This document shows, in pieces, positions 1 to 64,000 of a DNA stretch of 64,000 bases. Numbering within the stretch: position 1 is the stretch's first letter; the number at the start of each line of letters is the position of its first letter. Origin of the DNA: Myroides odoratus (lineage in GTDB: Bacteria; Bacteroidota; Bacteroidia; Flavobacteriales; Flavobacteriaceae); NCBI RefSeq assembly GCF_001549985.1, contig NZ_LROZ01000006.1:62001-126000 (forward strand), in the 5' to 3' direction. The notes below the pieces were generated by a model. That model saw nothing but the letters and a program-made list of their open reading frames with translations. It did not search any database and was not told the origin of the DNA. A program made the translations under genes and the position numbers.

Positions 1-1617
1 TGTATGGTAGAGGGAGAAATGAGAGAAATCTCAGAACAAGAGATGATTGATGCAATTAAATTTGCACATGAAGCGATTAAAGTTCAAATCGAAGCACAAG
101 AGAAAATGCGTGCAGCTTTAGGTCTTACTTTCCGTGAGTACGAACCAGAAGCTACGGATGTAGAAGTAGAGAAAATCGTTTACGATGCAGCGTATGCTAA
201 ATTGTACGAAATCGCTTCTCATGCAAGTGGTAAAAGCGAGCGTGGTGAGAAATTTGCTGAGGTATATGAAGAGGTTAAAGCTTTATTCTCTGAAGAGGAT
301 TTAGCAGAAAAAGCGGAGTTAATCAGCACGTATTTCAAAAAGACACAAAAAGAAGCGGTACGTAACTTGATCTTAGATCAAAATATCCGTTTAGATGGTC
401 GTAAAACGACAGAAATCCGTCCGATTTGGAGTGAAGTAGATTACTTACCTTCAGTACACGGATCATCAATCTTTACACGTGGAGAAACACAAGCATTAGC
501 TACAGTAACATTAGGTACATCTAGAGATGCTAATATTATTGACTTACCAAGTGAGCAAGGAGAAGATAGATTCTATTTACACTATAACTTCCCTCCATTC
601 TCAACAGGTGAAGCAAAACCATTAAGAGGTACATCACGTAGAGAAGTAGGTCATGGTAACTTAGCACAACGTGCGTTGAAAAACATGATTCCTGCTGATT
701 GTCCTTATACTATTCGTTTAGTGTCTGAAGTATTAGAATCAAACGGTTCGTCTTCTATGGCAACAGTTTGTGCAGGTACATTAGCCTTAATGGATGCAGG
801 TATCCAAATGATCAAACCAGTTTCAGGTATCGCAATGGGATTAATCTCAGATTCAAAAACTGGACGTTGGGCTGTATTGTCTGATATTTTAGGTGATGAA
901 GATCACTTAGGAGATATGGACTTTAAAGTAACGGGTACAAAAGATGGTATCACAGCTTGTCAAATGGATATTAAAATCGACGGATTAGCTTATGATATCA
1001 TGGAGCAAGCATTAAAACAAGCGCTTGAAGGACGTCTACATATCTTAGGATTATTAGAAGAAACAATCGCTACACCTAATGCAACTGTGAAACCAAAAGC
1101 ACCAAAAATTGTTACCATTGAAATTCCTAAAGATTTCATTGGAGCAGTTATCGGACCTGGAGGTAAAAATATTCAAGCACTTCAAGCTGAAACTGAAACT
1201 ACAATTGTAATCAACGAAGTAGATGACAAAGGAGTAATCGAAGTTTTAGGTACAAGTCAAGCGGGAATGGACAAAGCAATCCAATCAATCAACAACACAA
1301 TCTTTGCTCCAGTAGAAGGAGAAGTATACAAAGTGAAAGTTGTAAAAATGTTGGATTTCGGTGCAGTAGTAGAATTTGTACCAGGAAAAGAAACTTTACT
1401 TCACGTATCTGAATTGGATTGGAAACGCATTGAAAATCCTGCAGATGTATTGAAATTAGGAGATGAGTTAGAAGTGAAATACATGGGTATTGATCCGAAA
1501 ACGAAAAAACCAAAAGTTTCTAAAAAGGCACTTTTACCACGTCCTCCAAGAGAAAATAAACCAGAAGGAAACAAACCTGAAGGCGCTCAAGGACCGAAAA
1601 AAGAAGAGAAGAAATAA
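1..1617 (+). CDS. pnp: Polyribonucleotide nucleotidyltransferase, 5'-truncated by window edge
   Basis: This is the C-terminal part of PNPase, the phosphorolytic 3'-5' exoribonuclease of mRNA turnover. The open frame runs to the first base, so the first RNase PH-like domain lies outside the window. Counting from the first ATG at base 4, the linker helical domain comes first, then the second RNase PH domain (about 130-350). A KH domain follows with GPGGKN near 384-389, then an S1 domain (about 440-510) containing HVSELDW. The tail is rich in Lys, Pro and Glu. An intrinsic terminator lies directly downstream. Identification is firm. Confidence 0.97.
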
Positions 1618-1633
1618 TTCCGATCTAGCATAT

Positions 1634-1662
1634 AAAAACACCTCAATCGAGGTGTTTTTTTT
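1634..1662 (+). terminator. Intrinsic terminator after pnp
   Basis: An 11-bp perfect stem (AAAAACACCTC, 1634-1644, with GAGGTGTTTTT, 1649-1659) closes a 4-nt loop and runs into a T tract. It sits 17 nt after the pnp stop codon. Confidence 0.9.
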
Positions 1663-1737
1663 GTTTTAAACGGATGGAAGTAGCGTGTTTTTTAGCTTTT
1701 TGAGTATCTTTAAAAAGGAAAAAAGAAATAGTATACA

Positions 1738-2676
1738 ATGAGTAAAATAAATATAGGCATTATTGGGCTAGGTGGTGTTGGTGGGTTTTATGGTGGATTA
1801 TTAGCCCATCATTTTGAACAAGATGCAGAAGTAGAAATCCATTTTGTAGCAAGAGGAGAGCATGGTAAACAAATCCAAGCACAGGGATTGACTGTATGGA
1901 CTAAAGGCAATGTGATCATTGGAAAACCTGCACAAGTAGTAGAACGAGTACAGGATTTGACCGCAATGGATTATATCTTGCTTTGTACGAAGGAATACGA
2001 TTTAGATGGGATAATTGACGATTTGAAGAAAATTGTGTCTAAAAATACGGTTATTCTCCCGCTATTGAATGGAGTGGAGGCTTTTGAAAAGCTAGATCAA
2101 CAACTAGAAGCTGAAGTTTGGCAAGGATGTACCTATATGGTTTCTCGTCTAAAAGAAGCAGGTGTTATTGATAACCCTAGCGGAAGACAAAAGATTGTTT
2201 TTGGACGTACAGAAGGGATTACGCCCCAGATGTTACAATGGGATGAACTGCTCAAAGCAGCAGGGATTACTTCTATTTGTACACAAGATATTGCCCGAGA
2301 AGTTTGGGAGAAGTATATCTTAGTTTCTGCTTCTGCCGTGGCGACGGCATTTTACAATTGTTCTTTTGGTGTTGTGATGCGCGATTATACGACAACTATT
2401 CAGGCTTTAGTAACGGAAGCAAGTCAAGTTGCGCAAGCCAAAGGCGTAAACTTAACAGAAGATGTAGTTGAGGTGGTGATGCAGCGTTTAGCAGCGATTC
2501 CCTTTGATTCTACGACGTCCATGCATAGTGATTTCTTGAGTAATAAACGCCAAACAGAACTCGAAGTGATGGCGGGTTATTTAATTCGAGAAGGTCTGCG
2601 CTTGAAAACGGATGTTCATACCTATCAGAAACTATATGACGTTTTAAAAGTAAAACAAGGTCATTATACCGTATAG
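1738..2676 (+). CDS. panE: Ketopantoate reductase family protein
   Basis: A 312-aa cytosolic enzyme of the ApbA/PanE family, which reduces 2-dehydropantoate to pantoate with NADPH in coenzyme A synthesis. The N-terminus has a Rossmann dinucleotide motif (GLGGVGG, about residues 10-16) followed by a strand ending VARGEH. The segment CTKEYD and the later EKYILVSAS match positions that bind cofactor and carry the catalytic lysine in the family. Length is normal. It is monocistronic: a terminator follows, and a near-consensus -7 box TATCTTTA lies at 1705-1712. Some paralogues act on other 2-keto acids, so the substrate is inferred. Confidence 0.85.
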   Translation: MSKINIGIIGLGGVGGFYGGLLAHHFEQDAEVEIHFVARGEHGKQIQAQGLTVWTKGNVIIGKPAQVVERVQDLTAMDYILLCTKEYDLDGIIDDLKKIVSKNTVILPLLNGVEAFEKLDQQLEAEVWQGCTYMVSRLKEAGVIDNPSGRQKIVFGRTEGITPQMLQWDELLKAAGITSICTQDIAREVWEKYILVSASAVATAFYNCSFGVVMRDYTTTIQALVTEASQVAQAKGVNLTEDVVEVVMQRLAAIPFDSTTSMHSDFLSNKRQTELEVMAGYLIREGLRLKTDVHTYQKLYDVLKVKQGHYTV

Positions 2677-2681
2677 AAAAT

Positions 2682-2712
2682 AAAAAGAGCCTGTATTAAA
2701 GGCTCTTTTTTT
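2682..2712. terminator. Bidirectional terminator between panE and small membrane gene
   Basis: A 10-bp stem (AAAAAGAGCC, 2682-2691, with GGCTCTTTTT, 2701-2710) has an A tract on the left and T tract on the right, so it can serve the convergent genes on both sides. The minus-strand gene stops at 2711. Confidence 0.88.
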
Positions 2713-3001
2713 ATTGTGATAGTATCAAGTACGCGATTGTTCCTGCAGATAATATACAAGGAAGGATTAGTTTTGTCCAAGCTGCTTTTTTTCTACAGGC
2801 TAAAACAAACCACACAATAGGAATACTAAATAAAGCTGCGAGAAGAGGGAACCAGAGGAGTTCATATAATGCACCTAACAACGGATAGGTATATATGCCA
2901 TTAGCGCCCATTCGACTTAAGAAAGTAAAGCTGAGAATGAGCAAGGCACTTAAGAGAGAACTACTATGTAAGGCATAGGTTAATTTCGGTGTTTGATTCA
3001 T
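2711..3001 (-). CDS. Small hypothetical membrane protein
   Basis: I do not recognise the family. From the chosen start (MNQTPKL) it is 96 aa with about three hydrophobic segments (roughly 15-32, 45-68 and 76-95) and a short basic stretch CRKKAAW between the last two. This suggests a small inner-membrane protein. The frame stays open to an ATG at 3049 (112 aa). I prefer 3001 because a -7-like box, TATCTTTA on the minus strand (3025-3032), lies between the two and would make the upstream ATG untranscribed. It is convergent with panE. Confidence 0.6.
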   Translation of the reverse strand: MNQTPKLTYALHSSSLLSALLILSFTFLSRMGANGIYTYPLLGALYELLWFPLLAALFSIPIVWFVLACRKKAAWTKLILPCILSAGTIAYLILSQ

Positions 3002-3108
3002 CGTTTTTTTGGTATTGGTTAAAGTAAAGATAGGCTTTTTTATTCGCATTGTATTTGCCTATTTTTGTAATTAGATATTGATTTTTAGATAGTTAAAAAT
3101 GGAGGAGT

Positions 3109-3139
3109 TTGGCCATGTCCTAAAAATTGCTTATATTTG
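3109..3139 (+). promoter_or_regulatory. Consensus Bacteroidota promoter feeding the tmm leader
   Basis: TTG at 3109-3111, a 20-nt spacer and TATATTTG at 3132-3139 match TTG-N19-21-TAnnTTTG exactly. Transcription should start near 3144-3146, about 255 nt before the tmm start codon. I see no closer match in front of tmm. Confidence 0.75.
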
Positions 3140-3144
3140 CTCTA

Positions 3145-4787
<1,643 letters not shown>

Positions 4788-4818
4788 TCGTTAGCGATTA
4801 TTGAAATAATTTGTTTTT

Positions 4819-4858
4819 ATAAAGCCTTAAAAACCATGTTTTTAAGGCTTTATATTTT
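4819..4858 (+). terminator. Intrinsic terminator after tmm
   Basis: A 16-bp perfect stem (4819-4834 with 4838-4853) closes a 3-nt loop and leads into an AT-rich, T-rich tail 31 nt after the tmm stop. Confidence 0.85.
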
Positions 4859-4970
4859 TAGAAGGCAACAAAAAGAAAATATTTTTTAAAATATTGTAAC
4901 TTTTTGATGAATGTATACGTATAACTAATGTAGACCATTAAGGACAAAGACAAATAAGGAGTAAAATACT

Positions 4971-5834
4971 ATGAGACAACTTAAAATTACCAAGCAAGTT
5001 ACGAATCGTGAAACCGCTTCACTAGATAAGTATTTGCAAGAGATTGGTAAAGTAGATTTGATTACTGCAGATGAAGAGGTAGAATTAGCACAGCGAATTA
5101 AAGCAGGTGATCAAAGAGCTTTAGAGAAATTAACTAAGGCTAACTTAAGATTCGTGGTTTCGGTAGCTAAACAATACCAAAACCAAGGGTTGACGCTTCC
5201 GGATTTAATTAATGAAGGAAACTTGGGGTTGATTAAAGCCGCACAGCGTTTTGACGAAACTCGTGGTTTTAAATTTATTTCTTACGCAGTTTGGTGGATT
5301 AGACAATCTATTTTGTCTGCTTTAGCTGAACAATCTAGAATTGTACGTTTACCATTAAATAAAATTGGTTCGATTAATAAAATTAATAAAATGTACGCGC
5401 TGTTAGAGCAGTCTAATGAACGTCCACCTTCAGCAGAGGAAATCGCTGTGGAATTGGATATGACTGTAAATGACGTGAAAGAGAGTATGAAAAACTCAGG
5501 GCGTCATTTATCTATGGATGCTCCTTTAGTAGAAGGAGAGGATTCTAACTTATACGATGTATTGCGTTCAGGTGAATCACCAAACCCAGACCGTGAGTTA
5601 ATCCACGAATCATTGCGTACAGAAATTGAAAGAGCCTTAGAAACGTTAACGCCACGTGAAGCTGATGTTGTTCGTTTGTATTTTGGTTTAGGAGATCAAC
5701 ATCCAATGACCTTAGAAGAAATAGGAGAAACGTTCGACTTAACAAGAGAGCGTGTTCGTCAGATTAAAGAAAAAGCGATTCGTCGTTTAAAGCATACGTC
5801 AAGAAGTAAAATACTGAAAACGTATTTAGGATAA
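4971..5834 (+). CDS. rpoD: Primary sigma-70 factor RpoD
   Basis: A 287-aa primary sigma factor that directs RNA polymerase to TTG/TAnnTTTG promoters. Region 1.2 ([12 protein letters not shown]) is followed by region 2 with [17 protein letters not shown] and the -7-box reading segment [14 protein letters not shown]. Regions 3 and 4 follow, ending in the helix-turn-helix [21 protein letters not shown]. The acidic region 1.1 is absent, as is usual in Bacteroidota. A purine-rich AAGGAG at 4956-4961 precedes the start, unusual for this phylum. A terminator follows. Confidence 0.96.
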
Positions 5835-5835
5835 T

Positions 5836-5866
5836 AAAAAAAGCACTGCTCAGCAGTGCTTTTTTT
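5836..5866 (+). terminator. Intrinsic terminator after rpoD
   Basis: A-rich left arm plus GCACTGC (5843-5849) pairs with GCAGTGC (5853-5859) and a T tract, with a 3-nt loop. It starts 2 nt after the rpoD stop. Confidence 0.88.
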
Positions 5867-5890
5867 ATGCTTGTATTTTGCGATTTAAAT

Positions 5891-5929
5891 AGAATAAAAA
5901 AGGAATGCATTGCATCCCTTTTTTATTCT
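5891..5929 (-). terminator. Intrinsic terminator of lysS
   Basis: AGAATAAAAAAGG (5891-5903) pairs perfectly with CCTTTTTTATTCT (5917-5929); the interior can pair further. Read on the minus strand it ends in a T-rich run directly after the lysS stop at 5931. Confidence 0.8.
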
Positions 5930-5930
5930 A

Positions 5931-7631
5931 TTATTGTTGATAAACGACATATTTACTATCGTCCTCTGTTACTACTTTGGTCAAGTTATGTGAGGAAAGT
6001 GCTTTCATTGCCTTATCCCATTTCTTACCACTTAAAGCCGCTTGTTCTTTTAGGGAACCTAACTCCACTTTATTTTCATTTTTCTCTAGAATTTGGATGA
6101 TGATTTTCTCTTCATCTGATAATTCCACAGCTGGAGCTGTTTTTTCTGGTCTCATTTGAGGGAAGAATAATACTTCTTGAATCGATGGATTATTCGTTAA
6201 GAACATAATTAAACGATCCATTCCAATTCCTAAACCTGAAGTAGGTGGCATTCCGTATTCTAAGGCACGTAAGAAATCTTGATCAATAAACATAGCTTCA
6301 TCATCTCCACGATCTGCTAAAGCCATTTGAGCTTCAAAACGCTCTCGTTGATCAATAGGATCATTTAGCTCTGAATAAGCATTTGCAATCTCTTTTCCAC
6401 ATACCATCAACTCAAAACGCTCGGTTAATTCTGGATTATCACGGTGTGCTTTTGTCAAGGGAGACATCTCTTTTGGATAATCTGTAATATAGGTTGGTTG
6501 GATGTAGTTTCCTTCACATTTTTCACCGAAAATTTCATCGATTAATTTTCCTTTCCCCATCGTTTCATCTACAGGAATACCCATACCTAAAGCAGCTTGA
6601 CGAATTTCATTTTCTGTCTTTCCAGTAATGTCAAAACCAGTGAATTCTTTAATCGAATCAGCCATGGTGATGCGCTTATAAGGTGCTTTAAAGTCAATCT
6701 CATGCTCGCCAAACGTCGCTTTTGTTGTTCCGTTTACTGCAATTGCACAATACTCTAATAAACGCTCTGTAAACTCCATCATCCAATTGTAGTCTTTATA
6801 GGCTACATAGATTTCCATCGCTGTAAATTCAGGGTTATGGGTTCTGTCCATTCCTTCGTTACGGAAGTTTTTAGAGAATTCATAGACTCCATCAAAACCA
6901 CCTACGATTAAGCGTTTTAAATACAATTCATTCGCGATACGCAAATACAAGGGAATATCCAAAGCATTGTGATGGGTAACGAATGGACGCGCAGATGCTC
7001 CACCAGGAATTGACTGTAATACAGGGGTTTCAACCTCCATATAGCCAGCTTCATTGAAGAACTGACGCATAGCGTTAAACAACTTCGTACGTTTGATAAA
7101 GATTTCTTTGTGTTGTGGATTAACAACTAAATCTACATAACGCATTCTGTAACGCAATTCTGGATCTGTAAAAGCATCAAATGTATGACCTTCTGCATCT
7201 GTCTTAGGTAAAGGTAACGGACGTAAAGATTTACTCAATAGAGAAAGCCCTTGTACGCGTACTGTTTTTTCACCTACTTGTGTGGTAAATAATTCCCCTT
7301 CGATACCAATAATATCTCCTAAGTCAATTAGTTTTTTGTAAACTTCGTTATATAAATCTTTGTTCTCACCTGGACAAAGTTCATCTCTGTTGATGTATAA
7401 TTGAATCTTTCCCTCACTGTCTTGAATGGTTGCGAAAGAAGCTTTTCCTTGAATACGAGAAGACATTAATCTTCCTGCCACAATTACCTTCTTACCTTCT
7501 TCAAAACCGTTCTTTATCTGCTTGGATGTATGATTTACTGGAAATAAGTTAGCAGGATAAGGATTCACACCAAGCTCTTGCAATTTTGCGAGCTTCTCTC
7601 TTCTGATGATTTCTTGTTCTGAAAGTTGCAT
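5931..7631 (-). CDS. lysS: Lysyl-tRNA synthetase, class II
   Basis: A 566-aa class II synthetase charging tRNA-Lys. An OB-fold anticodon-binding domain with VIVAGRLMSSRIQGKASFA is in the first 150 residues. The catalytic core follows with motif 2 (FRNEGMDRTHNPEFT) and motif 3 (GLGIGMDRLIMF). The protein continues about 70 residues past motif 3, an extension longer than the E. coli enzyme, ending DDSKYVVYQQ. A -7 box TATATTTG on the minus strand lies at 7666-7673. Convergent with rpoD. Confidence 0.97.
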   Translation of the reverse strand: MQLSEQEIIRREKLAKLQELGVNPYPANLFPVNHTSKQIKNGFEEGKKVIVAGRLMSSRIQGKASFATIQDSEGKIQLYINRDELCPGENKDLYNEVYKKLIDLGDIIGIEGELFTTQVGEKTVRVQGLSLLSKSLRPLPLPKTDAEGHTFDAFTDPELRYRMRYVDLVVNPQHKEIFIKRTKLFNAMRQFFNEAGYMEVETPVLQSIPGGASARPFVTHHNALDIPLYLRIANELYLKRLIVGGFDGVYEFSKNFRNEGMDRTHNPEFTAMEIYVAYKDYNWMMEFTERLLEYCAIAVNGTTKATFGEHEIDFKAPYKRITMADSIKEFTGFDITGKTENEIRQAALGMGIPVDETMGKGKLIDEIFGEKCEGNYIQPTYITDYPKEMSPLTKAHRDNPELTERFELMVCGKEIANAYSELNDPIDQRERFEAQMALADRGDDEAMFIDQDFLRALEYGMPPTSGLGIGMDRLIMFLTNNPSIQEVLFFPQMRPEKTAPAVELSDEEKIIIQILEKNENKVELGSLKEQAALSGKKWDKAMKALSSHNLTKVVTEDDSKYVVYQQ

Positions 7632-7828
7632 AATAATTGTGAATTATGAATTAATTTATAAAGTGCAAATATAGGTAATCTTTAAAAATTAGTCCCCATT
7701 GTATCTCGCCAAATGTCAGTTAATTAGTCAATTGATCTTTTTGAGTGGATTTCAAGCGTGGGTTTAGTTGAATTTATAGCCATAATTCATAAAAAATGAC
7801 GAAATTTGTAGGATATAAATAAGTGATT

Positions 7829-7993
7829 ATGAGTATTTGGAGAGTAATTTTGTCTATTATTTTTCCGCCTATCGCCGTGTTTGATAAAGGGTGCGGATCC
7901 ATATTAATTGTTTTTCTTTTAACCCTAGCGGGTTGGATTCCGGGTGTTATTGGAGCGTTAGTCATTCTTAATAATCCAAAATATAACCGCTAA
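7829..7993 (+). CDS. Pmp3/YqaE-family small membrane proteolipid
   Basis: A 54-aa ORF reading MSIWRVILSIIFPPIAVFD and ending VILNNPKYNR. The pattern is that of the UPF0057/Pmp3 family: a first hydrophobic helix with FPPIAVF, a short polar turn KGCGS, and a second helix with LAGWIPGVIGALVIL. Such proteins are tiny two-helix membrane proteins linked to membrane potential and salt or stress tolerance in other organisms. The stop is 10 nt before lipB, so the two are likely co-transcribed. It is easily missed because of its length. Confidence 0.85.
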   Translation: MSIWRVILSIIFPPIAVFDKGCGSILIVFLLTLAGWIPGVIGALVILNNPKYNR

Positions 7994-8003
7994 GTTTGTA
8001 AAC

Positions 8004-8708
8004 ATGAATAAAGAAGTGACCCTAATTGATTTAGGTGAAAAAGACTATAAAGATACTTGGGCGTATCAAGAAGAACTTTTTCAATCGGTCTTAGACATCA
8101 AAATCAAGAATAGAAGAGAGGAAACAGAAGAACCAACACCCAATTATTTTTTGTTTGTTGAGCATCCCCATGTATATACCTTAGGAAAAAGTGGAGATAT
8201 AGAGAATCTTCTGTTGGATGAAGAGCAATTAAAAGCAAAAGGCGCTACATTCTATAAGATAAATCGAGGGGGAGATATTACCTATCACGGACCAGGTCAA
8301 ATTGTAGGATATCCCATTTTAGATTTAGAAAACTTTTTTACGGATATCCACAAGTATTTGCGTTTGTTAGAAGAAACAATGATTCTCGTATTGAAAGACT
8401 ATGGTATTGAAGCGAGTAGAAGTGAAGGGGAGACAGGAGTTTGGTTAGGTGTAGGAACACCTTTTGCAAGAAAAATATGTGCCATGGGTGTACGTGCTTC
8501 TCGTTGGGTGACCATGCATGGTTTTGCTTTGAATGTCAATTCAGATTTAGGGTACTTTGACAATATTATTCCTTGTGGAATTCGCGGGAAAGGGGTTACC
8601 TCTTTGCATGTAGAATTAGGGGTAAATTACGTTGATGAAGATGAAGTTCGCGCTAAAATCATCAAGTACTTTGCCGAATTATTTGAAGCGACAATAAAAG
8701 AACAATAA
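8004..8708 (+). CDS. lipB: Octanoyltransferase LipB
   Basis: A 234-aa enzyme that moves octanoyl from acyl carrier protein to lipoyl domains, the first step of lipoate synthesis. Family motifs are RGGDITYHGPGQIVGYP (about 91-107), KICAMGVRASRWVTMHG with the catalytic lysine, and NIIPCGIRGKGVTSL with the catalytic cysteine. Length is usual. It lies 10 nt after the Pmp3-like gene and is closed by its own terminator. Confidence 0.95.
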   Translation: MNKEVTLIDLGEKDYKDTWAYQEELFQSVLDIKIKNRREETEEPTPNYFLFVEHPHVYTLGKSGDIENLLLDEEQLKAKGATFYKINRGGDITYHGPGQIVGYPILDLENFFTDIHKYLRLLEETMILVLKDYGIEASRSEGETGVWLGVGTPFARKICAMGVRASRWVTMHGFALNVNSDLGYFDNIIPCGIRGKGVTSLHVELGVNYVDEDEVRAKIIKYFAELFEATIKEQ

Positions 8709-8718
8709 CATAATTTAT

Positions 8719-8754
8719 AAAATCCTGAGTGGACGTTCCTCTTGGGATTTTTTT
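8719..8754 (+). terminator. Intrinsic terminator after lipB
   Basis: AAAATCCTGAG (8719-8729) pairs with CTTGGGATTTT (8741-8751), 11 bp with two G-U pairs, followed by T residues. The rpe -7 box begins at the end of this T tract. Confidence 0.65.
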
Positions 8755-8761
8755 ATCTTTG
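8754..8761 (+). promoter_or_regulatory. -7 promoter element of rpe
   Basis: TATCTTTG matches TAnnTTTG and ends 18 nt before the ATG at 8780. No TTG lies at the expected -33 distance, so only the -7 element is clear. Its position helps fix the rpe start. Confidence 0.55.
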
Positions 8762-8779
8762 TACAAACAACACAACAGT

Positions 8780-9439
8780 ATGAAAAATATAAAGATAGCG
8801 CCATCAGTTTTGGCTGCCGATTTTGCAAATCTACAACGCGATATTGAAATGATTAACGAAAGCCAAGCAGATTGGTTTCACATTGATATTATGGATGGTG
8901 TTTTCGTGCCCAACATTTCTTTTGGGATGCCTGTTCTAGCGGCAATCAACAAACATGCAAAGAAAACGTTGGATGTGCATTTGATGATTGTAGATCCTGA
9001 TCGTTATATCAAAACGTTTAAAGAATTAGGTACAGATATTTTAACGGTACACTATGAAGCTTGTACACATTTACACCGTACGATACAAGCGATCAAAGCG
9101 GAAGGAATGCAAGCGGGAGTAGCCTTAAATCCACATACACCAGTTGCTGTTTTGGAAGACATCATTCAAGATCTAGATTTAGTTTTGATTATGAGCGTAA
9201 ACCCTGGTTTTGGTGGGCAAAGTTTTATTGAAAATACCTATGAGAAAGTGCGTAAGTTAAAAGCAATGATCGATGCTAAAGGAGCAAATGTAATCATTGA
9301 GATTGACGGTGGTGTAAATAGTAAGAATGCCAAAGCATTAGTGGAGGCTGGTGCTGGCGCCTTAGTGGCAGGTAATTTTGTGTTTAGTGCTGCTGATCCG
9401 ATGGCAACAATTGCTGATTTGAAGGAAATCGTTGGATAG
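8780..9439 (+). CDS. rpe: Ribulose-phosphate 3-epimerase
   Basis: A 219-aa TIM-barrel enzyme interconverting ribulose 5-phosphate and xylulose 5-phosphate in the pentose phosphate pathway. Motifs are IAPSVLAADFANL near the start, HIDIMDGVFVPNISFG with metal-binding His and Asp, VHLMI, MSVNPGFGGQSF and EIDGGV. The frame is open to an ATG at 8729. I chose 8780 because MKNIKIAPSVLAADF aligns with the family N-terminus and the -7 box ends 18 nt upstream of it. Confidence 0.95.
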   Translation: MKNIKIAPSVLAADFANLQRDIEMINESQADWFHIDIMDGVFVPNISFGMPVLAAINKHAKKTLDVHLMIVDPDRYIKTFKELGTDILTVHYEACTHLHRTIQAIKAEGMQAGVALNPHTPVAVLEDIIQDLDLVLIMSVNPGFGGQSFIENTYEKVRKLKAMIDAKGANVIIEIDGGVNSKNAKALVEAGAGALVAGNFVFSAADPMATIADLKEIVG

Positions 9440-9486
9440 CAAATAGAGAAAAGAAAAGAGTAAGGAGAAAACAGCTCATTACCTAT

Positions 9487-9528
9487 AATAAAAAAAGGCT
9501 TGAACATATGTTCAAGCCTTTTTTTATT
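9487..9528. terminator. Bidirectional terminator between rpe and groL
   Basis: A near-palindrome: AATAAAAAAAGGCTTGAACA pairs with the matching right arm ending TTTTTTTATT. A and T tracts on both sides let it serve the convergent rpe and groL genes. Confidence 0.88.
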
Positions 9529-9541
9529 ATAGGGTGTGAAA

Positions 9542-11173
<1,632 letters not shown>

Positions 11174-11211
11174 TTAGTCTTGTTTTACTTTGTGTGTTAT
11201 TATTCAATTTA

Positions 11212-11487
11212 TTAAACAATCGCTAAGATGTCATCTTCACGCATGATTAGGTAATCTTTACCTTCTAATTTTAGCTCTGTTCCTGCATACTTACCATACA
11301 ATACTGTATCGCCTACTTGTACCGTCATGTTGTGGTCTTTTGTACCGTTTCCTACAGCGACTACTGTCCCTTTTTGTGGTTTTTCTTTCGCTGTGTCAGG
11401 AATAAAAATACCAGAAGCAGTTTTTGTTTCTGCTGGTTGAGGTTCAATAAGAACTCTATCCGCAAGTGGTTTAATGTTTAATGCCAT
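11212..11487 (-). CDS. groS: 10-kDa co-chaperonin GroES
   Basis: A 91-aa lid of the GroEL chamber. It reads [21 protein letters not shown] at the N-terminus, has the mobile loop [18 protein letters not shown], and ends [12 protein letters not shown], all typical. First gene of the groSL operon; the 155 nt to secG include the secG terminator. No recognisable TAnnTTTG box at the usual distance and no CIRCE element were seen, so its heat-shock control is unclear from sequence. Confidence 0.97.
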
Positions 11488-11585
11488 AGTGTTTATAGTT
11501 TATAAAAATTGAATTATTTATATTAGTTCTAAATGCTATATAAATAGTCATAAAGTGTGCCAAACCTTGTATTGACAGCTATTGC

Positions 11586-11616
11586 CAAAAAAAAATGCCA
11601 ACTTGACAGCTGGCAT
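11586..11616 (-). terminator. Intrinsic terminator of the miaB-secG cluster
   Basis: On the minus strand ATGCCAGCT (11608-11616) pairs with AGTTGGCAT (11595-11603) around a 4-nt loop, then nine T residues follow. It lies 27 nt after the secG stop and separates it from groS. Confidence 0.85.
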
Positions 11617-11642
11617 TCTATAACGAAAAGTAAAATACTTTC

Positions 11643-12032
11643 TTATTCTTGTGTAGTTTCAGGCGTTGAAGTCTCGCTAGTAGCAGGAGCTTCAGTTCCT
11701 GTTGTTGATTCTGTCGTGTTTTCTGTGTTAGCTGCAGCAGGAACAGTAGGTTGTGCTGGCATTGTTGCATTAGGATCTAAAAGTTTAGAATCTCCAACTG
11801 CACCACCACTAAAGCTAATGCTCGACATTAAGATTAGGATGATTAACACCGCTCCTAATGTCCAAGTACTCTTATCTAAGAAGTCATTCGTGTTTTTTAC
11901 ACCTCCTGCAACAGTAGATCCTCCAAAAGATGAGTCTAAACCTCCTCCTTTAGGATTTTGTACCATAATAACCACAATTAATAAAAAACATACGATAGCA
12001 ATCAATACTAAAAATACTGTAAATGTGTTCAT
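11643..12032 (-). CDS. secG: Protein translocase subunit SecG
   Basis: A 129-aa inner-membrane subunit of SecYEG. The first hydrophobic helix FTVFLVLIAIVCFLLIVVIMV is followed by the hallmark VQNPKGGGL (about 24-32), a Gly-rich loop with FGGS, and a second helix (about 57-78). The remaining 50 residues are a Pro/Thr/Ala/Glu-rich, probably disordered tail, typical of Bacteroidota SecG. It starts 2 nt after the stop of the preceding gene, so translation is probably coupled. Confidence 0.93.
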   Translation of the reverse strand: MNTFTVFLVLIAIVCFLLIVVIMVQNPKGGGLDSSFGGSTVAGGVKNTNDFLDKSTWTLGAVLIILILMSSISFSGGAVGDSKLLDPNATMPAQPTVPAAANTENTTESTTGTEAPATSETSTPETTQE

Positions 12033-12034
12033 GC

Positions 12035-13024
12035 TTATAAACTATTATGTTGTTGTAACGCTTTTATATCTAATATTTGGTTTGCAAAGAAACTACTTTT
12101 TTCTGGATATTTCAAAATTAAAATCTCATAAGCTTGTATTGCTTTTTGATATTTTTTTTGCTCCAAATAAATTTTGGCTAAGGTCTCCGTCATTAAACTA
12201 GTATTCTCTTGTACGGATAATTCAATATTTATGGGGCTTGCCGTGACTTTTTTTGTTGGGATAATTTTAGGATTTGTTTCGATGAATTTATCAATCATGG
12301 CTTGTTTTTTCTCCAAACTTTTTTGAAACTTTTTTTCATCTTCCGTAATTATCTCTTCTTTTTCTTCCTTTTCAGTCTGTATTTCCTCCTTTTTCGTATC
12401 CAATTCACGGACAATTGGCTGTTGTTTGGAAAGTTTTAACCATTCTTGAAAGGAGTATTTCTCCTCTGCTTCAAAAGCTAAAGGTTTCCCAATTTCTAAT
12501 CTGTCTTCTAGTGATTCAACAGTAGGAATTGCCTTTTCTTCTTCTTCCTTAATAGGAGATTCTATTACAGTGCTAGATTCCGATTGTACCGTTTCTTCTT
12601 CTATTTCTTTTTCCAGTTCATCTGTCAAGACAGGACTTTCTTGTACAATTTCGTAAGCAACTTTGGAAATAGTTTGCAACAATGTGCTGATGTTTTGCTC
12701 TGGATCTTTGTCTTTTTCCTTTGCTACAGTCTCAATTTGCTCCTCAGTTTCATCTTGCATTTCGATGGATAAAGGAGTATAAACAGTAAAATCATCCGAA
12801 ACAATGAAGCTAAATAAAATATCGCGGTCTAAGGTATAGGCAGCGGTTTTTTTGAGCTCTTGATTATAGGAAGTACTTTCATTTGAATAGAGTGCTTTCA
12901 GGTACAAACTGCGCAGCGCTTGTACATAAGGATACTGTTCAAGTAATTGTTTTAATTCTTGAATGTCTGAACGCTGTACTTGTGTTGGATCAGCTAAGTA
13001 AGTATGTAAAGTAGCTATATTCAA
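12035..13024 (-). CDS. TPR-like cytoplasmic protein upstream of secG
   Basis: A 329-aa protein without signal peptide. The N-terminal 100 residues are helical (LKQLLEQYPYVQALRSLYLKAL reads like a helical repeat). The middle (about 110-250) is very rich in Glu, Lys and Thr and probably disordered. The C-terminal 60 residues (TLAKIYLEQKKYQKAIQAYE) form a clear tetratricopeptide repeat. Such proteins occur between lptE and secG in other flavobacteria. The role is unknown; an adaptor function for envelope biogenesis is only a guess from context. Confidence 0.75.
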   Translation of the reverse strand: MNIATLHTYLADPTQVQRSDIQELKQLLEQYPYVQALRSLYLKALYSNESTSYNQELKKTAAYTLDRDILFSFIVSDDFTVYTPLSIEMQDETEEQIETVAKEKDKDPEQNISTLLQTISKVAYEIVQESPVLTDELEKEIEEETVQSESSTVIESPIKEEEEKAIPTVESLEDRLEIGKPLAFEAEEKYSFQEWLKLSKQQPIVRELDTKKEEIQTEKEEKEEIITEDEKKFQKSLEKKQAMIDKFIETNPKIIPTKKVTASPINIELSVQENTSLMTETLAKIYLEQKKYQKAIQAYEILILKYPEKSSFFANQILDIKALQQHNSL

Positions 13025-13043
13025 ATTAGTTTTTGTTGATATT

Positions 13044-13550
13044 TTACCATTTGGCTAAGGATTCATTGAATACATCTTGCGTAATTCTTTCGTAAATTTC
13101 GTCTAAGGCTGTATTTAATGTGGCTCCTACTAATTGTGCATTAGCATCATAGTCATAATAGAAAGAGAATCGTTTTTCAAAATCATCTTCTGCATTTCTC
13201 TTGTTTGTAAATCGCACATTAATTGCAATATACAAACGGTTTTGTGCGGCTCTCTGATCTGCAGTTGCAGTCATCGGACTGATTCGATAATCGACAATTT
13301 CACCTTCATAAACTAAATCTGCATCTGAATTAGTTAAGGTTAAACTCGTTTGATTCTGAATTAAATCTTGCAGAGCTAATGTGAAGGTACGTTCAATTCC
13401 TGGTTCAACCAACGGTGCATTATTTTGAAAATAATTCACTTGGAACGAATCTGCATCAATTTTTCCTGTTCCCGTAAAGTTATAGTACTTACAGCTTTGT
13501 AAGCCTAAAGTTATAAAAAGAATGACAAGGACTGGTTTAAACTTCATCAT
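13044..13550 (-). CDS. lptE: LptE-family outer membrane lipoprotein
   Basis: A 168-aa lipoprotein. The signal peptide ends in the lipobox LQSC (cysteine at about residue 20), followed by KYYNFTGTGKID. The body has the LptE/LptE-like pattern seen in Bacteroidota: an early TFTLALQDLIQNQT helix, strands VYEGEIVDYRISPM, and a final helix with ITQDVFNESLAKW. LptE plugs LptD and helps deliver LPS to the cell surface. Its start abuts the end of the sigma-54 regulator gene with no gap, so the two are translationally linked. Confidence 0.88.
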   Translation of the reverse strand: MMKFKPVLVILFITLGLQSCKYYNFTGTGKIDADSFQVNYFQNNAPLVEPGIERTFTLALQDLIQNQTSLTLTNSDADLVYEGEIVDYRISPMTATADQRAAQNRLYIAINVRFTNKRNAEDDFEKRFSFYYDYDANAQLVGATLNTALDEIYERITQDVFNESLAKW

Positions 13551-14849
13551 TTATAAGTTATATTGTTTAATCTTTCGATATAAAGTTCGTTCTGAAATAC
13601 CGAGTTCTTCGGCAGCTGCTTTTCTTTTTCCCTTGTTGCGTTCCAAAGATTTTCGAATTAATTCTACTTCTTGTTCTTCTAGATTAAGCGGTTCATCTTC
13701 CACTGTTTCTGCAATAAGGTAGTTGTCATCATCATCTTCATTTTCAATAATAGTAGGATGATAGGTGGAATGAACGGGCTGTGAAGGATGGACAGTATGT
13801 GCATTACTGTTTTCCAACTGTAGAATATCCGAAGGATTTGTCGGATAGTCTACCGATTCACTTTTGCTGCCATAGATACGCTGAATCAAGTGCTGATTGC
13901 TTTCTTGTACCTGTCCTTTATCTTGTTTTAATAGCTCTAAGGTCAGTTTTTTTAAATCTGTAATATCATTGCGCATGTCAAAGAGAATTTTGTATAAAAT
14001 CTCTCGTTCCGTACTGAAATCGCTTTCTGCTTTTTTACTCTGTACCACAGAAGGTAATTGCCTGTCGTGGTTGGGTAAATACGTTTGTAAAATAGGAAGT
14101 GTAATTTCTCTGTTTGTTTCCAACACAGAAATTTCTTCTGCTACATTTCGCAATTGTCTGATGTTTCCATCCCAGCGATAGCGAATCAAAAAACTAGCCG
14201 CATTTGCATCTAAGCGAACAGGTGGCATTTTGTATTTATGTGCAAAATCCGAAGCGAATTTTCTAAATAACAAGTGAATATCTTCTCCTCTTTCTCGAAG
14301 GGGAGGTAGATTAATTTCAATTGTACTCAAACGGTAGTACAAATCCTCTCTAAATTTACCCTTTTGTATTGCTTCAATCATATTGACATTGGTTGCAGCA
14401 ATAATGCGAATATCTGTTTTTTGAACACGAGAAGAACCTACTTTAATAAATTCTCCATTTTCTAAAATACGCAATAAACGCACTTGAGTAGTGAGGGGTA
14501 ATTCACCTACTTCATCTAAAAAGATAGTACCACCATTCGCTTCTTCAAAATAACCTTCTCGCGTGCTAATTGCACCCGTAAAGGCCCCTTTTTCATGACC
14601 AAATAGCTCACTGTCAATCGTTCCTTCAGGAATAGCACCACAGTTGACAGCAATGTATTTGCCGTGTTTGCGGTGGGATAGGGAATGGATGATTTTGGGA
14701 ATACTTTCTTTCCCAACTCCACTTTCTCCAGTAACTAAAACCGAAATATCCGTGGGGGCAACTTGTATCGCCTTCTGGATCGCACGGTTGAGCTTAGGAT
14801 CATTACCTATAATTTCAAATCGTTGTTTAATCGCTTGAACATTTTCCAT
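13551..14849 (-). CDS. Sigma-54-dependent transcriptional activator without receiver domain
   Basis: A 432-aa AAA+ activator. Walker A GESGVGKE is at 41-48, the sigma-54 contact loop GAFTGA at 88-93 and Walker B GGTIFLDE at 106-113. An R-finger region and RWDGNIRQLRNVAEE follow. A low-complexity linker (about 280-395) leads to a C-terminal Fis-type helix-turn-helix (AAAEELGISERTLYRKIKQ). There is no N-terminal sensor or receiver domain, so activity must be controlled otherwise. It lies between miaB and lptE, an arrangement also known in relatives. Its target promoters cannot be told from this window. Confidence 0.93.
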   Translation of the reverse strand: MENVQAIKQRFEIIGNDPKLNRAIQKAIQVAPTDISVLVTGESGVGKESIPKIIHSLSHRKHGKYIAVNCGAIPEGTIDSELFGHEKGAFTGAISTREGYFEEANGGTIFLDEVGELPLTTQVRLLRILENGEFIKVGSSRVQKTDIRIIAATNVNMIEAIQKGKFREDLYYRLSTIEINLPPLRERGEDIHLLFRKFASDFAHKYKMPPVRLDANAASFLIRYRWDGNIRQLRNVAEEISVLETNREITLPILQTYLPNHDRQLPSVVQSKKAESDFSTEREILYKILFDMRNDITDLKKLTLELLKQDKGQVQESNQHLIQRIYGSKSESVDYPTNPSDILQLENSNAHTVHPSQPVHSTYHPTIIENEDDDDNYLIAETVEDEPLNLEEQEVELIRKSLERNKGKRKAAAEELGISERTLYRKIKQYNL

Positions 14850-14886
14850 GTAGTGAACTTTTTCGTACTATTTTTTCAAAAGGTGA

Positions 14887-16338
14887 TTAATCTTCTTGCA
14901 TTGGTGAATAACCAACAGCCTTACCGATTAAGGTAGCAGAAGTACAATCTTCAACGTATACTTCTACAAAGTCACCTACTTTATAATTTTCTTTCGGGAA
15001 TACAACCGTTGTATTCTGTGAATTTCTTCCACTCCACTCTAAATCTGAACGCTTTGATGTTTTTTCAATCAACACCTCTACTGTTTGTCCTACAAAACGC
15101 TTTGTACGCTCTAAGCTAATCTTACCTTGTACTGCGATAATTTCGCTCAAACGACGTTTTTTCACTTCTTCTGGAATGTCGTCTTCTAGTTTACGTGCAG
15201 CTAAAGTACCTGGGCGTTCTGAATAAGCAAACATAAACCCAAAGTCATAGCGAACATGCTCCATTAACGAAAGCGTATCTTGGTGATCTTCCTCTGTTTC
15301 TGTAGGGAAACCTGTAATCATATCCTGTGAAAGAGAAATATCAGGGATTAACGCATAAATCTTGTCTACTAATTCGATGTATTCCTCTCTTGTATGTTGA
15401 CGATTCATTTCTTGTAAGATACGTGTACTTCCTGATTGAACAGGCAAGTGAATGTATTTACAAATGTTGTCATGATTAGCGATTACCTCAATTACTTCCA
15501 TGTGCATATCCTGTGGATTTGACGTTGAAAAACGGAATCTCATCTTCGGGAATTTTGTAGCACATAAGTCTAAAAGCTGAGCGAAATCAACCGCTGTCGC
15601 TTTTTGAATGTCTGAGGCCTTGTCATAATCTTTCTTTAGTCCACCTCCATACCAAAGGTAACTATCTACGTTTTGACCTAACAACGTAATTTCTTTGAAG
15701 CCTCTTTCGTATAAGTCTTGGATTTCTGAAATAATACTGTGTGGTTCTCTACTGCGTTCACGTCCTCTTGTGAAAGGCACAACACAAAACGTACACATGT
15801 TGTCACAACCTCTTGTGATCGACACAAAAGCAGTAACACCATTACTTTGTAAACGAACAGGAGCAATATCACCATAGGTTTCATCTTTTGATAAAATGAC
15901 GTTGATAGCATCTCGACCTTCGTCTACTTCTTTTAAAAGATTAGGAAGATCTTTGTAAGCATCAGGTCCGACTACCATATCGACAATCTTCTCTTCTTCT
16001 AAGAATTTACTTTTTAGACGTTCTGCCATACAACCTAACACCCCCACTTTCATTCCTGGGTTCTTTTTCTTTACTCGGTTGTATTGGTCTAAGCGTTTGC
16101 GTACGGTTTGTTCCGCTTTGTCGCGAATAGAACAAGTGTTTACTAAAACTAAATCAGCTTCTTCTAAGTTATTGGTTGTATTATATCCTGCGTCAGATAA
16201 AATGGAAGCAACGATTTCACTATCTGAAAAATTCATTTGACAACCATAGCTTTCAATAAAAAGCTTCTTAGTGTTGTCTCTATTCTGTTCTAGCTGTAAG
16301 CTCGTTCCTTGTTTATTTTCGTCAATTACCTTTTCCAT
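14887..16338 (-). CDS. miaB: tRNA-2-methylthio-N6-dimethylallyladenosine synthase MiaB
   Basis: A 483-aa radical-SAM methylthiotransferase modifying A37 of tRNAs. The N-terminal domain binds an iron-sulfur cluster through C33 (YGCQMN), C69 and C103 (LGCMAERL). The radical-SAM cluster uses C178, C182 and C185 in RGCDNMCTFC. A TRAM domain follows at the C-terminus (about 405-475). A consensus promoter lies upstream at 16373-16402. It heads the minus-strand cluster reaching secG. Confidence 0.97.
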   Translation of the reverse strand: MEKVIDENKQGTSLQLEQNRDNTKKLFIESYGCQMNFSDSEIVASILSDAGYNTTNNLEEADLVLVNTCSIRDKAEQTVRKRLDQYNRVKKKNPGMKVGVLGCMAERLKSKFLEEEKIVDMVVGPDAYKDLPNLLKEVDEGRDAINVILSKDETYGDIAPVRLQSNGVTAFVSITRGCDNMCTFCVVPFTRGRERSREPHSIISEIQDLYERGFKEITLLGQNVDSYLWYGGGLKKDYDKASDIQKATAVDFAQLLDLCATKFPKMRFRFSTSNPQDMHMEVIEVIANHDNICKYIHLPVQSGSTRILQEMNRQHTREEYIELVDKIYALIPDISLSQDMITGFPTETEEDHQDTLSLMEHVRYDFGFMFAYSERPGTLAARKLEDDIPEEVKKRRLSEIIAVQGKISLERTKRFVGQTVEVLIEKTSKRSDLEWSGRNSQNTTVVFPKENYKVGDFVEVYVEDCTSATLIGKAVGYSPMQED

Positions 16339-16372
16339 ATGATTATTTAAAAGGGAGTTTTATTTTAAGTCA

Positions 16373-16402
16373 CAAAGATAGTTTAATTTTATTTGCTGAC
16401 AA
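16373..16402 (-). promoter_or_regulatory. Consensus promoter of miaB
   Basis: On the minus strand TTG (16400-16402), a 19-nt spacer and TATCTTTG (16373-16380) match the Bacteroidota promoter exactly. The -7 box ends 34 nt before the miaB ATG. Confidence 0.75.
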
Positions 16403-16855
16403 GTTGACAGCTTTATATTTAAGAAGCTCTTAGCGATTTTATTGGAACGATTAGGTCGTCTTTACTCTATTGGTTGGTTTTGCATGGAATTGTCGCTTGA
16501 GGTGTTTTACTGTGGGAATCTTGAATGGTAGCTGAAAAATAGTTTCAATAGGTCATAAGGATACTAAAAAAAGATATTTTTGGTGTAGATGAATGAAAGT
16601 AGTTACTATCGTTTTTCCTTATATTATAGGTGTTGTGAATTGATGTAAAAAGTAAAATACACAAGAAGGTATGTATTAATTACTTTTGTTTTTTTACTTT
16701 TGGACGAATTTCTGTTTGTATAAGGTGTTGGGTAAAAAAAAGAATTTTTTTCTAATCAACGTTAAAAAAGTGTGTATTTTTTAAATCATCGGAAAGGATT
16801 TTAAGAGAAAGTATGAATTATATCGGTTGAAGTAGAAATATTAAGAAAAAACGCA
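16403..16855. other. AT-rich intergenic region between divergent miaB and topA
   Basis: About 450 nt without a recognisable gene. It is very AT-rich with several T and A tracts. A TATTTTTG motif near 16570 resembles a -7 box but has no -33 partner and no ORF after it. I see no strong hairpin or tRNA. Confidence 0.6.
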
Positions 16856-16863
16856 TATTTTTG
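16856..16863 (+). promoter_or_regulatory. -7 promoter element of topA
   Basis: TATTTTTG matches TAnnTTTG and ends 19 nt before the topA ATG. A TTG at 16827-16829 is 26 nt away, longer than usual. Confidence 0.5.
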
Positions 16864-16882
16864 CTTCACAAAAGAATGAAGT

Positions 16883-19405
16883 ATGGCAAAGAATTTAGTG
16901 ATCGTGGAGTCGCCTGCAAAGGCAAAAACAATTGAAAAATTTTTAGGAAAAGATTATCAGGTAGAATCTAGTTATGGACATATAGCGGATTTACCTTCTA
17001 AAGAGATAGGAGTTAATGTAGAAGATAATTTTAAACCCAAATATGAGGTTTCTAGTGATAAGAAAGCTGTAGTAAAGAAGCTAAGAGATCTTTCTAAAAA
17101 TGCAGAAGTTGTTTGGTTAGCTTCCGATGAGGACCGTGAGGGTGAGGCTATTGCTTGGCATTTGGCAGAAGAGTTAAAACTAGATCAAAATAAAACAAAA
17201 CGCATTGTTTTTCACGAAATTACTAAGTCAGCAATTCTAAAAGCGATTGATAACCCAAGAGGGATTAATTATAATTTAGTAAATGCACAACAAGCTAGAC
17301 GTGTATTAGACCGTTTGGTGGGGTATGAGTTATCACCCGTATTGTGGAAAAAAGTAAAAGGAGGATTATCTGCTGGACGTGTTCAGTCTGTAGCTGTTCG
17401 ATTAATTGTTGAAAGAGAAAAAGAAATCAACGATTTTAAAATTGAATCTTCTTATGTTATAACAGCAGAATTCAAAACTGCTGAAGGCAAAGTTGTAAAA
17501 GCAAGATTATCAAAGAATTTTGCTACTGAACAAGAAGCCAAAGATTTTTTAAACCTTAATATAGGAGCAAACTATGCTATTAAGGATTTAGAAACAAAAC
17601 CCGCTAAAAAATCACCAGCCGCACCATTTACAACATCAACCTTACAACAGGAAGCAGCGCGTAAGTTGTATTATTCTGTGGGACAGACGATGATGTTAGC
17701 ACAGCGTTTGTACGAAGAAGGGTATATCACCTATATGAGAACAGATAGTGTGAATTTATCTGAAGAAGCGACAAAAGCAGCAGCAGCAGAAATTGCAAAA
17801 TCATACGGTGCAGAATATGTACAATCTAGAAGTTATGTAACAAAGAGTAAAGGAGCACAAGAAGCGCACGAGGCAATCCGACCTACGAATATGGCGTTAC
17901 ACACTGTTCCTTTAGATAGAGATCAAGCGCGTTTGTATGATTTGATCTGGAAACGTACGTTGGCTTCTCAGATGAGTGATGCTAAATTGGAGCGTACGAA
18001 TGTGAAAATTGGAGCGAATAAGTACAGTGATTTATTCGTCGCTACAGGTGAGGTGTTGTTATTTGATGGATTCTTAAAAGTATATTTAGAAGGACATGAT
18101 GATGAAGAGGAAGAAGTAGAAGGAATCTTACCACACTTAAAAGTAGGAGAGTCGCTTTTATCTAATGCAATTGTGGCAACACAACGCTTTAGTAAACCTG
18201 CTGCTCGTTATACAGAAGCTTCTTTGGTGAAGAAGCTAGAAGAGTTAGGGATTGGGCGACCATCTACGTATGCACCAACGATTTCTACGATTATTGCACG
18301 TAATTATGTAGAAAAAGGAACAACAGAAGGGAAAGAGCGCAATTACAAAGTTATGACGCTAGCTCAAGCTGCTGTGACTGAAAAAGTATTGGTGGAAAAA
18401 ACAGGATCGGATAAAGGAAAAATGATTCCAACAGATATTGGTATTATTGTCAATGATTTCTTAGTAAAGAACTTCAAAACAATCCTTGATTACAACTTTA
18501 CGGCAAAAGTTGAAGAAGATTTTGATGCTATTGCTGCAGGGGAAGAAGATTGGGCGAAGATGATGCGTGAATTTTATGATCACTTCCATCCAACAGTAAA
18601 AGATGTAGAAGAAAACGCAGAGCGTGAATCAGGAGAGCGTATTTTAGGAACGGACCCTGCTTCTGGTAAGCCTGTGTTAGTTCGCTTAGGGAAATTTGGA
18701 CCGATGGCTCAAATTGGTGATGCTGAAGATGAAAATAAACAATTTGCAAGTTTAGCTCCAGATCAAAATATTGGAACAATCACATTAGAAGAGGCGTTAA
18801 AGCTATTCTTATTGCCTCGTATGTTAGGAGAATATAAAGGAGAAGAAGTAGAAGTAAATAACGGGCGATTTGGTCCTTATGTGCGCGTGGGTAAAACGTT
18901 TATTTCTTTGCCAAAAGGATTAGAACCATTAGACGTGTCTTACGAAAAAGCGCTAGAGTTTATTCAAGAGAAAGAAGAAGCCGATAGACCGATTGCTACG
19001 TATAAAGATTTACCTGTACAAAAAGGTGTAGGGCGATTTGGTCCTTACTTGAAGTGGAATAATATTTTTATCAATGTCAATAAGAAATACGATTTTGACA
19101 ATTTATCGAATCAAGATATTATCGAGCTGATTGAAGATAAAATTCAGAAAGAGAAAGATAAGGTTATTCACGATTGGACAGCAGAAGGTATCCGTGTAGA
19201 AAAAGCAAGATGGGGAAGATCTGTGATCTTAAAAGGGAAAGTAAAAATAGAGTTGTCTAAAGATGTAGATGCACAAGCGTTAACGTTGGATGAAGTAAAA
19301 GCAATGATTGAGGCGAAAACACCTGCAAAGAAAACAAAGGCAACAGCAGCTAAAAAACCGGCAGCTAAAAAAGCGACAGCTAAGAAAACAACGACCAAGA
19401 AATAA
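16883..19405 (+). CDS. topA: DNA topoisomerase I
   Basis: An 840-aa type IA topoisomerase that relaxes negative supercoils. The TOPRIM domain opens with VESPAKAKTIEKFLG and has SDEDREGEAIAWHL near 90-104. The active-site tyrosine lies in EGYITYMRTDSVNLS (about 292). No cysteine zinc fingers follow. Instead there are repeats with GRFGPYVRVGKTFISL and GRFGPYLKWNNIFINV (about 675-745), the C-terminal repeat type common in Bacteroidota. The last 30 residues are an Ala/Lys/Thr tail likely to bind DNA. The next gene starts 14 nt on. Confidence 0.97.
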   Translation: MAKNLVIVESPAKAKTIEKFLGKDYQVESSYGHIADLPSKEIGVNVEDNFKPKYEVSSDKKAVVKKLRDLSKNAEVVWLASDEDREGEAIAWHLAEELKLDQNKTKRIVFHEITKSAILKAIDNPRGINYNLVNAQQARRVLDRLVGYELSPVLWKKVKGGLSAGRVQSVAVRLIVEREKEINDFKIESSYVITAEFKTAEGKVVKARLSKNFATEQEAKDFLNLNIGANYAIKDLETKPAKKSPAAPFTTSTLQQEAARKLYYSVGQTMMLAQRLYEEGYITYMRTDSVNLSEEATKAAAAEIAKSYGAEYVQSRSYVTKSKGAQEAHEAIRPTNMALHTVPLDRDQARLYDLIWKRTLASQMSDAKLERTNVKIGANKYSDLFVATGEVLLFDGFLKVYLEGHDDEEEEVEGILPHLKVGESLLSNAIVATQRFSKPAARYTEASLVKKLEELGIGRPSTYAPTISTIIARNYVEKGTTEGKERNYKVMTLAQAAVTEKVLVEKTGSDKGKMIPTDIGIIVNDFLVKNFKTILDYNFTAKVEEDFDAIAAGEEDWAKMMREFYDHFHPTVKDVEENAERESGERILGTDPASGKPVLVRLGKFGPMAQIGDAEDENKQFASLAPDQNIGTITLEEALKLFLLPRMLGEYKGEEVEVNNGRFGPYVRVGKTFISLPKGLEPLDVSYEKALEFIQEKEEADRPIATYKDLPVQKGVGRFGPYLKWNNIFINVNKKYDFDNLSNQDIIELIEDKIQKEKDKVIHDWTAEGIRVEKARWGRSVILKGKVKIELSKDVDAQALTLDEVKAMIEAKTPAKKTKATAAKKPAAKKATAKKTTTKK

Positions 19406-19419
19406 TTGAATAGTAAGGC

Positions 19420-20568
19420 ATGTTAGAACTTTTACGTCCAGTTAGTATTGAATTCAGGAATTATATCGATGGATTACCTAGCCAAAGTCTAGGTAAAAAA
19501 GTTTATTTCCACTCTGGTGGTCCTTTTGATAAGTACGAGCAATATAAAATCGCTATTATAGGGGTGACCGATAATAGAGGATTGGCCTTGGAACCTGCTA
19601 TGGTGGACTTGATGAAAGTTAGAAAAGCCTTTTATACGTTATTTCCTGGGAATTGGAATGTTCGAATAGCAGATTTAGGGGATATTACACCTGGTGAATC
19701 GATAGAGGATACTTATTTTTTATTGAGGAAAGTTGTAGAAGAGCTAGTAAAGAACGGAACAATTCCAGTAGTGATAGGAGGAAGCCAAGATTTGACCTAT
19801 GCGTTGTATCGCGGTTATGATAAATTAGAACAAATGGTGAACCTTGTTTGCATCGATCATAAATTAGATGTGGCAAAAGATGGAGGTCCAGCAGCAGAAA
19901 GTTTCCTATCGAGAATTATTCTAGAAGAACCGAATAATTTGTTTAATTTTTCAAATTTAGGCTACCAAACGTATTATAATTCGCAAGAAGAGATCGATTT
20001 AATTGAAAGTTTATACTTTGAAGCGTACCGAGTTGGCGAAATTATTAATAATATTGCATTGGCGGAACCCGTATTGCGCGATGCTGATATTGTGAGTATC
20101 GACATCAACGCTGTTAAGTCAAGTGATTCAGGTAATTTTGTAACCTATAATCCCAATGGATTTGATGGAAGAGAAATTTGTTCTTTGGCTCGTTATAGTG
20201 GATTAAGCGATAAAGTTAGTACTTTTGGAATATTTAATTATAATAATCAAATAAATGAAACGTTATTATTAGGACAAATATTATGGTATTTTATTGAAGG
20301 GGTGAATTATCGCTACAATGAATATCCGTTTGCCTGTAAGGATAATTATATAAAATATATAGTGCCTTTTGATGATTACGAGAATTTGATATTTTACAAG
20401 AGCGATATTTCCGGAAGATGGTGGATAGAAGTGAATGTTGGAGTAGGTGTTAATGAAAAGTTAACAAAGAAAATCTTGCTGCCTTGTAGCTATGAAGATT
20501 ACGAAAAGGCAACCGCTCAGCAATTACCTGATAGATGGTGGAGAGCATTTAAAAAGAGTTTAGTTTAG
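19420..20568 (+). CDS. Arginase/formiminoglutamase-fold protein with degenerate metal site
   Basis: A 382-aa protein whose pattern follows the ureohydrolase superfamily: VIGGSQDLTYALYRGYD, LVCIDHKLDV, IVSIDINAVKSSDS. The six manganese ligands of that superfamily are mostly missing. GGDH becomes GGSQ (120-123), DxHxD becomes I145-D146-H147-K-L-D150 with shifted aspartates, and SxDxD becomes S226-I-D228-I-N230. A catalytic hydrolase of the usual kind is therefore unlikely despite the probable automated name formimidoylglutamase. It follows topA by 14 nt and precedes gldK, an association I recall from other flavobacteria. A structural or regulatory role in gliding or secretion is only inferred from position. 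Confidence 0.75.
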   Translation: MLELLRPVSIEFRNYIDGLPSQSLGKKVYFHSGGPFDKYEQYKIAIIGVTDNRGLALEPAMVDLMKVRKAFYTLFPGNWNVRIADLGDITPGESIEDTYFLLRKVVEELVKNGTIPVVIGGSQDLTYALYRGYDKLEQMVNLVCIDHKLDVAKDGGPAAESFLSRIILEEPNNLFNFSNLGYQTYYNSQEEIDLIESLYFEAYRVGEIINNIALAEPVLRDADIVSIDINAVKSSDSGNFVTYNPNGFDGREICSLARYSGLSDKVSTFGIFNYNNQINETLLLGQILWYFIEGVNYRYNEYPFACKDNYIKYIVPFDDYENLIFYKSDISGRWWIEVNVGVGVNEKLTKKILLPCSYEDYEKATAQQLPDRWWRAFKKSLV

Positions 20569-20577
20569 GCTTAAAAA

Positions 20578-20601
20578 ATTTAACATTTACATATGTTAAA
20601 T
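20578..20601. repeat. 9-bp inverted repeat in front of gldK
   Basis: ATTTAACAT (20578-20586) and ATGTTAAAT (20593-20601) are perfect inverted copies separated by 6 nt. The repeat ends 17 nt before the gldK -7 box at 20619, overlapping the -33 region. There is no adjacent T tract, so an operator is as likely as a weak terminator of the preceding gene. Confidence 0.5.
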
Positions 20602-20618
20602 ATAAACTAAATTTTTTT

Positions 20619-20626
20619 TAGCTTTG
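20619..20626 (+). promoter_or_regulatory. -7 promoter element of the gldKLMN operon
   Basis: TAGCTTTG matches TAnnTTTG 70 nt before the gldK ATG. No TTG is found at -33; the inverted repeat occupies that position, which would fit a promoter needing an activator. Confidence 0.45.
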
Positions 20627-20696
20627 TTTTTGAAAATTAAAAATAATTGAATACGTTTACATTTTTAAGAAGTATATAAGAAAACCTAAATAATAT

Positions 20697-22097
20697 ATGA
20701 AGAAGATCATTACGTTAGGAGCAGTTTTAGCTTTGGTATGCAGCTGTGGTACTGGAGATCGAGGTGAGTTGTTAGGCGGAGTAGAAGGTAAGAGATGGTC
20801 AACTACGAAGCCTCATGGTATGTCTTTAGTTCCTGGTGGGACTTTTACAATGGGACAATCAAACGAAGATTTCCTTGGTGCACAAGATGCTCCAACAAAA
20901 ACGGTAACTGTTGGTTCATTCTACATGGATGAGACTGCTGTTACAAACAACCAGTACAGAAAATTTGTGGATTGGGTAAAGGATTCGGTTATTCGAACTC
21001 GTTTGGCTATTGCTGCGGATGATATGGGATTGACTCCAGATGGTGGTGGTATTGGTGCTTATGCATTTTTAGATAATGAAGAAAATCTAGATCGTATGAC
21101 ACCTTATCAAAGATATATGTACGAAAATTACTACAGCATGGATAGCAGTGATGATATGTATGCAGGTAGAAGATTGAATAAAAAAGTGAACTTACCTGTA
21201 TCGGTAGATCGTTACCCAGACGAATATTATGTTGAAGTAATGGACTCTTTATACATTCCAGCTTCTGAAACATATAATGGATTAGGTATGTTCGATGCTT
21301 CTAAAATTAAATTTAAATACACGTATGTGGATTTAGAAGGAGCAATGAAAGATAAAGGAAATGATCCTCGTGGAAAACGCAGCAGACACTTAAAAACAGA
21401 AACGTTATTGATCTATCCTGATACAACACGTTGGATTAAAGAATTCCAATATTCTTATAACGAGCCAATGCACAATGATTATTTCTGGCACGAAGCTTTT
21501 GGTGAATATCCTGTAGTGGGTGTGAACTGGAATCAAGCTAGAGCGTTTGCAGCATGGAGAACGTTATACAAAAATACATTCTTACGTTCAAAACGTTTAC
21601 CTTCTGAAGTACATGAATACAGATTGCCAATGGAAAGCGAATGGGAATTTGCTGCTAGAGGTGGTTTAGAAGGAGCAATGTATCCTTGGGGGGGTCCATA
21701 TACAACAGATGAAAAAGGTTGTTTCATGGCAAACTTCAAACCTAGTCGTTTTGACTATGCAGCGGATGGAGCTACTTATACAGCTGAAGCACGTGCTTAT
21801 CCACCAAATGGATATAACCTATATAATATGTCAGGAAACGTGGCAGAGTGGACAAGTTCACCGTATGATTCATCATCTTATGACTTCATGTCAAGCTTAA
21901 AACCAAAAAATAGAAGATCAGATACGCCATTAAAAGTAGTTAGAGGGGGATCTTGGAGAGACCCAGCTTATATGTTACAAGTTGCGACACGTGACTCAGA
22001 GTATGCAGATTCTGCTAGATCATACATCGGATTTAGAACTGTACAATCTGTTTCAGGATCAATGTCAAGAAGCAATGCGTCTAAAATGGCTAAATAA
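20697..22097 (+). CDS. gldK: Gliding motility lipoprotein GldK (PorK)
   Basis: A 466-aa outer-membrane lipoprotein of the type IX secretion core, where GldK and GldN form a periplasmic ring. The signal peptide ends with VCSC (lipidated C17). A formylglycine-generating-enzyme-like (SUMF1) fold follows: MSLVPGGTFTMGQS (about 41-54), VVGVNWNQARAFAAWR, RLPMESEWEFAARGG, NVAEWTSSPYDSSS and VVRGGSWRDPAYML. The catalytic cysteines of true formylglycine enzymes are not evident. First gene of gldKLMN; 55 nt to gldL. Confidence 0.95.
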   Translation: MKKIITLGAVLALVCSCGTGDRGELLGGVEGKRWSTTKPHGMSLVPGGTFTMGQSNEDFLGAQDAPTKTVTVGSFYMDETAVTNNQYRKFVDWVKDSVIRTRLAIAADDMGLTPDGGGIGAYAFLDNEENLDRMTPYQRYMYENYYSMDSSDDMYAGRRLNKKVNLPVSVDRYPDEYYVEVMDSLYIPASETYNGLGMFDASKIKFKYTYVDLEGAMKDKGNDPRGKRSRHLKTETLLIYPDTTRWIKEFQYSYNEPMHNDYFWHEAFGEYPVVGVNWNQARAFAAWRTLYKNTFLRSKRLPSEVHEYRLPMESEWEFAARGGLEGAMYPWGGPYTTDEKGCFMANFKPSRFDYAADGATYTAEARAYPPNGYNLYNMSGNVAEWTSSPYDSSSYDFMSSLKPKNRRSDTPLKVVRGGSWRDPAYMLQVATRDSEYADSARSYIGFRTVQSVSGSMSRSNASKMAK

Positions 22098-22152
22098 CCA
22101 GAACCAAAACAATTATAGATTATAGACAAACAATTAAAACAATTAAAAAATT

Positions 22153-22824
22153 ATGGCAATACCTAAAAAAGTAATGAACTTCTGTTATGGAATGGGGGCT
22201 TCAGTTGTAATTATCGGTGCATTATTTAAGATTACGCACATGGAGTTAGGTCCAATTAATGGAAATAATATGCTAACTTTAGGATTGGTTGTAGAAGCTC
22301 TTATTTTTGCGATATCTGCTTTTGAACCAGTTGATGACGAGTTAGATTGGTCTAAAGTGTATCCAGAATTAAAAGGTGGAGAACCAACACAAGTTAGAGG
22401 TGGTGGTAGTGCTGTAGGATTTGTTGGCGGTGGAACAACAGAAGAACAAGGTATGTTATCTAAAAAATTAGATGATTTATTGAAAGAAGCGAAAATTGAC
22501 GGTGAGTTAATGAATAGTTTAAGCAAAAGTATCAGAAACTTTGAAGCAGCATCAAAAGAAATTGCTCCAACTGTAGATTCTGTAGCTTCTACTAGAAAAT
22601 ATGCTGAAGAAATGTCAATGGCTGCTGCTCAATTAGAATCTTTAAACTCAATGTATAAAGTACAATTGGAAAGTGCTACTCGTAACGCTGAAATCAATAA
22701 AGAAGTTGCCGAAAATAATATTAAATTAAAAGAGCAAATGTCTGCTTTGACAAGCAATCTATCTTCTTTAAACACTGTTTATGGAGGAATGCTTTCTGCA
22801 ATGGGAAACCGCGGTGCTAATTAA
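22153..22824 (+). CDS. gldL: T9SS motor protein GldL (PorL)
   Basis: A 223-aa inner-membrane protein that with GldM forms the proton-driven motor energising type IX secretion and gliding. Two transmembrane helices lie at about 10-26 and 40-58. Charged residues K26, H29 and the intramembrane E48 correspond to those needed for motor function in relatives (one position earlier here). The remainder (about 90-223) is cytoplasmic, with helices rich in Ala, Glu, Asn and Ser. It starts 55 nt after gldK and 26 nt before gldM. Confidence 0.95.
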   Translation: MAIPKKVMNFCYGMGASVVIIGALFKITHMELGPINGNNMLTLGLVVEALIFAISAFEPVDDELDWSKVYPELKGGEPTQVRGGGSAVGFVGGGTTEEQGMLSKKLDDLLKEAKIDGELMNSLSKSIRNFEAASKEIAPTVDSVASTRKYAEEMSMAAAQLESLNSMYKVQLESATRNAEINKEVAENNIKLKEQMSALTSNLSSLNTVYGGMLSAMGNRGAN

Positions 22825-22850
22825 TTTATAATCAGATAAAGTTATAAATA

Positions 22851-24416
22851 ATGGCAGGAGGAGCAAAATTGACACCTAGACAAAAGATGATTAACCTTAT
22901 GTATCTTGTGTTCATCGCGATGATGGCACTTCAGATGTCAAAGGAGGTTTTATCAGCTTTTGGTATGGTAAACGATAAATTTGAATCGGCGAACGTTTCG
23001 GCGATGACAAATAATACTAGCTTGCTAGAGAGTTTAGAAGTGAGAGCTTCGGATGATCCAGCTCGCTTTGGAGAACCTTACAAAAGAGCAAAACAAGTAG
23101 CAGTTATTACAAAAGAATTTTTTGATTATATTACTACTGTAAAAACGATGATTACTGAACCTTTAGAAGAACAACGTATTGATGGAAAATTACCAGCAGA
23201 GCGTATGGATAAAGGGGATGTAATTGATCAAGCTTGGTTTAATGGAGATAAATACTCTGCACAAGGAGAGGAATTTATTGGAGCAATTGAAAAATACAAG
23301 AAAGATATTGCTGACGTTCTTACAGAAGATACGAAGTACCAACTAATTATGGTTGAATTGCAAAATAGATTTGATTTAGCCGATGTAAAAGATGGAGAAG
23401 GAGTTGTAAAGCCTTATTTAAATTACAATTTCCAAGGATTCCCAGCAATTGCATCGTTGACTAAATTATCTACGATGCAGAATGATGCAAAAGTAATTGA
23501 GCATGATTTCTACAACTTATTGTTAGGAAACACATTGAGTCAAGCGGCTTCTATGCGTAATTATAAAGCGATTGTTATTTCTGAGAAATCAGCTTATTTT
23601 GCTGGTGAACAATTTAAAGGAATGGTTGTTCTAGGTCGTTATGACCAATCAACTGTACCAACTGAAGTAATCGTAAACGGACAAAAAGTTGATTTGTCAA
23701 AAGCGTTAGACAATGGACGTGTAAACTTAGGTTTCAGTACAGGTAACGTGGGAGAGCATGAATTTAAAGGTAAATTTACATTCATGGAAGATGGACAAGC
23801 AATTCCAGTTGACTTTACAGGAAACTATGTTGTTGTACCAAAACCAAATCAAGCGAACATCTCTGCAGATAAAATGAACGTTGTTTATCGTGGGGTAACT
23901 AACCCAATGACGATCTCTTTTGCTGGTATTTCGGATGATAAAGTAGTAGCTTCTGCTCCTGGTTTATCTAAAGGAGGAAAAGCAGGACAGTATAACATGC
24001 GTCCACAAGCAGGTAGAGAAGTTACAATCAACGTAACTGGAAAATTACCTGACGGAACATCTGTAAGCGATAAAAAAGTATTTAGAATTAAAGATATTCC
24101 TGCACCTCGTGGTACAGTTCGTGGTGAATACGCTGCGAAAGGACCTAAGTCTAACTTAGAAGTGGTAACCATCGGTGCAAAATTAGAAGATTTTGATTTT
24201 GAATTAGGTTTAACAGTTACAGGATTTGTATTGCAAGTTCCAGGACAACCTTCTGTGGTAGTTCAAGGAAATAGAATGAATGACAGAGCGAAAGCTGCGA
24301 TTTCTAAAGCAAGACTAGGGGATGTGGTTGTTATTTCTGATATCAAGGTACGTTTAGACGGTGCAAGTGATTATGCATTGAAGAAAACAGCACCTTGTAC
24401 ATTCGAAATCATGTAA
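22851..24416 (+). CDS. gldM: T9SS motor protein GldM (PorM)
   Basis: A 521-aa inner-membrane-anchored periplasmic shaft. The N-terminus AGGAKLTPRQKMINLMYLVF leads into a single transmembrane helix (about 14-33) that sits inside the GldL pentamer. The rest is a long periplasmic part of four domains, reaching the GldK/GldN ring. Length and opening residues match the family. Third gene of the operon. Confidence 0.95.
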   Translation: MAGGAKLTPRQKMINLMYLVFIAMMALQMSKEVLSAFGMVNDKFESANVSAMTNNTSLLESLEVRASDDPARFGEPYKRAKQVAVITKEFFDYITTVKTMITEPLEEQRIDGKLPAERMDKGDVIDQAWFNGDKYSAQGEEFIGAIEKYKKDIADVLTEDTKYQLIMVELQNRFDLADVKDGEGVVKPYLNYNFQGFPAIASLTKLSTMQNDAKVIEHDFYNLLLGNTLSQAASMRNYKAIVISEKSAYFAGEQFKGMVVLGRYDQSTVPTEVIVNGQKVDLSKALDNGRVNLGFSTGNVGEHEFKGKFTFMEDGQAIPVDFTGNYVVVPKPNQANISADKMNVVYRGVTNPMTISFAGISDDKVVASAPGLSKGGKAGQYNMRPQAGREVTINVTGKLPDGTSVSDKKVFRIKDIPAPRGTVRGEYAAKGPKSNLEVVTIGAKLEDFDFELGLTVTGFVLQVPGQPSVVVQGNRMNDRAKAAISKARLGDVVVISDIKVRLDGASDYALKKTAPCTFEIM

Positions 24417-24452
24417 TTTCGAAATAAATAAAAGAAGAAAACTTTGAATAAT

Positions 24453-25340
24453 ATGAACTGGAAAAAAATTTCACTATTTGTAGCATTTTCAATATTCTCA
24501 TTGCAATCATTTGCACAAAGCAACTTATTAAATGCTAAGTCTGCTGAGGAAATTGGAATGAAAAGTATTCAAGAAATATACGTACAAAGCGAAGGACCAA
24601 TTCCATACGGGTATGTAGCAGATAAGGATATCCTATTTGGTATTAAAGTATGGGAAAACATTTCTCTTGAAGAGAAAGCTAATGAGTCTTATTACTATCC
24701 AATCGAAGAAGTATCTGGAGATGGAAGAAAATCAATGTTCCAAGCTTTGATTGATGGTATTAAGTCTGGAGCTATCACAGAAGTATACGATGATAGTGAC
24801 TTTAAAAGAAAAAGAACGTTAAAGGAACTTGAAACATCTTTCGTGAAAGTTGATACTACAGATGCTGGTATTGAATACTATAATGCTGGTGAAAGAATTC
24901 CAGAGGAATATATTCAACGTATTGAATTACGTCCATCTGATGTAAAATCGTATCACGTTTTGGGATTGTGGTATTTTGACCGCAATGAGGGACAATTAAA
25001 ATATCGTTTATTGGGAATTGCTCCAGTAGTAGTTGACCTTTACACGAAAGGAGCTGAGGTAGAAAACGCAGTTGAATTGTTTTGGATTTTCTTCCCAGAT
25101 GCTAGAAACACGTTATTCGATGCTCAAGTATTTAACTCGAAAAACCCAATGAATCCAATGAATTTTGATCATTTGTTAAACGCTAGACGCTTTAGCTCTA
25201 CGATTTACAAAGCAGATAATCAATATGGAGATTCTCGTATCAACGATTATATCAAAGGTGGAGAGTTAAGTCAATTATTTGAAGGCGAACGCATCAAAGA
25301 ATTGATCAGAAACCTTGAAGATGATTTATGGAATTACTAA
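24453..25340 (+). CDS. gldN: T9SS ring protein GldN (PorN)
   Basis: A 295-aa periplasmic protein that pairs with GldK. A signal peptide MNWKKISLFVAFSIFSLQSFAQ is clear. The body has the family features EIYVQSEGPIPYGYVADKD-like opening, TSFVKVDT and a C-terminal AVELFWIFFPDARNTLFDAQVF-type segment. A TTG at 24444 is in frame, but the ATG at 24453 begins the signal peptide properly, so I chose it. A long perfect hairpin ends the operon. Confidence 0.94.
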   Translation: MNWKKISLFVAFSIFSLQSFAQSNLLNAKSAEEIGMKSIQEIYVQSEGPIPYGYVADKDILFGIKVWENISLEEKANESYYYPIEEVSGDGRKSMFQALIDGIKSGAITEVYDDSDFKRKRTLKELETSFVKVDTTDAGIEYYNAGERIPEEYIQRIELRPSDVKSYHVLGLWYFDRNEGQLKYRLLGIAPVVVDLYTKGAEVENAVELFWIFFPDARNTLFDAQVFNSKNPMNPMNFDHLLNARRFSSTIYKADNQYGDSRINDYIKGGELSQLFEGERIKELIRNLEDDLWNY

Positions 25341-25360
25341 TTTTGTAATTACTAATTTAT

Positions 25361-25395
25361 AAAGCTCTTATCTAAATTAGATAAGAGCTTTTTTT
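25361..25395 (+). terminator. Intrinsic terminator after gldN
   Basis: AAAGCTCTTATCTAA (25361-25375) pairs with TTAGATAAGAGCTTT (25377-25391), then T residues. The innermost pairs must open to make a loop. The next gene starts only 16 nt after the right arm. Confidence 0.85.
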
Positions 25396-25407
25396 ATGAT
25401 TTCAATT

Positions 25408-26463
25408 ATGGTGGATTATATTGTAGTAGGAACTGGATTAGCAGGTATTGCATTTACTGAAAAGCTAGCTCAAGAAGGAAAAACTTTTGTTGTCATTGAT
25501 GGGGAAACGCGTTCTTCTTCTCTTATTGCTGGTGGAATGTATAATCCAGTGGTGTTGAAACGTTTTACTGATGTTTGGAAAGTGAAGGAACAGTTAGCTT
25601 TAGCGGAGGTATTTTACCCTGCTTTAGAAGCAAAGTTACAAGTGAAATGTTGGTTCCCGATGGATTTATATCGCCGTCTAGCTTCGATTGAAGAGCAAAA
25701 TAACTGGTTTCAAGCAGCAGATCGACCAAATTTAACTGCCTTTTTATCTCCTGAAATTGTAAAGATGCAACGAGATGGAGTAGATTTGTCTTTCGGTTTA
25801 GGCAAGGTAAAGGCAACAGGTTATTTAGAAACAGATGATTTAATTCCTGCTTATCGCCGTTATTTAGCACAACTAGGTTGTTATAAAAAGGAAACTTTTG
25901 ACTATAGTTTATTAACGTATCATGAGGATGGTATCGCCTATAAAGGAATAGAAGCACAACATATTGTTTTTGCAGAAGGTTTTGGCCTATTACAAAATCC
26001 CTTTTTTAAAGAATTGCCACTAGATGGGACGAAAGGGGAGTTGCTGATTGTTAAAATTCCAGAGCTGAAATGTGATTTTATGTTGAAAGCAGGCGTATTT
26101 TTGATCCCGATTGGAGGGGATAAATACAAACTAGGAGCCACCTATAACTGGGAGGATAAAACAGATAAACCGACAAAAGAAGGAAAAGATGAACTGATTG
26201 ATGGATTGAAAAGTTTTATTGATTTGGATTTTGAAATAGTAGAACATATTGCTGGGATACGCCCTACTGTGAAAGATCGTCGCCCTTTGTTGGGAAGAAG
26301 TTTGGAATCTGATCGTATTTTTGTATTGAATGGATTGGGAACACGAGGGGTTTTATTAGCGCCTTATTTGGCAGAACAGTTGTATAATTATATTGAAAAT
26401 AATATAGCGTTGGATGAAAATATATCCATTCATCGCTACAAAAAGTTTAAATTAAAGAAGTAA
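25408..26463 (+). CDS. FAD-dependent oxidoreductase, DAO family
   Basis: A 351-aa flavoprotein of the D-amino acid oxidase/glycine oxidase superfamily. The N-terminal dinucleotide motif is VDYIVVGTGLAGIAFTEKLA, and the C-terminal FAD segment is GIRPTVKDRRPLLGRS followed by NGLGTRGVLLAPYLAEQL. No signal peptide or membrane helix is seen. The substrate cannot be told; secondary amino acids are typical. An in-frame ATG at 25396 overlaps the end of the gldN terminator, so I prefer 25408. The ABC-F gene follows after 5 nt, suggesting co-transcription. Confidence 0.8.
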   Translation: MVDYIVVGTGLAGIAFTEKLAQEGKTFVVIDGETRSSSLIAGGMYNPVVLKRFTDVWKVKEQLALAEVFYPALEAKLQVKCWFPMDLYRRLASIEEQNNWFQAADRPNLTAFLSPEIVKMQRDGVDLSFGLGKVKATGYLETDDLIPAYRRYLAQLGCYKKETFDYSLLTYHEDGIAYKGIEAQHIVFAEGFGLLQNPFFKELPLDGTKGELLIVKIPELKCDFMLKAGVFLIPIGGDKYKLGATYNWEDKTDKPTKEGKDELIDGLKSFIDLDFEIVEHIAGIRPTVKDRRPLLGRSLESDRIFVLNGLGTRGVLLAPYLAEQLYNYIENNIALDENISIHRYKKFKLKK

Positions 26464-26468
26464 TATTT

Positions 26469-28388
26469 ATGTTGAATATACATAATTTGTCTGTGTCGTT
26501 TTCAGGCGAATATTTATTTGAAAACGTTACATTCAGAATCGGTGCTGGTGATCGCGTTGGATTAGTTGGAAAGAATGGCGCTGGAAAATCAACAATGTTG
26601 AAACTTTTATCTAGAGATATGGAACCGGATACGGGGAGTATTGCTATGGAAAAAGAACTGAAAATAGGTTTTTTACGTCAGGATATTGATTTCATTCCAG
26701 GTAGAACGGTTTTAGATGAGGCTTACCAAGCTTTTGAAGAAATTAAAGCCGTAGAGGCTACTTTAGATCAAGTGAATAAAGAATTAGCTGAACGAACAGA
26801 TTACGAGTCGGAATCATATTCAGAATTAATTGAAAAGTTAAGCGATTTAACGCATCGTTTTGAGATTATTGGAGGATACAATTACGTAGGGAATACGGAG
26901 CGTATCTTGCAAGGTTTGGGATTCAAACGTGAGGATTTCGAAAATCTTACAGATACCTTTTCTGGGGGATGGCGTATGCGTATCGAATTAGCAAAACTAT
27001 TATTACAAGATAATGATGTGCTTTTACTCGATGAGCCGACCAACCACTTGGATATTGAAAGTATCATTTGGTTGGAGCAGTTTTTAAGAAGTTATCCAGG
27101 AGCGGTTGTGATTATTTCCCACGATAAAATGTTCTTAGATAATGTAACCAATCGCACCATTGAAATATCATTAGGTAAAATTTACGATTTCGATAAGCCG
27201 TATTCTGAATATTTAATTCTACGTGAGGAATTGCGTGAGATGCAATTGGCAGCACAGAAAAATCAAGCGAAGAAAATTGAAGAAACAGAGAAATTAATCG
27301 AGCGTTTCCGATACAAAGCAACAAAAGCATCCATGGCTCAATCTTTGATCAAAAAATTGGATAAAGTAGAGCGTATTGAGGTAGATGAAGATGATAATGC
27401 CGTAATGAATATCTCATTTCCAGTGAGTATTGATCCAGGTAAGGTCGTATTGGAAATGGAAGGCGTTACGAAGCGTTTTGGTGATAAAGTTATTTTTAAA
27501 GATGTTGATTTTTTAATCGAACGTGGAAGCAAGATTGCATTTGTTGGACAAAATGGACAAGGGAAATCTACGTTGATTAAAGCAGTCATGAAAGAGTTTG
27601 AATATGACGGAATAATTAAATTGGGACATAATGTTCAGATTGGATATTTCGCTCAGAATCAAGCGGATTATTTAGATGGAGAGAAAACCCTTTTAGATAC
27701 AATGTTAGATGCCGCTACCGATGGGAATCGAGTAAAAGTGCGCGATATGCTAGGAGCTTTCTTATTTAGAGGGGATGATGTAGAGAAAAAAGTAAAAGTG
27801 CTATCAGGAGGAGAGCGAAATCGCTTGGCTCTATGTCGTATGCTTCTTTCACCTATTAATGTCTTGCTTATGGATGAGCCGACCAACCACTTGGATATTA
27901 AATCGAAGAATGTGTTGAAACAAGCGTTGCTAAACTTTAAAGGGACGTTGATTTTGGTTTCTCACGACCGTGATTTCTTGCAAGGGCTAACTAATTTAGT
28001 GTATGAGTTTAAGGATCAGAAGATTAAAGAGTACTTAGGGGATATCAATTACTTCTTAGAAGAGCGCAAGGCACAAAATATGCGCGAAATCGAAAAGAAG
28101 AGTGATAAGAAAGAGCCTCAAGCTGAAGTAAAAGTGGAGGAAAAGAAAGTCGAAGCATTATCATACGAAGATCAAAAGAAGCAAAAAACGCTTCAAAATA
28201 GATTGAGTAAAATAGAAAGTGAGATTAATACCCTTGAAAAGAAAGTCGCTAAAGACGACGAACGATTAGCGGTTGATTATGAAAAATTGATGCAAGACGA
28301 AAGCTTTTTTAAGGCCTATGAGCAAAATAAAAAGAAAATAGAAGCATTGATGCAAGAATGGGAAGATGTAGCTGCAGAGTTAATGTAA
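26469..28388 (+). CDS. ABC-F family ATPase
   Basis: A 639-aa soluble protein with two ATP-binding cassettes and no membrane segments. Walker A motifs are GKNGAGKS (about 36-43) and GQNGQGKS (about 359-366). Signatures are FSGGWRMR and LSGGERNR, and Walker B motifs are LLLDEPTNHLD and LLMDEPTNHLD. A charged linker joins the cassettes and a C-terminal coiled coil (about 560-639) is present. ABC-F proteins act on the ribosome in translation regulation or, in some cases, antibiotic protection. The coiled-coil tail points to a Uup/YdiF-like housekeeping type rather than a resistance protein, but this is inference. Confidence 0.9.
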   Translation: MLNIHNLSVSFSGEYLFENVTFRIGAGDRVGLVGKNGAGKSTMLKLLSRDMEPDTGSIAMEKELKIGFLRQDIDFIPGRTVLDEAYQAFEEIKAVEATLDQVNKELAERTDYESESYSELIEKLSDLTHRFEIIGGYNYVGNTERILQGLGFKREDFENLTDTFSGGWRMRIELAKLLLQDNDVLLLDEPTNHLDIESIIWLEQFLRSYPGAVVIISHDKMFLDNVTNRTIEISLGKIYDFDKPYSEYLILREELREMQLAAQKNQAKKIEETEKLIERFRYKATKASMAQSLIKKLDKVERIEVDEDDNAVMNISFPVSIDPGKVVLEMEGVTKRFGDKVIFKDVDFLIERGSKIAFVGQNGQGKSTLIKAVMKEFEYDGIIKLGHNVQIGYFAQNQADYLDGEKTLLDTMLDAATDGNRVKVRDMLGAFLFRGDDVEKKVKVLSGGERNRLALCRMLLSPINVLLMDEPTNHLDIKSKNVLKQALLNFKGTLILVSHDRDFLQGLTNLVYEFKDQKIKEYLGDINYFLEERKAQNMREIEKKSDKKEPQAEVKVEEKKVEALSYEDQKKQKTLQNRLSKIESEINTLEKKVAKDDERLAVDYEKLMQDESFFKAYEQNKKKIEALMQEWEDVAAELM

Positions 28389-28400
28389 ATGAATATAGAT

Positions 28401-28432
28401 AAGGTTTGTGTGATTTGCACAAACCTTTTTTT
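28401..28432 (+). terminator. Intrinsic terminator after the ABC-F gene
   Basis: AAGGTTTGTG (28401-28410) pairs with CACAAACCTT (28418-28427), followed by T residues. Confidence 0.85.
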
Positions 28433-28486
28433 ATGGTCCTGGTTTAAGATCAGTTGTTTTTGCTTACATTTAATAAAAAAAATACA

Positions 28487-29059
28487 ATGAAAGCATATCG
28501 AACATGTTGGGTTTTAGGCCTGGCTTGCCTAGGGTTATGGAGTACAACAACTACGGCACAAACGAAACAAAAAACAGATTTGTCAGCTGCCATGGCAACC
28601 AAGGTTGGGCCTCAAGATATTGATAAATTATATTACAATTTTGCAATTGAAGTGGAAAAACAATTGTATAGTGGGTATAGCCTATTGGGAATAAACCCAA
28701 AGAGTTTTGAGACAATGAAAACAGCAGAAGAAGGTCTTTTTTCAGTTGGAACGAAAACCTATGACAAGAAGATTACTCTTCCACTGAAAGAAGGACATAA
28801 ATCGAATTTAGTGGTCTTGGAACAGTGGGCTAAACAAAATATCAGCTACAAAGGAAAATTGATTTTTATGATCGATGGAGTGGTGTTGAATACGCAACCT
28901 AATTTGATGCTATTGGATCAAAATTATATTGTGGATTATGCTGTTGTTCCTTTAGATCAATTGGATTTGAAAGAAGTTACAGCTGTTGTTCAGTTGAGAA
29001 TGAAGTCCGCAGCTAATTTTAAGACGATGTCTGCAGCGAAAAAAAGGAAGCGTGAATAA
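28487..29059 (+). CDS. Hypothetical secreted protein
   Basis: A 190-aa protein I do not recognise. A signal peptide is clear: MKAYRTCWVLGLACLGLWST, with cleavage likely after TTTTAQ near residue 26. The mature part has helix and strand character without cysteine pairs, includes LVVLEQWAKQNISYKG and ends in a very basic tail KTMSAAKKRKRE. The frame extends to an ATG at 28454, but that start would put nonpolar and Lys-rich residues ahead of the signal peptide, so I chose 28487. It stands between a terminator and a promoter-like sequence. Confidence 0.65.
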   Translation: MKAYRTCWVLGLACLGLWSTTTTAQTKQKTDLSAAMATKVGPQDIDKLYYNFAIEVEKQLYSGYSLLGINPKSFETMKTAEEGLFSVGTKTYDKKITLPLKEGHKSNLVVLEQWAKQNISYKGKLIFMIDGVVLNTQPNLMLLDQNYIVDYAVVPLDQLDLKEVTAVVQLRMKSAANFKTMSAAKKRKRE

Positions 29060-29100
29060 AATCTTGATGCTGTAGGAATAGAGGAAGATGAGAGGAGTGG

Positions 29101-29132
29101 TTGGAAGGAAGATTAAAAGTGTTGTATCTTTA
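29101..29132 (+). promoter_or_regulatory. Promoter of the SseB-TPR gene
   Basis: TTG (29101-29103), a 21-nt spacer and TATCTTTA (29125-29132) match the consensus apart from the last base. It predicts a leader of about 80 nt. Confidence 0.5.
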
Positions 29133-29219
29133 GTGATTATAGATAAACGCTCACCGTTATTCCGTTTGTGCATAGAAGAGCGTATGAAACGCCGATGAAG
29201 CAAGTATAAAAGCAAGTAA

Positions 29220-30248
29220 ATGAAATTATTCGATATTTTTAAAAAGAAGAAAGAACAACCCTCTACTTTTCCTGAAAATGAATTAGAACGTTATTTAATA
29301 GAAGGTGCATCTAGTATTGATGCACAGAAATATTTTTATCAAAAGTTGATGTGGAACCAACTGATTGTGTTGACTCCAGATGGAATGGAATTAGAAGAAG
29401 GAGAGCAAACAGTTGGAGGAAATACCACGGTAAAACTGGTGTCTTTTGATGGAGGACATATTCCCGTATTTACCTCGTTGAATCGCGTTTTTGATCAGGA
29501 GATCATGAAGGGAAAAGTGTCGTATATCAGTTTGAAGGGACAAGATTTATTTAGTATGACGAAAGGTTCTACTTTTATTTTAAATCCCTATTCTCCCTAT
29601 AGTAAAGAATTGTTACCACTGGAGATTGAACAGTTGATGAATGGGACGATATACGATCAGATTGATGCAGATGAAGCCGAAAGGCAACATATTGAACAAT
29701 TCAATACCCTCTATGACTTAGCGTGTGAAAAACAGCAGGATCTTATTCTGTTGGAAGAATACCGCATGCAAGAGTTGAATGCTGAGGATCAAGCAAGATT
29801 AGAAGAATCTGTGCATTATTTTAAACAATGTCTGGCGTTAATTGAAGATCATTGGCCTAGTATGGTATTGATGGCAAAAGCGCTGCAACGTTTGGAACGC
29901 CATGAAGAAGCGTTTGCCTTATTGGAAAAAGCGTTTGTGATTAATGTAGAGAATCACTCTATTCCGATGGAGGCTGCTTTAGAAGCCGTTCATTTACAAG
30001 ATTTGGAGAAAGCGTTGTACTATTCTGAAGAATCCATGAAACGAAAACCCAATGATTTTGCCCTGATGGGTAATCACGCCATGAATTTGGTTTTGGCAGA
30101 ACGAGATCATGAAGCATTAGATTTAATTGAACAAGCTTTGGTACTAAAGCCTAAGGATGAAGTCAATGAAAATGTGAAAAACTTAATTACAGAAGTGATG
30201 GCGGGGACTCGTAAACGGCCAACAATGGAGGAAACCGTGAACGGTTAA
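29220..30248 (+). CDS. SseB-domain and TPR fusion protein
   Basis: A 342-aa cytosolic protein. The N-terminal half (about 20-145) resembles the SseB N-terminal domain: NELERYLIEGASS, PVFTSLNRVFD, LKGQDLFSMTKGSTFILNPYSPYSKELLP with EIEQLMNG. The C-terminal half (about 190-330) is a series of tetratricopeptide repeats, e.g. HWPSMVLMAKALQRLERHEEA and FALMGNHAMNLVLAERDHEAL. Neither part has an obvious active site, so it is probably a protein-interaction module. Despite the name, there is no type III secretion locus here. The function is unknown. Confidence 0.72.
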   Translation: MKLFDIFKKKKEQPSTFPENELERYLIEGASSIDAQKYFYQKLMWNQLIVLTPDGMELEEGEQTVGGNTTVKLVSFDGGHIPVFTSLNRVFDQEIMKGKVSYISLKGQDLFSMTKGSTFILNPYSPYSKELLPLEIEQLMNGTIYDQIDADEAERQHIEQFNTLYDLACEKQQDLILLEEYRMQELNAEDQARLEESVHYFKQCLALIEDHWPSMVLMAKALQRLERHEEAFALLEKAFVINVENHSIPMEAALEAVHLQDLEKALYYSEESMKRKPNDFALMGNHAMNLVLAERDHEALDLIEQALVLKPKDEVNENVKNLITEVMAGTRKRPTMEETVNG

Positions 30249-30275
30249 CAGTAAACCCTTCATCATAAACCAAAA

Positions 30276-30305
30276 AAAAGACTTAATCGTGAGATTAAGT
30301 CTTTT
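30276..30305 (-). terminator. Terminator of tRNA-fMet copy 1
   Basis: AAAAGACTTAATC (30276-30288) and GATTAAGTCTTTT (30293-30305) form a 13-bp perfect stem with a 4-nt loop. Read on the minus strand it lies 7 nt after the tRNA and ends in T residues. It can also end the plus-strand gene before it. Confidence 0.85.
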
Positions 30306-30312
30306 GGCTTAG

Positions 30313-30385
30313 TAGCGGGAACAGGACTCGAACCTGTGACCTTCGGGTTATGAGCCCGACGAGCTGCCTACTGCTCTATCCCGCG
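30313..30385 (-). tRNA. Initiator tRNA-Met (CAT), copy 1
   Basis: A 73-nt cloverleaf with anticodon CAT. The initiator type is shown by the unpaired first position (C1 opposite U72) and three consecutive G-C pairs in the anticodon stem (TCGGG-CTCATAA-CCCGA). The T loop is TTCGAGT. CCA is not encoded: the sequence continues CTAAGCC. A consensus promoter lies upstream and a terminator downstream. It is identical to copy 2 at 35809-35881. Confidence 0.95.
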
Positions 30386-30396
30386 CTATTGTGGTG

Positions 30397-30428
30397 CAAA
30401 TATACAAACTAATAATGGTATAAAACAA
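30397..30428 (-). promoter_or_regulatory. Promoter of tRNA-fMet copy 1
   Basis: On the minus strand TTG (30426-30428), a 21-nt spacer and TATATTTG (30397-30404) match the consensus exactly, 11 nt before the tRNA 5' end. Confidence 0.8.
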
Positions 30429-30505
30429 ATAAAAAAGTAAAAAGTTTATGGGATTATTTCTTTATGGTGTTAACTAACTGATTATTAGTTTGATATTAAT
30501 TGTAC

Positions 30506-31123
30506 TTAATTCGAAATGTCATTTGATATTACTTCAGAAAGATGTTTTTCGACATCTTCTTTCGCTTTTTCTTTCATTTGTAAGAGGAGTTGATGGATGT
30601 CATTCGGACTATAATCATTTAGAGGACCAAATACTTCTGCTTGTTCTACCTGTACACCGCAATAGGCTAATATGCCTTCTTGTAGAGGAATTGAACCACT
30701 TTCACGATATACTGATTGATGAATTTCTGGAGATAAATCGCCCATGGTTACTATGATACGAGCTGTTTTGCCTTGTAAAAGACCTTCAGTATGTGTTGTA
30801 GTATGATGTTTAAATACTAAACCTGGTAAAAATAAACGATCAAAGAACCCTTTCATGATTGCGGGCATACCCACCCACCACATCGGATGTATCCAAACTT
30901 GATGGGTACTCCAATAAATATCGTCTAAGGCGCGGAGTAAATCGGGTTCTAATTCCATGCGTTGCGCATAACCATATTGAAGATTGGGATTAAAGTGTAA
31001 TTCACCAATAGCGAGATAACGAACAGTGGCGCCTAAAGCCTGTGCTGTTTCGATATAGGTTTGTGCCAATGTGGCATTGAGGCTAGTTGGATTAGGATGT
31101 CCATTGATGACTAAGAGATTCAT
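30506..31123 (-). CDS. NAD(P)H-dependent oxidoreductase, flavodoxin-fold quinone reductase family
   Basis: A 205-aa cytosolic protein of the Flavodoxin_2 (MdaB/KefF/NQO-like) family. The FMN or FAD loop is at the start (LVINGHPNPTSLNATL), and the family signature HPMWWVGMPAIMKGFFDRLF lies at about 78-97. A typical activity is two-electron reduction of quinones or nitro compounds. Third gene of a minus-strand trio with a hydrolase and an NADPH oxidoreductase (4-nt gap). Probably part of electrophile or xenobiotic handling controlled by the divergent AraC gene; this is inference. Confidence 0.85.
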   Translation of the reverse strand: MNLLVINGHPNPTSLNATLAQTYIETAQALGATVRYLAIGELHFNPNLQYGYAQRMELEPDLLRALDDIYWSTHQVWIHPMWWVGMPAIMKGFFDRLFLPGLVFKHHTTTHTEGLLQGKTARIIVTMGDLSPEIHQSVYRESGSIPLQEGILAYCGVQVEQAEVFGPLNDYSPNDIHQLLLQMKEKAKEDVEKHLSEVISNDISN

Positions 31124-31127
31124 AGTA

Positions 31128-32081
31128 TTATTGAATAAAAATGGTTTTTAAATAAGTAATTTGTTGTTGCCAAAAGTCGCGAGCCATGGCTGTCGGGAAA
31201 AAGTCAAATACATGTGTAGCACCTTTTACTTCAAAAAATGCAGTTGGAACTTGTGCATCCTTGAGTTTGTCCGCATAGTGTTTAGCCTCATCTTTGAGGG
31301 GGTCAAACTCCGCTACAACTAAAGTTGTTGGAGGAAGATCAGCAAAATTCGATTGCAAGTAAGGCACTGCATATGGCGGTGGAGCCTCATGATGTGTGGC
31401 CAAATAATACTTCCACATAAAAGTGGCAGCAGATTTGGTTTGCATCGGTGCATGAGCTAAAGTCTGCATGGAAGGCGTGAGCAAGCGGTGATCCATCGGC
31501 GGATAGAGCAGATATTGATGTCGTAGTACAACTTCCTGTTTGTCTCCGGCTAAATGAGCAAGTGAAGCTGCAATAGTTCCTCCTGCACTACTTCCACCTA
31601 TGCTAATGTTTTCTTTATTTCCTCCCAATTGATCAGCTTCTTGTGTTAACCAAAGTAATGCATCATAAGCATCTTCTAAGGCTGCAGGAAATGGATGCTC
31701 AGGAGCTAATCGGTAATCGACGGATACAATTGAAATATTCAAGGCCAATGCTAAGGGGTAAAAAATAAAATCATATTGTTCTGGAGTACCATATATAAAA
31801 GCACCGCCGTGAAAATACAGCAACACCGGAAGATTGCTTTGTCCCTGTGGTCGATAGGTTCTTAATCCGATGGTTCGATTAACCTCTCGAGAGGGGATTG
31901 CAAGGTTTTCAACGACTAAACCTTCTGGAATTGCTAAAGGCTCTTCCTGATCCGCTAGTTGTTGTTCTTCAATGCGAATTTGTGCAGGGTTATGGGCTAA
32001 TAAATAATCGTAGTCAATTTGGTTATAAGGACTTTCGTGGATGGCTTGTAGCAGCTCGATGGAAATATCTTGTTGTATCAT
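31128..32081 (-). CDS. Alpha/beta hydrolase of the hormone-sensitive lipase family
   Basis: A 317-aa esterase-like enzyme. The oxyanion-hole motif HGGAFIYG (about 91-98) and the nucleophile elbow GSSAGG (about 163-168) define the HSL class. The acid is in AEFDPLKDEA and the catalytic histidine in GATHVFDFF. There is no signal peptide. Natural substrate is unknown; short acyl esters are typical. It is flanked at 1 nt and 4 nt by its operon partners. Confidence 0.9.
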   Translation of the reverse strand: MIQQDISIELLQAIHESPYNQIDYDYLLAHNPAQIRIEEQQLADQEEPLAIPEGLVVENLAIPSREVNRTIGLRTYRPQGQSNLPVLLYFHGGAFIYGTPEQYDFIFYPLALALNISIVSVDYRLAPEHPFPAALEDAYDALLWLTQEADQLGGNKENISIGGSSAGGTIAASLAHLAGDKQEVVLRHQYLLYPPMDHRLLTPSMQTLAHAPMQTKSAATFMWKYYLATHHEAPPPYAVPYLQSNFADLPPTTLVVAEFDPLKDEAKHYADKLKDAQVPTAFFEVKGATHVFDFFPTAMARDFWQQQITYLKTIFIQ

Positions 32082-32082
32082 A

Positions 32083-33033
32083 TTAAAATTTAATTACTAT
32101 TTTACCTACGGTATGTCCGCTTTCTAGTTGCAGATGGGCTTGTGGTAATTCTTCAAAAGAATAAATGTGTGACAGATGCGGTTTGATATGACCCGCTGCT
32201 AACAGTTGAGCAATCTGCTTCATATCCTCTTGACTAGCATACACCGACATAAAATAACAAGCATGTAAAAATTTAGCTTGTGCTTTTTGTTCATCTTCCT
32301 TTGTATGTCCAGATGGTAAGGTAACAAGGGTTCCAAAAGGTTTGAGTACTGCAACGGATTTTTGAAAATTTGTTCCTCCTATGGATTCCAAAACAAAATC
32401 AAGGTTACTCAATTCTTTTTCAAAATCAACTTGACGGTAATCCAGATGCTCGTCTGCCCCTAAAGAAAGCACAAAATCTTTGTTGACTGCAGAAGAAGTA
32501 GCAATGACATAAGCACCAAGGTATTTTGCGATTTGTACAGCAAAATGTCCGACGCCACCAGCAGCGGCATGAATGAGTAAACGATCATGGGGACGTAATT
32601 TTCCATACGATGTGAAAGCTTGCCAGGCAGTCAATGCGGCTAGTGTGCTCGCAGCAGCTTCTGCATGAGAAATATTGGTGGGTTTTACTGTCAAATGATG
32701 GGCGGGTGCAGCGACGTATTCTGCATACGTTTGTCCATGGCCTACAAAGTTGACCATGCCAAATACTTCATCACCAATGGAAAAGTCAGTTACCGCATTA
32801 CCTACTTTAACTACAATTCCTGAAATATCCCACCCTAAAATCAAGGGATGATATTGAAGAAGTTGTTCAGCTAAAGGGGCTTGACGCTTCCGAACTTTAA
32901 CATCTACAGGATTGATGCTAATCGCTTTGGTTTGAATGAGTACTTCATTTGCTTGAGGTTGAGGAATTGGAATATCTTTATAGTGGAGATGTTCAATCCC
33001 TCCAAATCCTTCTAATGTAATGGCTTTCATCAT
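32083..33033 (-). CDS. NADP-dependent oxidoreductase, zinc-free quinone oxidoreductase type
   Basis: A 316-aa medium-chain dehydrogenase/reductase. The N-terminal GroES-like domain reads GIEHLHYKDIPIPQPQANEVLI and VDVKVRKRQAPLAEQ. The Rossmann motif AAAGGVGHFAVQIAKYLGA (about 155-173) follows. Structural zinc cysteines are absent, so it resembles quinone or enone reductases. A minus-strand -7 box TATTTTTG (33051-33058) ends 17 nt before the ATG. First gene of the trio, divergent from the AraC regulator. Confidence 0.88.
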   Translation of the reverse strand: MMKAITLEGFGGIEHLHYKDIPIPQPQANEVLIQTKAISINPVDVKVRKRQAPLAEQLLQYHPLILGWDISGIVVKVGNAVTDFSIGDEVFGMVNFVGHGQTYAEYVAAPAHHLTVKPTNISHAEAAASTLAALTAWQAFTSYGKLRPHDRLLIHAAAGGVGHFAVQIAKYLGAYVIATSSAVNKDFVLSLGADEHLDYRQVDFEKELSNLDFVLESIGGTNFQKSVAVLKPFGTLVTLPSGHTKEDEQKAQAKFLHACYFMSVYASQEDMKQIAQLLAAGHIKPHLSHIYSFEELPQAHLQLESGHTVGKIVIKF

Positions 33034-33104
33034 CTTCTATATTTTTTTAGCAAAAATAGACTGATAAAATGAGGTTTTTTAGGTATAAATTAAGTGTATT
33101 TCGG

Positions 33105-33112
33105 TATCTTTG
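33105..33112 (+). promoter_or_regulatory. -7 element of the AraC-type gene
   Basis: TATCTTTG ends 19 nt before the ATG at 33132, the same distance seen for topA, era and der here. It is used to choose that start. Confidence 0.5.
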
Positions 33113-33131
33113 CAACATGGCAAAAGAAAAT

Positions 33132-33971
33132 ATGTACCAGGCGCTGGAGGTGTACTATGAAAAAATAGACAGTTGCCCTTTGCGCGATAGACAATTTAAT
33201 TTTTTTGAATTGGTTTATGTCATTTCAGGAGAGGGGAGTCATGCTGTAAATGGCAATCGAATTCCATTTCAAAGAGGAGATCTATTTTTAATTACTCCTC
33301 AAGATTGCCATGAATTTGATTTAGAGGGGATGTGTGAATTTATGGTGATTCGTTTTGGCGAATCCTATGTCAAGGAGTATCAATGGAAGAGCATTGATCA
33401 CATTGAATGCTTGCTGTATTATGCTTCTCATTTATCAGCTTCTGTATTAGTTCACGAAGAAGATAAACGACTCGTTGCTCAGTTGATGCAGACGCTACAA
33501 GAAGTATTGAAGATTGAATTGATGTATAATGAAGACCTAATTCGCCCCATGGTCAATGCGATATTGGTGATAGCTGCTCGCAATATTGCTCGTATTCAGA
33601 TGAAGCCCATGGAAGTTAATACAGATGCGAAAATGATGCAGATACTCCACTATATTCAAGCGCACATTCGCGAACCAGAACAGTTGAAAGTGGCGGTTGT
33701 TGCAGCGCGTTTTGGACTTTCAGAAACGTATTTGGGGAGTTACTTTCGCAAACAAGGTGGTGAATCCTTTCAAGCGTATATTTCAGCATATAAAATTCGA
33801 CTAATCGAACATCGTTTGCTCTTTAGTGAAATGCGTATCAATGAGATTGTCCATGAATTTGGATTCGCAGATGAAAGTCATTGCAATAAATTTTTCAAAC
33901 GACATAAAGGAATGAGTATGTCAGCTTTTCGAAAGATGGAAAAAAGTAAAAAGTTAATAGAACAAGATTAG
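33132..33971 (+). CDS. AraC-family transcriptional regulator
   Basis: A 279-aa regulator. An N-terminal cupin-like sensing domain (FFELVYVISGEGSHAVNG, IPFQRGDLFLITPQDCHEF) precedes a C-terminal double helix-turn-helix (VAARFGLSETYLGSYFRKQ and INEIVHEFGFADESHCNKFFKRHKG in parts). ATGs at 33069 and 33117 are also in frame; 33132 places the -7 box at the usual distance, while 33117 would be nearly leaderless. It is divergent from the oxidoreductase-hydrolase trio and probably controls it. Its stop overlaps the stop of the convergent gene by 3 nt. Confidence 0.85.
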   Translation: MYQALEVYYEKIDSCPLRDRQFNFFELVYVISGEGSHAVNGNRIPFQRGDLFLITPQDCHEFDLEGMCEFMVIRFGESYVKEYQWKSIDHIECLLYYASHLSASVLVHEEDKRLVAQLMQTLQEVLKIELMYNEDLIRPMVNAILVIAARNIARIQMKPMEVNTDAKMMQILHYIQAHIREPEQLKVAVVAARFGLSETYLGSYFRKQGGESFQAYISAYKIRLIEHRLLFSEMRINEIVHEFGFADESHCNKFFKRHKGMSMSAFRKMEKSKKLIEQD

Positions 33972-34810
33972 TTCTCTTTTTGCTTCTCTGAATGTTGAAT
34001 TATGTTATCGATTGTTTTATTAGATAACACAACAAAGTCAGATTTTTTAAAATCCCAAATACTCTTGTATTCTTCTGAAACTATGATATGAGTTCCCCAG
34101 TTAACGTACGGAGCATATAGCATTAGGGTACATACATCAGTTGCGGTGGGTAAATGCCCTGTTTCAGATGTGTGAGAGTGCATTGTACTTAGAATAGTAT
34201 GATTACCTTCTGTTGCTTCGGTTTGGATAGGAATAATATTTTGATGTAATTGTTTTTTTGTACGGATCTTATTTTTTTTATCGAAAGTAATCAGATAATC
34301 ATTGCCAAAAATAACAACTCCACCCGTAGTTGGACCAGTAAGAACATATACTTTTTTCTCCTTTTCGTGAATGAGGGGAACCAAGTTTAAGTTAGTGTTT
34401 TTATATCGTTTAAAAAGCGTATCGTTAGCAATATTTTCTAATGCAATTTGCCTAATTGTATACAACTCTAATTCCTTTTGGCTAAAAGGACGTTCTTTTA
34501 TGTCAACCTTCGCTTGTTGTACGTTATAATCTTTATTAAAAGTAATAGTGCCTAGTACTTGCGGGTTTGGTGTTTTGGAAAAAAAGATACAAATAGAAGT
34601 TTCTTCTTCTACATAGGAAAGATAACCTCCAATATTTTCTTCGTTACTATATTGAGGAAGGAATAGATCTGTACCATACCAAGATGCCATTTCGGAGCGA
34701 TATAGGCGGATTCCTTCATCAAGAATTTCTTTATGTTGCTTATCTATTTTTGATTGAGCAAAACAAGGGATTAAAGAAAAAGTGAATAAGATGAAAATAA
34801 AATGTTTCAT
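33968..34810 (-). CDS. Secreted protein with JAMM-like motif, unknown function
   Basis: A 280-aa exported protein with a signal peptide MKHFIFILFTFSLIPCFAQ. Near the C-terminus H211-S-H213 is followed by T222-A-T-D225, in a context resembling the HxH...SxxD metal motif of JAMM/MPN peptidases, but with one extra residue of spacing and Thr instead of Ser. GGVVIFGNDYLITFD upstream fits a strand pair of that fold. A zinc hydrolase is possible, not shown. A near -7 box (TACCTTAG, minus) lies upstream. Not obviously linked to its neighbours. Confidence 0.6.
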   Translation of the reverse strand: MKHFIFILFTFSLIPCFAQSKIDKQHKEILDEGIRLYRSEMASWYGTDLFLPQYSNEENIGGYLSYVEEETSICIFFSKTPNPQVLGTITFNKDYNVQQAKVDIKERPFSQKELELYTIRQIALENIANDTLFKRYKNTNLNLVPLIHEKEKKVYVLTGPTTGGVVIFGNDYLITFDKKNKIRTKKQLHQNIIPIQTEATEGNHTILSTMHSHTSETGHLPTATDVCTLMLYAPYVNWGTHIIVSEEYKSIWDFKKSDFVVLSNKTIDNIIQHSEKQKEN

Positions 34811-34866
34811 GGTGAATAAGATGATGTGATTGGCTAAGGTAAAACATTATCTCATTAATATTAAAT

Positions 34867-34894
34867 AAAAAGCATCCCAGTTGGAATGCTTTTT
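34867..34894 (-). terminator. Terminator of the peroxiredoxin gene
   Basis: AAAAAGCAT and ATGCTTTTT with inner CC/GG form a short stem with one mismatch. It lies just after the stop of the minus-strand gene and could serve both directions. Confidence 0.6.
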
Positions 34895-34900
34895 ATGTAT

Positions 34901-35533
34901 TTAAATGTGTGAAATTATTTCATCTATGTCTACTCGATTCATATAATTAGTATCGATAAAAGTATAAGTAATGGTTCCCGTTTGATCCAGTACAAAAACA
35001 GCTGGAATTGGTAGTTCGTTGTAATCATTCCCATTGAAAGAAGAAAGCGTAATACCTAACTTTTCATAGATAGGTAATATGAAGTCTTGTAAGGAAAAAG
35101 AAATGCCCAATTGTTTGGCTAAACGATTGTCTTGATCGGTCAATACATCAAAACCTAGCGCATGATTGTTTTTTAATTCTTCATTATACGTTGCTATCTG
35201 TGGTGAAATAGCAACTAATGTAGCTCCTTCGAAGTCTTGTAAACGATCTTGCAGGGCTTTTAATTCAAGATTACAGTACGGACACCAATTTCCACGGAAG
35301 AAAGCAAGGATAACGTTTCCTTTTTGCAAGAGTTCTTTTAGTTCAACGGGTTGATTAAGCGTATTTGAAAGTTTAAAATTGGGAAAAACTTGTCCTACTT
35401 TTGGAGCTTGATTTTCTAATCCTTGACTTTTCAAATCGGCAATGGATTGACCAAAGGCTTCGAGTATTTCTGGAGGTAATTGAGAAGCTAGATTTTCATT
35501 TAGCGCTTCAATTTGTTGGGCTAATGTTGTCAT
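34901..35533 (-). CDS. Peroxiredoxin-like AhpC/TSA-family protein
   Basis: A 210-aa thioredoxin-fold protein. The key segment FFRGNWCPYCNLELKALQ (about 85-102) carries a CPYC pair in place of the usual PxxxTxxC of peroxiredoxins, as in the PrxQ-like/AhpC-TSA group common in Bacteroidota. It is followed by LVAISPQ and FDVLTDQDNRLAKQLGI. There is no signal peptide. A thiol peroxidase or reductase role is likely. It is last in the tRNA-bounded segment. Confidence 0.85.
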   Translation of the reverse strand: MTTLAQQIEALNENLASQLPPEILEAFGQSIADLKSQGLENQAPKVGQVFPNFKLSNTLNQPVELKELLQKGNVILAFFRGNWCPYCNLELKALQDRLQDFEGATLVAISPQIATYNEELKNNHALGFDVLTDQDNRLAKQLGISFSLQDFILPIYEKLGITLSSFNGNDYNELPIPAVFVLDQTGTITYTFIDTNYMNRVDIDEIISHI

Positions 35534-35771
35534 GTTTACGATATTTTACCTGCAAATTTTTTGAAATAAAAGCAAAATAACAATACCGCATATTTTTGTC
35601 CCTACGGGATAAAAAAGTCAATATTGAATTAGGAGGGGGATATCGTAAAAAAAAGATTAATAAAATTTTGATGGATGAAGAGGTAGCCCTTTATAATCTC
35701 AGGGAATGTGAATTGATAAAAAAGATGATTGTTGCCCTTATTTCATTCAACCCTTCACCGTAAACCAAAAA

Positions 35772-35801
35772 AAAAGACCTAATCGTTAGATTAAGTCTTT
35801 T
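35772..35801 (-). terminator. Terminator of tRNA-fMet copy 2
   Basis: Same hairpin as copy 1 with one change. On the minus strand the change gives a U-G pair instead of U-A, so the stem is kept only in the tRNA orientation. Confidence 0.82.
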
Positions 35802-35808
35802 GGCTTAG

Positions 35809-35881
35809 TAGCGGGAACAGGACTCGAACCTGTGACCTTCGGGTTATGAGCCCGACGAGCTGCCTACTGCTCTATCCCGCG
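35809..35881 (-). tRNA. Initiator tRNA-Met (CAT), copy 2
   Basis: All 73 nt are identical to the copy at 30313-30385, including C1-U72 and the three G-C pairs of the anticodon stem. It has its own promoter and terminator, so both copies look functional. Confidence 0.95.
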
Positions 35882-35892
35882 CTATTGTGGTG

Positions 35893-35924
35893 CAAATATA
35901 CAAACTAATATTAGTACAAACCAA
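35893..35924 (-). promoter_or_regulatory. Promoter of tRNA-fMet copy 2
   Basis: TTG (35922-35924, minus), a 21-nt spacer and TATATTTG (35893-35900). The spacer sequence differs from copy 1 but the elements and distance are kept. Confidence 0.8.
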
Positions 35925-36023
35925 GTAAATGAAAGAAAAACTTTTAATAAAAAGGACTGCATTGGCTTTTATTGGTCGTAATCTACTGGTCAATAGGGAG
36001 ATGTGGTTCTGTTTTTTTTGTAA

Positions 36024-36680
36024 TTATTTGAGTATACTGTTTGTTTGATCGTATAAACGGCTTTTTTCTTCTAAAACAGCAATAGCATTGGCACTGATGT
36101 AGGGTTGTAAAGCTTTAAATTTCGCTTCCGGCCAATCGTATAGATTCAATTGAAGTAAACGCGCGATGGTTGTTTCATCAAATCTTGTTTTGATAGGCTT
36201 GGCAGGATTGCCTGCAACGAGGGTATAAGGAGCCACATTTTTGGTCACCACCGCACCAGAAGCAATAATTGCTCCCTCGCCAATGGTAATTCCAGGCATA
36301 ATCATCGCACGCATACCAATCCAAGCTCCATCGCCAATGAGGGTATCTCCTTTTCCTTCATAAGATTCTCCTATGGTTTCAATAAAAGGATATAAACTAA
36401 ACCAATCGGTACGGTGTGTGTTGTTACCTCCCATTAAGATTACCGCTTCAGCAGCAATGCAAACATAGGAACCAATATAAAGTTGATCAATAGGCCAAGC
36501 AGGTTCCCATTGACTTGTACTATAAGCATCTCCATATAAATAACGTACAACACTTTCTTCAAATGAACCACTCCAAGCGGCACTGTAATAACTGGTATTT
36601 CCTTTAATGTGTATATTGGGATTTTTAACCGTTTCGTGTAAATATTCTACTATTGACCAATGTTTTTGGTTTGTAATCAT
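36024..36680 (-). CDS. Vat/CatB-like hexapeptide-repeat acetyltransferase
   Basis: A 218-aa left-handed beta-helix acetyltransferase. The pattern follows the xenobiotic acetyltransferase group: NPNIHIKGNTSYYSA at the N-terminus, LYIGSYVCIAAEAVILMGGN, the loop NTHRTDWFSLYPF with the catalytic histidine, then TLIGDGAWIGMRAMIMPG, IGEGAIIASGAVVTKNV and VAGNPAKPIKTRF. Members inactivate chloramphenicol or streptogramins, but others act on sugars. It cannot be called a resistance gene from sequence reading alone. A one-mismatch -7 box (minus, 36700-36707) ends 19 nt upstream. Confidence 0.82.
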   Translation of the reverse strand: MITNQKHWSIVEYLHETVKNPNIHIKGNTSYYSAAWSGSFEESVVRYLYGDAYSTSQWEPAWPIDQLYIGSYVCIAAEAVILMGGNNTHRTDWFSLYPFIETIGESYEGKGDTLIGDGAWIGMRAMIMPGITIGEGAIIASGAVVTKNVAPYTLVAGNPAKPIKTRFDETTIARLLQLNLYDWPEAKFKALQPYISANAIAVLEEKSRLYDQTNSILK

Positions 36681-36817
36681 AAAATTGTATTTGCTTTAAA
36701 AAAGATAAAGCTAGTAAAATCGCATATAAATCAAAATTTTGATCTCCCAAAAAGCTTTTTGGGAAGGATTTAAGTCGAGTTCTTTCATTTTTTTTCAACT
36801 ATCTCATTGATAAAAAC

Positions 36818-36825
36818 TACCTTTG
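36818..36825 (+). promoter_or_regulatory. -7 element of era
   Basis: TACCTTTG ends 19 nt before the era ATG; no -33 TTG at the standard distance. Confidence 0.5.
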
Positions 36826-36844
36826 TAGCGAAAAATATATTTTT

Positions 36845-37732
36845 ATGGCACATAAAGCTGGATTTGTGAACATTATAGGTAATCCCAATGTAGGGAAATC
36901 TACCCTAATGAATGCATTAGTAGGAGAGCGATTATCAATAATTACATCAAAAGCACAAACAACAAGACATCGTATTCTAGGAATTGTAAATGAAGAGGAG
37001 TATCAAATTGTATTTTCTGATACCCCTGGTATTATTAAACCAGCGTATGAATTACAAGCCTCAATGATGGACTTCGTAAAGTCTGCTTTTGAAGACGCAG
37101 ATGTTTTGATTTATATGGTAGAAGTTGGAGAAAAAGAATTGAAAGACGAAGCTTTTTTCAATCGAATTATTCACTCAAAAGTGCCTATTCTATTGTTGTT
37201 GAATAAAATTGATAAATCCAATCAACTTCAATTGGAAGAACAAGTAGAATTGTGGAAATCAAAAGTACCTAATGCGGAGATTTTCCCGATTTCAGCTTTA
37301 GAAAAATTTAATACACAAGCGGTGTTTGATCGTATTTTGGAGTTAATTCCAGAATCACCACCTTATTACGCAAAGGATGCCTTAACGGATAAATCAGAAC
37401 GTTTCTTTGTGAATGAAATTATTCGCGAGAAGATTTTATTGAATTATGATAAAGAGATTCCTTATGCCGTAGAAGTCGAAACAGAGGAGTTCAAAGAAGA
37501 GGAGGATATTATTCGAATCAAAGCCATTATTATGGTGGAGCGCGATACACAAAAAGGAATTATCATTGGTCATAAAGGAGCTGCTTTGAAAAAAGTAGGA
37601 ATTGCTTCTCGTGAAGAGATGGAGAAATTTTTTGATAAAAAAGTGCACTTGGAACTTTTTGTGAAGGTAAATAAAGATTGGAGATCGAGCGATTATCAGT
37701 TGAAACGTTTCGGATACAATCAAAAAAAATAG
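36845..37732 (+). CDS. era: GTPase Era
   Basis: A 295-aa GTPase that binds 16S rRNA during small-subunit maturation. G1 is GNPNVGKST (about 12-20), G3 DTPG, G4 NKID. A C-terminal KH domain (about 205-290) with IIGHKGAALKKVGI follows. Length is standard. The der gene follows after 66 nt with its own -7 box. Confidence 0.97.
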   Translation: MAHKAGFVNIIGNPNVGKSTLMNALVGERLSIITSKAQTTRHRILGIVNEEEYQIVFSDTPGIIKPAYELQASMMDFVKSAFEDADVLIYMVEVGEKELKDEAFFNRIIHSKVPILLLLNKIDKSNQLQLEEQVELWKSKVPNAEIFPISALEKFNTQAVFDRILELIPESPPYYAKDALTDKSERFFVNEIIREKILLNYDKEIPYAVEVETEEFKEEEDIIRIKAIIMVERDTQKGIIIGHKGAALKKVGIASREEMEKFFDKKVHLELFVKVNKDWRSSDYQLKRFGYNQKK

Positions 37733-37771
37733 AGAAATTAAATAATAGCGTCAAATATTGCATTGAAATAT

Positions 37772-37779
37772 TAACTTTG
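37772..37779 (+). promoter_or_regulatory. -7 element of der
   Basis: TAACTTTG ends 19 nt before the der ATG, in the era-der gap. Confidence 0.5.
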
Positions 37780-37798
37780 CGAGATATTTAAATAGTAT

Positions 37799-39112
37799 AT
37801 GAGTAGTATAGTAGCCATAGTTGGGAGACCAAACGTAGGAAAATCCACTTTCTTTAATCGCTTGATTCAAAGGAGAGAGGCAATTGTAGATTCGGTTAGC
37901 GGGGTAACCCGTGATAGAAACTACGGCAAATCAGAATGGAATGGAAGAGAGTTTTCTGTCATTGATACAGGAGGATATATCAAAGGTTCTGATGATGTTT
38001 TTGAAGAAGAAATCAGACGCCAAGTAGCATTAGCTATTGAAGAGGCTGATGTTATCATATTTGTAGTTGATGTAGAAGAGGGAATTACTCCTATGGATGC
38101 TGAGGTAGCTAAATTATTACATCGTGAGACAAAACCTGTTTTTGTAGCAGTGAATAAGGTGGATAGTGGAAAGCGTATGGAAGATACGTATGAGTTCTAC
38201 AATTTAGGATTGGGTGAAATTTACCCAATTGCAGGAATGAGTGGTAGTGGTACAGGTGATTTATTAGATGAAGTAATCAAAGTATTGCCAGAAGAGGAAG
38301 TAAGAGAAGAGAGTGAAGATGGAGAACTACCTCGTTTTGCTGTAGTAGGACGTCCAAATGCTGGAAAATCAAGTTTCATCAATGCGTTAATTGGTGAAGA
38401 TCGTTATATCGTAACGGATATTGCTGGTACAACAAGAGATGCCATTGATACACGTTTTACTCAATTTGGATTTGACTTTAATTTAGTAGATACTGCGGGG
38501 ATTCGTAGAAAGACAAAAGTAAAAGAAGATTTGGAATTCTACTCTGTGATGCGTTCTATTCGCGCGATCGAACACAGTGATGTTTGTATCTTGATGGTGG
38601 ACGCTACGAGAGGGTTTGAAGGACAAGATCAAAATATTTTCTGGTTAGCAGAGAAAAATAGAAAAGGAATTGTTATTTTAGTAAATAAGTGGGACTTGAT
38701 TGACAAGGATACACTAACGTCAAAACAATTCGAGGATAAAATTCGCGAAAGCATTGCTCCGTTTACGGATGTGCCTATTGTGTTCACGTCAACTATTACA
38801 AAACAACGTTTATTAAAAGCGTTAGAAACTGCAGTTCAAGTATATGAAAATAGAAAAAATCGCATTTCTACGTCTAAATTTAATGAAACAATGTTGCCAA
38901 TCATTGAACATACTCCTCCTCCAGCAATTAAAGGAAAGTATATCAAGATTAAATATTGTATGCAGTTGCCAACACCATCGCCTCAATTTGTGTTTTTTGC
39001 TAATTTGCCTCAATACATTAAAGATCCTTATAAAAGGTTTGTTGAGAATAAATTACGCGAAATTTATGACTTTAGCGGTGTGCCTATAGATATCTATTTT
39101 AGACAAAAATAA
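37799..39112 (+). CDS. der: GTPase Der (EngA)
   Basis: A 437-aa tandem GTPase needed for 50S assembly. The first G domain has [13 protein letters not shown] and NKVD. The second, from about 178, has [13 protein letters not shown] and NKWD. The C-terminal KH-like domain (about 355-437) includes [19 protein letters not shown]. Length and order are usual. A strong terminator follows. Confidence 0.97.
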
Positions 39113-39133
39113 TTGTAATTATACTAAAATATA

Positions 39134-39167
39134 CGGTCTTTGTTTGTGAGAACAAAGACCGTTTTTT
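39134..39167 (+). terminator. Intrinsic terminator after der
   Basis: CGGTCTTTGTT (39134-39144) pairs with AACAAAGACCG (39151-39161) around a 6-nt loop, then T residues. The next start codon is only 12 nt after the stem. Confidence 0.88.
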
Positions 39168-39173
39168 ATTGCT

Positions 39174-41936
39174 ATGAAGAAACTAATTTGCATCTTAACT
39201 GTATTTGTTAGCCAGCTGATATTCAGCCAATCAACAGTTATCTTCAAAGGTCAATTGACGGATTCTGTAAAAAATCCATTAGAAGCCGTTACGGTTTATC
39301 TCGTGAAAGAAAAAGACAATGCTGTATTAGAATACAATATGTCGAATGCGGAAGGAAAGTTTGATTTGAAAATAAAACTACCAGAGGAAAAAATACTCTT
39401 CAAAGCCAGTATGGTTGGATTTAAACCTTATACTAAAGCAATAGAGAAAACAGGAGAATCGACCTATGACCTCGGGGTAATACGCTTACAAGAATTGGTA
39501 ACTAGTTTGGATGAGTTAGTCATTACGGCAGATGTTCCGCCAATTCGCGTGAAAAAAGATACCTTGGAGTTTAATGCGTCTTCTTTTTCCGTTCGCCCTG
39601 ATGCTAATCTTGAACAATTGTTGAAGCAATTGCCCGGTTTTCAGATTGATGAAGACAAAAAGATTACAGTAAATGGCAAGGAAGTAAAAGAGATATTGGT
39701 TAATGGAAAACCATTTTTTGGAGAAGATGGCAAAATTGCGTTAGAAAATTTGCCTTCGGAAATCATCAATAAAGTTCAGGTAACAGATAAGAAAACGAAA
39801 AAAGAAAAATTTACTGGAGAGCGAGCAAGATCGGAAGATGCAAGTATCAATATTACGATAGATGAAGAACATAATAAAGGATATTTTGGAAAGATAACTG
39901 GAGGTTATGGCTCGGATAAGCGCTATGAAAGTAGCTTGTTCTTTAATACGTTTTTCAACAAAACCCAGTTGAATGTGATTGGTTCTGCCAATAATATCAA
40001 TGCCATGGGCTTTTCAATGGATGAGGTATTCGATAATATGCGGATGGGAAAAAGCTCTGGTGGAATTACGGAATCGAGAATGTTAGGGGTGAACTTCGTA
40101 CAAGATATTAATACTAAATTGAAAGTCAACGGAAGTTATAATTATAATTTTTCGGATACAGAAAGTAAAAATCGATCAACAGTAACGCAATTTTTACCTT
40201 CTGGGGAGTTTGTAAATAATTCAGAATCGGAAGCAAATAGTGATTCAGAAGGACATTCTGCCAATGTGTCGATTGATTATATAGGGGAGAAGGATTCATT
40301 CTATATTATGCCTAATTTTCAAACCAACTATTCCCGTTCAGTAACGAGTTCGAAAGATCAAGCCCTCAATGAAGCGGGAGAATTATTGAATGATAGCGAA
40401 TCGTATGCAACAAGTAAAGGGGATAGTAATTCTTTTTCCAATGCCATGCGCTATATGCGAAAATTGAAAAGAGATCGACAGTTTTTTACACTTGAATTTA
40501 TGAACACAAATAGTGTAAATACGAGTGATGCGCTACAAGAATCGACTACGCGTTTTTATAAATCAGAACAAGAGGATGATATTCGTCGTCAATTTCAAAC
40601 GCAAAACAATACTAATGATACCTACCGTTTCGCTATGGAATATAGTCAACCGATTACGGATTCATTGACGTTGTTAGTCGGGAGTAATTGGGATAGAAAT
40701 CAAACAATTACGGATGCAAAAGTATTTGATTACGATGAAGCAACACAGGAGTATTCGGAGTTAAATACGCTGCAGACCAACCGTTATAATACTGTTCAAA
40801 CAACAGTAGCGCCCTATGTAGGATTGAACTATAAGTATAAAAAGTGGTTCGCAGATTTTAATACGTCTACGAATATGGTTAAGAACAGTGTAGAAGCCTT
40901 ATATAACAATCAAATATATTCCTTGGATAAGAAATACATCGACCCGAATGTTCGCCTTAATTTGAGCTATGCCATGGGAAAGGGGAGTTATTTCTGGATG
41001 ATGTACAACTATAATGTTAGCTATCAAAGTGCAACGCAATTGTTGGATATTGTAGATGTAAGTAATCCACTACATACGTCGGTAGGAAATCCTGATTTAC
41101 GCCCAACAGGGAATCATGGGGTGAATCTGAGTTACCGATCGTATAACTTTCAAACGCGATCAGGTTATTCCCTGAATGGTAATATTAACTTCATGAATAA
41201 TAGCATTGTGAATGCTGTAGATTACGACGAAGATAGAAAGAGTATTTCTACTTATAAAAACGTTTCTGGAGCGTATAATTGGTCTTTATATGGTTCTTGG
41301 TATCGATCAGAAAAGTGGGAGGCCTTGACGATGCGCTATGGTATTAACTTGCGTTACAACCAAAATGTCAATAAAGGATATATCGATGGAGTTACGTATG
41401 ATGCAACGACCAATGGAATAAGCCCAAGGGTATATGTGAATTTAGACTACGGTGAATTGTTTCGAATTTCACCTTCTTATAACTACAACAGAAGTTGGTC
41501 AAGCTATAAGAATTTTAGTATAGATCGAGCAAGTAATTTTGTTCACAATGCAGCATTGGAAACAGTGGTGTATTGGCCGAGTAAATTCACCATAGGGAAT
41601 GATTTTACGTATACCTATAATTCTCAAATAGCTTCAGGCTATAATCGAGATTTCTATATGTGGAATGTGAGTTTAGCGTATGAGTTTTTTAATGATCGCT
41701 TTAAAGCTAAAGTTAAAGTATATGATATGTTGAATCAAAATACAAGTTCAAGGCGAACAATTGATGCAACATCGATTGTAGATTCAGAAAGTTTAGTGCT
41801 TAAGCGTTATGTGATGTTTTCTTTAACGTATAGTTTAAAGGCTTTTGGAAGTAAAGAAATGAGAGGGAATAGAGGAAGCTTTGGTGGACCTGGTGGTGGC
41901 CGTAGAGGAACTGTCATACAAAGAGGAGGATATTAA
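39174..41936 (+). CDS. Outer membrane beta-barrel protein of the TonB-dependent receptor type
   Basis: A 920-aa outer-membrane protein. The signal peptide MKKLICILTVFVSQLIFSQ is followed by a carboxypeptidase-regulatory-like domain (about 22-105, with VTVYLVKEKDNAVLEYNMSN). A plug-like domain follows (ITVNGKEVKEILVNGKPFFGED), then a long barrel rich in Tyr and Asn strands. It belongs to the outer-membrane beta-barrel group that resembles TonB-dependent receptors but lacks SusD partners. After the last strand (MFSLTYSLKAF) comes an unusual 27-residue Gly/Arg-rich tail ending IQRGGY. The substrate is unknown. Confidence 0.85.
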   Translation: MKKLICILTVFVSQLIFSQSTVIFKGQLTDSVKNPLEAVTVYLVKEKDNAVLEYNMSNAEGKFDLKIKLPEEKILFKASMVGFKPYTKAIEKTGESTYDLGVIRLQELVTSLDELVITADVPPIRVKKDTLEFNASSFSVRPDANLEQLLKQLPGFQIDEDKKITVNGKEVKEILVNGKPFFGEDGKIALENLPSEIINKVQVTDKKTKKEKFTGERARSEDASINITIDEEHNKGYFGKITGGYGSDKRYESSLFFNTFFNKTQLNVIGSANNINAMGFSMDEVFDNMRMGKSSGGITESRMLGVNFVQDINTKLKVNGSYNYNFSDTESKNRSTVTQFLPSGEFVNNSESEANSDSEGHSANVSIDYIGEKDSFYIMPNFQTNYSRSVTSSKDQALNEAGELLNDSESYATSKGDSNSFSNAMRYMRKLKRDRQFFTLEFMNTNSVNTSDALQESTTRFYKSEQEDDIRRQFQTQNNTNDTYRFAMEYSQPITDSLTLLVGSNWDRNQTITDAKVFDYDEATQEYSELNTLQTNRYNTVQTTVAPYVGLNYKYKKWFADFNTSTNMVKNSVEALYNNQIYSLDKKYIDPNVRLNLSYAMGKGSYFWMMYNYNVSYQSATQLLDIVDVSNPLHTSVGNPDLRPTGNHGVNLSYRSYNFQTRSGYSLNGNINFMNNSIVNAVDYDEDRKSISTYKNVSGAYNWSLYGSWYRSEKWEALTMRYGINLRYNQNVNKGYIDGVTYDATTNGISPRVYVNLDYGELFRISPSYNYNRSWSSYKNFSIDRASNFVHNAALETVVYWPSKFTIGNDFTYTYNSQIASGYNRDFYMWNVSLAYEFFNDRFKAKVKVYDMLNQNTSSRRTIDATSIVDSESLVLKRYVMFSLTYSLKAFGSKEMRGNRGSFGGPGGGRRGTVIQRGGY

Positions 41937-41980
41937 AAAACAATAAGGGGGATGTTGATCATCCCCCTTATTGTTTTTAT
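41936..41980. terminator. Bidirectional terminator after the beta-barrel gene
   Basis: A 19-bp perfect stem (41936-41954 with 41960-41978) with GGGGG/CCCCC core and A and T tracts at the two ends. It separates this gene from the convergent TPM gene. Confidence 0.92.
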
Positions 41981-41988
41981 TTGATGGA

Positions 41989-42813
41989 TTACCAGCTTCC
42001 ACTTGATCCACCACCAGAGAAACCTCCACCTCCGAAGCCGCCGCCAAATCCGCCGCCGCCGCCAAAGCTTCCACCTCCGCCAAAACCTCCGCCTCCGGAG
42101 CTTCTGCCAAGGTTACTGAGGATAACCATGCTGGTTAAATCATCTAAGAAACCACGGTGACCTGAGTTGCCTCGACCACCTCCATTGTTTTTATTTTTGT
42201 TAAATAGAATCGTACCTACTATCAAAGCGATAATCGCTATCAAGCAGAATAGCCCACCTATTTCATTGTCGCCATCCATACGAGCGTCTTTATCCGCTTG
42301 GTATGTTCCAGCAAGCATTTCCATAATACCATCTACTCCTGCATTTAGACCCGCATAGTAATCTCCTCGTTTAAACTCCGGAATAATTCTATTTCGAATC
42401 AATTCTCCTCCTTGACCTGCCGTAATTTGCACTTCAGCACCATACCCAGGGTAAATGCCTATTTGTCTTTCTTCCGCAGCCATGAGGATTAAAACACCAT
42501 TGTCTTTTCCTTTTTGACCAATACCCCACGTTTGCCCCCATTTAGGACCTAGAATACCAATGCTTTCTCCTTTTAGAGAAGGAATGATAATGACAACAAT
42601 CTGCGTGGAGGTTGTATCACTATAGTTGATTAACTTTTGTTCTAATGCTTTGTTTTGTTGACTGCTTAGAAGCTGAGCATAATCATAAACGGCTGTTTGT
42701 TTTGTACCTGTAGGCTTTGTTGGAATATCAAATTGCGCATAATTGACTTGCGACCAAAGTAAAAAGAAAGCAAATACAACAAATGATAAGACGCTGTTCT
42801 GTAGTTTTCGCAT
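41989..42813 (-). CDS. TPM-domain membrane protein with Gly-rich tail
   Basis: A 274-aa protein. The signal peptide or anchor is at 5-27. A TPM (TLP18.3/Psb32/MOLO-1) domain follows at about 35-170 with VYDYAQLLSSQQNKALEQKL, TQIVVVIIPSL and GKDNGVLILMAAEERQIGI. A transmembrane helix lies at about 183-205. The last 70 residues are almost pure Gly/Ser/Phe. TPM proteins occur with LemA in many bacteria; the biochemical role is unsettled. Last gene of the M23-MerR-LemA-TPM-TPM run. Confidence 0.88.
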   Translation of the reverse strand: MRKLQNSVLSFVVFAFFLLWSQVNYAQFDIPTKPTGTKQTAVYDYAQLLSSQQNKALEQKLINYSDTTSTQIVVIIIPSLKGESIGILGPKWGQTWGIGQKGKDNGVLILMAAEERQIGIYPGYGAEVQITAGQGGELIRNRIIPEFKRGDYYAGLNAGVDGIMEMLAGTYQADKDARMDGDNEIGGLFCLIAIIALIVGTILFNKNKNNGGGRGNSGHRGFLDDLTSMVILSNLGRSSGGGGFGGGGSFGGGGGFGGGFGGGGFSGGGSSGSW

Positions 42814-42819
42814 GTTGAG

Positions 42820-43266
42820 TTAAGCTTTTGATATTTCGTTTGATAGTTCATTTTTGTTTTCTCCTGTAGCAGGGAAATACACTTTTAATTGACTACCTGC
42901 TTTGAGAATTCCATAAATAAGCCCCTGTTTGAATAACCCTTGTTTAAAGTGATTGATAACAAGTTCTTTGGTTCCTTCCCAAAAATTTTCTTCCTTTACG
43001 CGTTGATCAATTCCCTTATCGCCAAGAATAACAAAAGCTTTGGAGCTTAAACAGATATAGAACAAAACTCCATTTGCATGCGTCGTTTTGTCCATAGCGA
43101 GTTCAAAAAATACCTCTTGAGCTCTTGTATAAGGTTCTTTTGTTGTTTGTGTTTCAATGTGAACCCTAATTTCTCCTGTGGTATTTTTCTCCGCTTGTGT
43201 AATGGCTGCTAAAATTTCTTGTTCATCCGAAGGACTTAGAAACTGATGAATTGGTTGCATAATCAA
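42820..43266 (-). CDS. TPM-domain protein without signal peptide
   Basis: A 148-aa partner of the next TPM gene. It reads FLSPSDEQEILAAITQAEKNTTGEIRVHIE in short segments, then THANGVLFYICLSSKAFVILGDKGI, matching the TPM core. No signal peptide or clear membrane helix is seen. The start could be the ATG at 43260 (MQPIHQF), two codons in. It abuts lemA upstream (0-nt gap) and lies 6 nt before the next gene. Confidence 0.85.
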   Translation of the reverse strand: MIMQPIHQFLSPSDEQEILAAITQAEKNTTGEIRVHIETQTTKEPYTRAQEVFFELAMDKTTHANGVLFYICLSSKAFVILGDKGIDQRVKEENFWEGTKELVINHFKQGLFKQGLIYGILKAGSQLKVYFPATGENKNELSNEISKA

Positions 43267-43851
43267 TTAGAATTTTACTTTTGGCGCACTTTCAGCTCCG
43301 GCTTCTGCTTTAAAGAATGGTCGTTCTGCATAGCCATTCAAGAAAAATTTATTAGGTACTTTTAAAATATATCCATTGTACACTTGTACTGCCTCATTGA
43401 AGCGGCTGCGTTGTGTAAAGATTTGATTTTCAGTACTCGCTAATTCATCTTGTAATTTCAAGAAGTTTTGATTTGTTTTTAAGTCAGGATATTTTTCTAC
43501 CGTAACTAATAAACGCCCCAATGCACTAGAAACCCCAGATTGTGTTTGTTGGAAGTTTGCTAATTGTGCTTCTGTCATATTTGTTGGATCAATCGAAACG
43601 GAAGTTGCTTTTGCTCTTGCATTAACAACGGCTTCTAAAGTTGATTTCTCAAAATCAGCTGCTCCTTTTACTGTTTCGACTAAGTTTCCAATTAAGTCAT
43701 TTCTTCTTTGGTAGGCACCTTCAACATCTGCCCATGATTTATCCACGGCTTGTTTGTGTCCTAAAGCTGTATTTTGATAGTTCATGGATAACAAGAAGTA
43801 TCCCCCAATTAATACAACTAATACGATGATAATAGGTAACGCTTTTTTCAT
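43267..43851 (-). CDS. LemA family protein
   Basis: A 194-aa protein with an N-terminal membrane anchor (about 5-20) and a helical body typical of LemA: KSWADVEGAYQRRNDLIGNLVETVKG, SSALGRLLVTVEKYPDLKTNQNF, ENQIFTQRSRFNEAVQVYNGYI. Function is not well defined; it is often linked with TPM proteins at the membrane. It lies 15 nt downstream of the MerR gene. Confidence 0.93.
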   Translation of the reverse strand: MKKALPIIIVLVVLIGGYFLLSMNYQNTALGHKQAVDKSWADVEGAYQRRNDLIGNLVETVKGAADFEKSTLEAVVNARAKATSVSIDPTNMTEAQLANFQQTQSGVSSALGRLLVTVEKYPDLKTNQNFLKLQDELASTENQIFTQRSRFNEAVQVYNGYILKVPNKFFLNGYAERPFFKAEAGAESAPKVKF

Positions 43852-43866
43852 TTGTTTTTTTCTGTT

Positions 43867-44196
43867 TTAAAGTTCGTTTTTTATACTTATTAATGTTTCT
43901 TTAATGTATTCTAATCGCTTGATGATTTCAAGGTTATCTACAGCTTCTTTTGGTTTGAGTTTTAGCTGTTCTTTGGCTCCCTCTAAAGTAAATCCTCTCT
44001 CTTTGACTAGATGGTAAATTAATTCAAAGTTTTTGACATCTTGTTGCGAGAACATGCGATTGCCCTTGGCATTTTTTTTGGGCTTGATGATGTCAAATTC
44101 TTTTTCCCAAAAACGAATCAAAGAAGTGTTGACGTCAAAAGCTTTTGCAAGCTCGCCAATACTGTAATATCTTTTTTCAGGTAAATTAACTTTCAT
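43867..44196 (-). CDS. MerR-family transcriptional regulator
   Basis: A 109-aa protein with an N-terminal winged helix: RYYSIGELAKAFDVNTSLIRFWEKEF (about 9-34) and GNRMFSQQDVKNFELIYHLV. The C-terminal helix (about 75-109) suits dimerisation. No cysteine metal site is present. Its start overlaps the stop of the M23 peptidase gene by 1 nt, so expression is coupled. Such short MerR proteins are common and uncharacterised in Bacteroidota. Confidence 0.9.
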   Translation of the reverse strand: MKVNLPEKRYYSIGELAKAFDVNTSLIRFWEKEFDIIKPKKNAKGNRMFSQQDVKNFELIYHLVKERGFTLEGAKEQLKLKPKEAVDNLEIIKRLEYIKETLISIKNEL

Positions 44197-45173
44197 TAGT
44201 CTAGAGATTGATTTTCGTGATTAGCTTCTTGTAATAATAGTTCAAATTCTTTGGCTGAAATATCGCCATAGTAATAATTTAATGGATTCACAGGATTTCC
44301 TTTGTAGTGGACTTCATAGTGTAAGTGGGGGCCAGAACTTCGTCCTGTACTTCCTGCATAACCAATGATATCCCCTCTTTTTACGGTTTGCCCTGGTTTA
44401 ACGTTATATTTACTCAGGTGGGCATAACGCGTTTGATATCCATATCCGTGTTCTACTTCGATTAAATTACCATAACCAGAAAGTTGATTGTTGGCTCTTG
44501 TTACTTTTCCATCTCCAGTAGCGTAAATAGGCGTTCCTATGTTGACAGAAAAGTCCATCCCAGAGTGAAACTTCTTAATCTTCGTAAAAGGGTCACTTCG
44601 ATAACCATAACCCGAGGCCATGTGTTTTAAACTTTCATTCTTTACAGGCTGAATGGCCGGAATAGCTGCTAATAATTTTTCTTTTCCTTTTGCCAAATTA
44701 ATAATGTCATCTAAAGAACGTGATTGTATAGCGGTTTGCTTGGCAATGAGATCTATTTTTTCAGTCGTCAATCGCAATAGCTTTTCGTTTTGTAAGTTTT
44801 TAAACTCTTTGTAGCGATTAATTCCCCCTAATCCTGCTTTGCGTTGCTCCTCCGGAATAGGAGCTGTGTTGAAGTAAGCCCTGTAAATTTCGTTATCACG
44901 AACTTCAAGTTCATCTAAAACTTCCGCAATAAGATCAATTTTCTTGTTGAGTAAGGTATAGTTGGTTTTAAATTCTGCAACTTCTCTTTCTAACATCTTC
45001 TCTTTGGGTGTAGCTAGGATATTTGAATTAATTAAAATAAATAATCCCAATAAACCAAAGGCAGCTGCAGATAGGATGAACAAGAATATGTTTACGATTC
45101 GCTTAGAAGATTTGGGACGTATTCTGTGAAACGCTAACTTTTCGGAATCGTAATAATATTTTACCTTAGCCAT
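44196..45173 (-). CDS. M23 family metallopeptidase with membrane anchor
   Basis: A 325-aa cell-wall hydrolase. A transmembrane helix lies at about 28-50 and a coiled-coil region at about 58-165. The LytM domain has HSGMDFSVNIGTPIYATGDG with zinc ligands H and D, and GPHLHYEVHYKG with the HxH pair. It should cut peptide crosslinks of peptidoglycan in the periplasm. It heads the minus-strand operon and is divergent from alaS. Confidence 0.93.
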   Translation of the reverse strand: MAKVKYYYDSEKLAFHRIRPKSSKRIVNIFLFILSAAAFGLLGLFILINSNILATPKEKMLEREVAEFKTNYTLLNKKIDLIAEVLDELEVRDNEIYRAYFNTAPIPEEQRKAGLGGINRYKEFKNLQNEKLLRLTTEKIDLIAKQTAIQSRSLDDIINLAKGKEKLLAAIPAIQPVKNESLKHMASGYGYRSDPFTKIKKFHSGMDFSVNIGTPIYATGDGKVTRANNQLSGYGNLIEVEHGYGYQTRYAHLSKYNVKPGQTVKRGDIIGYAGSTGRSSGPHLHYEVHYKGNPVNPLNYYYGDISAKEFELLLQEANHENQSLD

Positions 45174-45390
45174 AATTTAAAAAACACTATTTTTGCACTA
45201 ATTTTGTAAACACCCTTGTTTGGTTTAAAAAGGCATTAAACAACAAATTTAAACAATGTTTTGGTTTAATACTTGGTAAAATAACAAATGGAAATAAAAA
45301 ATTAACACATTTTGTTGGTTAAAAGGGTAGTATACAATGCAATTAGCAAGTTATTTAAATGTTTGATAGAAAATATTAGTTTCCGAAAAT

Positions 45391-48027
45391 ATGAAATCAC
45401 AAGAAATTCGTCAGAAGTTTTTAAACTTTTTTGAAGAAAAGGGACATTTAATCGTTCCTTCAGCACCGATTGTTTTAAAAGACGATCCAACTCTAATGTT
45501 TAACAACTCTGGAATGGCCCAGTTTAAAGAATATTTTTTAGGAAACGCCACGCCGAAAAGCAAACGTATAGCAGATACACAAAAATGTTTACGTGTTTCT
45601 GGAAAGCATAATGACTTAGAAGATGTAGGTTTTGACACGTATCACCATACGATGTTCGAAATGTTGGGGAACTGGTCATTTGGGGATTACTTCAAAAAAG
45701 AAGCAATCGCTTGGGCATGGGAATTTTTAACGGAAGTTTTAAAACTAGAAAAAGATCGCCTATATGTGTCCGTTTTTGAAGGAAATCCTGCTGAAAATGT
45801 ACCATTTGATCAAGAGGCTTTTGATCTTTGGAAACAGTATGTAGCCGAAGACCGTATTATTCTAGGAAATAAAAAAGATAACTTTTGGGAAATGGGAGAT
45901 CAAGGGCCTTGCGGACCTTGTTCTGAAATTCACATTGATTTGCGTACAGACGAAGAAAGAGCAGCCGTTTCAGGTTTTTCTTTAGTTAATGCAGATCACC
46001 CTCAAGTAGTAGAGATTTGGAATAACGTATTCATGGAATTCAACCGTAAAGCGGATGGTTCTTTGGAGAAATTACCAGCTCAGCATGTGGATACTGGAAT
46101 GGGATTTGAACGTTTGTGTATGGCTATGCAAGGAGTAACATCTAATTATGATACAGATGTATTTACACCTTTAATCCGCAAAGTGGAGGAAATCACTGGA
46201 TTGAAATACACGGATAATACAGTAAAAGACATTACAGAACAACAAAATAAAACCAATATTGCCATTCGTGTAATTGTCGATCACGTTCGCGCAGTTGCTT
46301 TTGCTATTGCTGACGGGCAATTGCCATCAAATAACGGGGCAGGGTATGTTATTCGCCGTATTTTACGTCGTGCAATTCGCTACGGATTTACGTTTTTAGG
46401 AACAAAAGAACCTTTTATTTATCAATTAGTTGACGTACTATCGGTACAAATGGGCGCTTTCTTCCCGGAAATCGTAGCACAAAAAACGTTGGTTGAGAAT
46501 GTAATCAAAGAAGAAGAAGCTTCCTTCTTGCGTACTTTAGAACAAGGTTTACATTTATTGGATCAAGTGATTGAGAAAACGAATGGAAAAGTAGTAGATG
46601 GAGCAAAAGCATTTGAACTATATGATACGTTTGGATTCCCTATTGACTTAACCGCGTTAATTCTAAGAGAAAAAGGATTCGAATTAGATGAGCAAGGGTT
46701 TGAAGTTGCTATGAATGAGCAAAAAACGCGTTCAAGAGCAGCATCAGAAGTATCTACTGATGACTGGACAATTCTAATTGGCGGTAATGTAGAGCAGTTT
46801 GTTGGTTACGATCAATTAGAAAACCAAGTAAAAATTACACGATACAGAAAAGTAGATAGCAAGAAAGATGGTAAATTATTCCAATTGGTGCTTGATGCAA
46901 CGCCATTCTATCCAGAAGGTGGAGGTCAAGTTGGTGATTGTGGGGTAATCGTTTCTGCGAATGAAGCTATTCCGGTTCTTGATACTAAAAAAGAAAACAA
47001 TTTAATTTTACATATTGTAAGAGAATTACCAGCGAATGTAGAAGGAACTTTTACAGCAAAAGTAGATGTAGAGGCTCGTCAACAATCCATGGCGAATCAC
47101 TCAGCAACACACTTATTGCACCAAGCATTGCGTACGATTTTAGGAACACATGTGGAGCAAAAAGGTTCCTTAGTGTCACCTACACATTTGCGTTTTGACT
47201 TTTCGCATTTTGCTAAAGTGACAGAAGAGGAATTACAACAAGTAGAAGACTTTGTAAACAGTCGTATTCACGAGCAATTACCGCTTATTGAAAGACGCAG
47301 TATTCCTTTTAATCAAGCAGTTGCTGAAGGAGCAATGGCTCTTTTTGGAGAGAAATACGGAGATGAGGTACGTGCTATTCGCTTTGGTGAAAGTATGGAA
47401 TTATGTGGAGGAACGCACGTTCAAAATACCGCTGATATTTGGCAGTTTAAAATTGTAAGTGAAGGAGCTGTAGCAGCAGGAATTCGCCGTATTGAAGCGA
47501 TTACCAATAAAGCGGCAAGAGCTTTTTATGCAGACCAAGAAAACACGCTGAAAGAAGTAAAGGCTGCATTGAAAAATCCACAAGATACGTTGAAAGCAGT
47601 CGTGGCTTTACAAGATGAAAATGCAAAACTTAAAAAACAAGTAGAGCAATTGTTAAAAGAGAAAGCTAAAAATCTAAAAGGAGAGTTGAAAGGGCAAATC
47701 CAAGTAATTAACGAGGTGTCTTTCTTAGCTGTAGAAGTGGATTTAGATGCGAATGGAGCAAAAGACTTAGCGTATGAACTAGGAAGTGAGTTAACTAATC
47801 TTTATGTGGTGTTGGGATCTAATGCGAATGATAAACCGATGTTAACTTGTTACGTTTCTAAGGAAATTGTTGAGGTAAAAGGATTAAATGCTGGACAAAT
47901 CGTTCGTGAATTAGGAAAATACATCCAAGGGGGTGGAGGAGGACAAGCCTTCTTCGCAACAGCAGGAGGTAAAAATCCAGATGGAATGAAAGAAGCCATC
48001 AGTCACGCTATTGATTATTTGAAATAA
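45391..48027 (+). CDS. alaS: Alanyl-tRNA synthetase
   Basis: An 878-aa class II synthetase. The N-terminal core has [20 protein letters not shown]-type opening and [16 protein letters not shown]. The editing domain carries [12 protein letters not shown] with zinc-site histidines and CGGTHV (about 671). A coiled-coil and the C-Ala domain with Gly-rich [14 protein letters not shown] end the protein. Length is normal. I found no clear TAnnTTTG box at the usual distance. A UUCG-loop terminator follows. Confidence 0.97.
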
Positions 48028-48040
48028 TATATTGATAAAG

Positions 48041-48070
48041 AAAGATTCCTATTCGTAGGAATCTTTTTTT
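48041..48070 (+). terminator. Intrinsic terminator after alaS with TTCG loop
   Basis: AAAGATTCCTA (48041-48051) pairs with TAGGAATCTTT (48056-48066) around the very stable TTCG tetraloop, then T residues. Confidence 0.9.
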
Positions 48071-48086
48071 CTTATACCTAGTAGAG

Positions 48087-49043
48087 ATGAATTTTAGTAC
48101 TGTTGTTCCCCTATCCTATACCGGAAAAAAGATTACCTATGAAGATAAAATTCTTTGTTTGGGATCTTGTTTTGCCGTTAATATTGGGGAGAAGTTTAAA
48201 GCATATCAATTTCAACAAACCATCAACCCATTTGGGATCTTATTTCATCCTAAGGCGATTGAAAAATTGGTCGAATACGCAGTAAAGGGGTATGAATTTA
48301 CTGCTTCAGATGTTTTTGAGCACCAAGAAATTTGGAGTTCTTTTGTGGCGCATTCTGATTTAAATGAACTGGAACAAGAAGATATCGTGACCAAATTGAA
48401 TGTCAAATTATTTGACTTACAAGTAGCCTTACGTGAAAGTGCTTTCATTACGCTTACTTTTGGTACCGCTTGGGTATATGCAGTAAAAGAAACAGGGGAG
48501 ATTGTAGCGAATTGTCATAAAGTACCGAATACACAGTTTGACAAACGCTTGCTTTCATATGAAGAGGTATTGGCGAGTTATCAACACATCATTACGTTGA
48601 TTCGCACCGTTAACAAGGAGGCACAAATTTTGTGTTCTATATCACCTGTACGTCATAGTAAAGATGGTTTTGTGGAGAATCAACGCAGTAAAAGTATCTT
48701 ACTTGCCGCTTTACATAGTACTATGGATGCTTTACAAGATACGAAAGTAAGCTATATTCCCGTTTATGAGATAATGATGGATGAATTGCGCGATTATCGT
48801 TTCTACAAGGAAGATTTGATCCATCCTAATGCTATTGCGATTCAGTATATATGGGAACGCTTTGTTGCCTATTATATTGACGAACAAATGTATACTGTAA
48901 TGAAAAAAGTGGATGAAGTTCAGAAAGGATTGAATCATCGTCCCTTTAATCCAACAGCAGAACAACATTTGAAGTTTTTAGATACGTTGATTGAAAAAAT
49001 TGACGATTTATTAGAGCGCTATCCGTTTATGAGTTTTAGATAA
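48087..49043 (+). CDS. GSCFA domain protein
   Basis: A 318-aa cytosolic protein named for the motif LGSCFAVNIG (about 26-35). It also has NPFGILFHP, TFGTAWVY and ICSISPVRHSKDGF, and ends with DDLLERYPFMSF. It belongs to the GSCFA/SGNH-like hydrolase family; the Ser in GSCFA and the later DLIHPN (DxxH-type) suggest an esterase-like active site. Substrate is unknown. The DUF4230 gene follows by 12 nt, so they are probably co-transcribed. Confidence 0.88.
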   Translation: MNFSTVVPLSYTGKKITYEDKILCLGSCFAVNIGEKFKAYQFQQTINPFGILFHPKAIEKLVEYAVKGYEFTASDVFEHQEIWSSFVAHSDLNELEQEDIVTKLNVKLFDLQVALRESAFITLTFGTAWVYAVKETGEIVANCHKVPNTQFDKRLLSYEEVLASYQHIITLIRTVNKEAQILCSISPVRHSKDGFVENQRSKSILLAALHSTMDALQDTKVSYIPVYEIMMDELRDYRFYKEDLIHPNAIAIQYIWERFVAYYIDEQMYTVMKKVDEVQKGLNHRPFNPTAEQHLKFLDTLIEKIDDLLERYPFMSFR

Positions 49044-49055
49044 TTAGTGTAGGTT

Positions 49056-49688
49056 ATGAGAAAAGTATTCAAAATTGTATTTTCTTTCTTTATTGTGCTA
49101 TTCTTCATGTTTATGGGGGTAGTGATTTATCAATATACATTTGGGAAGTCAACGAGTAATGTAGAATATAATTCGGACTTGATCCAAGAGCAATTGAAAA
49201 ATGTAAGTAAATTGATTGTGACAGAGGCGAATTATACGCAAGTCATGACCTATCAAGATCAACAGAAGTATTTGTTGAATCTCGTTTCCTTTACGAAAAA
49301 AGCAGTAGTCATTGTCAATGCGAAAGCAACCGTGGAGTATGATTTGACGCAGTTGCAATACCAAATTGATGAAGAACACAAGGTGGTTCAGCTGTTGCAT
49401 ATTCCAGAACCGGAGATTCACATTTATCCAGATTACAAATTATACGATGTAGAGACGAGTACATTCAATCCGTTTACTGGAGCGGATTACAATAAGATTA
49501 ATGCAAAGATAAAAGAAGATTTACAACGCAAGATTGAGCAATCCAGCTTAAAGTCGAATGCAGAAAATCGCTTGACTAGTGAATTGGGTAAATTATTAGT
49601 GGTGACTAATATGTTAGGATGGCGATTGGAATATCAAGGAAATACTATAAAAAAAGAAAGTGACTTATCAGCCACTTTCCCTATGTAA
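49056..49688 (+). CDS. DUF4230 protein with membrane anchor
   Basis: A 210-aa protein. A single hydrophobic helix at about 7-26 suggests an inner-membrane anchor with the rest outside. The body (KNVSKLIVTEANYTQVMTY, VVIVNAKATVEYDLTQLQYQ) follows the DUF4230 pattern. Function unknown. The last codons overlap the terminator of the convergent hydroxylase gene, ending 2 nt before its stop codon. Confidence 0.8.
   Translation: MRKVFKIVFSFFIVLFFMFMGVVIYQYTFGKSTSNVEYNSDLIQEQLKNVSKLIVTEANYTQVMTYQDQQKYLLNLVSFTKKAVVIVNAKATVEYDLTQLQYQIDEEHKVVQLLHIPEPEIHIYPDYKLYDVETSTFNPFTGADYNKINAKIKEDLQRKIEQSSLKSNAENRLTSELGKLLVVTNMLGWRLEYQGNTIKKESDLSATFPM
49648..49679 (-). terminator. Terminator of the hydroxylase gene, inside the DUF4230 coding end
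   Basis: GAAAGTG (49656-49662) and CACTTTC (49673-49679) pair with an inner CT/AG pair. On the minus strand seven T residues follow. It lies wholly inside the convergent coding sequence. Confidence 0.7.
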
Positions 49689-49689
49689 A

Positions 49690-51438
49690 TTATGCTTGTT
49701 CAATAATACTTACTCCATCTAGAATTAAATGAGCAACCTTGGGTCTCTCAACCTTTAATTGTTCTAGACGATGCATGGCTTTTTGATAGAGTGCTTCCTC
49801 TTTGTTTTGTTTAGCTAGTTCTAAAATCTCAACAGTTAATAACCAGTCCGAAGGGTAAGTTGATAGCAACGTATCTAAAATGGTGTTTAAATCGGTTGCT
49901 TTGTTTTCTTCGCGCATTAAACGAACCGCTTGATAAAGTCCTTCTAACTTTATTTTTTCTTCGTCTCTTTTGGCTTTAATTGTTTTAGATGATGGAACGT
50001 GGTTCACTAGATCAAAACTCTTATAATCTGCTGGTCCAGAGAAGGCAGAAATTACATCTGCACCAACGGCCATATCATAGGTACCCCATTCCGGTTGGAA
50101 TAAAACAGTAGTTCCATGTTTAACCATACAATCTCTAAAGCTAATTAGAATAATTTTACCATGGATATTGCGGATACCTGTAATATTTGTTCCAGATACA
50201 GTAATATCTCCTTCAAATTCCAGTGTCACGGGTTGACCTTCAAATAAATTGTAGGCTTTTAAATCACGTGGACTCATATCTTCAATGGCTAAGTTGATTC
50301 CTTTTAAACGACCTAGAGCCGTTCCAAAACCGTGAGGATGTGTTTCTGTTCCGTGTCCAACAAGTTCTTTTTCTCTATAGGATAGTGCGGTAGCTCCTGT
50401 TGTTTGTATATAGGCCGGTTTACCTTCATGCTCGATGACATTGGTAAAGTTTCCTGAAATTTGAATACCTGTATTCAATTCGATTGTACCTAGGGCTTTG
50501 GAGTCAATTAGTTTTTGAATTCCCTCTAATCCACCTTTGCGTATTGCCATTTTATTGGCAAAATTTTCCAAAACTTCACTCAAATAAGCAAAATCTGGGG
50601 TAACATATAGTTGAGGTTGAGGTTTAGTAATATCAAAACCTTGATTAGCCGCTTCGATCGTGTACGGTAGTTTAACTACGTTATCCGTCATACACCAAGC
50701 ACTCTCTCCAATGGAAGACAATAATCCAGCACCGTAAATTTTAGGATTGTCAACCGTTCCGATTAACCCGTATTCTACCGTCCACCAGTGTAAATTTCGA
50801 ATTAAAGCCATTTCTGAAGGTGCTGTTGTGATTGCTTGTAAGCGATCAACTTCATCTTCTGCTTTTTTAATATCTTCTTCGGCTACACCCTCTGCTTCTT
50901 TTAAGATGGATAATAAACGAATAGCTTCGTAAATTTCATAATCATGAGCGGATGAAATAGCCTTACAGCCAATCTCTCCAAAACGTCTTAAGTATTCTGC
51001 GTATTCTGGATTGGCAATAATAGGAGCGTGTCCAGCTCCTTCGTGAATGATATCTGGAGCAGGTGTATATTCAATATTTTCTAATTGTCTAATATCAGAG
51101 GCAATAACAAGTACTTTGTAGGCTTGAAATTCCATAAAGGCATTAGGTGGAATAAAACCATCTACAGCGACAGCAGCCCAACCAATTTCCTTTAAAATTC
51201 TATTCATACCATACATACTTGGAATTGATTCAACCGAAATACCTGTTTTACTTAATCCTTCCAAATAGGAGTCGTGGGCTACTTTAGATAGATAGTCGAC
51301 ATTTTTGCGCATGACGTAGCGCCATACCGCTTGGTTGATGGGAGTATAGTCCTCATAGTCTTGCGGCTTGATAAATTGTTTCAAGTGAGGAGGTAATCGG
51401 TCTATTAATTCGTTGCTTTCGTATTCTTTTGCGTTCAT
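49690..51438 (-). CDS. Aromatic amino acid hydroxylase with insertion and C-terminal extension
   Basis: A 582-aa pterin-dependent hydroxylase. The iron ligands are H132 and H137 in PDIIHEGAGHAPI and E222 in WWTVEYGLIG. In classical enzymes the second His and the Glu are about 40 residues apart; here they are 85 apart, with a charged helical insert around 178-205. About 300 residues follow the catalytic core, including EFEGDITVSGTNITGIR and a final helical part. Phenylalanine to tyrosine is the likely reaction. I know similar long forms from other Bacteroidota. No pterin-recycling gene is adjacent. Confidence 0.85.
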   Translation of the reverse strand: MNAKEYESNELIDRLPPHLKQFIKPQDYEDYTPINQAVWRYVMRKNVDYLSKVAHDSYLEGLSKTGISVESIPSMYGMNRILKEIGWAAVAVDGFIPPNAFMEFQAYKVLVIASDIRQLENIEYTPAPDIIHEGAGHAPIIANPEYAEYLRRFGEIGCKAISSAHDYEIYEAIRLLSILKEAEGVAEEDIKKAEDEVDRLQAITTAPSEMALIRNLHWWTVEYGLIGTVDNPKIYGAGLLSSIGESAWCMTDNVVKLPYTIEAANQGFDITKPQPQLYVTPDFAYLSEVLENFANKMAIRKGGLEGIQKLIDSKALGTIELNTGIQISGNFTNVIEHEGKPAYIQTTGATALSYREKELVGHGTETHPHGFGTALGRLKGINLAIEDMSPRDLKAYNLFEGQPVTLEFEGDITVSGTNITGIRNIHGKIILISFRDCMVKHGTTVLFQPEWGTYDMAVGADVISAFSGPADYKSFDLVNHVPSSKTIKAKRDEEKIKLEGLYQAVRLMREENKATDLNTILDTLLSTYPSDWLLTVEILELAKQNKEEALYQKAMHRLEQLKVERPKVAHLILDGVSIIEQA

Positions 51439-51784
51439 AGTATGCTAACAGTAGTTTGGTTGCGGTAAATATAAGGAAAAAGATGAATGTATTAAAAGCT
51501 CTTATTTTTTCTAGTGATAAAGAGGTAAAAATTGAAATAGAAAGAATATTTTACGATTTTATAAATGTTAAAATAGAGTAATGATTGTTATGTGGTTAAA
51601 TATTTGGTTTTGTACTAATGGATGTGTTAAATATTTTGACTAAAAATAAGGTTTATTATGTAATATTTAGGTGTTAGTGTAGAATGTTAGGGAACATTAA
51701 GGATAATATTAACTAATTTTTTTTTTTGTTTCAAAAATGTTTTTATATTGCAACACAATTATTAACTAATTAAAGCAAATATTT
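51439..51784. other. AT-rich intergenic region with two divergent promoters
   Basis: No gene is seen. The minus-strand TATATTTA near 51467 may be the -7 box of the hydroxylase. The rest is very AT-rich, with a T tract of about 13 at 51719-51731 ahead of the lipoprotein gene. No strong hairpin was found. Confidence 0.5.
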
Positions 51785-52915
51785 ATGAAAAAATTATTTA
51801 TGTTTTTGGCTGTAGCTGGTTTAGCTACATTCGGAGCTTCTTGTAGCAGCAGCGATGATAACGGCGGTGACGGAGGACAAAAAAAAGACTTAGTATTATC
51901 TGGAAAAACTGACGTAAAAGAAGGTGATGCTGTTACATTTACAGTAAAAGTAGGTGACAAAGCAGAAGCTGGAACTGATTTGTATGTTGCAGGTGAGAAA
52001 GTTTCAAACCCATATACTTTTGCTAAAGTAGGAGAATTTAAAGTTCAAGCTAAGAAAAACGGCTTCAATGACAGTAACGTATTGACTGTTAAAGTATCAG
52101 AAAAAGGTGGAGTTACTCCAGATCCTAAAACATTAGTATTGTCAGTAGTTGGTGGTACTGATGTTAAAGTAGGAGATGAAGTAGTTTTCCTTGTAAAAGA
52201 TAATGAAGGAGCTACTGTAACTGGTGCAACTATTAAGAAAGGTGGAACTACAGTTGCTAGTCCATGGGTTCCAACAGAAGTAGGAACATTTAAATTTGTT
52301 GCTTCTAAAGATGGATATGAAAATAGTAATGAAGTGTCTGTAGTTGTTGCACAAAATACTATTCCAGAAAATTTTGTTAAAGTAAATGGTGTACATACTG
52401 AAATTACAAACTTAAAAAGAGTTTACATTAATGGAGTGAAAAATGCTCAAGGACAATTTCAACCATATATTTATACTGAAGAAGGAAGTAGTTTCTCTGT
52501 TGTAACGTATGAATTAGGTACTATTGACGAAGCAGCTCAAGCTTATGTGACTAGAAGTTCTACAGTTTTTATTACTAATCAAGTTGTAGGGCAACCATAC
52601 CAATGGCCAGCAAATGTTGGTGAAGATACATTCATTGCTAGTTCAGCTGTAGCTGATTTTGCAGCAGAACGTTTTGTTGAATTTAATTTAAACAATGATT
52701 TATTAGATCTTGAAATTGCTGATAGTGATACAGATTTCTTATTAACTTTACATGTTGAGAATCAAACAAACGGAATTAAGTTTGATGGTACGCTTGGAAC
52801 AGGTTACTACTGGAGAGAAGTTAATGCTGATGGAAGTCCAAAACAAGGAGCTACAGTTGCTAAAGTAAGTGCTAAGTTTCTTCAAAATTCTATCTTTGGA
52901 GGTAGAAAAAAATAA
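51785..52915 (+). CDS. Surface-type lipoprotein with two Ig-like repeats
   Basis: A 376-aa lipoprotein. The signal peptide ends GASC (lipidated C20), followed by SSSDDNGGDGG, an acidic run like the Bacteroidota lipoprotein export signal that sends proteins to the outer face. Two repeats of about 70 residues follow, recognisable by DVKEGDAVTFTVKV...KKNGFNDSN and DVKVGDEVVFLVKD...KDGYENSN. The second half (about 195-376) is unlike the repeats and includes TNLKRVYINGVKNAQGQ. No partner genes; function unknown. A terminator follows. Confidence 0.78.
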   Translation: MKKLFMFLAVAGLATFGASCSSSDDNGGDGGQKKDLVLSGKTDVKEGDAVTFTVKVGDKAEAGTDLYVAGEKVSNPYTFAKVGEFKVQAKKNGFNDSNVLTVKVSEKGGVTPDPKTLVLSVVGGTDVKVGDEVVFLVKDNEGATVTGATIKKGGTTVASPWVPTEVGTFKFVASKDGYENSNEVSVVVAQNTIPENFVKVNGVHTEITNLKRVYINGVKNAQGQFQPYIYTEEGSSFSVVTYELGTIDEAAQAYVTRSSTVFITNQVVGQPYQWPANVGEDTFIASSAVADFAAERFVEFNLNNDLLDLEIADSDTDFLLTLHVENQTNGIKFDGTLGTGYYWREVNADGSPKQGATVAKVSAKFLQNSIFGGRKK

Positions 52916-52950
52916 ATTGATTTTGTAAATCAAATAAAATAAAAGAATAA

Positions 52951-52986
52951 AAAAAGTAGTAATTGTTTTGATTACTACTTTTTTTT
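52951..52986 (+). terminator. Intrinsic terminator after the Ig-like lipoprotein
   Basis: AAAAAGTAGTAAT (52951-52963) pairs with ATTACTACTTTTT (52971-52983), 13 bp, followed by T residues. Confidence 0.88.
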
Positions 52987-53298
52987 ATAAAAAACGGAAG
53001 TTATAAGGAGTTTGATTTTGTTTCTTCATATATAGTTAAAGGTAATTTGTTTTGTCTGAAAAATATTCTGTTCAGTAGCTATAAAGTTTGAAGTAATATG
53101 TTAAATCTAAGTAAGTTTAGTTTTGAATCGAGTTAATTGGATTTTTAAAAATATCATTTTTTAAGAATTAATAACAGTAAAGAATATTGTTGTTGAAATG
53201 TATATATTCATTTTTGATAGTAATCTATATTAATATTGATGAGGAAGAGCATATTGATTAGAGTCTTTATATACATGTTTTTCATATAAAAATTATAA
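52987..53298. other. Gene-free AT-rich stretch
   Basis: About 310 nt between two terminators of convergent transcripts. No ORF, hairpin or RNA gene is evident. Confidence 0.6.
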
Positions 53299-53338
53299 AA
53301 AAAGAGCAATAATAACACCAATTATTATTGCTCTTTTT
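53299..53338 (-). terminator. Terminator of the hutU-DUF4136 unit
   Basis: A 17-bp perfect stem (53299-53315 with 53322-53338), loop CACCAA, with A and T tracts; it ends 6 nt from the DUF4136 stop. Confidence 0.88.
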
Positions 53339-53344
53339 ACAATT

Positions 53345-53905
53345 TTATTTCTTCAATTCAGGTGGATATGTACTCAATATTTTCTGTACAAAATCCTGAA
53401 TCTTTGCTTCTTTCTTTTCAGGGGTATTGGCGTTGTCTATATAGCCCGTTCCAATTCCTTGCCAGATTAAAGCTTTTTTGTTTGTATCAATGAAATCAAT
53501 GTATAGTTTTCCTTCTATTGACGTAGATACTGTGGTTGAATTAGGACCCCAATAAGGAGCATACCCCCATCCGTAGTAGCCGTATCTTGAGTAGAAGTAA
53601 TCGTTGTTTGTGGTAACGTTTACCTGCTGTTGTGATTTAGTAAAAATATTTACTAATAATTGAGGATTACGATCTGTTTTAGTAAAGCCTTTGGCCGCCA
53701 TTTCTTGGTCAATTGCATTCAGAATACGTTTTTTATCCAAGTCGTTTAATTTTACATTATCAATACCTTCTTTGAAAAAAGCATAGGTTTGATAGGCTGT
53801 GAAATTAGTGTTTTTGTCATAATCGGCACTAACACGTACACTACTACAAGAAGCTGTAAAAATGCTTACAGCTGCAAGAATTAGAAATTTTGATACCGTT
53901 TTCAT
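53345..53905 (-). CDS. DUF4136 lipoprotein
   Basis: A 186-aa lipoprotein with signal peptide ending FTASC (lipidated cysteine about residue 20). The DUF4136 pattern is clear: VRVSADYDKNTNFTAYQTYAFF, a middle Tyr/Gly-rich stretch YFYSRYGYYGWGYAPYWG, and YIDFIDTNKKALIWQGIGTG with a final helix. Cellular role is unknown. It starts 21 nt after the hutU stop, so it is probably read from the hutU transcript although no functional link is known. Confidence 0.85.
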   Translation of the reverse strand: MKTVSKFLILAAVSIFTASCSSVRVSADYDKNTNFTAYQTYAFFKEGIDNVKLNDLDKKRILNAIDQEMAAKGFTKTDRNPQLLVNIFTKSQQQVNVTTNNDYFYSRYGYYGWGYAPYWGPNSTTVSTSIEGKLYIDFIDTNKKALIWQGIGTGYIDNANTPEKKEAKIQDFVQKILSTYPPELKK

Positions 53906-53926
53906 CGCTTACTTATTTTTTGTGAG

Positions 53927-55915
53927 TTAATTCAATAAACTATCATCAACGATATTCGGGATCGTAACCTTTAATAGTGGTTCAATCTCCATGGCACGCT
54001 TAATTGCAAAAGTAGCCTCTTTGTTTCGAGCCCAGTTGCGTCGTGCAATACCGTTGTTTACATCCCAGAAAAGCATGGATTTTAATTTTTCATCAGATTC
54101 TTTAGTGCCATCTAAAAGCATGCCAAAACCTCCATTGATGACTTCTCCCCATCCTACACCACCACCATTGTGGATAGAAACCCAAGTAGCGCCTCTAAAG
54201 CTGTCACCGATTACATTTTGAATCGCCATATCAGCCGTGTATCTAGAGCCGTCATAGATGTTAGATGTTTCACGGTATGGGGAATCTGTTCCCGATACAT
54301 CGTGGTGATCACGTCCCAATACTACTGGGCCAATTATTCCTTCTTTAATCGCTTTGTTAAAAGCTTCGGCAATTTTAATTCGACCCTCTGAATCAGCATA
54401 TAGGATACGAGCTTGAGATCCTACAACTAGTTTGTTTTCTTGTGCACCTTTAATCCAACGGATATTATCAGCCATTTGTTGTTGTATTTCAGCAGGGGAG
54501 TTTTGCATAATCTCCTCTAACACACGACAAGCAATTTCGTCTGTTTTTGCTAAGTCTTCCGGTTTTCCTGAGGCACATACCCATCGGAAAGGACCAAAAC
54601 CATAATCAAAACACATTGGACCCATGATATCTTGCACATAACTTGGGTATTTAAAATCAATACCGTTAGCCGCCATAATATCAGCGCCTGCTCTTGAAGC
54701 CTCTAGTAAAAATGCGTTTCCATAGTCAAAGAAATACGTTCCTTTGGCTGTGTGTTTGTTAATAGCTGCTGCTTGTCTACGCAAAGATTCTTGTACTTTT
54801 TCTTTGAATAAAGTTGGATTATTAGCCATCATATCATTGGCTTCTTCAAAAGATAAGCCTACAGGGTAATATCCTCCTGCCCAAGGGTTGTGTAAAGAGG
54901 TTTGGTCAGACCCTAAATGTACAAATAGGTTGTCTTCCGCAAATTTCTCCCATACTTCTACAATATTTCCTTGGAAGGCAATCGACACGACTTCTTTGTT
55001 TTCTTGTGCTTTTTTTACACGTTGTACTAATGCATTGAGATCCGTAACGACTTCATCCACCCATCCTTGAGAATGTCTGGTGTGTACTGCTTTTGGATTT
55101 ACTTCTGCACAAACTGTAATACATCCTGCAATATTCCCTGCTTTAGGTTGTGCTCCACTCATTCCTCCTAATCCAGAAGTTACAAATAGTTTACCTGTTA
55201 GGTCTTCGCCCTGTTTAGCAATTTTACGACCTCCATTTAATACGGTGATTGTTGTTCCATGTACGATGCCTTGTGGACCAATGTACATATAGCTTCCCGC
55301 TGTCATTTGACCATATTGTGTAACACCTAAAGCATTGAATTTTTCCCAATCGTCTGGTTTAGAGTAGTTCGGGATCATCATTCCATTGGTTACTACAACG
55401 CGTGGTGCTTTAACATGTGAAGGAAATAACCCCATCGGGTGCCCTGAATACATCACTAATGTTTGTTCATCCGTCATTTCTGCTAGATAACGCATCGTTA
55501 GTAAGTATTGTGCCCAGTTTGAAAAAACAGCCCCATTACCACCATACGTGATTAATTCATGTGGGTGTTGCGCAACGGCATAATCCAAATTATTTTGAAT
55601 CATCAACATAATTGCTTTAGCCTGTGTAGAATTTCCTGGATATTCTTCTATTGGTCTTGCATACATCTTGTAATCGGGTCTAAAGCGATACATGTAAATA
55701 CGACCATATGTTTCTAATTCTTCTTTAAACTCTTGGATTAACTCGGAATGATGTTTAGCATCAAAATAACGTAAAGCATTTCGCAAGGCAAGTTTCTTTT
55801 CCTCTTCTGTCAATATTTCTTTGCGTTTTGGAGCGTGATTAATTGCCGGATCATACTCCTTCTTTGCCGGTAGCTCATTTGGAATTCCTTGTAAAATTTG
55901 TTCCTTAAAAGTCAT
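53927..55915 (-). CDS. hutU: Urocanate hydratase
   Basis: A 662-aa enzyme of histidine degradation that hydrates urocanate to imidazolone propionate using tightly bound NAD. Motifs include GGNGAVFSNWAQYLLTMRYL, MYSGHPMGLFPSH, FVTSGLGGMSGAQPKAGNIAG (dinucleotide site, in segments), RDHHDVSGTDSPYRE and WVSIHNGGGVGWGEV. It is about 100 residues longer than the Pseudomonas type, as usual for the Bacteroidota form. No hutH, hutI or hutG gene is nearby. Confidence 0.96.
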   Translation of the reverse strand: MTFKEQILQGIPNELPAKKEYDPAINHAPKRKEILTEEEKKLALRNALRYFDAKHHSELIQEFKEELETYGRIYMYRFRPDYKMYARPIEEYPGNSTQAKAIMLMIQNNLDYAVAQHPHELITYGGNGAVFSNWAQYLLTMRYLAEMTDEQTLVMYSGHPMGLFPSHVKAPRVVVTNGMMIPNYSKPDDWEKFNALGVTQYGQMTAGSYMYIGPQGIVHGTTITVLNGGRKIAKQGEDLTGKLFVTSGLGGMSGAQPKAGNIAGCITVCAEVNPKAVHTRHSQGWVDEVVTDLNALVQRVKKAQENKEVVSIAFQGNIVEVWEKFAEDNLFVHLGSDQTSLHNPWAGGYYPVGLSFEEANDMMANNPTLFKEKVQESLRRQAAAINKHTAKGTYFFDYGNAFLLEASRAGADIMAANGIDFKYPSYVQDIMGPMCFDYGFGPFRWVCASGKPEDLAKTDEIACRVLEEIMQNSPAEIQQQMADNIRWIKGAQENKLVVGSQARILYADSEGRIKIAEAFNKAIKEGIIGPVVLGRDHHDVSGTDSPYRETSNIYDGSRYTADMAIQNVIGDSFRGATWVSIHNGGGVGWGEVINGGFGMLLDGTKESDEKLKSMLFWDVNNGIARRNWARNKEATFAIKRAMEIEPLLKVTIPNIVDDSLLN

Positions 55916-56133
55916 TTTCTGAGTTTTTTGTGATTAATTATTTATGTGTTTTTTAAGTAAAAACCTAAAAACTATTAACTAGTTTTGTCGCGTAGTCTAG
56001 CTTTAGATTTTGACTCGTTTTTGCGTAGGTAAGTTACTAAAAACTCTTGTATTATTTATTTTAATATTTATACAAAAAAAAACGTTTTTAGTTAAACCTA
56101 TTGTAAATTAAAAGCTTGTAAATGTGATAGGTT

Positions 56134-57018
56134 ATGATCGATTTGTTTTCAAATGAGAAGGTGCCAACAGTAAAAGTAGAACGTTCATTCCGCAATGGAA
56201 TTGAATTGTTTATTCGCAGAGAAGATTTGTTGCATCCGGAGGTTTCGGGTAATAAATTCCGAAAATTGAAATACAATATGGAAGCAGCAGTATCTAAAGG
56301 GAATCAACAAGTGTTGACTTTTGGAGGGGCTTATTCCAATCATATTGCTGCAACCGCGGCTGCAGGAAGGATATTGGGCATGCGAACCATTGGAGTAATT
56401 CGAGGAGAGGAGATCCAAGCGAACTATCGCGATAATCCAACGTTAAAGAAAGCGGAAGAGGATGGAATGCGTTTTAAATTTGTTACTCGAACAAACTATA
56501 GAACGAAAGAATCAACGGCTTTTTTAGCAAAGCTAAAGGAAGAGTTTGGCGATTTTTACTTGGTTCCAGAAGGAGGAACAAATAAAGAGGCAATCCAAGG
56601 GACGGAAGAGATTTTGAAGGAAGCGGACCATAGTTATGATTATGTGTGTTGCGCAGTCGGAACAGGTGGCACGATTGCAGGAATTATCAACCGTTCATTT
56701 GCCCATCAACAGATTATTGGTTTTCCTGCCTTGAAGGGAGATTTTCTGCAGGAGGAAATTAAGAAGTATGTAAACAAAGAAAACTGGAGATTGGAAACGG
56801 CTTATCACTTTGGTGGTTATGCGAAGTATAATGCAGATTTATTGCAATTTATACGTCATTTTGAACGCGATACGGGAATTCTTTTAGACCCAATTTATAC
56901 AGGTAAACTACTTTTTGGTATCTTTGATTTAATTGAACAAAATCAATTAAAAAAAGACAGTAAGATTCTCGCTATTCACACGGGGGGCTTGCAAGGATGG
57001 AATGAAAAAATTAAATAG
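56134..57018 (+). CDS. PLP-dependent ACC deaminase/D-cysteine desulfhydrase family protein
   Basis: A 294-aa enzyme of the tryptophan synthase beta-type fold. The PLP lysine is in SGNKFRKLKYN (about 38-48), followed by LTFGGAYSNHIAATAAAG and the phosphate-binding loop VGTGGTIAGI. Length and motifs fit the group that includes D-cysteine desulfhydrase and ACC deaminase-like proteins. Which substrate is used cannot be told. A Gly-rich end (IHTGGLQGWNEK) is typical. The stop is 4 nt before the start of the following lipoprotein gene. Confidence 0.87.
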   Translation: MIDLFSNEKVPTVKVERSFRNGIELFIRREDLLHPEVSGNKFRKLKYNMEAAVSKGNQQVLTFGGAYSNHIAATAAAGRILGMRTIGVIRGEEIQANYRDNPTLKKAEEDGMRFKFVTRTNYRTKESTAFLAKLKEEFGDFYLVPEGGTNKEAIQGTEEILKEADHSYDYVCCAVGTGGTIAGIINRSFAHQQIIGFPALKGDFLQEEIKKYVNKENWRLETAYHFGGYAKYNADLLQFIRHFERDTGILLDPIYTGKLLFGIFDLIEQNQLKKDSKILAIHTGGLQGWNEKIK

Positions 57019-57022
57019 CTAT

Positions 57023-57946
57023 ATGATAAAAAAAATCCTTTTACTGTTCTGTTTACTCACACTTGTAAGTTGTGGGGTGAAGAACAATTCCAAACTTACA
57101 GGGAGGAAGTCGAAAACGAAAGAGTTGGTCTCTAAGGAGCAATATCGAGCACAACAAAAAAAGGTTGAAGAACAACGTCGTATTCAAGAGGAAACGAAGC
57201 GAGAACGGGATAAGCGTACAGCAGCTAAAAACAGTGAAACGTTAGAAGCGACTTCGCGAATTTCAGTTACAGCTGACATGATTCAAGACTATATTTTACA
57301 GTATAAAGACATTGCGAAAGACAATATGTCTTCCTATGGTATTCCTGCTAGTATTACTTTAGCACAGGGGGTATTGGAATCTGGATCAGGACAAGGAACG
57401 CTGAGTAGAAATGCAAACAATCACTTCGGGATAAAATGCCATAAAGAATGGGATGGACCATCCGTTCGTCATACGGATGATGCACCAGACGAATGTTTTA
57501 GAAAATATGATGCGCCTGAGGAATCTTATCGGGATCATTCTCAGTTTTTGGTGTCACGCAGTCGCTATAATGATTTATTTCTCTTAGAGAAAGATGATTA
57601 TGAAGGGTGGGCGCATGGGTTGAAAAAAGCAGGTTATGCAACAGATCCTAAATATGCAAATAAGCTAATTAGCTTGATTGAACGTTATACCTTGGATCAA
57701 TACGATCGTGAAGTATTGGGATTAACTTCACCGAGACCGAAGAAAGAAATAGAGAAAAAGGCCGAAACAACCGTGGCAACTAAGGCAAAGGCAGAAACGA
57801 AAGCGGGAGCCAAAACCCATGTGGTTCAAAAAGGAGATACGTTATATTCAATATCAAAAAAATATAATACAACTGTAGCAAAACTACAGAAAACAAATAA
57901 ACTTGATGGGACGAATCTATCGATTGGTCAACGCTTAAAATTATAA
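57023..57946 (+). CDS. Glucosaminidase-LysM lipoprotein
   Basis: A 307-aa peptidoglycan hydrolase. The signal peptide ends LVSC (lipidated Cys about 17). A charged Arg/Lys/Glu-rich linker (about 28-75) follows, then a glucosaminidase (GH73) domain with LAQGVLESGSGQGTLSR (catalytic Glu), NNHFGIKCH and AGYATDPKYANKLISLI. A LysM repeat at the C-terminus (HVVQKGDTLYSISKKYNTTV) binds the wall. An in-frame ATG at 57002 would overlap the previous gene; 57023 starts the signal peptide properly. hemL begins 6 nt after. Confidence 0.9.
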   Translation: MIKKILLLFCLLTLVSCGVKNNSKLTGRKSKTKELVSKEQYRAQQKKVEEQRRIQEETKRERDKRTAAKNSETLEATSRISVTADMIQDYILQYKDIAKDNMSSYGIPASITLAQGVLESGSGQGTLSRNANNHFGIKCHKEWDGPSVRHTDDAPDECFRKYDAPEESYRDHSQFLVSRSRYNDLFLLEKDDYEGWAHGLKKAGYATDPKYANKLISLIERYTLDQYDREVLGLTSPRPKKEIEKKAETTVATKAKAETKAGAKTHVVQKGDTLYSISKKYNTTVAKLQKTNKLDGTNLSIGQRLKL

Positions 57947-57952
57947 AACACT

Positions 57953-59233
57953 ATGTTATATCAAAGAAGTAGTCAGCTTTTTGCAGAAGCTGAAAAAGTT
58001 ATTCCTGGTGGAGTAAACTCACCAGTTAGAGCATTCAAATCTGTTGGAGGAACTCCTATATTTGTTAAAGAAGCTAAGGGAGCTTATTTGTATGATGTGG
58101 ATGGGAATAGACTTGTCGATTATATTAATTCGTGGGGGCCGATGTTGTTGGGACACGCGTATCCACCTGTGGTAGATGCGGTAATTGAAAAAGCGAAAAA
58201 AGGGACTTCTTTTGGTATGCCAACAGAGATTGAAACGGAAATTGCAGCTTTGGCAGTATCTATGGTGCCAAATATTGATAAAATACGCTTTGTGAACTCA
58301 GGTACAGAAGCGTGTATGAGTGCAATTCGCCTCGCGAGAGGTTATACGGATAGAGAAAAGATCATTAAATTCAAAGGATGTTATCATGGGCATTCTGACT
58401 CTTTTTTAATTCAAGCAGGTAGTGGAGCTGTAACATTTGGTTCGCCAAATAGCCCGGGTGTAACCCAAGGAACGGCAAAAGATACGTTATTAGCTACGTA
58501 TAATGATTTAGCAAATGTCGCTTCTATTTTAGAAGCCAATAAAGGAGAAGTAGCGGCTATTATTATTGAGCCTGTTGCAGGAAATATGGGATGTATTCCT
58601 CCGAAAGCTGGTTTCTTAGAAGGATTACGTCAATTATGTGATACTCATGGAACGTTGTTGATTTTTGACGAAGTAATGACAGGGTTTCGCTTAGCACGTG
58701 GTGGAGCGCAAGAATTATTTGGCGTCCGAGCAGACTTGGTTACTTTTGGGAAAGTAATTGGTGGTGGATTACCAGTAGGAGCTTTCGCTGGTTCAGCTCA
58801 AGTAATGGATTATTTAGCTCCTGTTGGACCAGTGTATCAAGCAGGAACCTTATCAGGAAATCCTTTAGCAATGGCTGCGGGATTGGCGATGTTACAAGCA
58901 ATTAATAATGATTTAGCGGTGTTTACACGCCTGGAAGAAAAAACAGCTTATTTAGAACAAGGAATACGCCGTGTATTGGAAGCAAAGCAAATAAAATATA
59001 CGATTAACCGTGTAGGATCAATGATTTCTGTGTTCTTTGATGAACGTGAAGTAGTTGATTTTGATACAGCAGGTTATGGAAATAACGATCAGTTTAAAAC
59101 ATTTTTCCACGGTCTGTTAAAAGAAGGAGTATACATCGCTCCATCTTCTTATGAAACGTGGTTTATTACGGATGCTTTGACCTATGAAGATTTAGACTTT
59201 ACGATTCAAGCGGTTGATAAAGTATTCGCTTAA
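57953..59233 (+). CDS. hemL: Glutamate-1-semialdehyde 2,1-aminomutase
   Basis: A 426-aa PLP enzyme making 5-aminolevulinate in the C5 heme pathway. Motifs are [18 protein letters not shown] near the start, [32 protein letters not shown] and the PLP lysine in [16 protein letters not shown] (about 264-265). Length is standard. It is in a tight unit with the lipoprotein gene before it and closed by a very long hairpin. Confidence 0.97.
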
Positions 59234-59240
59234 GAATACG

Positions 59241-59298
59241 ATTATAGCATAAAAAAAGGTTCTTTTACTCGTAAAAGAACCTTTTTTTATGCTATAAT
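59241..59298. terminator. 28-bp perfect hairpin between hemL and rnhB
   Basis: Bases 59241-59268 are the exact inverted complement of 59271-59298, leaving only TC between (a few pairs must open). It has A and T tracts on both sides and serves hemL and the convergent rnhB, whose stop codon (59292-59294) is inside the right arm. Confidence 0.92.
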
Positions 59299-59891
59299 TC
59301 TAATTTTAACTGGTCGGGTAAAAGTTTGAATGATTTTCGATGATATTTACAAGGACCGTATTCTAAAATTGCTTTTCGGTGTTCTTGTGTGGGGTATCCT
59401 TTATTTTTTTTCCAATTGTACATAGGAAATTCTTCGTGTATTTGATTCATATAATCATCACGGTAGGTTTTGGCTAATACAGATGCAGCAGCTAAACTGA
59501 GATATTTGGCATCTCCTTTGACAATGCACTGATGAGGAATAGAGGGAATAGGAGTGAATTTATTTCCGTCTACGATTAAGAAATCAGGTATAGGGCGCAG
59601 TTGATGTACACTTTCATGCATGGCTTTTATCGCAGCATGTAAGATGTTTAATTCTTCAATAACATCTTCGTGTAAATGAGTTACGCCATAACTTAGGGCC
59701 TGCTCTTCAATAATGCTTCTTAAGGCATACCGATTTTTAGCCGAAAGTTGTTTGGAATCATTCAAGATTTCATTGGCGAAATCTGGAGGTAGGATGACAG
59801 CTGCAGCAGTTACTGGTCCAGCAATACAACCTCTACCAGCTTCATCTGTTCCGGCTTCATATTGTGATTCTGAAAAATGATGGATTAACAT
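59292..59891 (-). CDS. rnhB: Ribonuclease HII
   Basis: A 199-aa enzyme that cuts RNA in RNA-DNA hybrids. The first active-site segment [14 protein letters not shown] carries the DE pair; later FLIVDGN and the Asp in [14 protein letters not shown] complete the set. The frame is open to an ATG at 59972, but a promoter (TACCTTTG, minus, 59910-59917) lies between, 18 nt before the ATG at 59891, so the shorter form is chosen. Confidence 0.95.
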
Positions 59892-59909
59892 AAGCGAAAA
59901 TATGAAGAA

Positions 59910-59938
59910 CAAAGGTAAGGTTCTCCAAGGGAATCCAA
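59910..59938 (-). promoter_or_regulatory. Promoter of rnhB
   Basis: On the minus strand TTG (59936-59938), an 18-nt spacer and TACCTTTG (59910-59917). The spacer is one short of the usual 19-21. Confidence 0.55.
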
Positions 59939-59972
59939 AGGCTGAAAAGGTAATATTTGCTAAGAAATACAT

Positions 59973-60303
59973 TAAATAAATCCTAACAACTTAAAATTTA
60001 ACATTTGATGAAAGTGGTGGCCTTTTGTTGTGTTTTTTCTTTATGTATTGATAACTAGTTTGTTGTGTTTTTCTATAGAAATGTGAGCGATTTTGATGTT
60101 GTTAAATGTGAAGAGAATGATAAGGCTTTATTAAGTTTTTTGATGAAAGGTGGTGTGTGAATTATTTGAATTTTTAATTTGTTTTTTTATCGATTTATTT
60201 TTTTTTATATAATTTCATTGGTTTTATTTCTATTCTTTAGTAATTCATTGGTTTGTTTCTAGTTAATGATAGGGAAAGTTAACTTCGTTTTAGTTTAGTT
60301 TTT
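59973..60303. other. AT-rich intergenic region upstream of susC-like gene
   Basis: About 330 nt without a gene. It is rich in T, with two 8-10 nt T tracts around 60181-60208. No hairpin or second ORF was seen apart from the promoter at its right end. Confidence 0.55.
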
Positions 60304-60311
60304 TATGTTTG
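60304..60311 (+). promoter_or_regulatory. -7 element of the susC-like gene
   Basis: TATGTTTG matches TAnnTTTG and ends 25 nt before the ATG. No -33 TTG at standard distance, which may indicate activator control. Confidence 0.45.
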
Positions 60312-60336
60312 CGAACTAACTAATTCAATTTAAATA

Positions 60337-63300
60337 ATGAGATCAAAGTTAAAATGGACTTTAGTGCTATTTATGGCACTATTTGTGCAATTTTCATTCG
60401 CTCAGGAAAAAACGCTAAAAGGGGTTGTGACTGAGGATGGATTCCCTTTACCTGGGGCTACGGTTGTTATTAAAGGAACAACAATGGGTACTCAAACCGA
60501 TTTAGATGGAAACTATTCCATTAAAGTAAAAGAAGGAGAAGTAGTATCTTTTTCTTTTATTGGTTTAAAAGATGTTACATATAAAGTAGGTGCAGCTAAT
60601 ACTTACAATGTAACGATGACAGCAGTAGAAGATATGTTAGAAGAGGTTGTTGTTTTAGCTTATGGACAAGTTAAGACAAAGAACCAAGTAACAGGAAATG
60701 CAGTTGCTATTAAAGGAGATGCAGTAGCTGCTACGCCAATGGCTTCTGCAGATCAAGCTTTACAAGGACGTGTTGCAGGTTTACAAATGTCAGCTTCTTC
60801 TGGTTCACCAGGGGCAAAGCAAAATATTCGTATTCGTGGACGTAACTCTATGACCGCTACGAATGAACCATTGTATGTAATTGATGGTATTCCAATGTAT
60901 GATGGTGACTTTTCAGGAGGAAATCAAGGAACAGATTCGCCTTCAACATCTTTGTCTTTATTGGCAACTATTAACCCTGCAGATATTGAATCAATGACTG
61001 TATTGAAAGATGCAGGTGCAACTGCTGTATATGGAGCACGTGGTACAAATGGGGTTATCTTGATTACAACAAAACGCGGTAAATCAGGAGCGACAAAATT
61101 CAATTTTAGTACACGTGTAGGTTTCCAAAATAACGCAGTAAAAGGGCCTCGTTTATTGTCTTCAAATGAGAAAGAAGAAATTTTCTTAGATGGATTGTAT
61201 AATACGTTTGGAGGTCAAGGAACTGTATTTACACGTGAGCAAGCTGGAGATTATGCTTTGGCTAACTATTCTAAATCAGGTAATTATGGTAATTGGGTAG
61301 CTGCAGGTCGTCCGGATAATGATTGGGGAGATTATGTGAAAAATGCAGATGCTCCATTGACAAGTATTAACTTCTCTGCAACAGGAGGAAGTGAGCGTCA
61401 TAATTTCTATGCTTCATTATCTCATGATAAAATAGAAAGTACAGTGATTGGATCAGATTTTAGACGTATTGGAGCTTCCTTGAGCTTTATGCAAAAAATT
61501 ACGGATAAAGTTGAATTCAATACAAGTATTAAAGTTACAAATACCAAACAAAATGGTATTTCTGAAGGAGGAGCTTATTTCTCAAACCCGAACTATATTA
61601 AGTTAGTAATGAACCCTTGGAACCCTTTATACAATGAAGATGGTTCTTACTTCTTGCCTAATTCAGGATATCATAATGTGGTTTATACAACTAAACATAA
61701 CCAAACATTAAATGATGTAACACGTGTAATTAATTCTAACTCGATTAGTTATGCTATTACAGATAACTTGAAGTTTACTTCTTCTATGGCAATTGACTAT
61801 ACATTAGCTGATTTCTCAGAGTATAGAAACCCTGTTCATGGAGATGGTAAAAACTATGGTGGTACAGCTGCTAAAGCGGTTAGAAATAACTTCAATTATG
61901 TAGCACAGAATGGATTAGATTATAAATTCTATTTAGGAGAAAATCACCAATTTAACACTAAAGTATTAGTTGAATACCAAAAATCAAAACGCCGTTTCTT
62001 AGAAGGATCTGGGCAAATTGTATTGGATGGATTTAATTCTTTAGCTGCTGCAGCTGCTAATAAAGATGCAGCTTATGACTTCTTAGATGATGCTAACTTA
62101 GGTTACGTGGGAATTATCAACTATAACTACCAAAATAGATTCTTAGTTGACTTAACAGGTAGACGTGAAGGGTCATCTAAATTTACAGATAGAATTGGTT
62201 ATTTCTATTCAGTAGGTGGGGCTTGGAATATGCATTTAGAAAATTGGATGGCTCATCAATCTACAATTTCAACGATGCGTTTTAGAGGATCATACGGAAC
62301 AAATGGTAACTCTCAAATTAATCCAAACCAATATGTACGTCGCGCAGACATCGTTTCTTATGATGGTGAAGCAGCTTTAATCCCTGTTCAAATTGGTGGA
62401 CCAATTGGATGGGAGAAACAACAAAAGATGGACTTTGGTTTCATGTTAGGTATGTTTGAAGATCGTATCACTTTGGGAGCTACATATTTTGAGAGTAAAA
62501 CAAGTGACTTATTGTACAAGAAAACATTGTCGAAAATGTCTGGATTTGAATCTCAAATGATGAACATGGGAGCAATGAACAATCGTGGTATTGAGCTTGA
62601 ATTAAATGCAGATATCGTAAGATCAAAGGATTTCAATATTTCAGTTGGTGCTAACTTCGGTACTGTTCGTAATAGAATTACAGAAATGCCTGTTATTGAT
62701 GGGATAGAAATGGAGGATTACAAATCATACACAGCGGATGTTAGAGGACATGCTGTTGCTGAATGGTATATGCCTGATTGGGCTGGTGTTGATGCTCAAA
62801 CAGGTCAGCCGATGTGGTTCGATAAAGACAACAATACTACTTCAGACTATTCTAAAGCAGAGTCAAGATTCCAAGGAGCAAGTGCTTTACCGAAATTTAC
62901 AGGAGGTGCTAATTTACACGTAGATTATAAAGGATTCTTCTTAGATGGTATGTTTACTTTTGCAGGAGGACATAAAGTATACGAACAATATGCTTTCAAA
63001 ACTGCTGGAACAACAAGTGCTCTTGTTTCTTCAAATGCTTCTTCTGAAATGTTAGACAGATGGCAAAAACCTGGAGATATTACAGATGTGCCAATCGTTC
63101 AGTACAAAGCGACAGGTGGAAATGTTAATTTTACTAGCCCATCTTCAAGATTTTTACACGATGGTGATTATATTCGATTGAGAAATGTAACCTTAGGGTA
63201 TAACTTTAATCCAGAAATCCTTAGAACATTGAAAGTAGATGGTTTATCGCTTTCTGTAATTGGTACTAACTTATGGACTTGGGTTAAAGATAAAGGATTG

Positions 63301-63393
63301 AAATACGATCCAGAAGTAGATGCTTCAGGGTATGTAAATGTGGCTACTCCACCTGTGAAATCAATTGTATTCTCACTTAATGTTAAGTTTTAA
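60337..63393 (+). CDS. SusC/RagA-family TonB-linked outer membrane protein
   Basis: A 1018-aa outer-membrane transporter. The signal peptide MRSKLKWTLVLFMALFVQFS ends near FAQ23. A carboxypeptidase-regulatory-like domain (about 27-105) is followed by the TonB/plug domain with VYGARGTNGVILITTK (about 230-245), the SusC signature. The barrel ends in the usual C-terminal Phe (VFSLNVKF). It works with the SusD-like lipoprotein that starts 6 nt after. The cargo (glycan or peptide) is unknown, and no sigma/anti-sigma pair or hydrolase is visible. Confidence 0.94.
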   Translation: MRSKLKWTLVLFMALFVQFSFAQEKTLKGVVTEDGFPLPGATVVIKGTTMGTQTDLDGNYSIKVKEGEVVSFSFIGLKDVTYKVGAANTYNVTMTAVEDMLEEVVVLAYGQVKTKNQVTGNAVAIKGDAVAATPMASADQALQGRVAGLQMSASSGSPGAKQNIRIRGRNSMTATNEPLYVIDGIPMYDGDFSGGNQGTDSPSTSLSLLATINPADIESMTVLKDAGATAVYGARGTNGVILITTKRGKSGATKFNFSTRVGFQNNAVKGPRLLSSNEKEEIFLDGLYNTFGGQGTVFTREQAGDYALANYSKSGNYGNWVAAGRPDNDWGDYVKNADAPLTSINFSATGGSERHNFYASLSHDKIESTVIGSDFRRIGASLSFMQKITDKVEFNTSIKVTNTKQNGISEGGAYFSNPNYIKLVMNPWNPLYNEDGSYFLPNSGYHNVVYTTKHNQTLNDVTRVINSNSISYAITDNLKFTSSMAIDYTLADFSEYRNPVHGDGKNYGGTAAKAVRNNFNYVAQNGLDYKFYLGENHQFNTKVLVEYQKSKRRFLEGSGQIVLDGFNSLAAAAANKDAAYDFLDDANLGYVGIINYNYQNRFLVDLTGRREGSSKFTDRIGYFYSVGGAWNMHLENWMAHQSTISTMRFRGSYGTNGNSQINPNQYVRRADIVSYDGEAALIPVQIGGPIGWEKQQKMDFGFMLGMFEDRITLGATYFESKTSDLLYKKTLSKMSGFESQMMNMGAMNNRGIELELNADIVRSKDFNISVGANFGTVRNRITEMPVIDGIEMEDYKSYTADVRGHAVAEWYMPDWAGVDAQTGQPMWFDKDNNTTSDYSKAESRFQGASALPKFTGGANLHVDYKGFFLDGMFTFAGGHKVYEQYAFKTAGTTSALVSSNASSEMLDRWQKPGDITDVPIVQYKATGGNVNFTSPSSRFLHDGDYIRLRNVTLGYNFNPEILRTLKVDGLSLSVIGTNLWTWVKDKGLKYDPEVDASGYVNVATPPVKSIVFSLNVKF

Positions 63394-63399
63394 AAAGTT

Positions 63400-64000
63400 A
63401 TGAAAAAGATTATATTTTCAATTTTAGCAGTAACGTTATTGTCTTCTGGACTTACTAGTTGTTCAGATGATCGATTAGACGCTACTTTAGAAGGGGCTCG
63501 TGATATTGAAGCGAAACCCCTTGAAACGCTAACGGATTTGCGTGCAGCTGTATCTGGTGCTTACTATCGAATGGTAAATGCAGCTTATTACGGTCGTGAT
63601 ATTATCGTGTACAGTGAAGTTAGAGGAGATAATGCTTATGCAGCGGCTGGTTTTTCTAACCGTTTCCAAAATGTATCAGGATTCGATTTGACACCTACTC
63701 ATGCATTCCCTGCAGATACTTGGAAGAAAATTTACGAGGTAATCAGTTCAGCGAATTTAGCGATTGGATCGAATATCAAAACAGGAAATGAAACTGATAT
63801 TAAACAAGGAAAAGCTGAGGCTTTCGCTATTCGTGCTTTAGCTCACTTTGATTTATTGCGTATTTATGGTCAACAATATGTAGATGACCAAGGATTAGAT
63901 GCATTAGGTATTCCTTATATTACTCGATTCGGAGAATTAGATATGAAAAACTATAACCGTATTTCAGTAAGAGAGGTTAGAGATAATATCTATAAGGATT
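63400..64000 (+). CDS. SusD/RagB-family lipoprotein, 3'-truncated by window edge
   Basis: The first 200 codons of a SusD-like lid lipoprotein. The signal peptide ends LTSC (lipidated Cys about 21), followed by SDDRLDATLEG, an acidic export-type sequence. The helical pattern of the family is visible: LTDLRAAVSGAYYRMVN, WKKIYEVISSANLAI and AFAIRALAHFDLLRIYGQQY, the last being the most conserved SusD stretch. It follows the susC-like gene by 6 nt. The end lies beyond the window. Confidence 0.92.
   Translation, partial: MKKIIFSILAVTLLSSGLTSCSDDRLDATLEGARDIEAKPLETLTDLRAAVSGAYYRMVNAAYYGRDIIVYSEVRGDNAYAAAGFSNRFQNVSGFDLTPTHAFPADTWKKIYEVISSANLAIGSNIKTGNETDIKQGKAEAFAIRALAHFDLLRIYGQQYVDDQGLDALGIPYITRFGELDMKNYNRISVREVRDNIYKD

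Follow-up and report, generated by a model that had tools for sequence, protein, structure and literature searches.

The window, a stretch of 64,000 nucleotides from Myroides odoratus, carries directly upstream of the type IX secretion system (T9SS) motor genes an arginase-fold protein whose status as a pseudoenzyme is supported by its aligned residues. Here an enzyme fold has probably been turned to a different task. We infer a non-catalytic accessory role in secretion or gliding, and the full reading, a cytosolic pseudoenzyme that serves the type IX secretion/gliding apparatus as such an accessory, has in our judgement about an even chance of being right. The gene and its family are called ARG in the following; L-, G- and f-numbers are labels of loci, genomes and families, and class and order are those of the window genome in the GTDB lineage. 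The gene and its relevant parts are as follows.

19420..20568, + strand: ARG, arginase-fold pseudoenzyme of 382 amino acids (exact open reading frame, 382 codons plus stop)
19786..19788, + strand: codon of Gln123, which replaces ligand H101 (ligand alignment)
19855..19869, + strand: codons of D146-H147-K148-L149-D150, with D124 and D128 kept and H126 replaced by Lys (ligand alignment)
20101..20109, + strand: codons of D228-I229-N230, with D232 kept and D234 replaced by Asn (ligand alignment)
20317..20565, + strand: extra, family-specific C-terminal domain, residues 300-382, about 80 residues (ortholog alignment)

Arginase fold and metal ligands

ARG belongs to the arginase fold both by its match to the Pfam family Arginase (PF00491, 40.6 bits, cut-off 22) and by superposition of its predicted structure, with the arginase domain comprising residues about 13-300. 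The AlphaFold2 model, built with 52 Flavobacteriaceae sequences (pLDDT 88.1, pTM 0.90), was aligned by its residues 20-299 with the formiminoglutamase 4mxr from T. cruzi (VIA-align, Z 32.9, rmsd 2.3, 272 aligned residues), and the fold assignment of the preliminary description, for which a structure model had been proposed as a check, is borne out. While 4mxr is the best match in VIA-align, the best profile match is the formimidoylglutamase 3m1r, and the top row in Foldseek is the agmatinase 3pzl. No signal peptide was seen by eye in the sequence, and by its N-terminus ARG looks cytosolic.

The ligand columns were defined by an alignment with 11 reference proteins of the arginase family, two of them paralogs from the same genome and the remaining nine from the same phylum but other classes. 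The motifs GGSQ (120-123), IDHKLD (145-150) and SIDIN (226-230) had been read correctly from the start, together with the conclusion that the ligand positions are altered; what had not been separated are the three ligands lost (H101 to Q123, H126 to K148, D234 to N230) and the three kept (D124 as D146, D128 as D150, D232 as D228), such that the columns read Q123/D146/K148/D150/D228/N230 in the window. Among 174 unique orthologs, the canonical residue is retained at H101 in 22, at D124 in 166, at H126 in 4, at D128 in 160, at D232 in 166 and at D234 in 6, and three ligands are kept in 140 proteins, four in 22, two in 4 and one in 8. With a maximum of four out of six, a six-ligand binuclear site was found in none of the 174, and the altered site in the window is no chance event; the case for ligand loss, as for gene order, is stronger than first described. 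In the alignment of orthologues, which had been suggested earlier as a check, the loss of at least two ligands is common to all 174; the link to the T9SS is usual and not universal.

H126 and D234, which we take to be the ligands unique to the second manganese, are present in 11 of 11 references, and since they are absent from nearly all 174 orthologs, their loss looks ancient. The H101 column, where His is not kept, mostly holds Gln (115 Gln and 3 His in the 118 f1 sequences). Taken by itself, the first histidine says little and is not decisive, because Asn occupies its place in the B. subtilis formimidoylglutamase 3m1r, which reads GGDN in this column, as well as in the natural T. cruzi enzyme, given that the title of 4myn names the variant N114H. 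One of the 11 references also has Asn here, and the earlier statement that every one of the six ligands is required goes too far for this first ligand.

The residues H/Q101, D124, D128 and D232 presumably form one metal position, Mn-A. The main rival explanation, rather unlikely in our view, is that ARG is still an enzyme or a ligand sensor, in which a one-metal site would bind an amidine-like ligand or perform other chemistry. It can be rationalized by the joint presence of D124, D128 and D232 in 159 of the 174 orthologs (the exceptions include four f2 and five f5 rows) and by the E277 column, Asn in the window, which is still Glu in 63 of the 169 non-f5 orthologs; the same column, however, carries Asn 86 times and Gly 17 times, and pocket residues such as Q183 are common to 9 of 11 references, so that their conservation proves little. 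Furthermore, the gene persists in the four f2 rows without H101, D124, H126, D128 and D232, and in the five f5 rows with their eroded ligand site, which argues against a one-metal enzyme or sensor. The f2 proteins (L064-L067) stand apart by a very long branch (2.84), by the loss of five of six ligands and by loci without a nearby gldK, and offer a natural experiment on relaxed or altered constraint.

Paralogs, known relatives and the C-terminal domain

The window's genome holds two further arginase-family genes, L001 and L002, each with all six ligands. L001 adjoins the gene for kynureninase and L002 adjoins hutI (402.9 bits, cut-off 298.15), both neighbours scoring above their cut-offs, and L002 is likely HutG; the NCBIfam equivalog for hutG (cut-off 229.15) does not discriminate here, with 47.8 bits for ARG and 94.3 bits for the hutI-linked L002. 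HutG (3m1r, 4mxr) is closest to ARG by profile and by VIA-align, and these matches speak for ARG as a working formimidoylglutamase, next to an agmatinase in the first row of Foldseek; the ligand loss and the presence of L002 with its intact ligands beside hutI make this hardly credible. ARG differs from HutG in the loss of H126 and D234, in its extra C-terminal domain and in the lack of hut neighbours, its own being topA and gldK. The preliminary view that ARG would not be a working formiminoglutamase is well supported at the level of sequence, by the missing H126 and D234, the intact L002 beside hutI and a family that groups separately from the references.

A tree of 59 proteins places all 48 ARG family members together, divided from the 11 references by a branch with support 99/99; the root was set at the midpoint, and L001 and L002 form long branches that meet, such that their placement is unsure. 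ARG is constrained by purifying selection: the median dN/dS of 34 close Flavobacteriaceae pairs, taken from 16 chosen loci with ARG dS below 1.2 and near saturation, amounts to 0.043 for ARG, in comparison with 0.033 for topA, 0.031 for gldK, 0.094 for gldL and 0.139 for gldM. Hence the three marks of a pseudoenzyme, a fold that is kept, metal ligands that are lost and a protein that is conserved, are found together in ARG. No relative of ARG was found in viral contigs, and no match on plasmids.

Arginase-fold pseudoenzymes are already known as a kind. For the arginase-like protein from T. brucei, we know of no secretion-gene neighbours. Like ARG, it has the arginase fold with metal ligands replaced, but it comes from another kingdom and different residues are exchanged; 4rhm is a quadruple mutant of this protein, concerning S149, R151, S153 and S226 according to its title, and in the available passages of a review (PMC10820115, citing Hai et al. 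2015) the protein is termed inactive. MetCb, or MefH beta, of metformin hydrolase likewise has the arginase fold, with three to five of the six ligands lost in its clade (PMC11271267, available passages). It might be argued on these grounds that ARG is an inactive subunit within a heteromeric ureohydrolase, in the manner of MetCb with MetCa, as in metformin hydrolase an active subunit is joined by one lacking five of six ligands (same passages of PMC11271267) and two six-ligand paralogs exist in the window's genome. This is very unlikely, in that MetCb is encoded beside its active partner, whereas ARG, in the loci examined, adjoins topA, porP, gldK or unrelated genes with no active arginase-family partner alongside, and in that ARG is the sole PF00491 match in 3 of 37 genomes (G099, G734, G736). 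The ligands of the inactive subunit were not found in the available passages of PMC11399263.

A special feature of the family is the C-terminal domain, predicted to consist of four strands and two helices. W334 and C356 occur in 169 of 169 non-f5 orthologs, F325 and A364 in 168, while all 11 references have a gap at the columns of W334 and C356. The model of the isolated domain is modest (pLDDT 76.6, pTM 0.65). Searched alone against Pfam, it gave nothing for the window row and eight weak families, none of them in more than 4 of 52 rows; against the PDB, Foldseek returned no match at E 0.001 or better, and the best VIA-align match had Z 3.6. From these searches the fold can be called neither known nor new. 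The domain profile matches once in the window's genome, a separate search that serves as the positive control, and in 0 of 34 genomes of other classes.

Gene order and transcription around ARG

The genes that flank ARG, and a promoter-like element downstream of it, are located as follows.

16883..19405, + strand: topA, DNA topoisomerase I (TIGR01051, 701.4 bits, cut-off 456.4), 14 nt upstream of ARG
20630..20658, + strand: promoter-like TTG-N19-TACGTTT before gldK (pattern scan of gaps)
20697..22097, + strand: gldK/porK (TIGR03525, 532.8 bits, cut-off 350), 128 nt after ARG
22153..22824, + strand: gldL/porL (TIGR03513, 211.1 bits, cut-off 68.3)
22851..24416, + strand: gldM/porM (TIGR03517, 481.2 bits, cut-off 180)
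24444..25340, + strand: gldN/porN (TIGR03523, 221.7 bits, cut-off 85.9)

ARG thus stands directly before the T9SS motor operon, as had been described, with gldK at 20697 as the next gene and gldL, gldM and gldN behind it. Of the named Flavobacteriaceae loci, 78 of 80 have the order topA-ARG-gldK and two are truncated by contig ends; the whole cluster is found in 15 of 15 further f1 loci. At least 17 family labels of the class share the order topA-ARG-(porP)-gldKLMN. Among the matches listed, GldM lies downstream of ARG on the same strand within 10 kb in at least 42 of 61 class genomes (17 family labels including f1), which is a lower bound, as G605 was counted as non-adjacent and proved adjacent. 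Within the order, ARG and GldM are adjacent in 7 of 9 further genomes among the matches listed (G730, G731, G733, G739, G740, G818, G971) and not adjacent in G833 and G873. All 20 loci from other families, 19 of which were picked for known GldM proximity and one not, show ARG-porP-gldK-gldL-gldM-gldN, with topA upstream in 19 and, in 18 of these, without an intervening open reading frame of about 80 or more residues. Since it recurs in loci of other families, the topA-ARG-gldKLMN cluster is old.

Departures from this order are of several kinds. Neither topA nor gldK was found within about 4.5 kb of ARG in the f3, f4, f8 and f9 loci (6, 12, 5 and 2 loci, respectively). Three f5 loci (L081, L082, L083) carry a shortened ARG (277-335 aa) at another T9SS locus, flanked on one side by an OmpA-like gene and on the other by murF and a GldJ-like gene (404-411 bits, cut-off 458.2), which form a convergent group, with porP present too in two of the three. 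Some minor observations may be added: the end of topA (19340-19405) encodes a lysine/alanine-rich tail, a tandem pair of porP matches lies between ARG and gldK in L186, and two tRNA-Met genes on the minus strand, 30312-30385 and 35808-35881, are about 5.5 kb apart.

The spacing of the genes, unlike their order, speaks against the accessory reading. In Flavobacteriaceae, the topA-ARG gap has a median of 3 nt and is at most 15 nt in 65 of the 76 loci with a positive gap, in contrast to a median of 182.5 nt for the ARG-gldK gap (80 loci). The pattern TTG-N18..21-TAnnTTT is present in 73 of 80 ARG-gldK gaps, compared with an average of 9.0, and at most 17, over 300 mononucleotide shuffles, for a pattern that was chosen after inspection of the gaps and for gap sequences that are related; a simple scan for TAnnTTTG hit 46 of 80 gaps, where shuffled sequences averaged 15.2. 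Because of the short gap to topA and the long gap to gldK with its promoter-like element, ARG is likely co-transcribed with topA in Flavobacteriaceae. A sigma-70 scan gave nothing useful, and no terminator-like site was found in 16300-20800. Several ARG-gldK gaps among L094-L173 also share a stretch around GGTTTACG. The proposed link to gldKLMN is real and, with at least 17 family labels, goes much deeper than the sequence of one window could reveal, but it has to be qualified, as the Flavobacteriaceae spacing fits a topA unit and gldK has a promoter-like element of its own.

The same spacing is what favours a further explanation, somewhat less likely still than a one-metal enzyme or sensor, namely that ARG works with topA or in housekeeping and that its position ahead of gldKLMN was simply inherited and is functionally meaningless. 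One f2 locus, L065, fits this explanation with topA-ARG kept and gldK absent from the 10-kb locus. On the other hand, ARG-porP-gldK occurs without an upstream topA match in L050 and L183, and the C-terminal domain is missing from the 34 genomes of other classes, although topA is, to our knowledge, universal in bacteria.

Possible role and co-occurrence with the motor

The preferred reading, a cytosolic, non-catalytic accessory, can be given a more specific form, which is considerably less probable: ARG may act throughout the class as a cytosolic subunit of the GldLM rotary motor, or as its regulator, made from a dead arginase and a new C-terminal domain. By analogy, such a subunit might hold a place like that of inner-face parts in other rotary motors. 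On the preferred reading, an intact ureohydrolase would most likely have been copied early in the class, and the copy would then have lost the second metal site and gained the C-terminal domain. On the same preferred reading ARG most likely acts inside the cell, where its former substrate face, together with the added domain, would bind a component at the inner face, for instance the cytoplasmic domain of GldL (residues 59-189 according to the available passages of PMC8986121), and so help in the assembly or regulation of the motor. In this context one should consider PorK/GldK, which the available passages of PMC12421860 describe as a repurposed formylglycine-generating-enzyme fold that serves as a structural hub. 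Like ARG, for which this is judged by sequence, it is an enzyme fold reused without its chemistry, and it belongs to the same gene cluster; in contrast to ARG, which looks cytosolic, PorK/GldK is a lipoprotein of the outer-membrane ring whose structure has been solved. This parallel, together with the presence of a cytoplasmic domain in GldL, makes a docking role plausible.

The T9SS motor is listed as one of three known proton-driven rotary motors (PMC9127263, abstract), and no soluble cytosolic partner of it is named in the parts consulted of the T9SS literature. Among the open-access papers listed, nothing was found to link arginase-family proteins with gldK: in the available passages of PMC9169529, arginase is a biochemical test and gldK appears only in a reference, and those of PMC7440613 and of PMC7881675, the latter looked up for gldK only, contain no such link. 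If ARG touches the motor, it would give access to the assembly of the motor or the control of its direction; if it does not, any annotation as formimidoylglutamase would still be wrong and would mislead metabolic reconstruction.

In 395 class genomes, the ARG profile matches 368 and GldM 378, with both in 359, GldM only in 19, ARG only in 9 and neither in 8 (Fisher p 2.6e-6, with kinship ignored); the amidohydrolase-like protein that is matched in 359 of the 378 GldM-bearing class genomes is easily overlooked. Five weak best matches (G440, G551, G448, G479, G477) may be paralogs or fragments, and counting them as absent gives 354/24/9/8 with p 1.1e-5. Seven ARG-negative class genomes were derived by comparing the ARG and GldM match tables. 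GldM without ARG is found in f10 (4 genomes), f11 (3) and f12 (3) and in one genome each of f58, f66, f71, f94, f99, f103, f111, f118 and f121. Within the order, G735, G737 and G738 have GldM and no clear ARG ortholog, G738 showing a weak arginase-family match only. As such genomes exist, ARG is not a core part of the T9SS. GldM did not exceed its cut-off in the 34 genomes of other classes, with two weak partial matches.

Among the nine ARG-only genomes, six are less than 90% complete, and in G446 ARG lies 470 bases from a contig end, on the side expected for gldK. In G359 (L055), which is 99% complete, ARG is kept, yet neither GldL nor GldM was found, nor any GldK above its cut-off, as would be expected if ARG worked with topA or in housekeeping. 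Both ARG and GldM are missing from three f11, four f133 and two f128 genomes, G416 and G629, including 4 of 4 tested f133 genomes of 0.3-0.6 Mb, and the absence of ARG from the three motor-less f11 genomes and from the reduced genomes tested argues against the same explanation. The association of ARG with GldM is real and not strict, with exceptions both ways. G972, a candidate for the loss of gldM with ARG kept, was rejected; its contig C51 (5458 bases) ends inside gldK.
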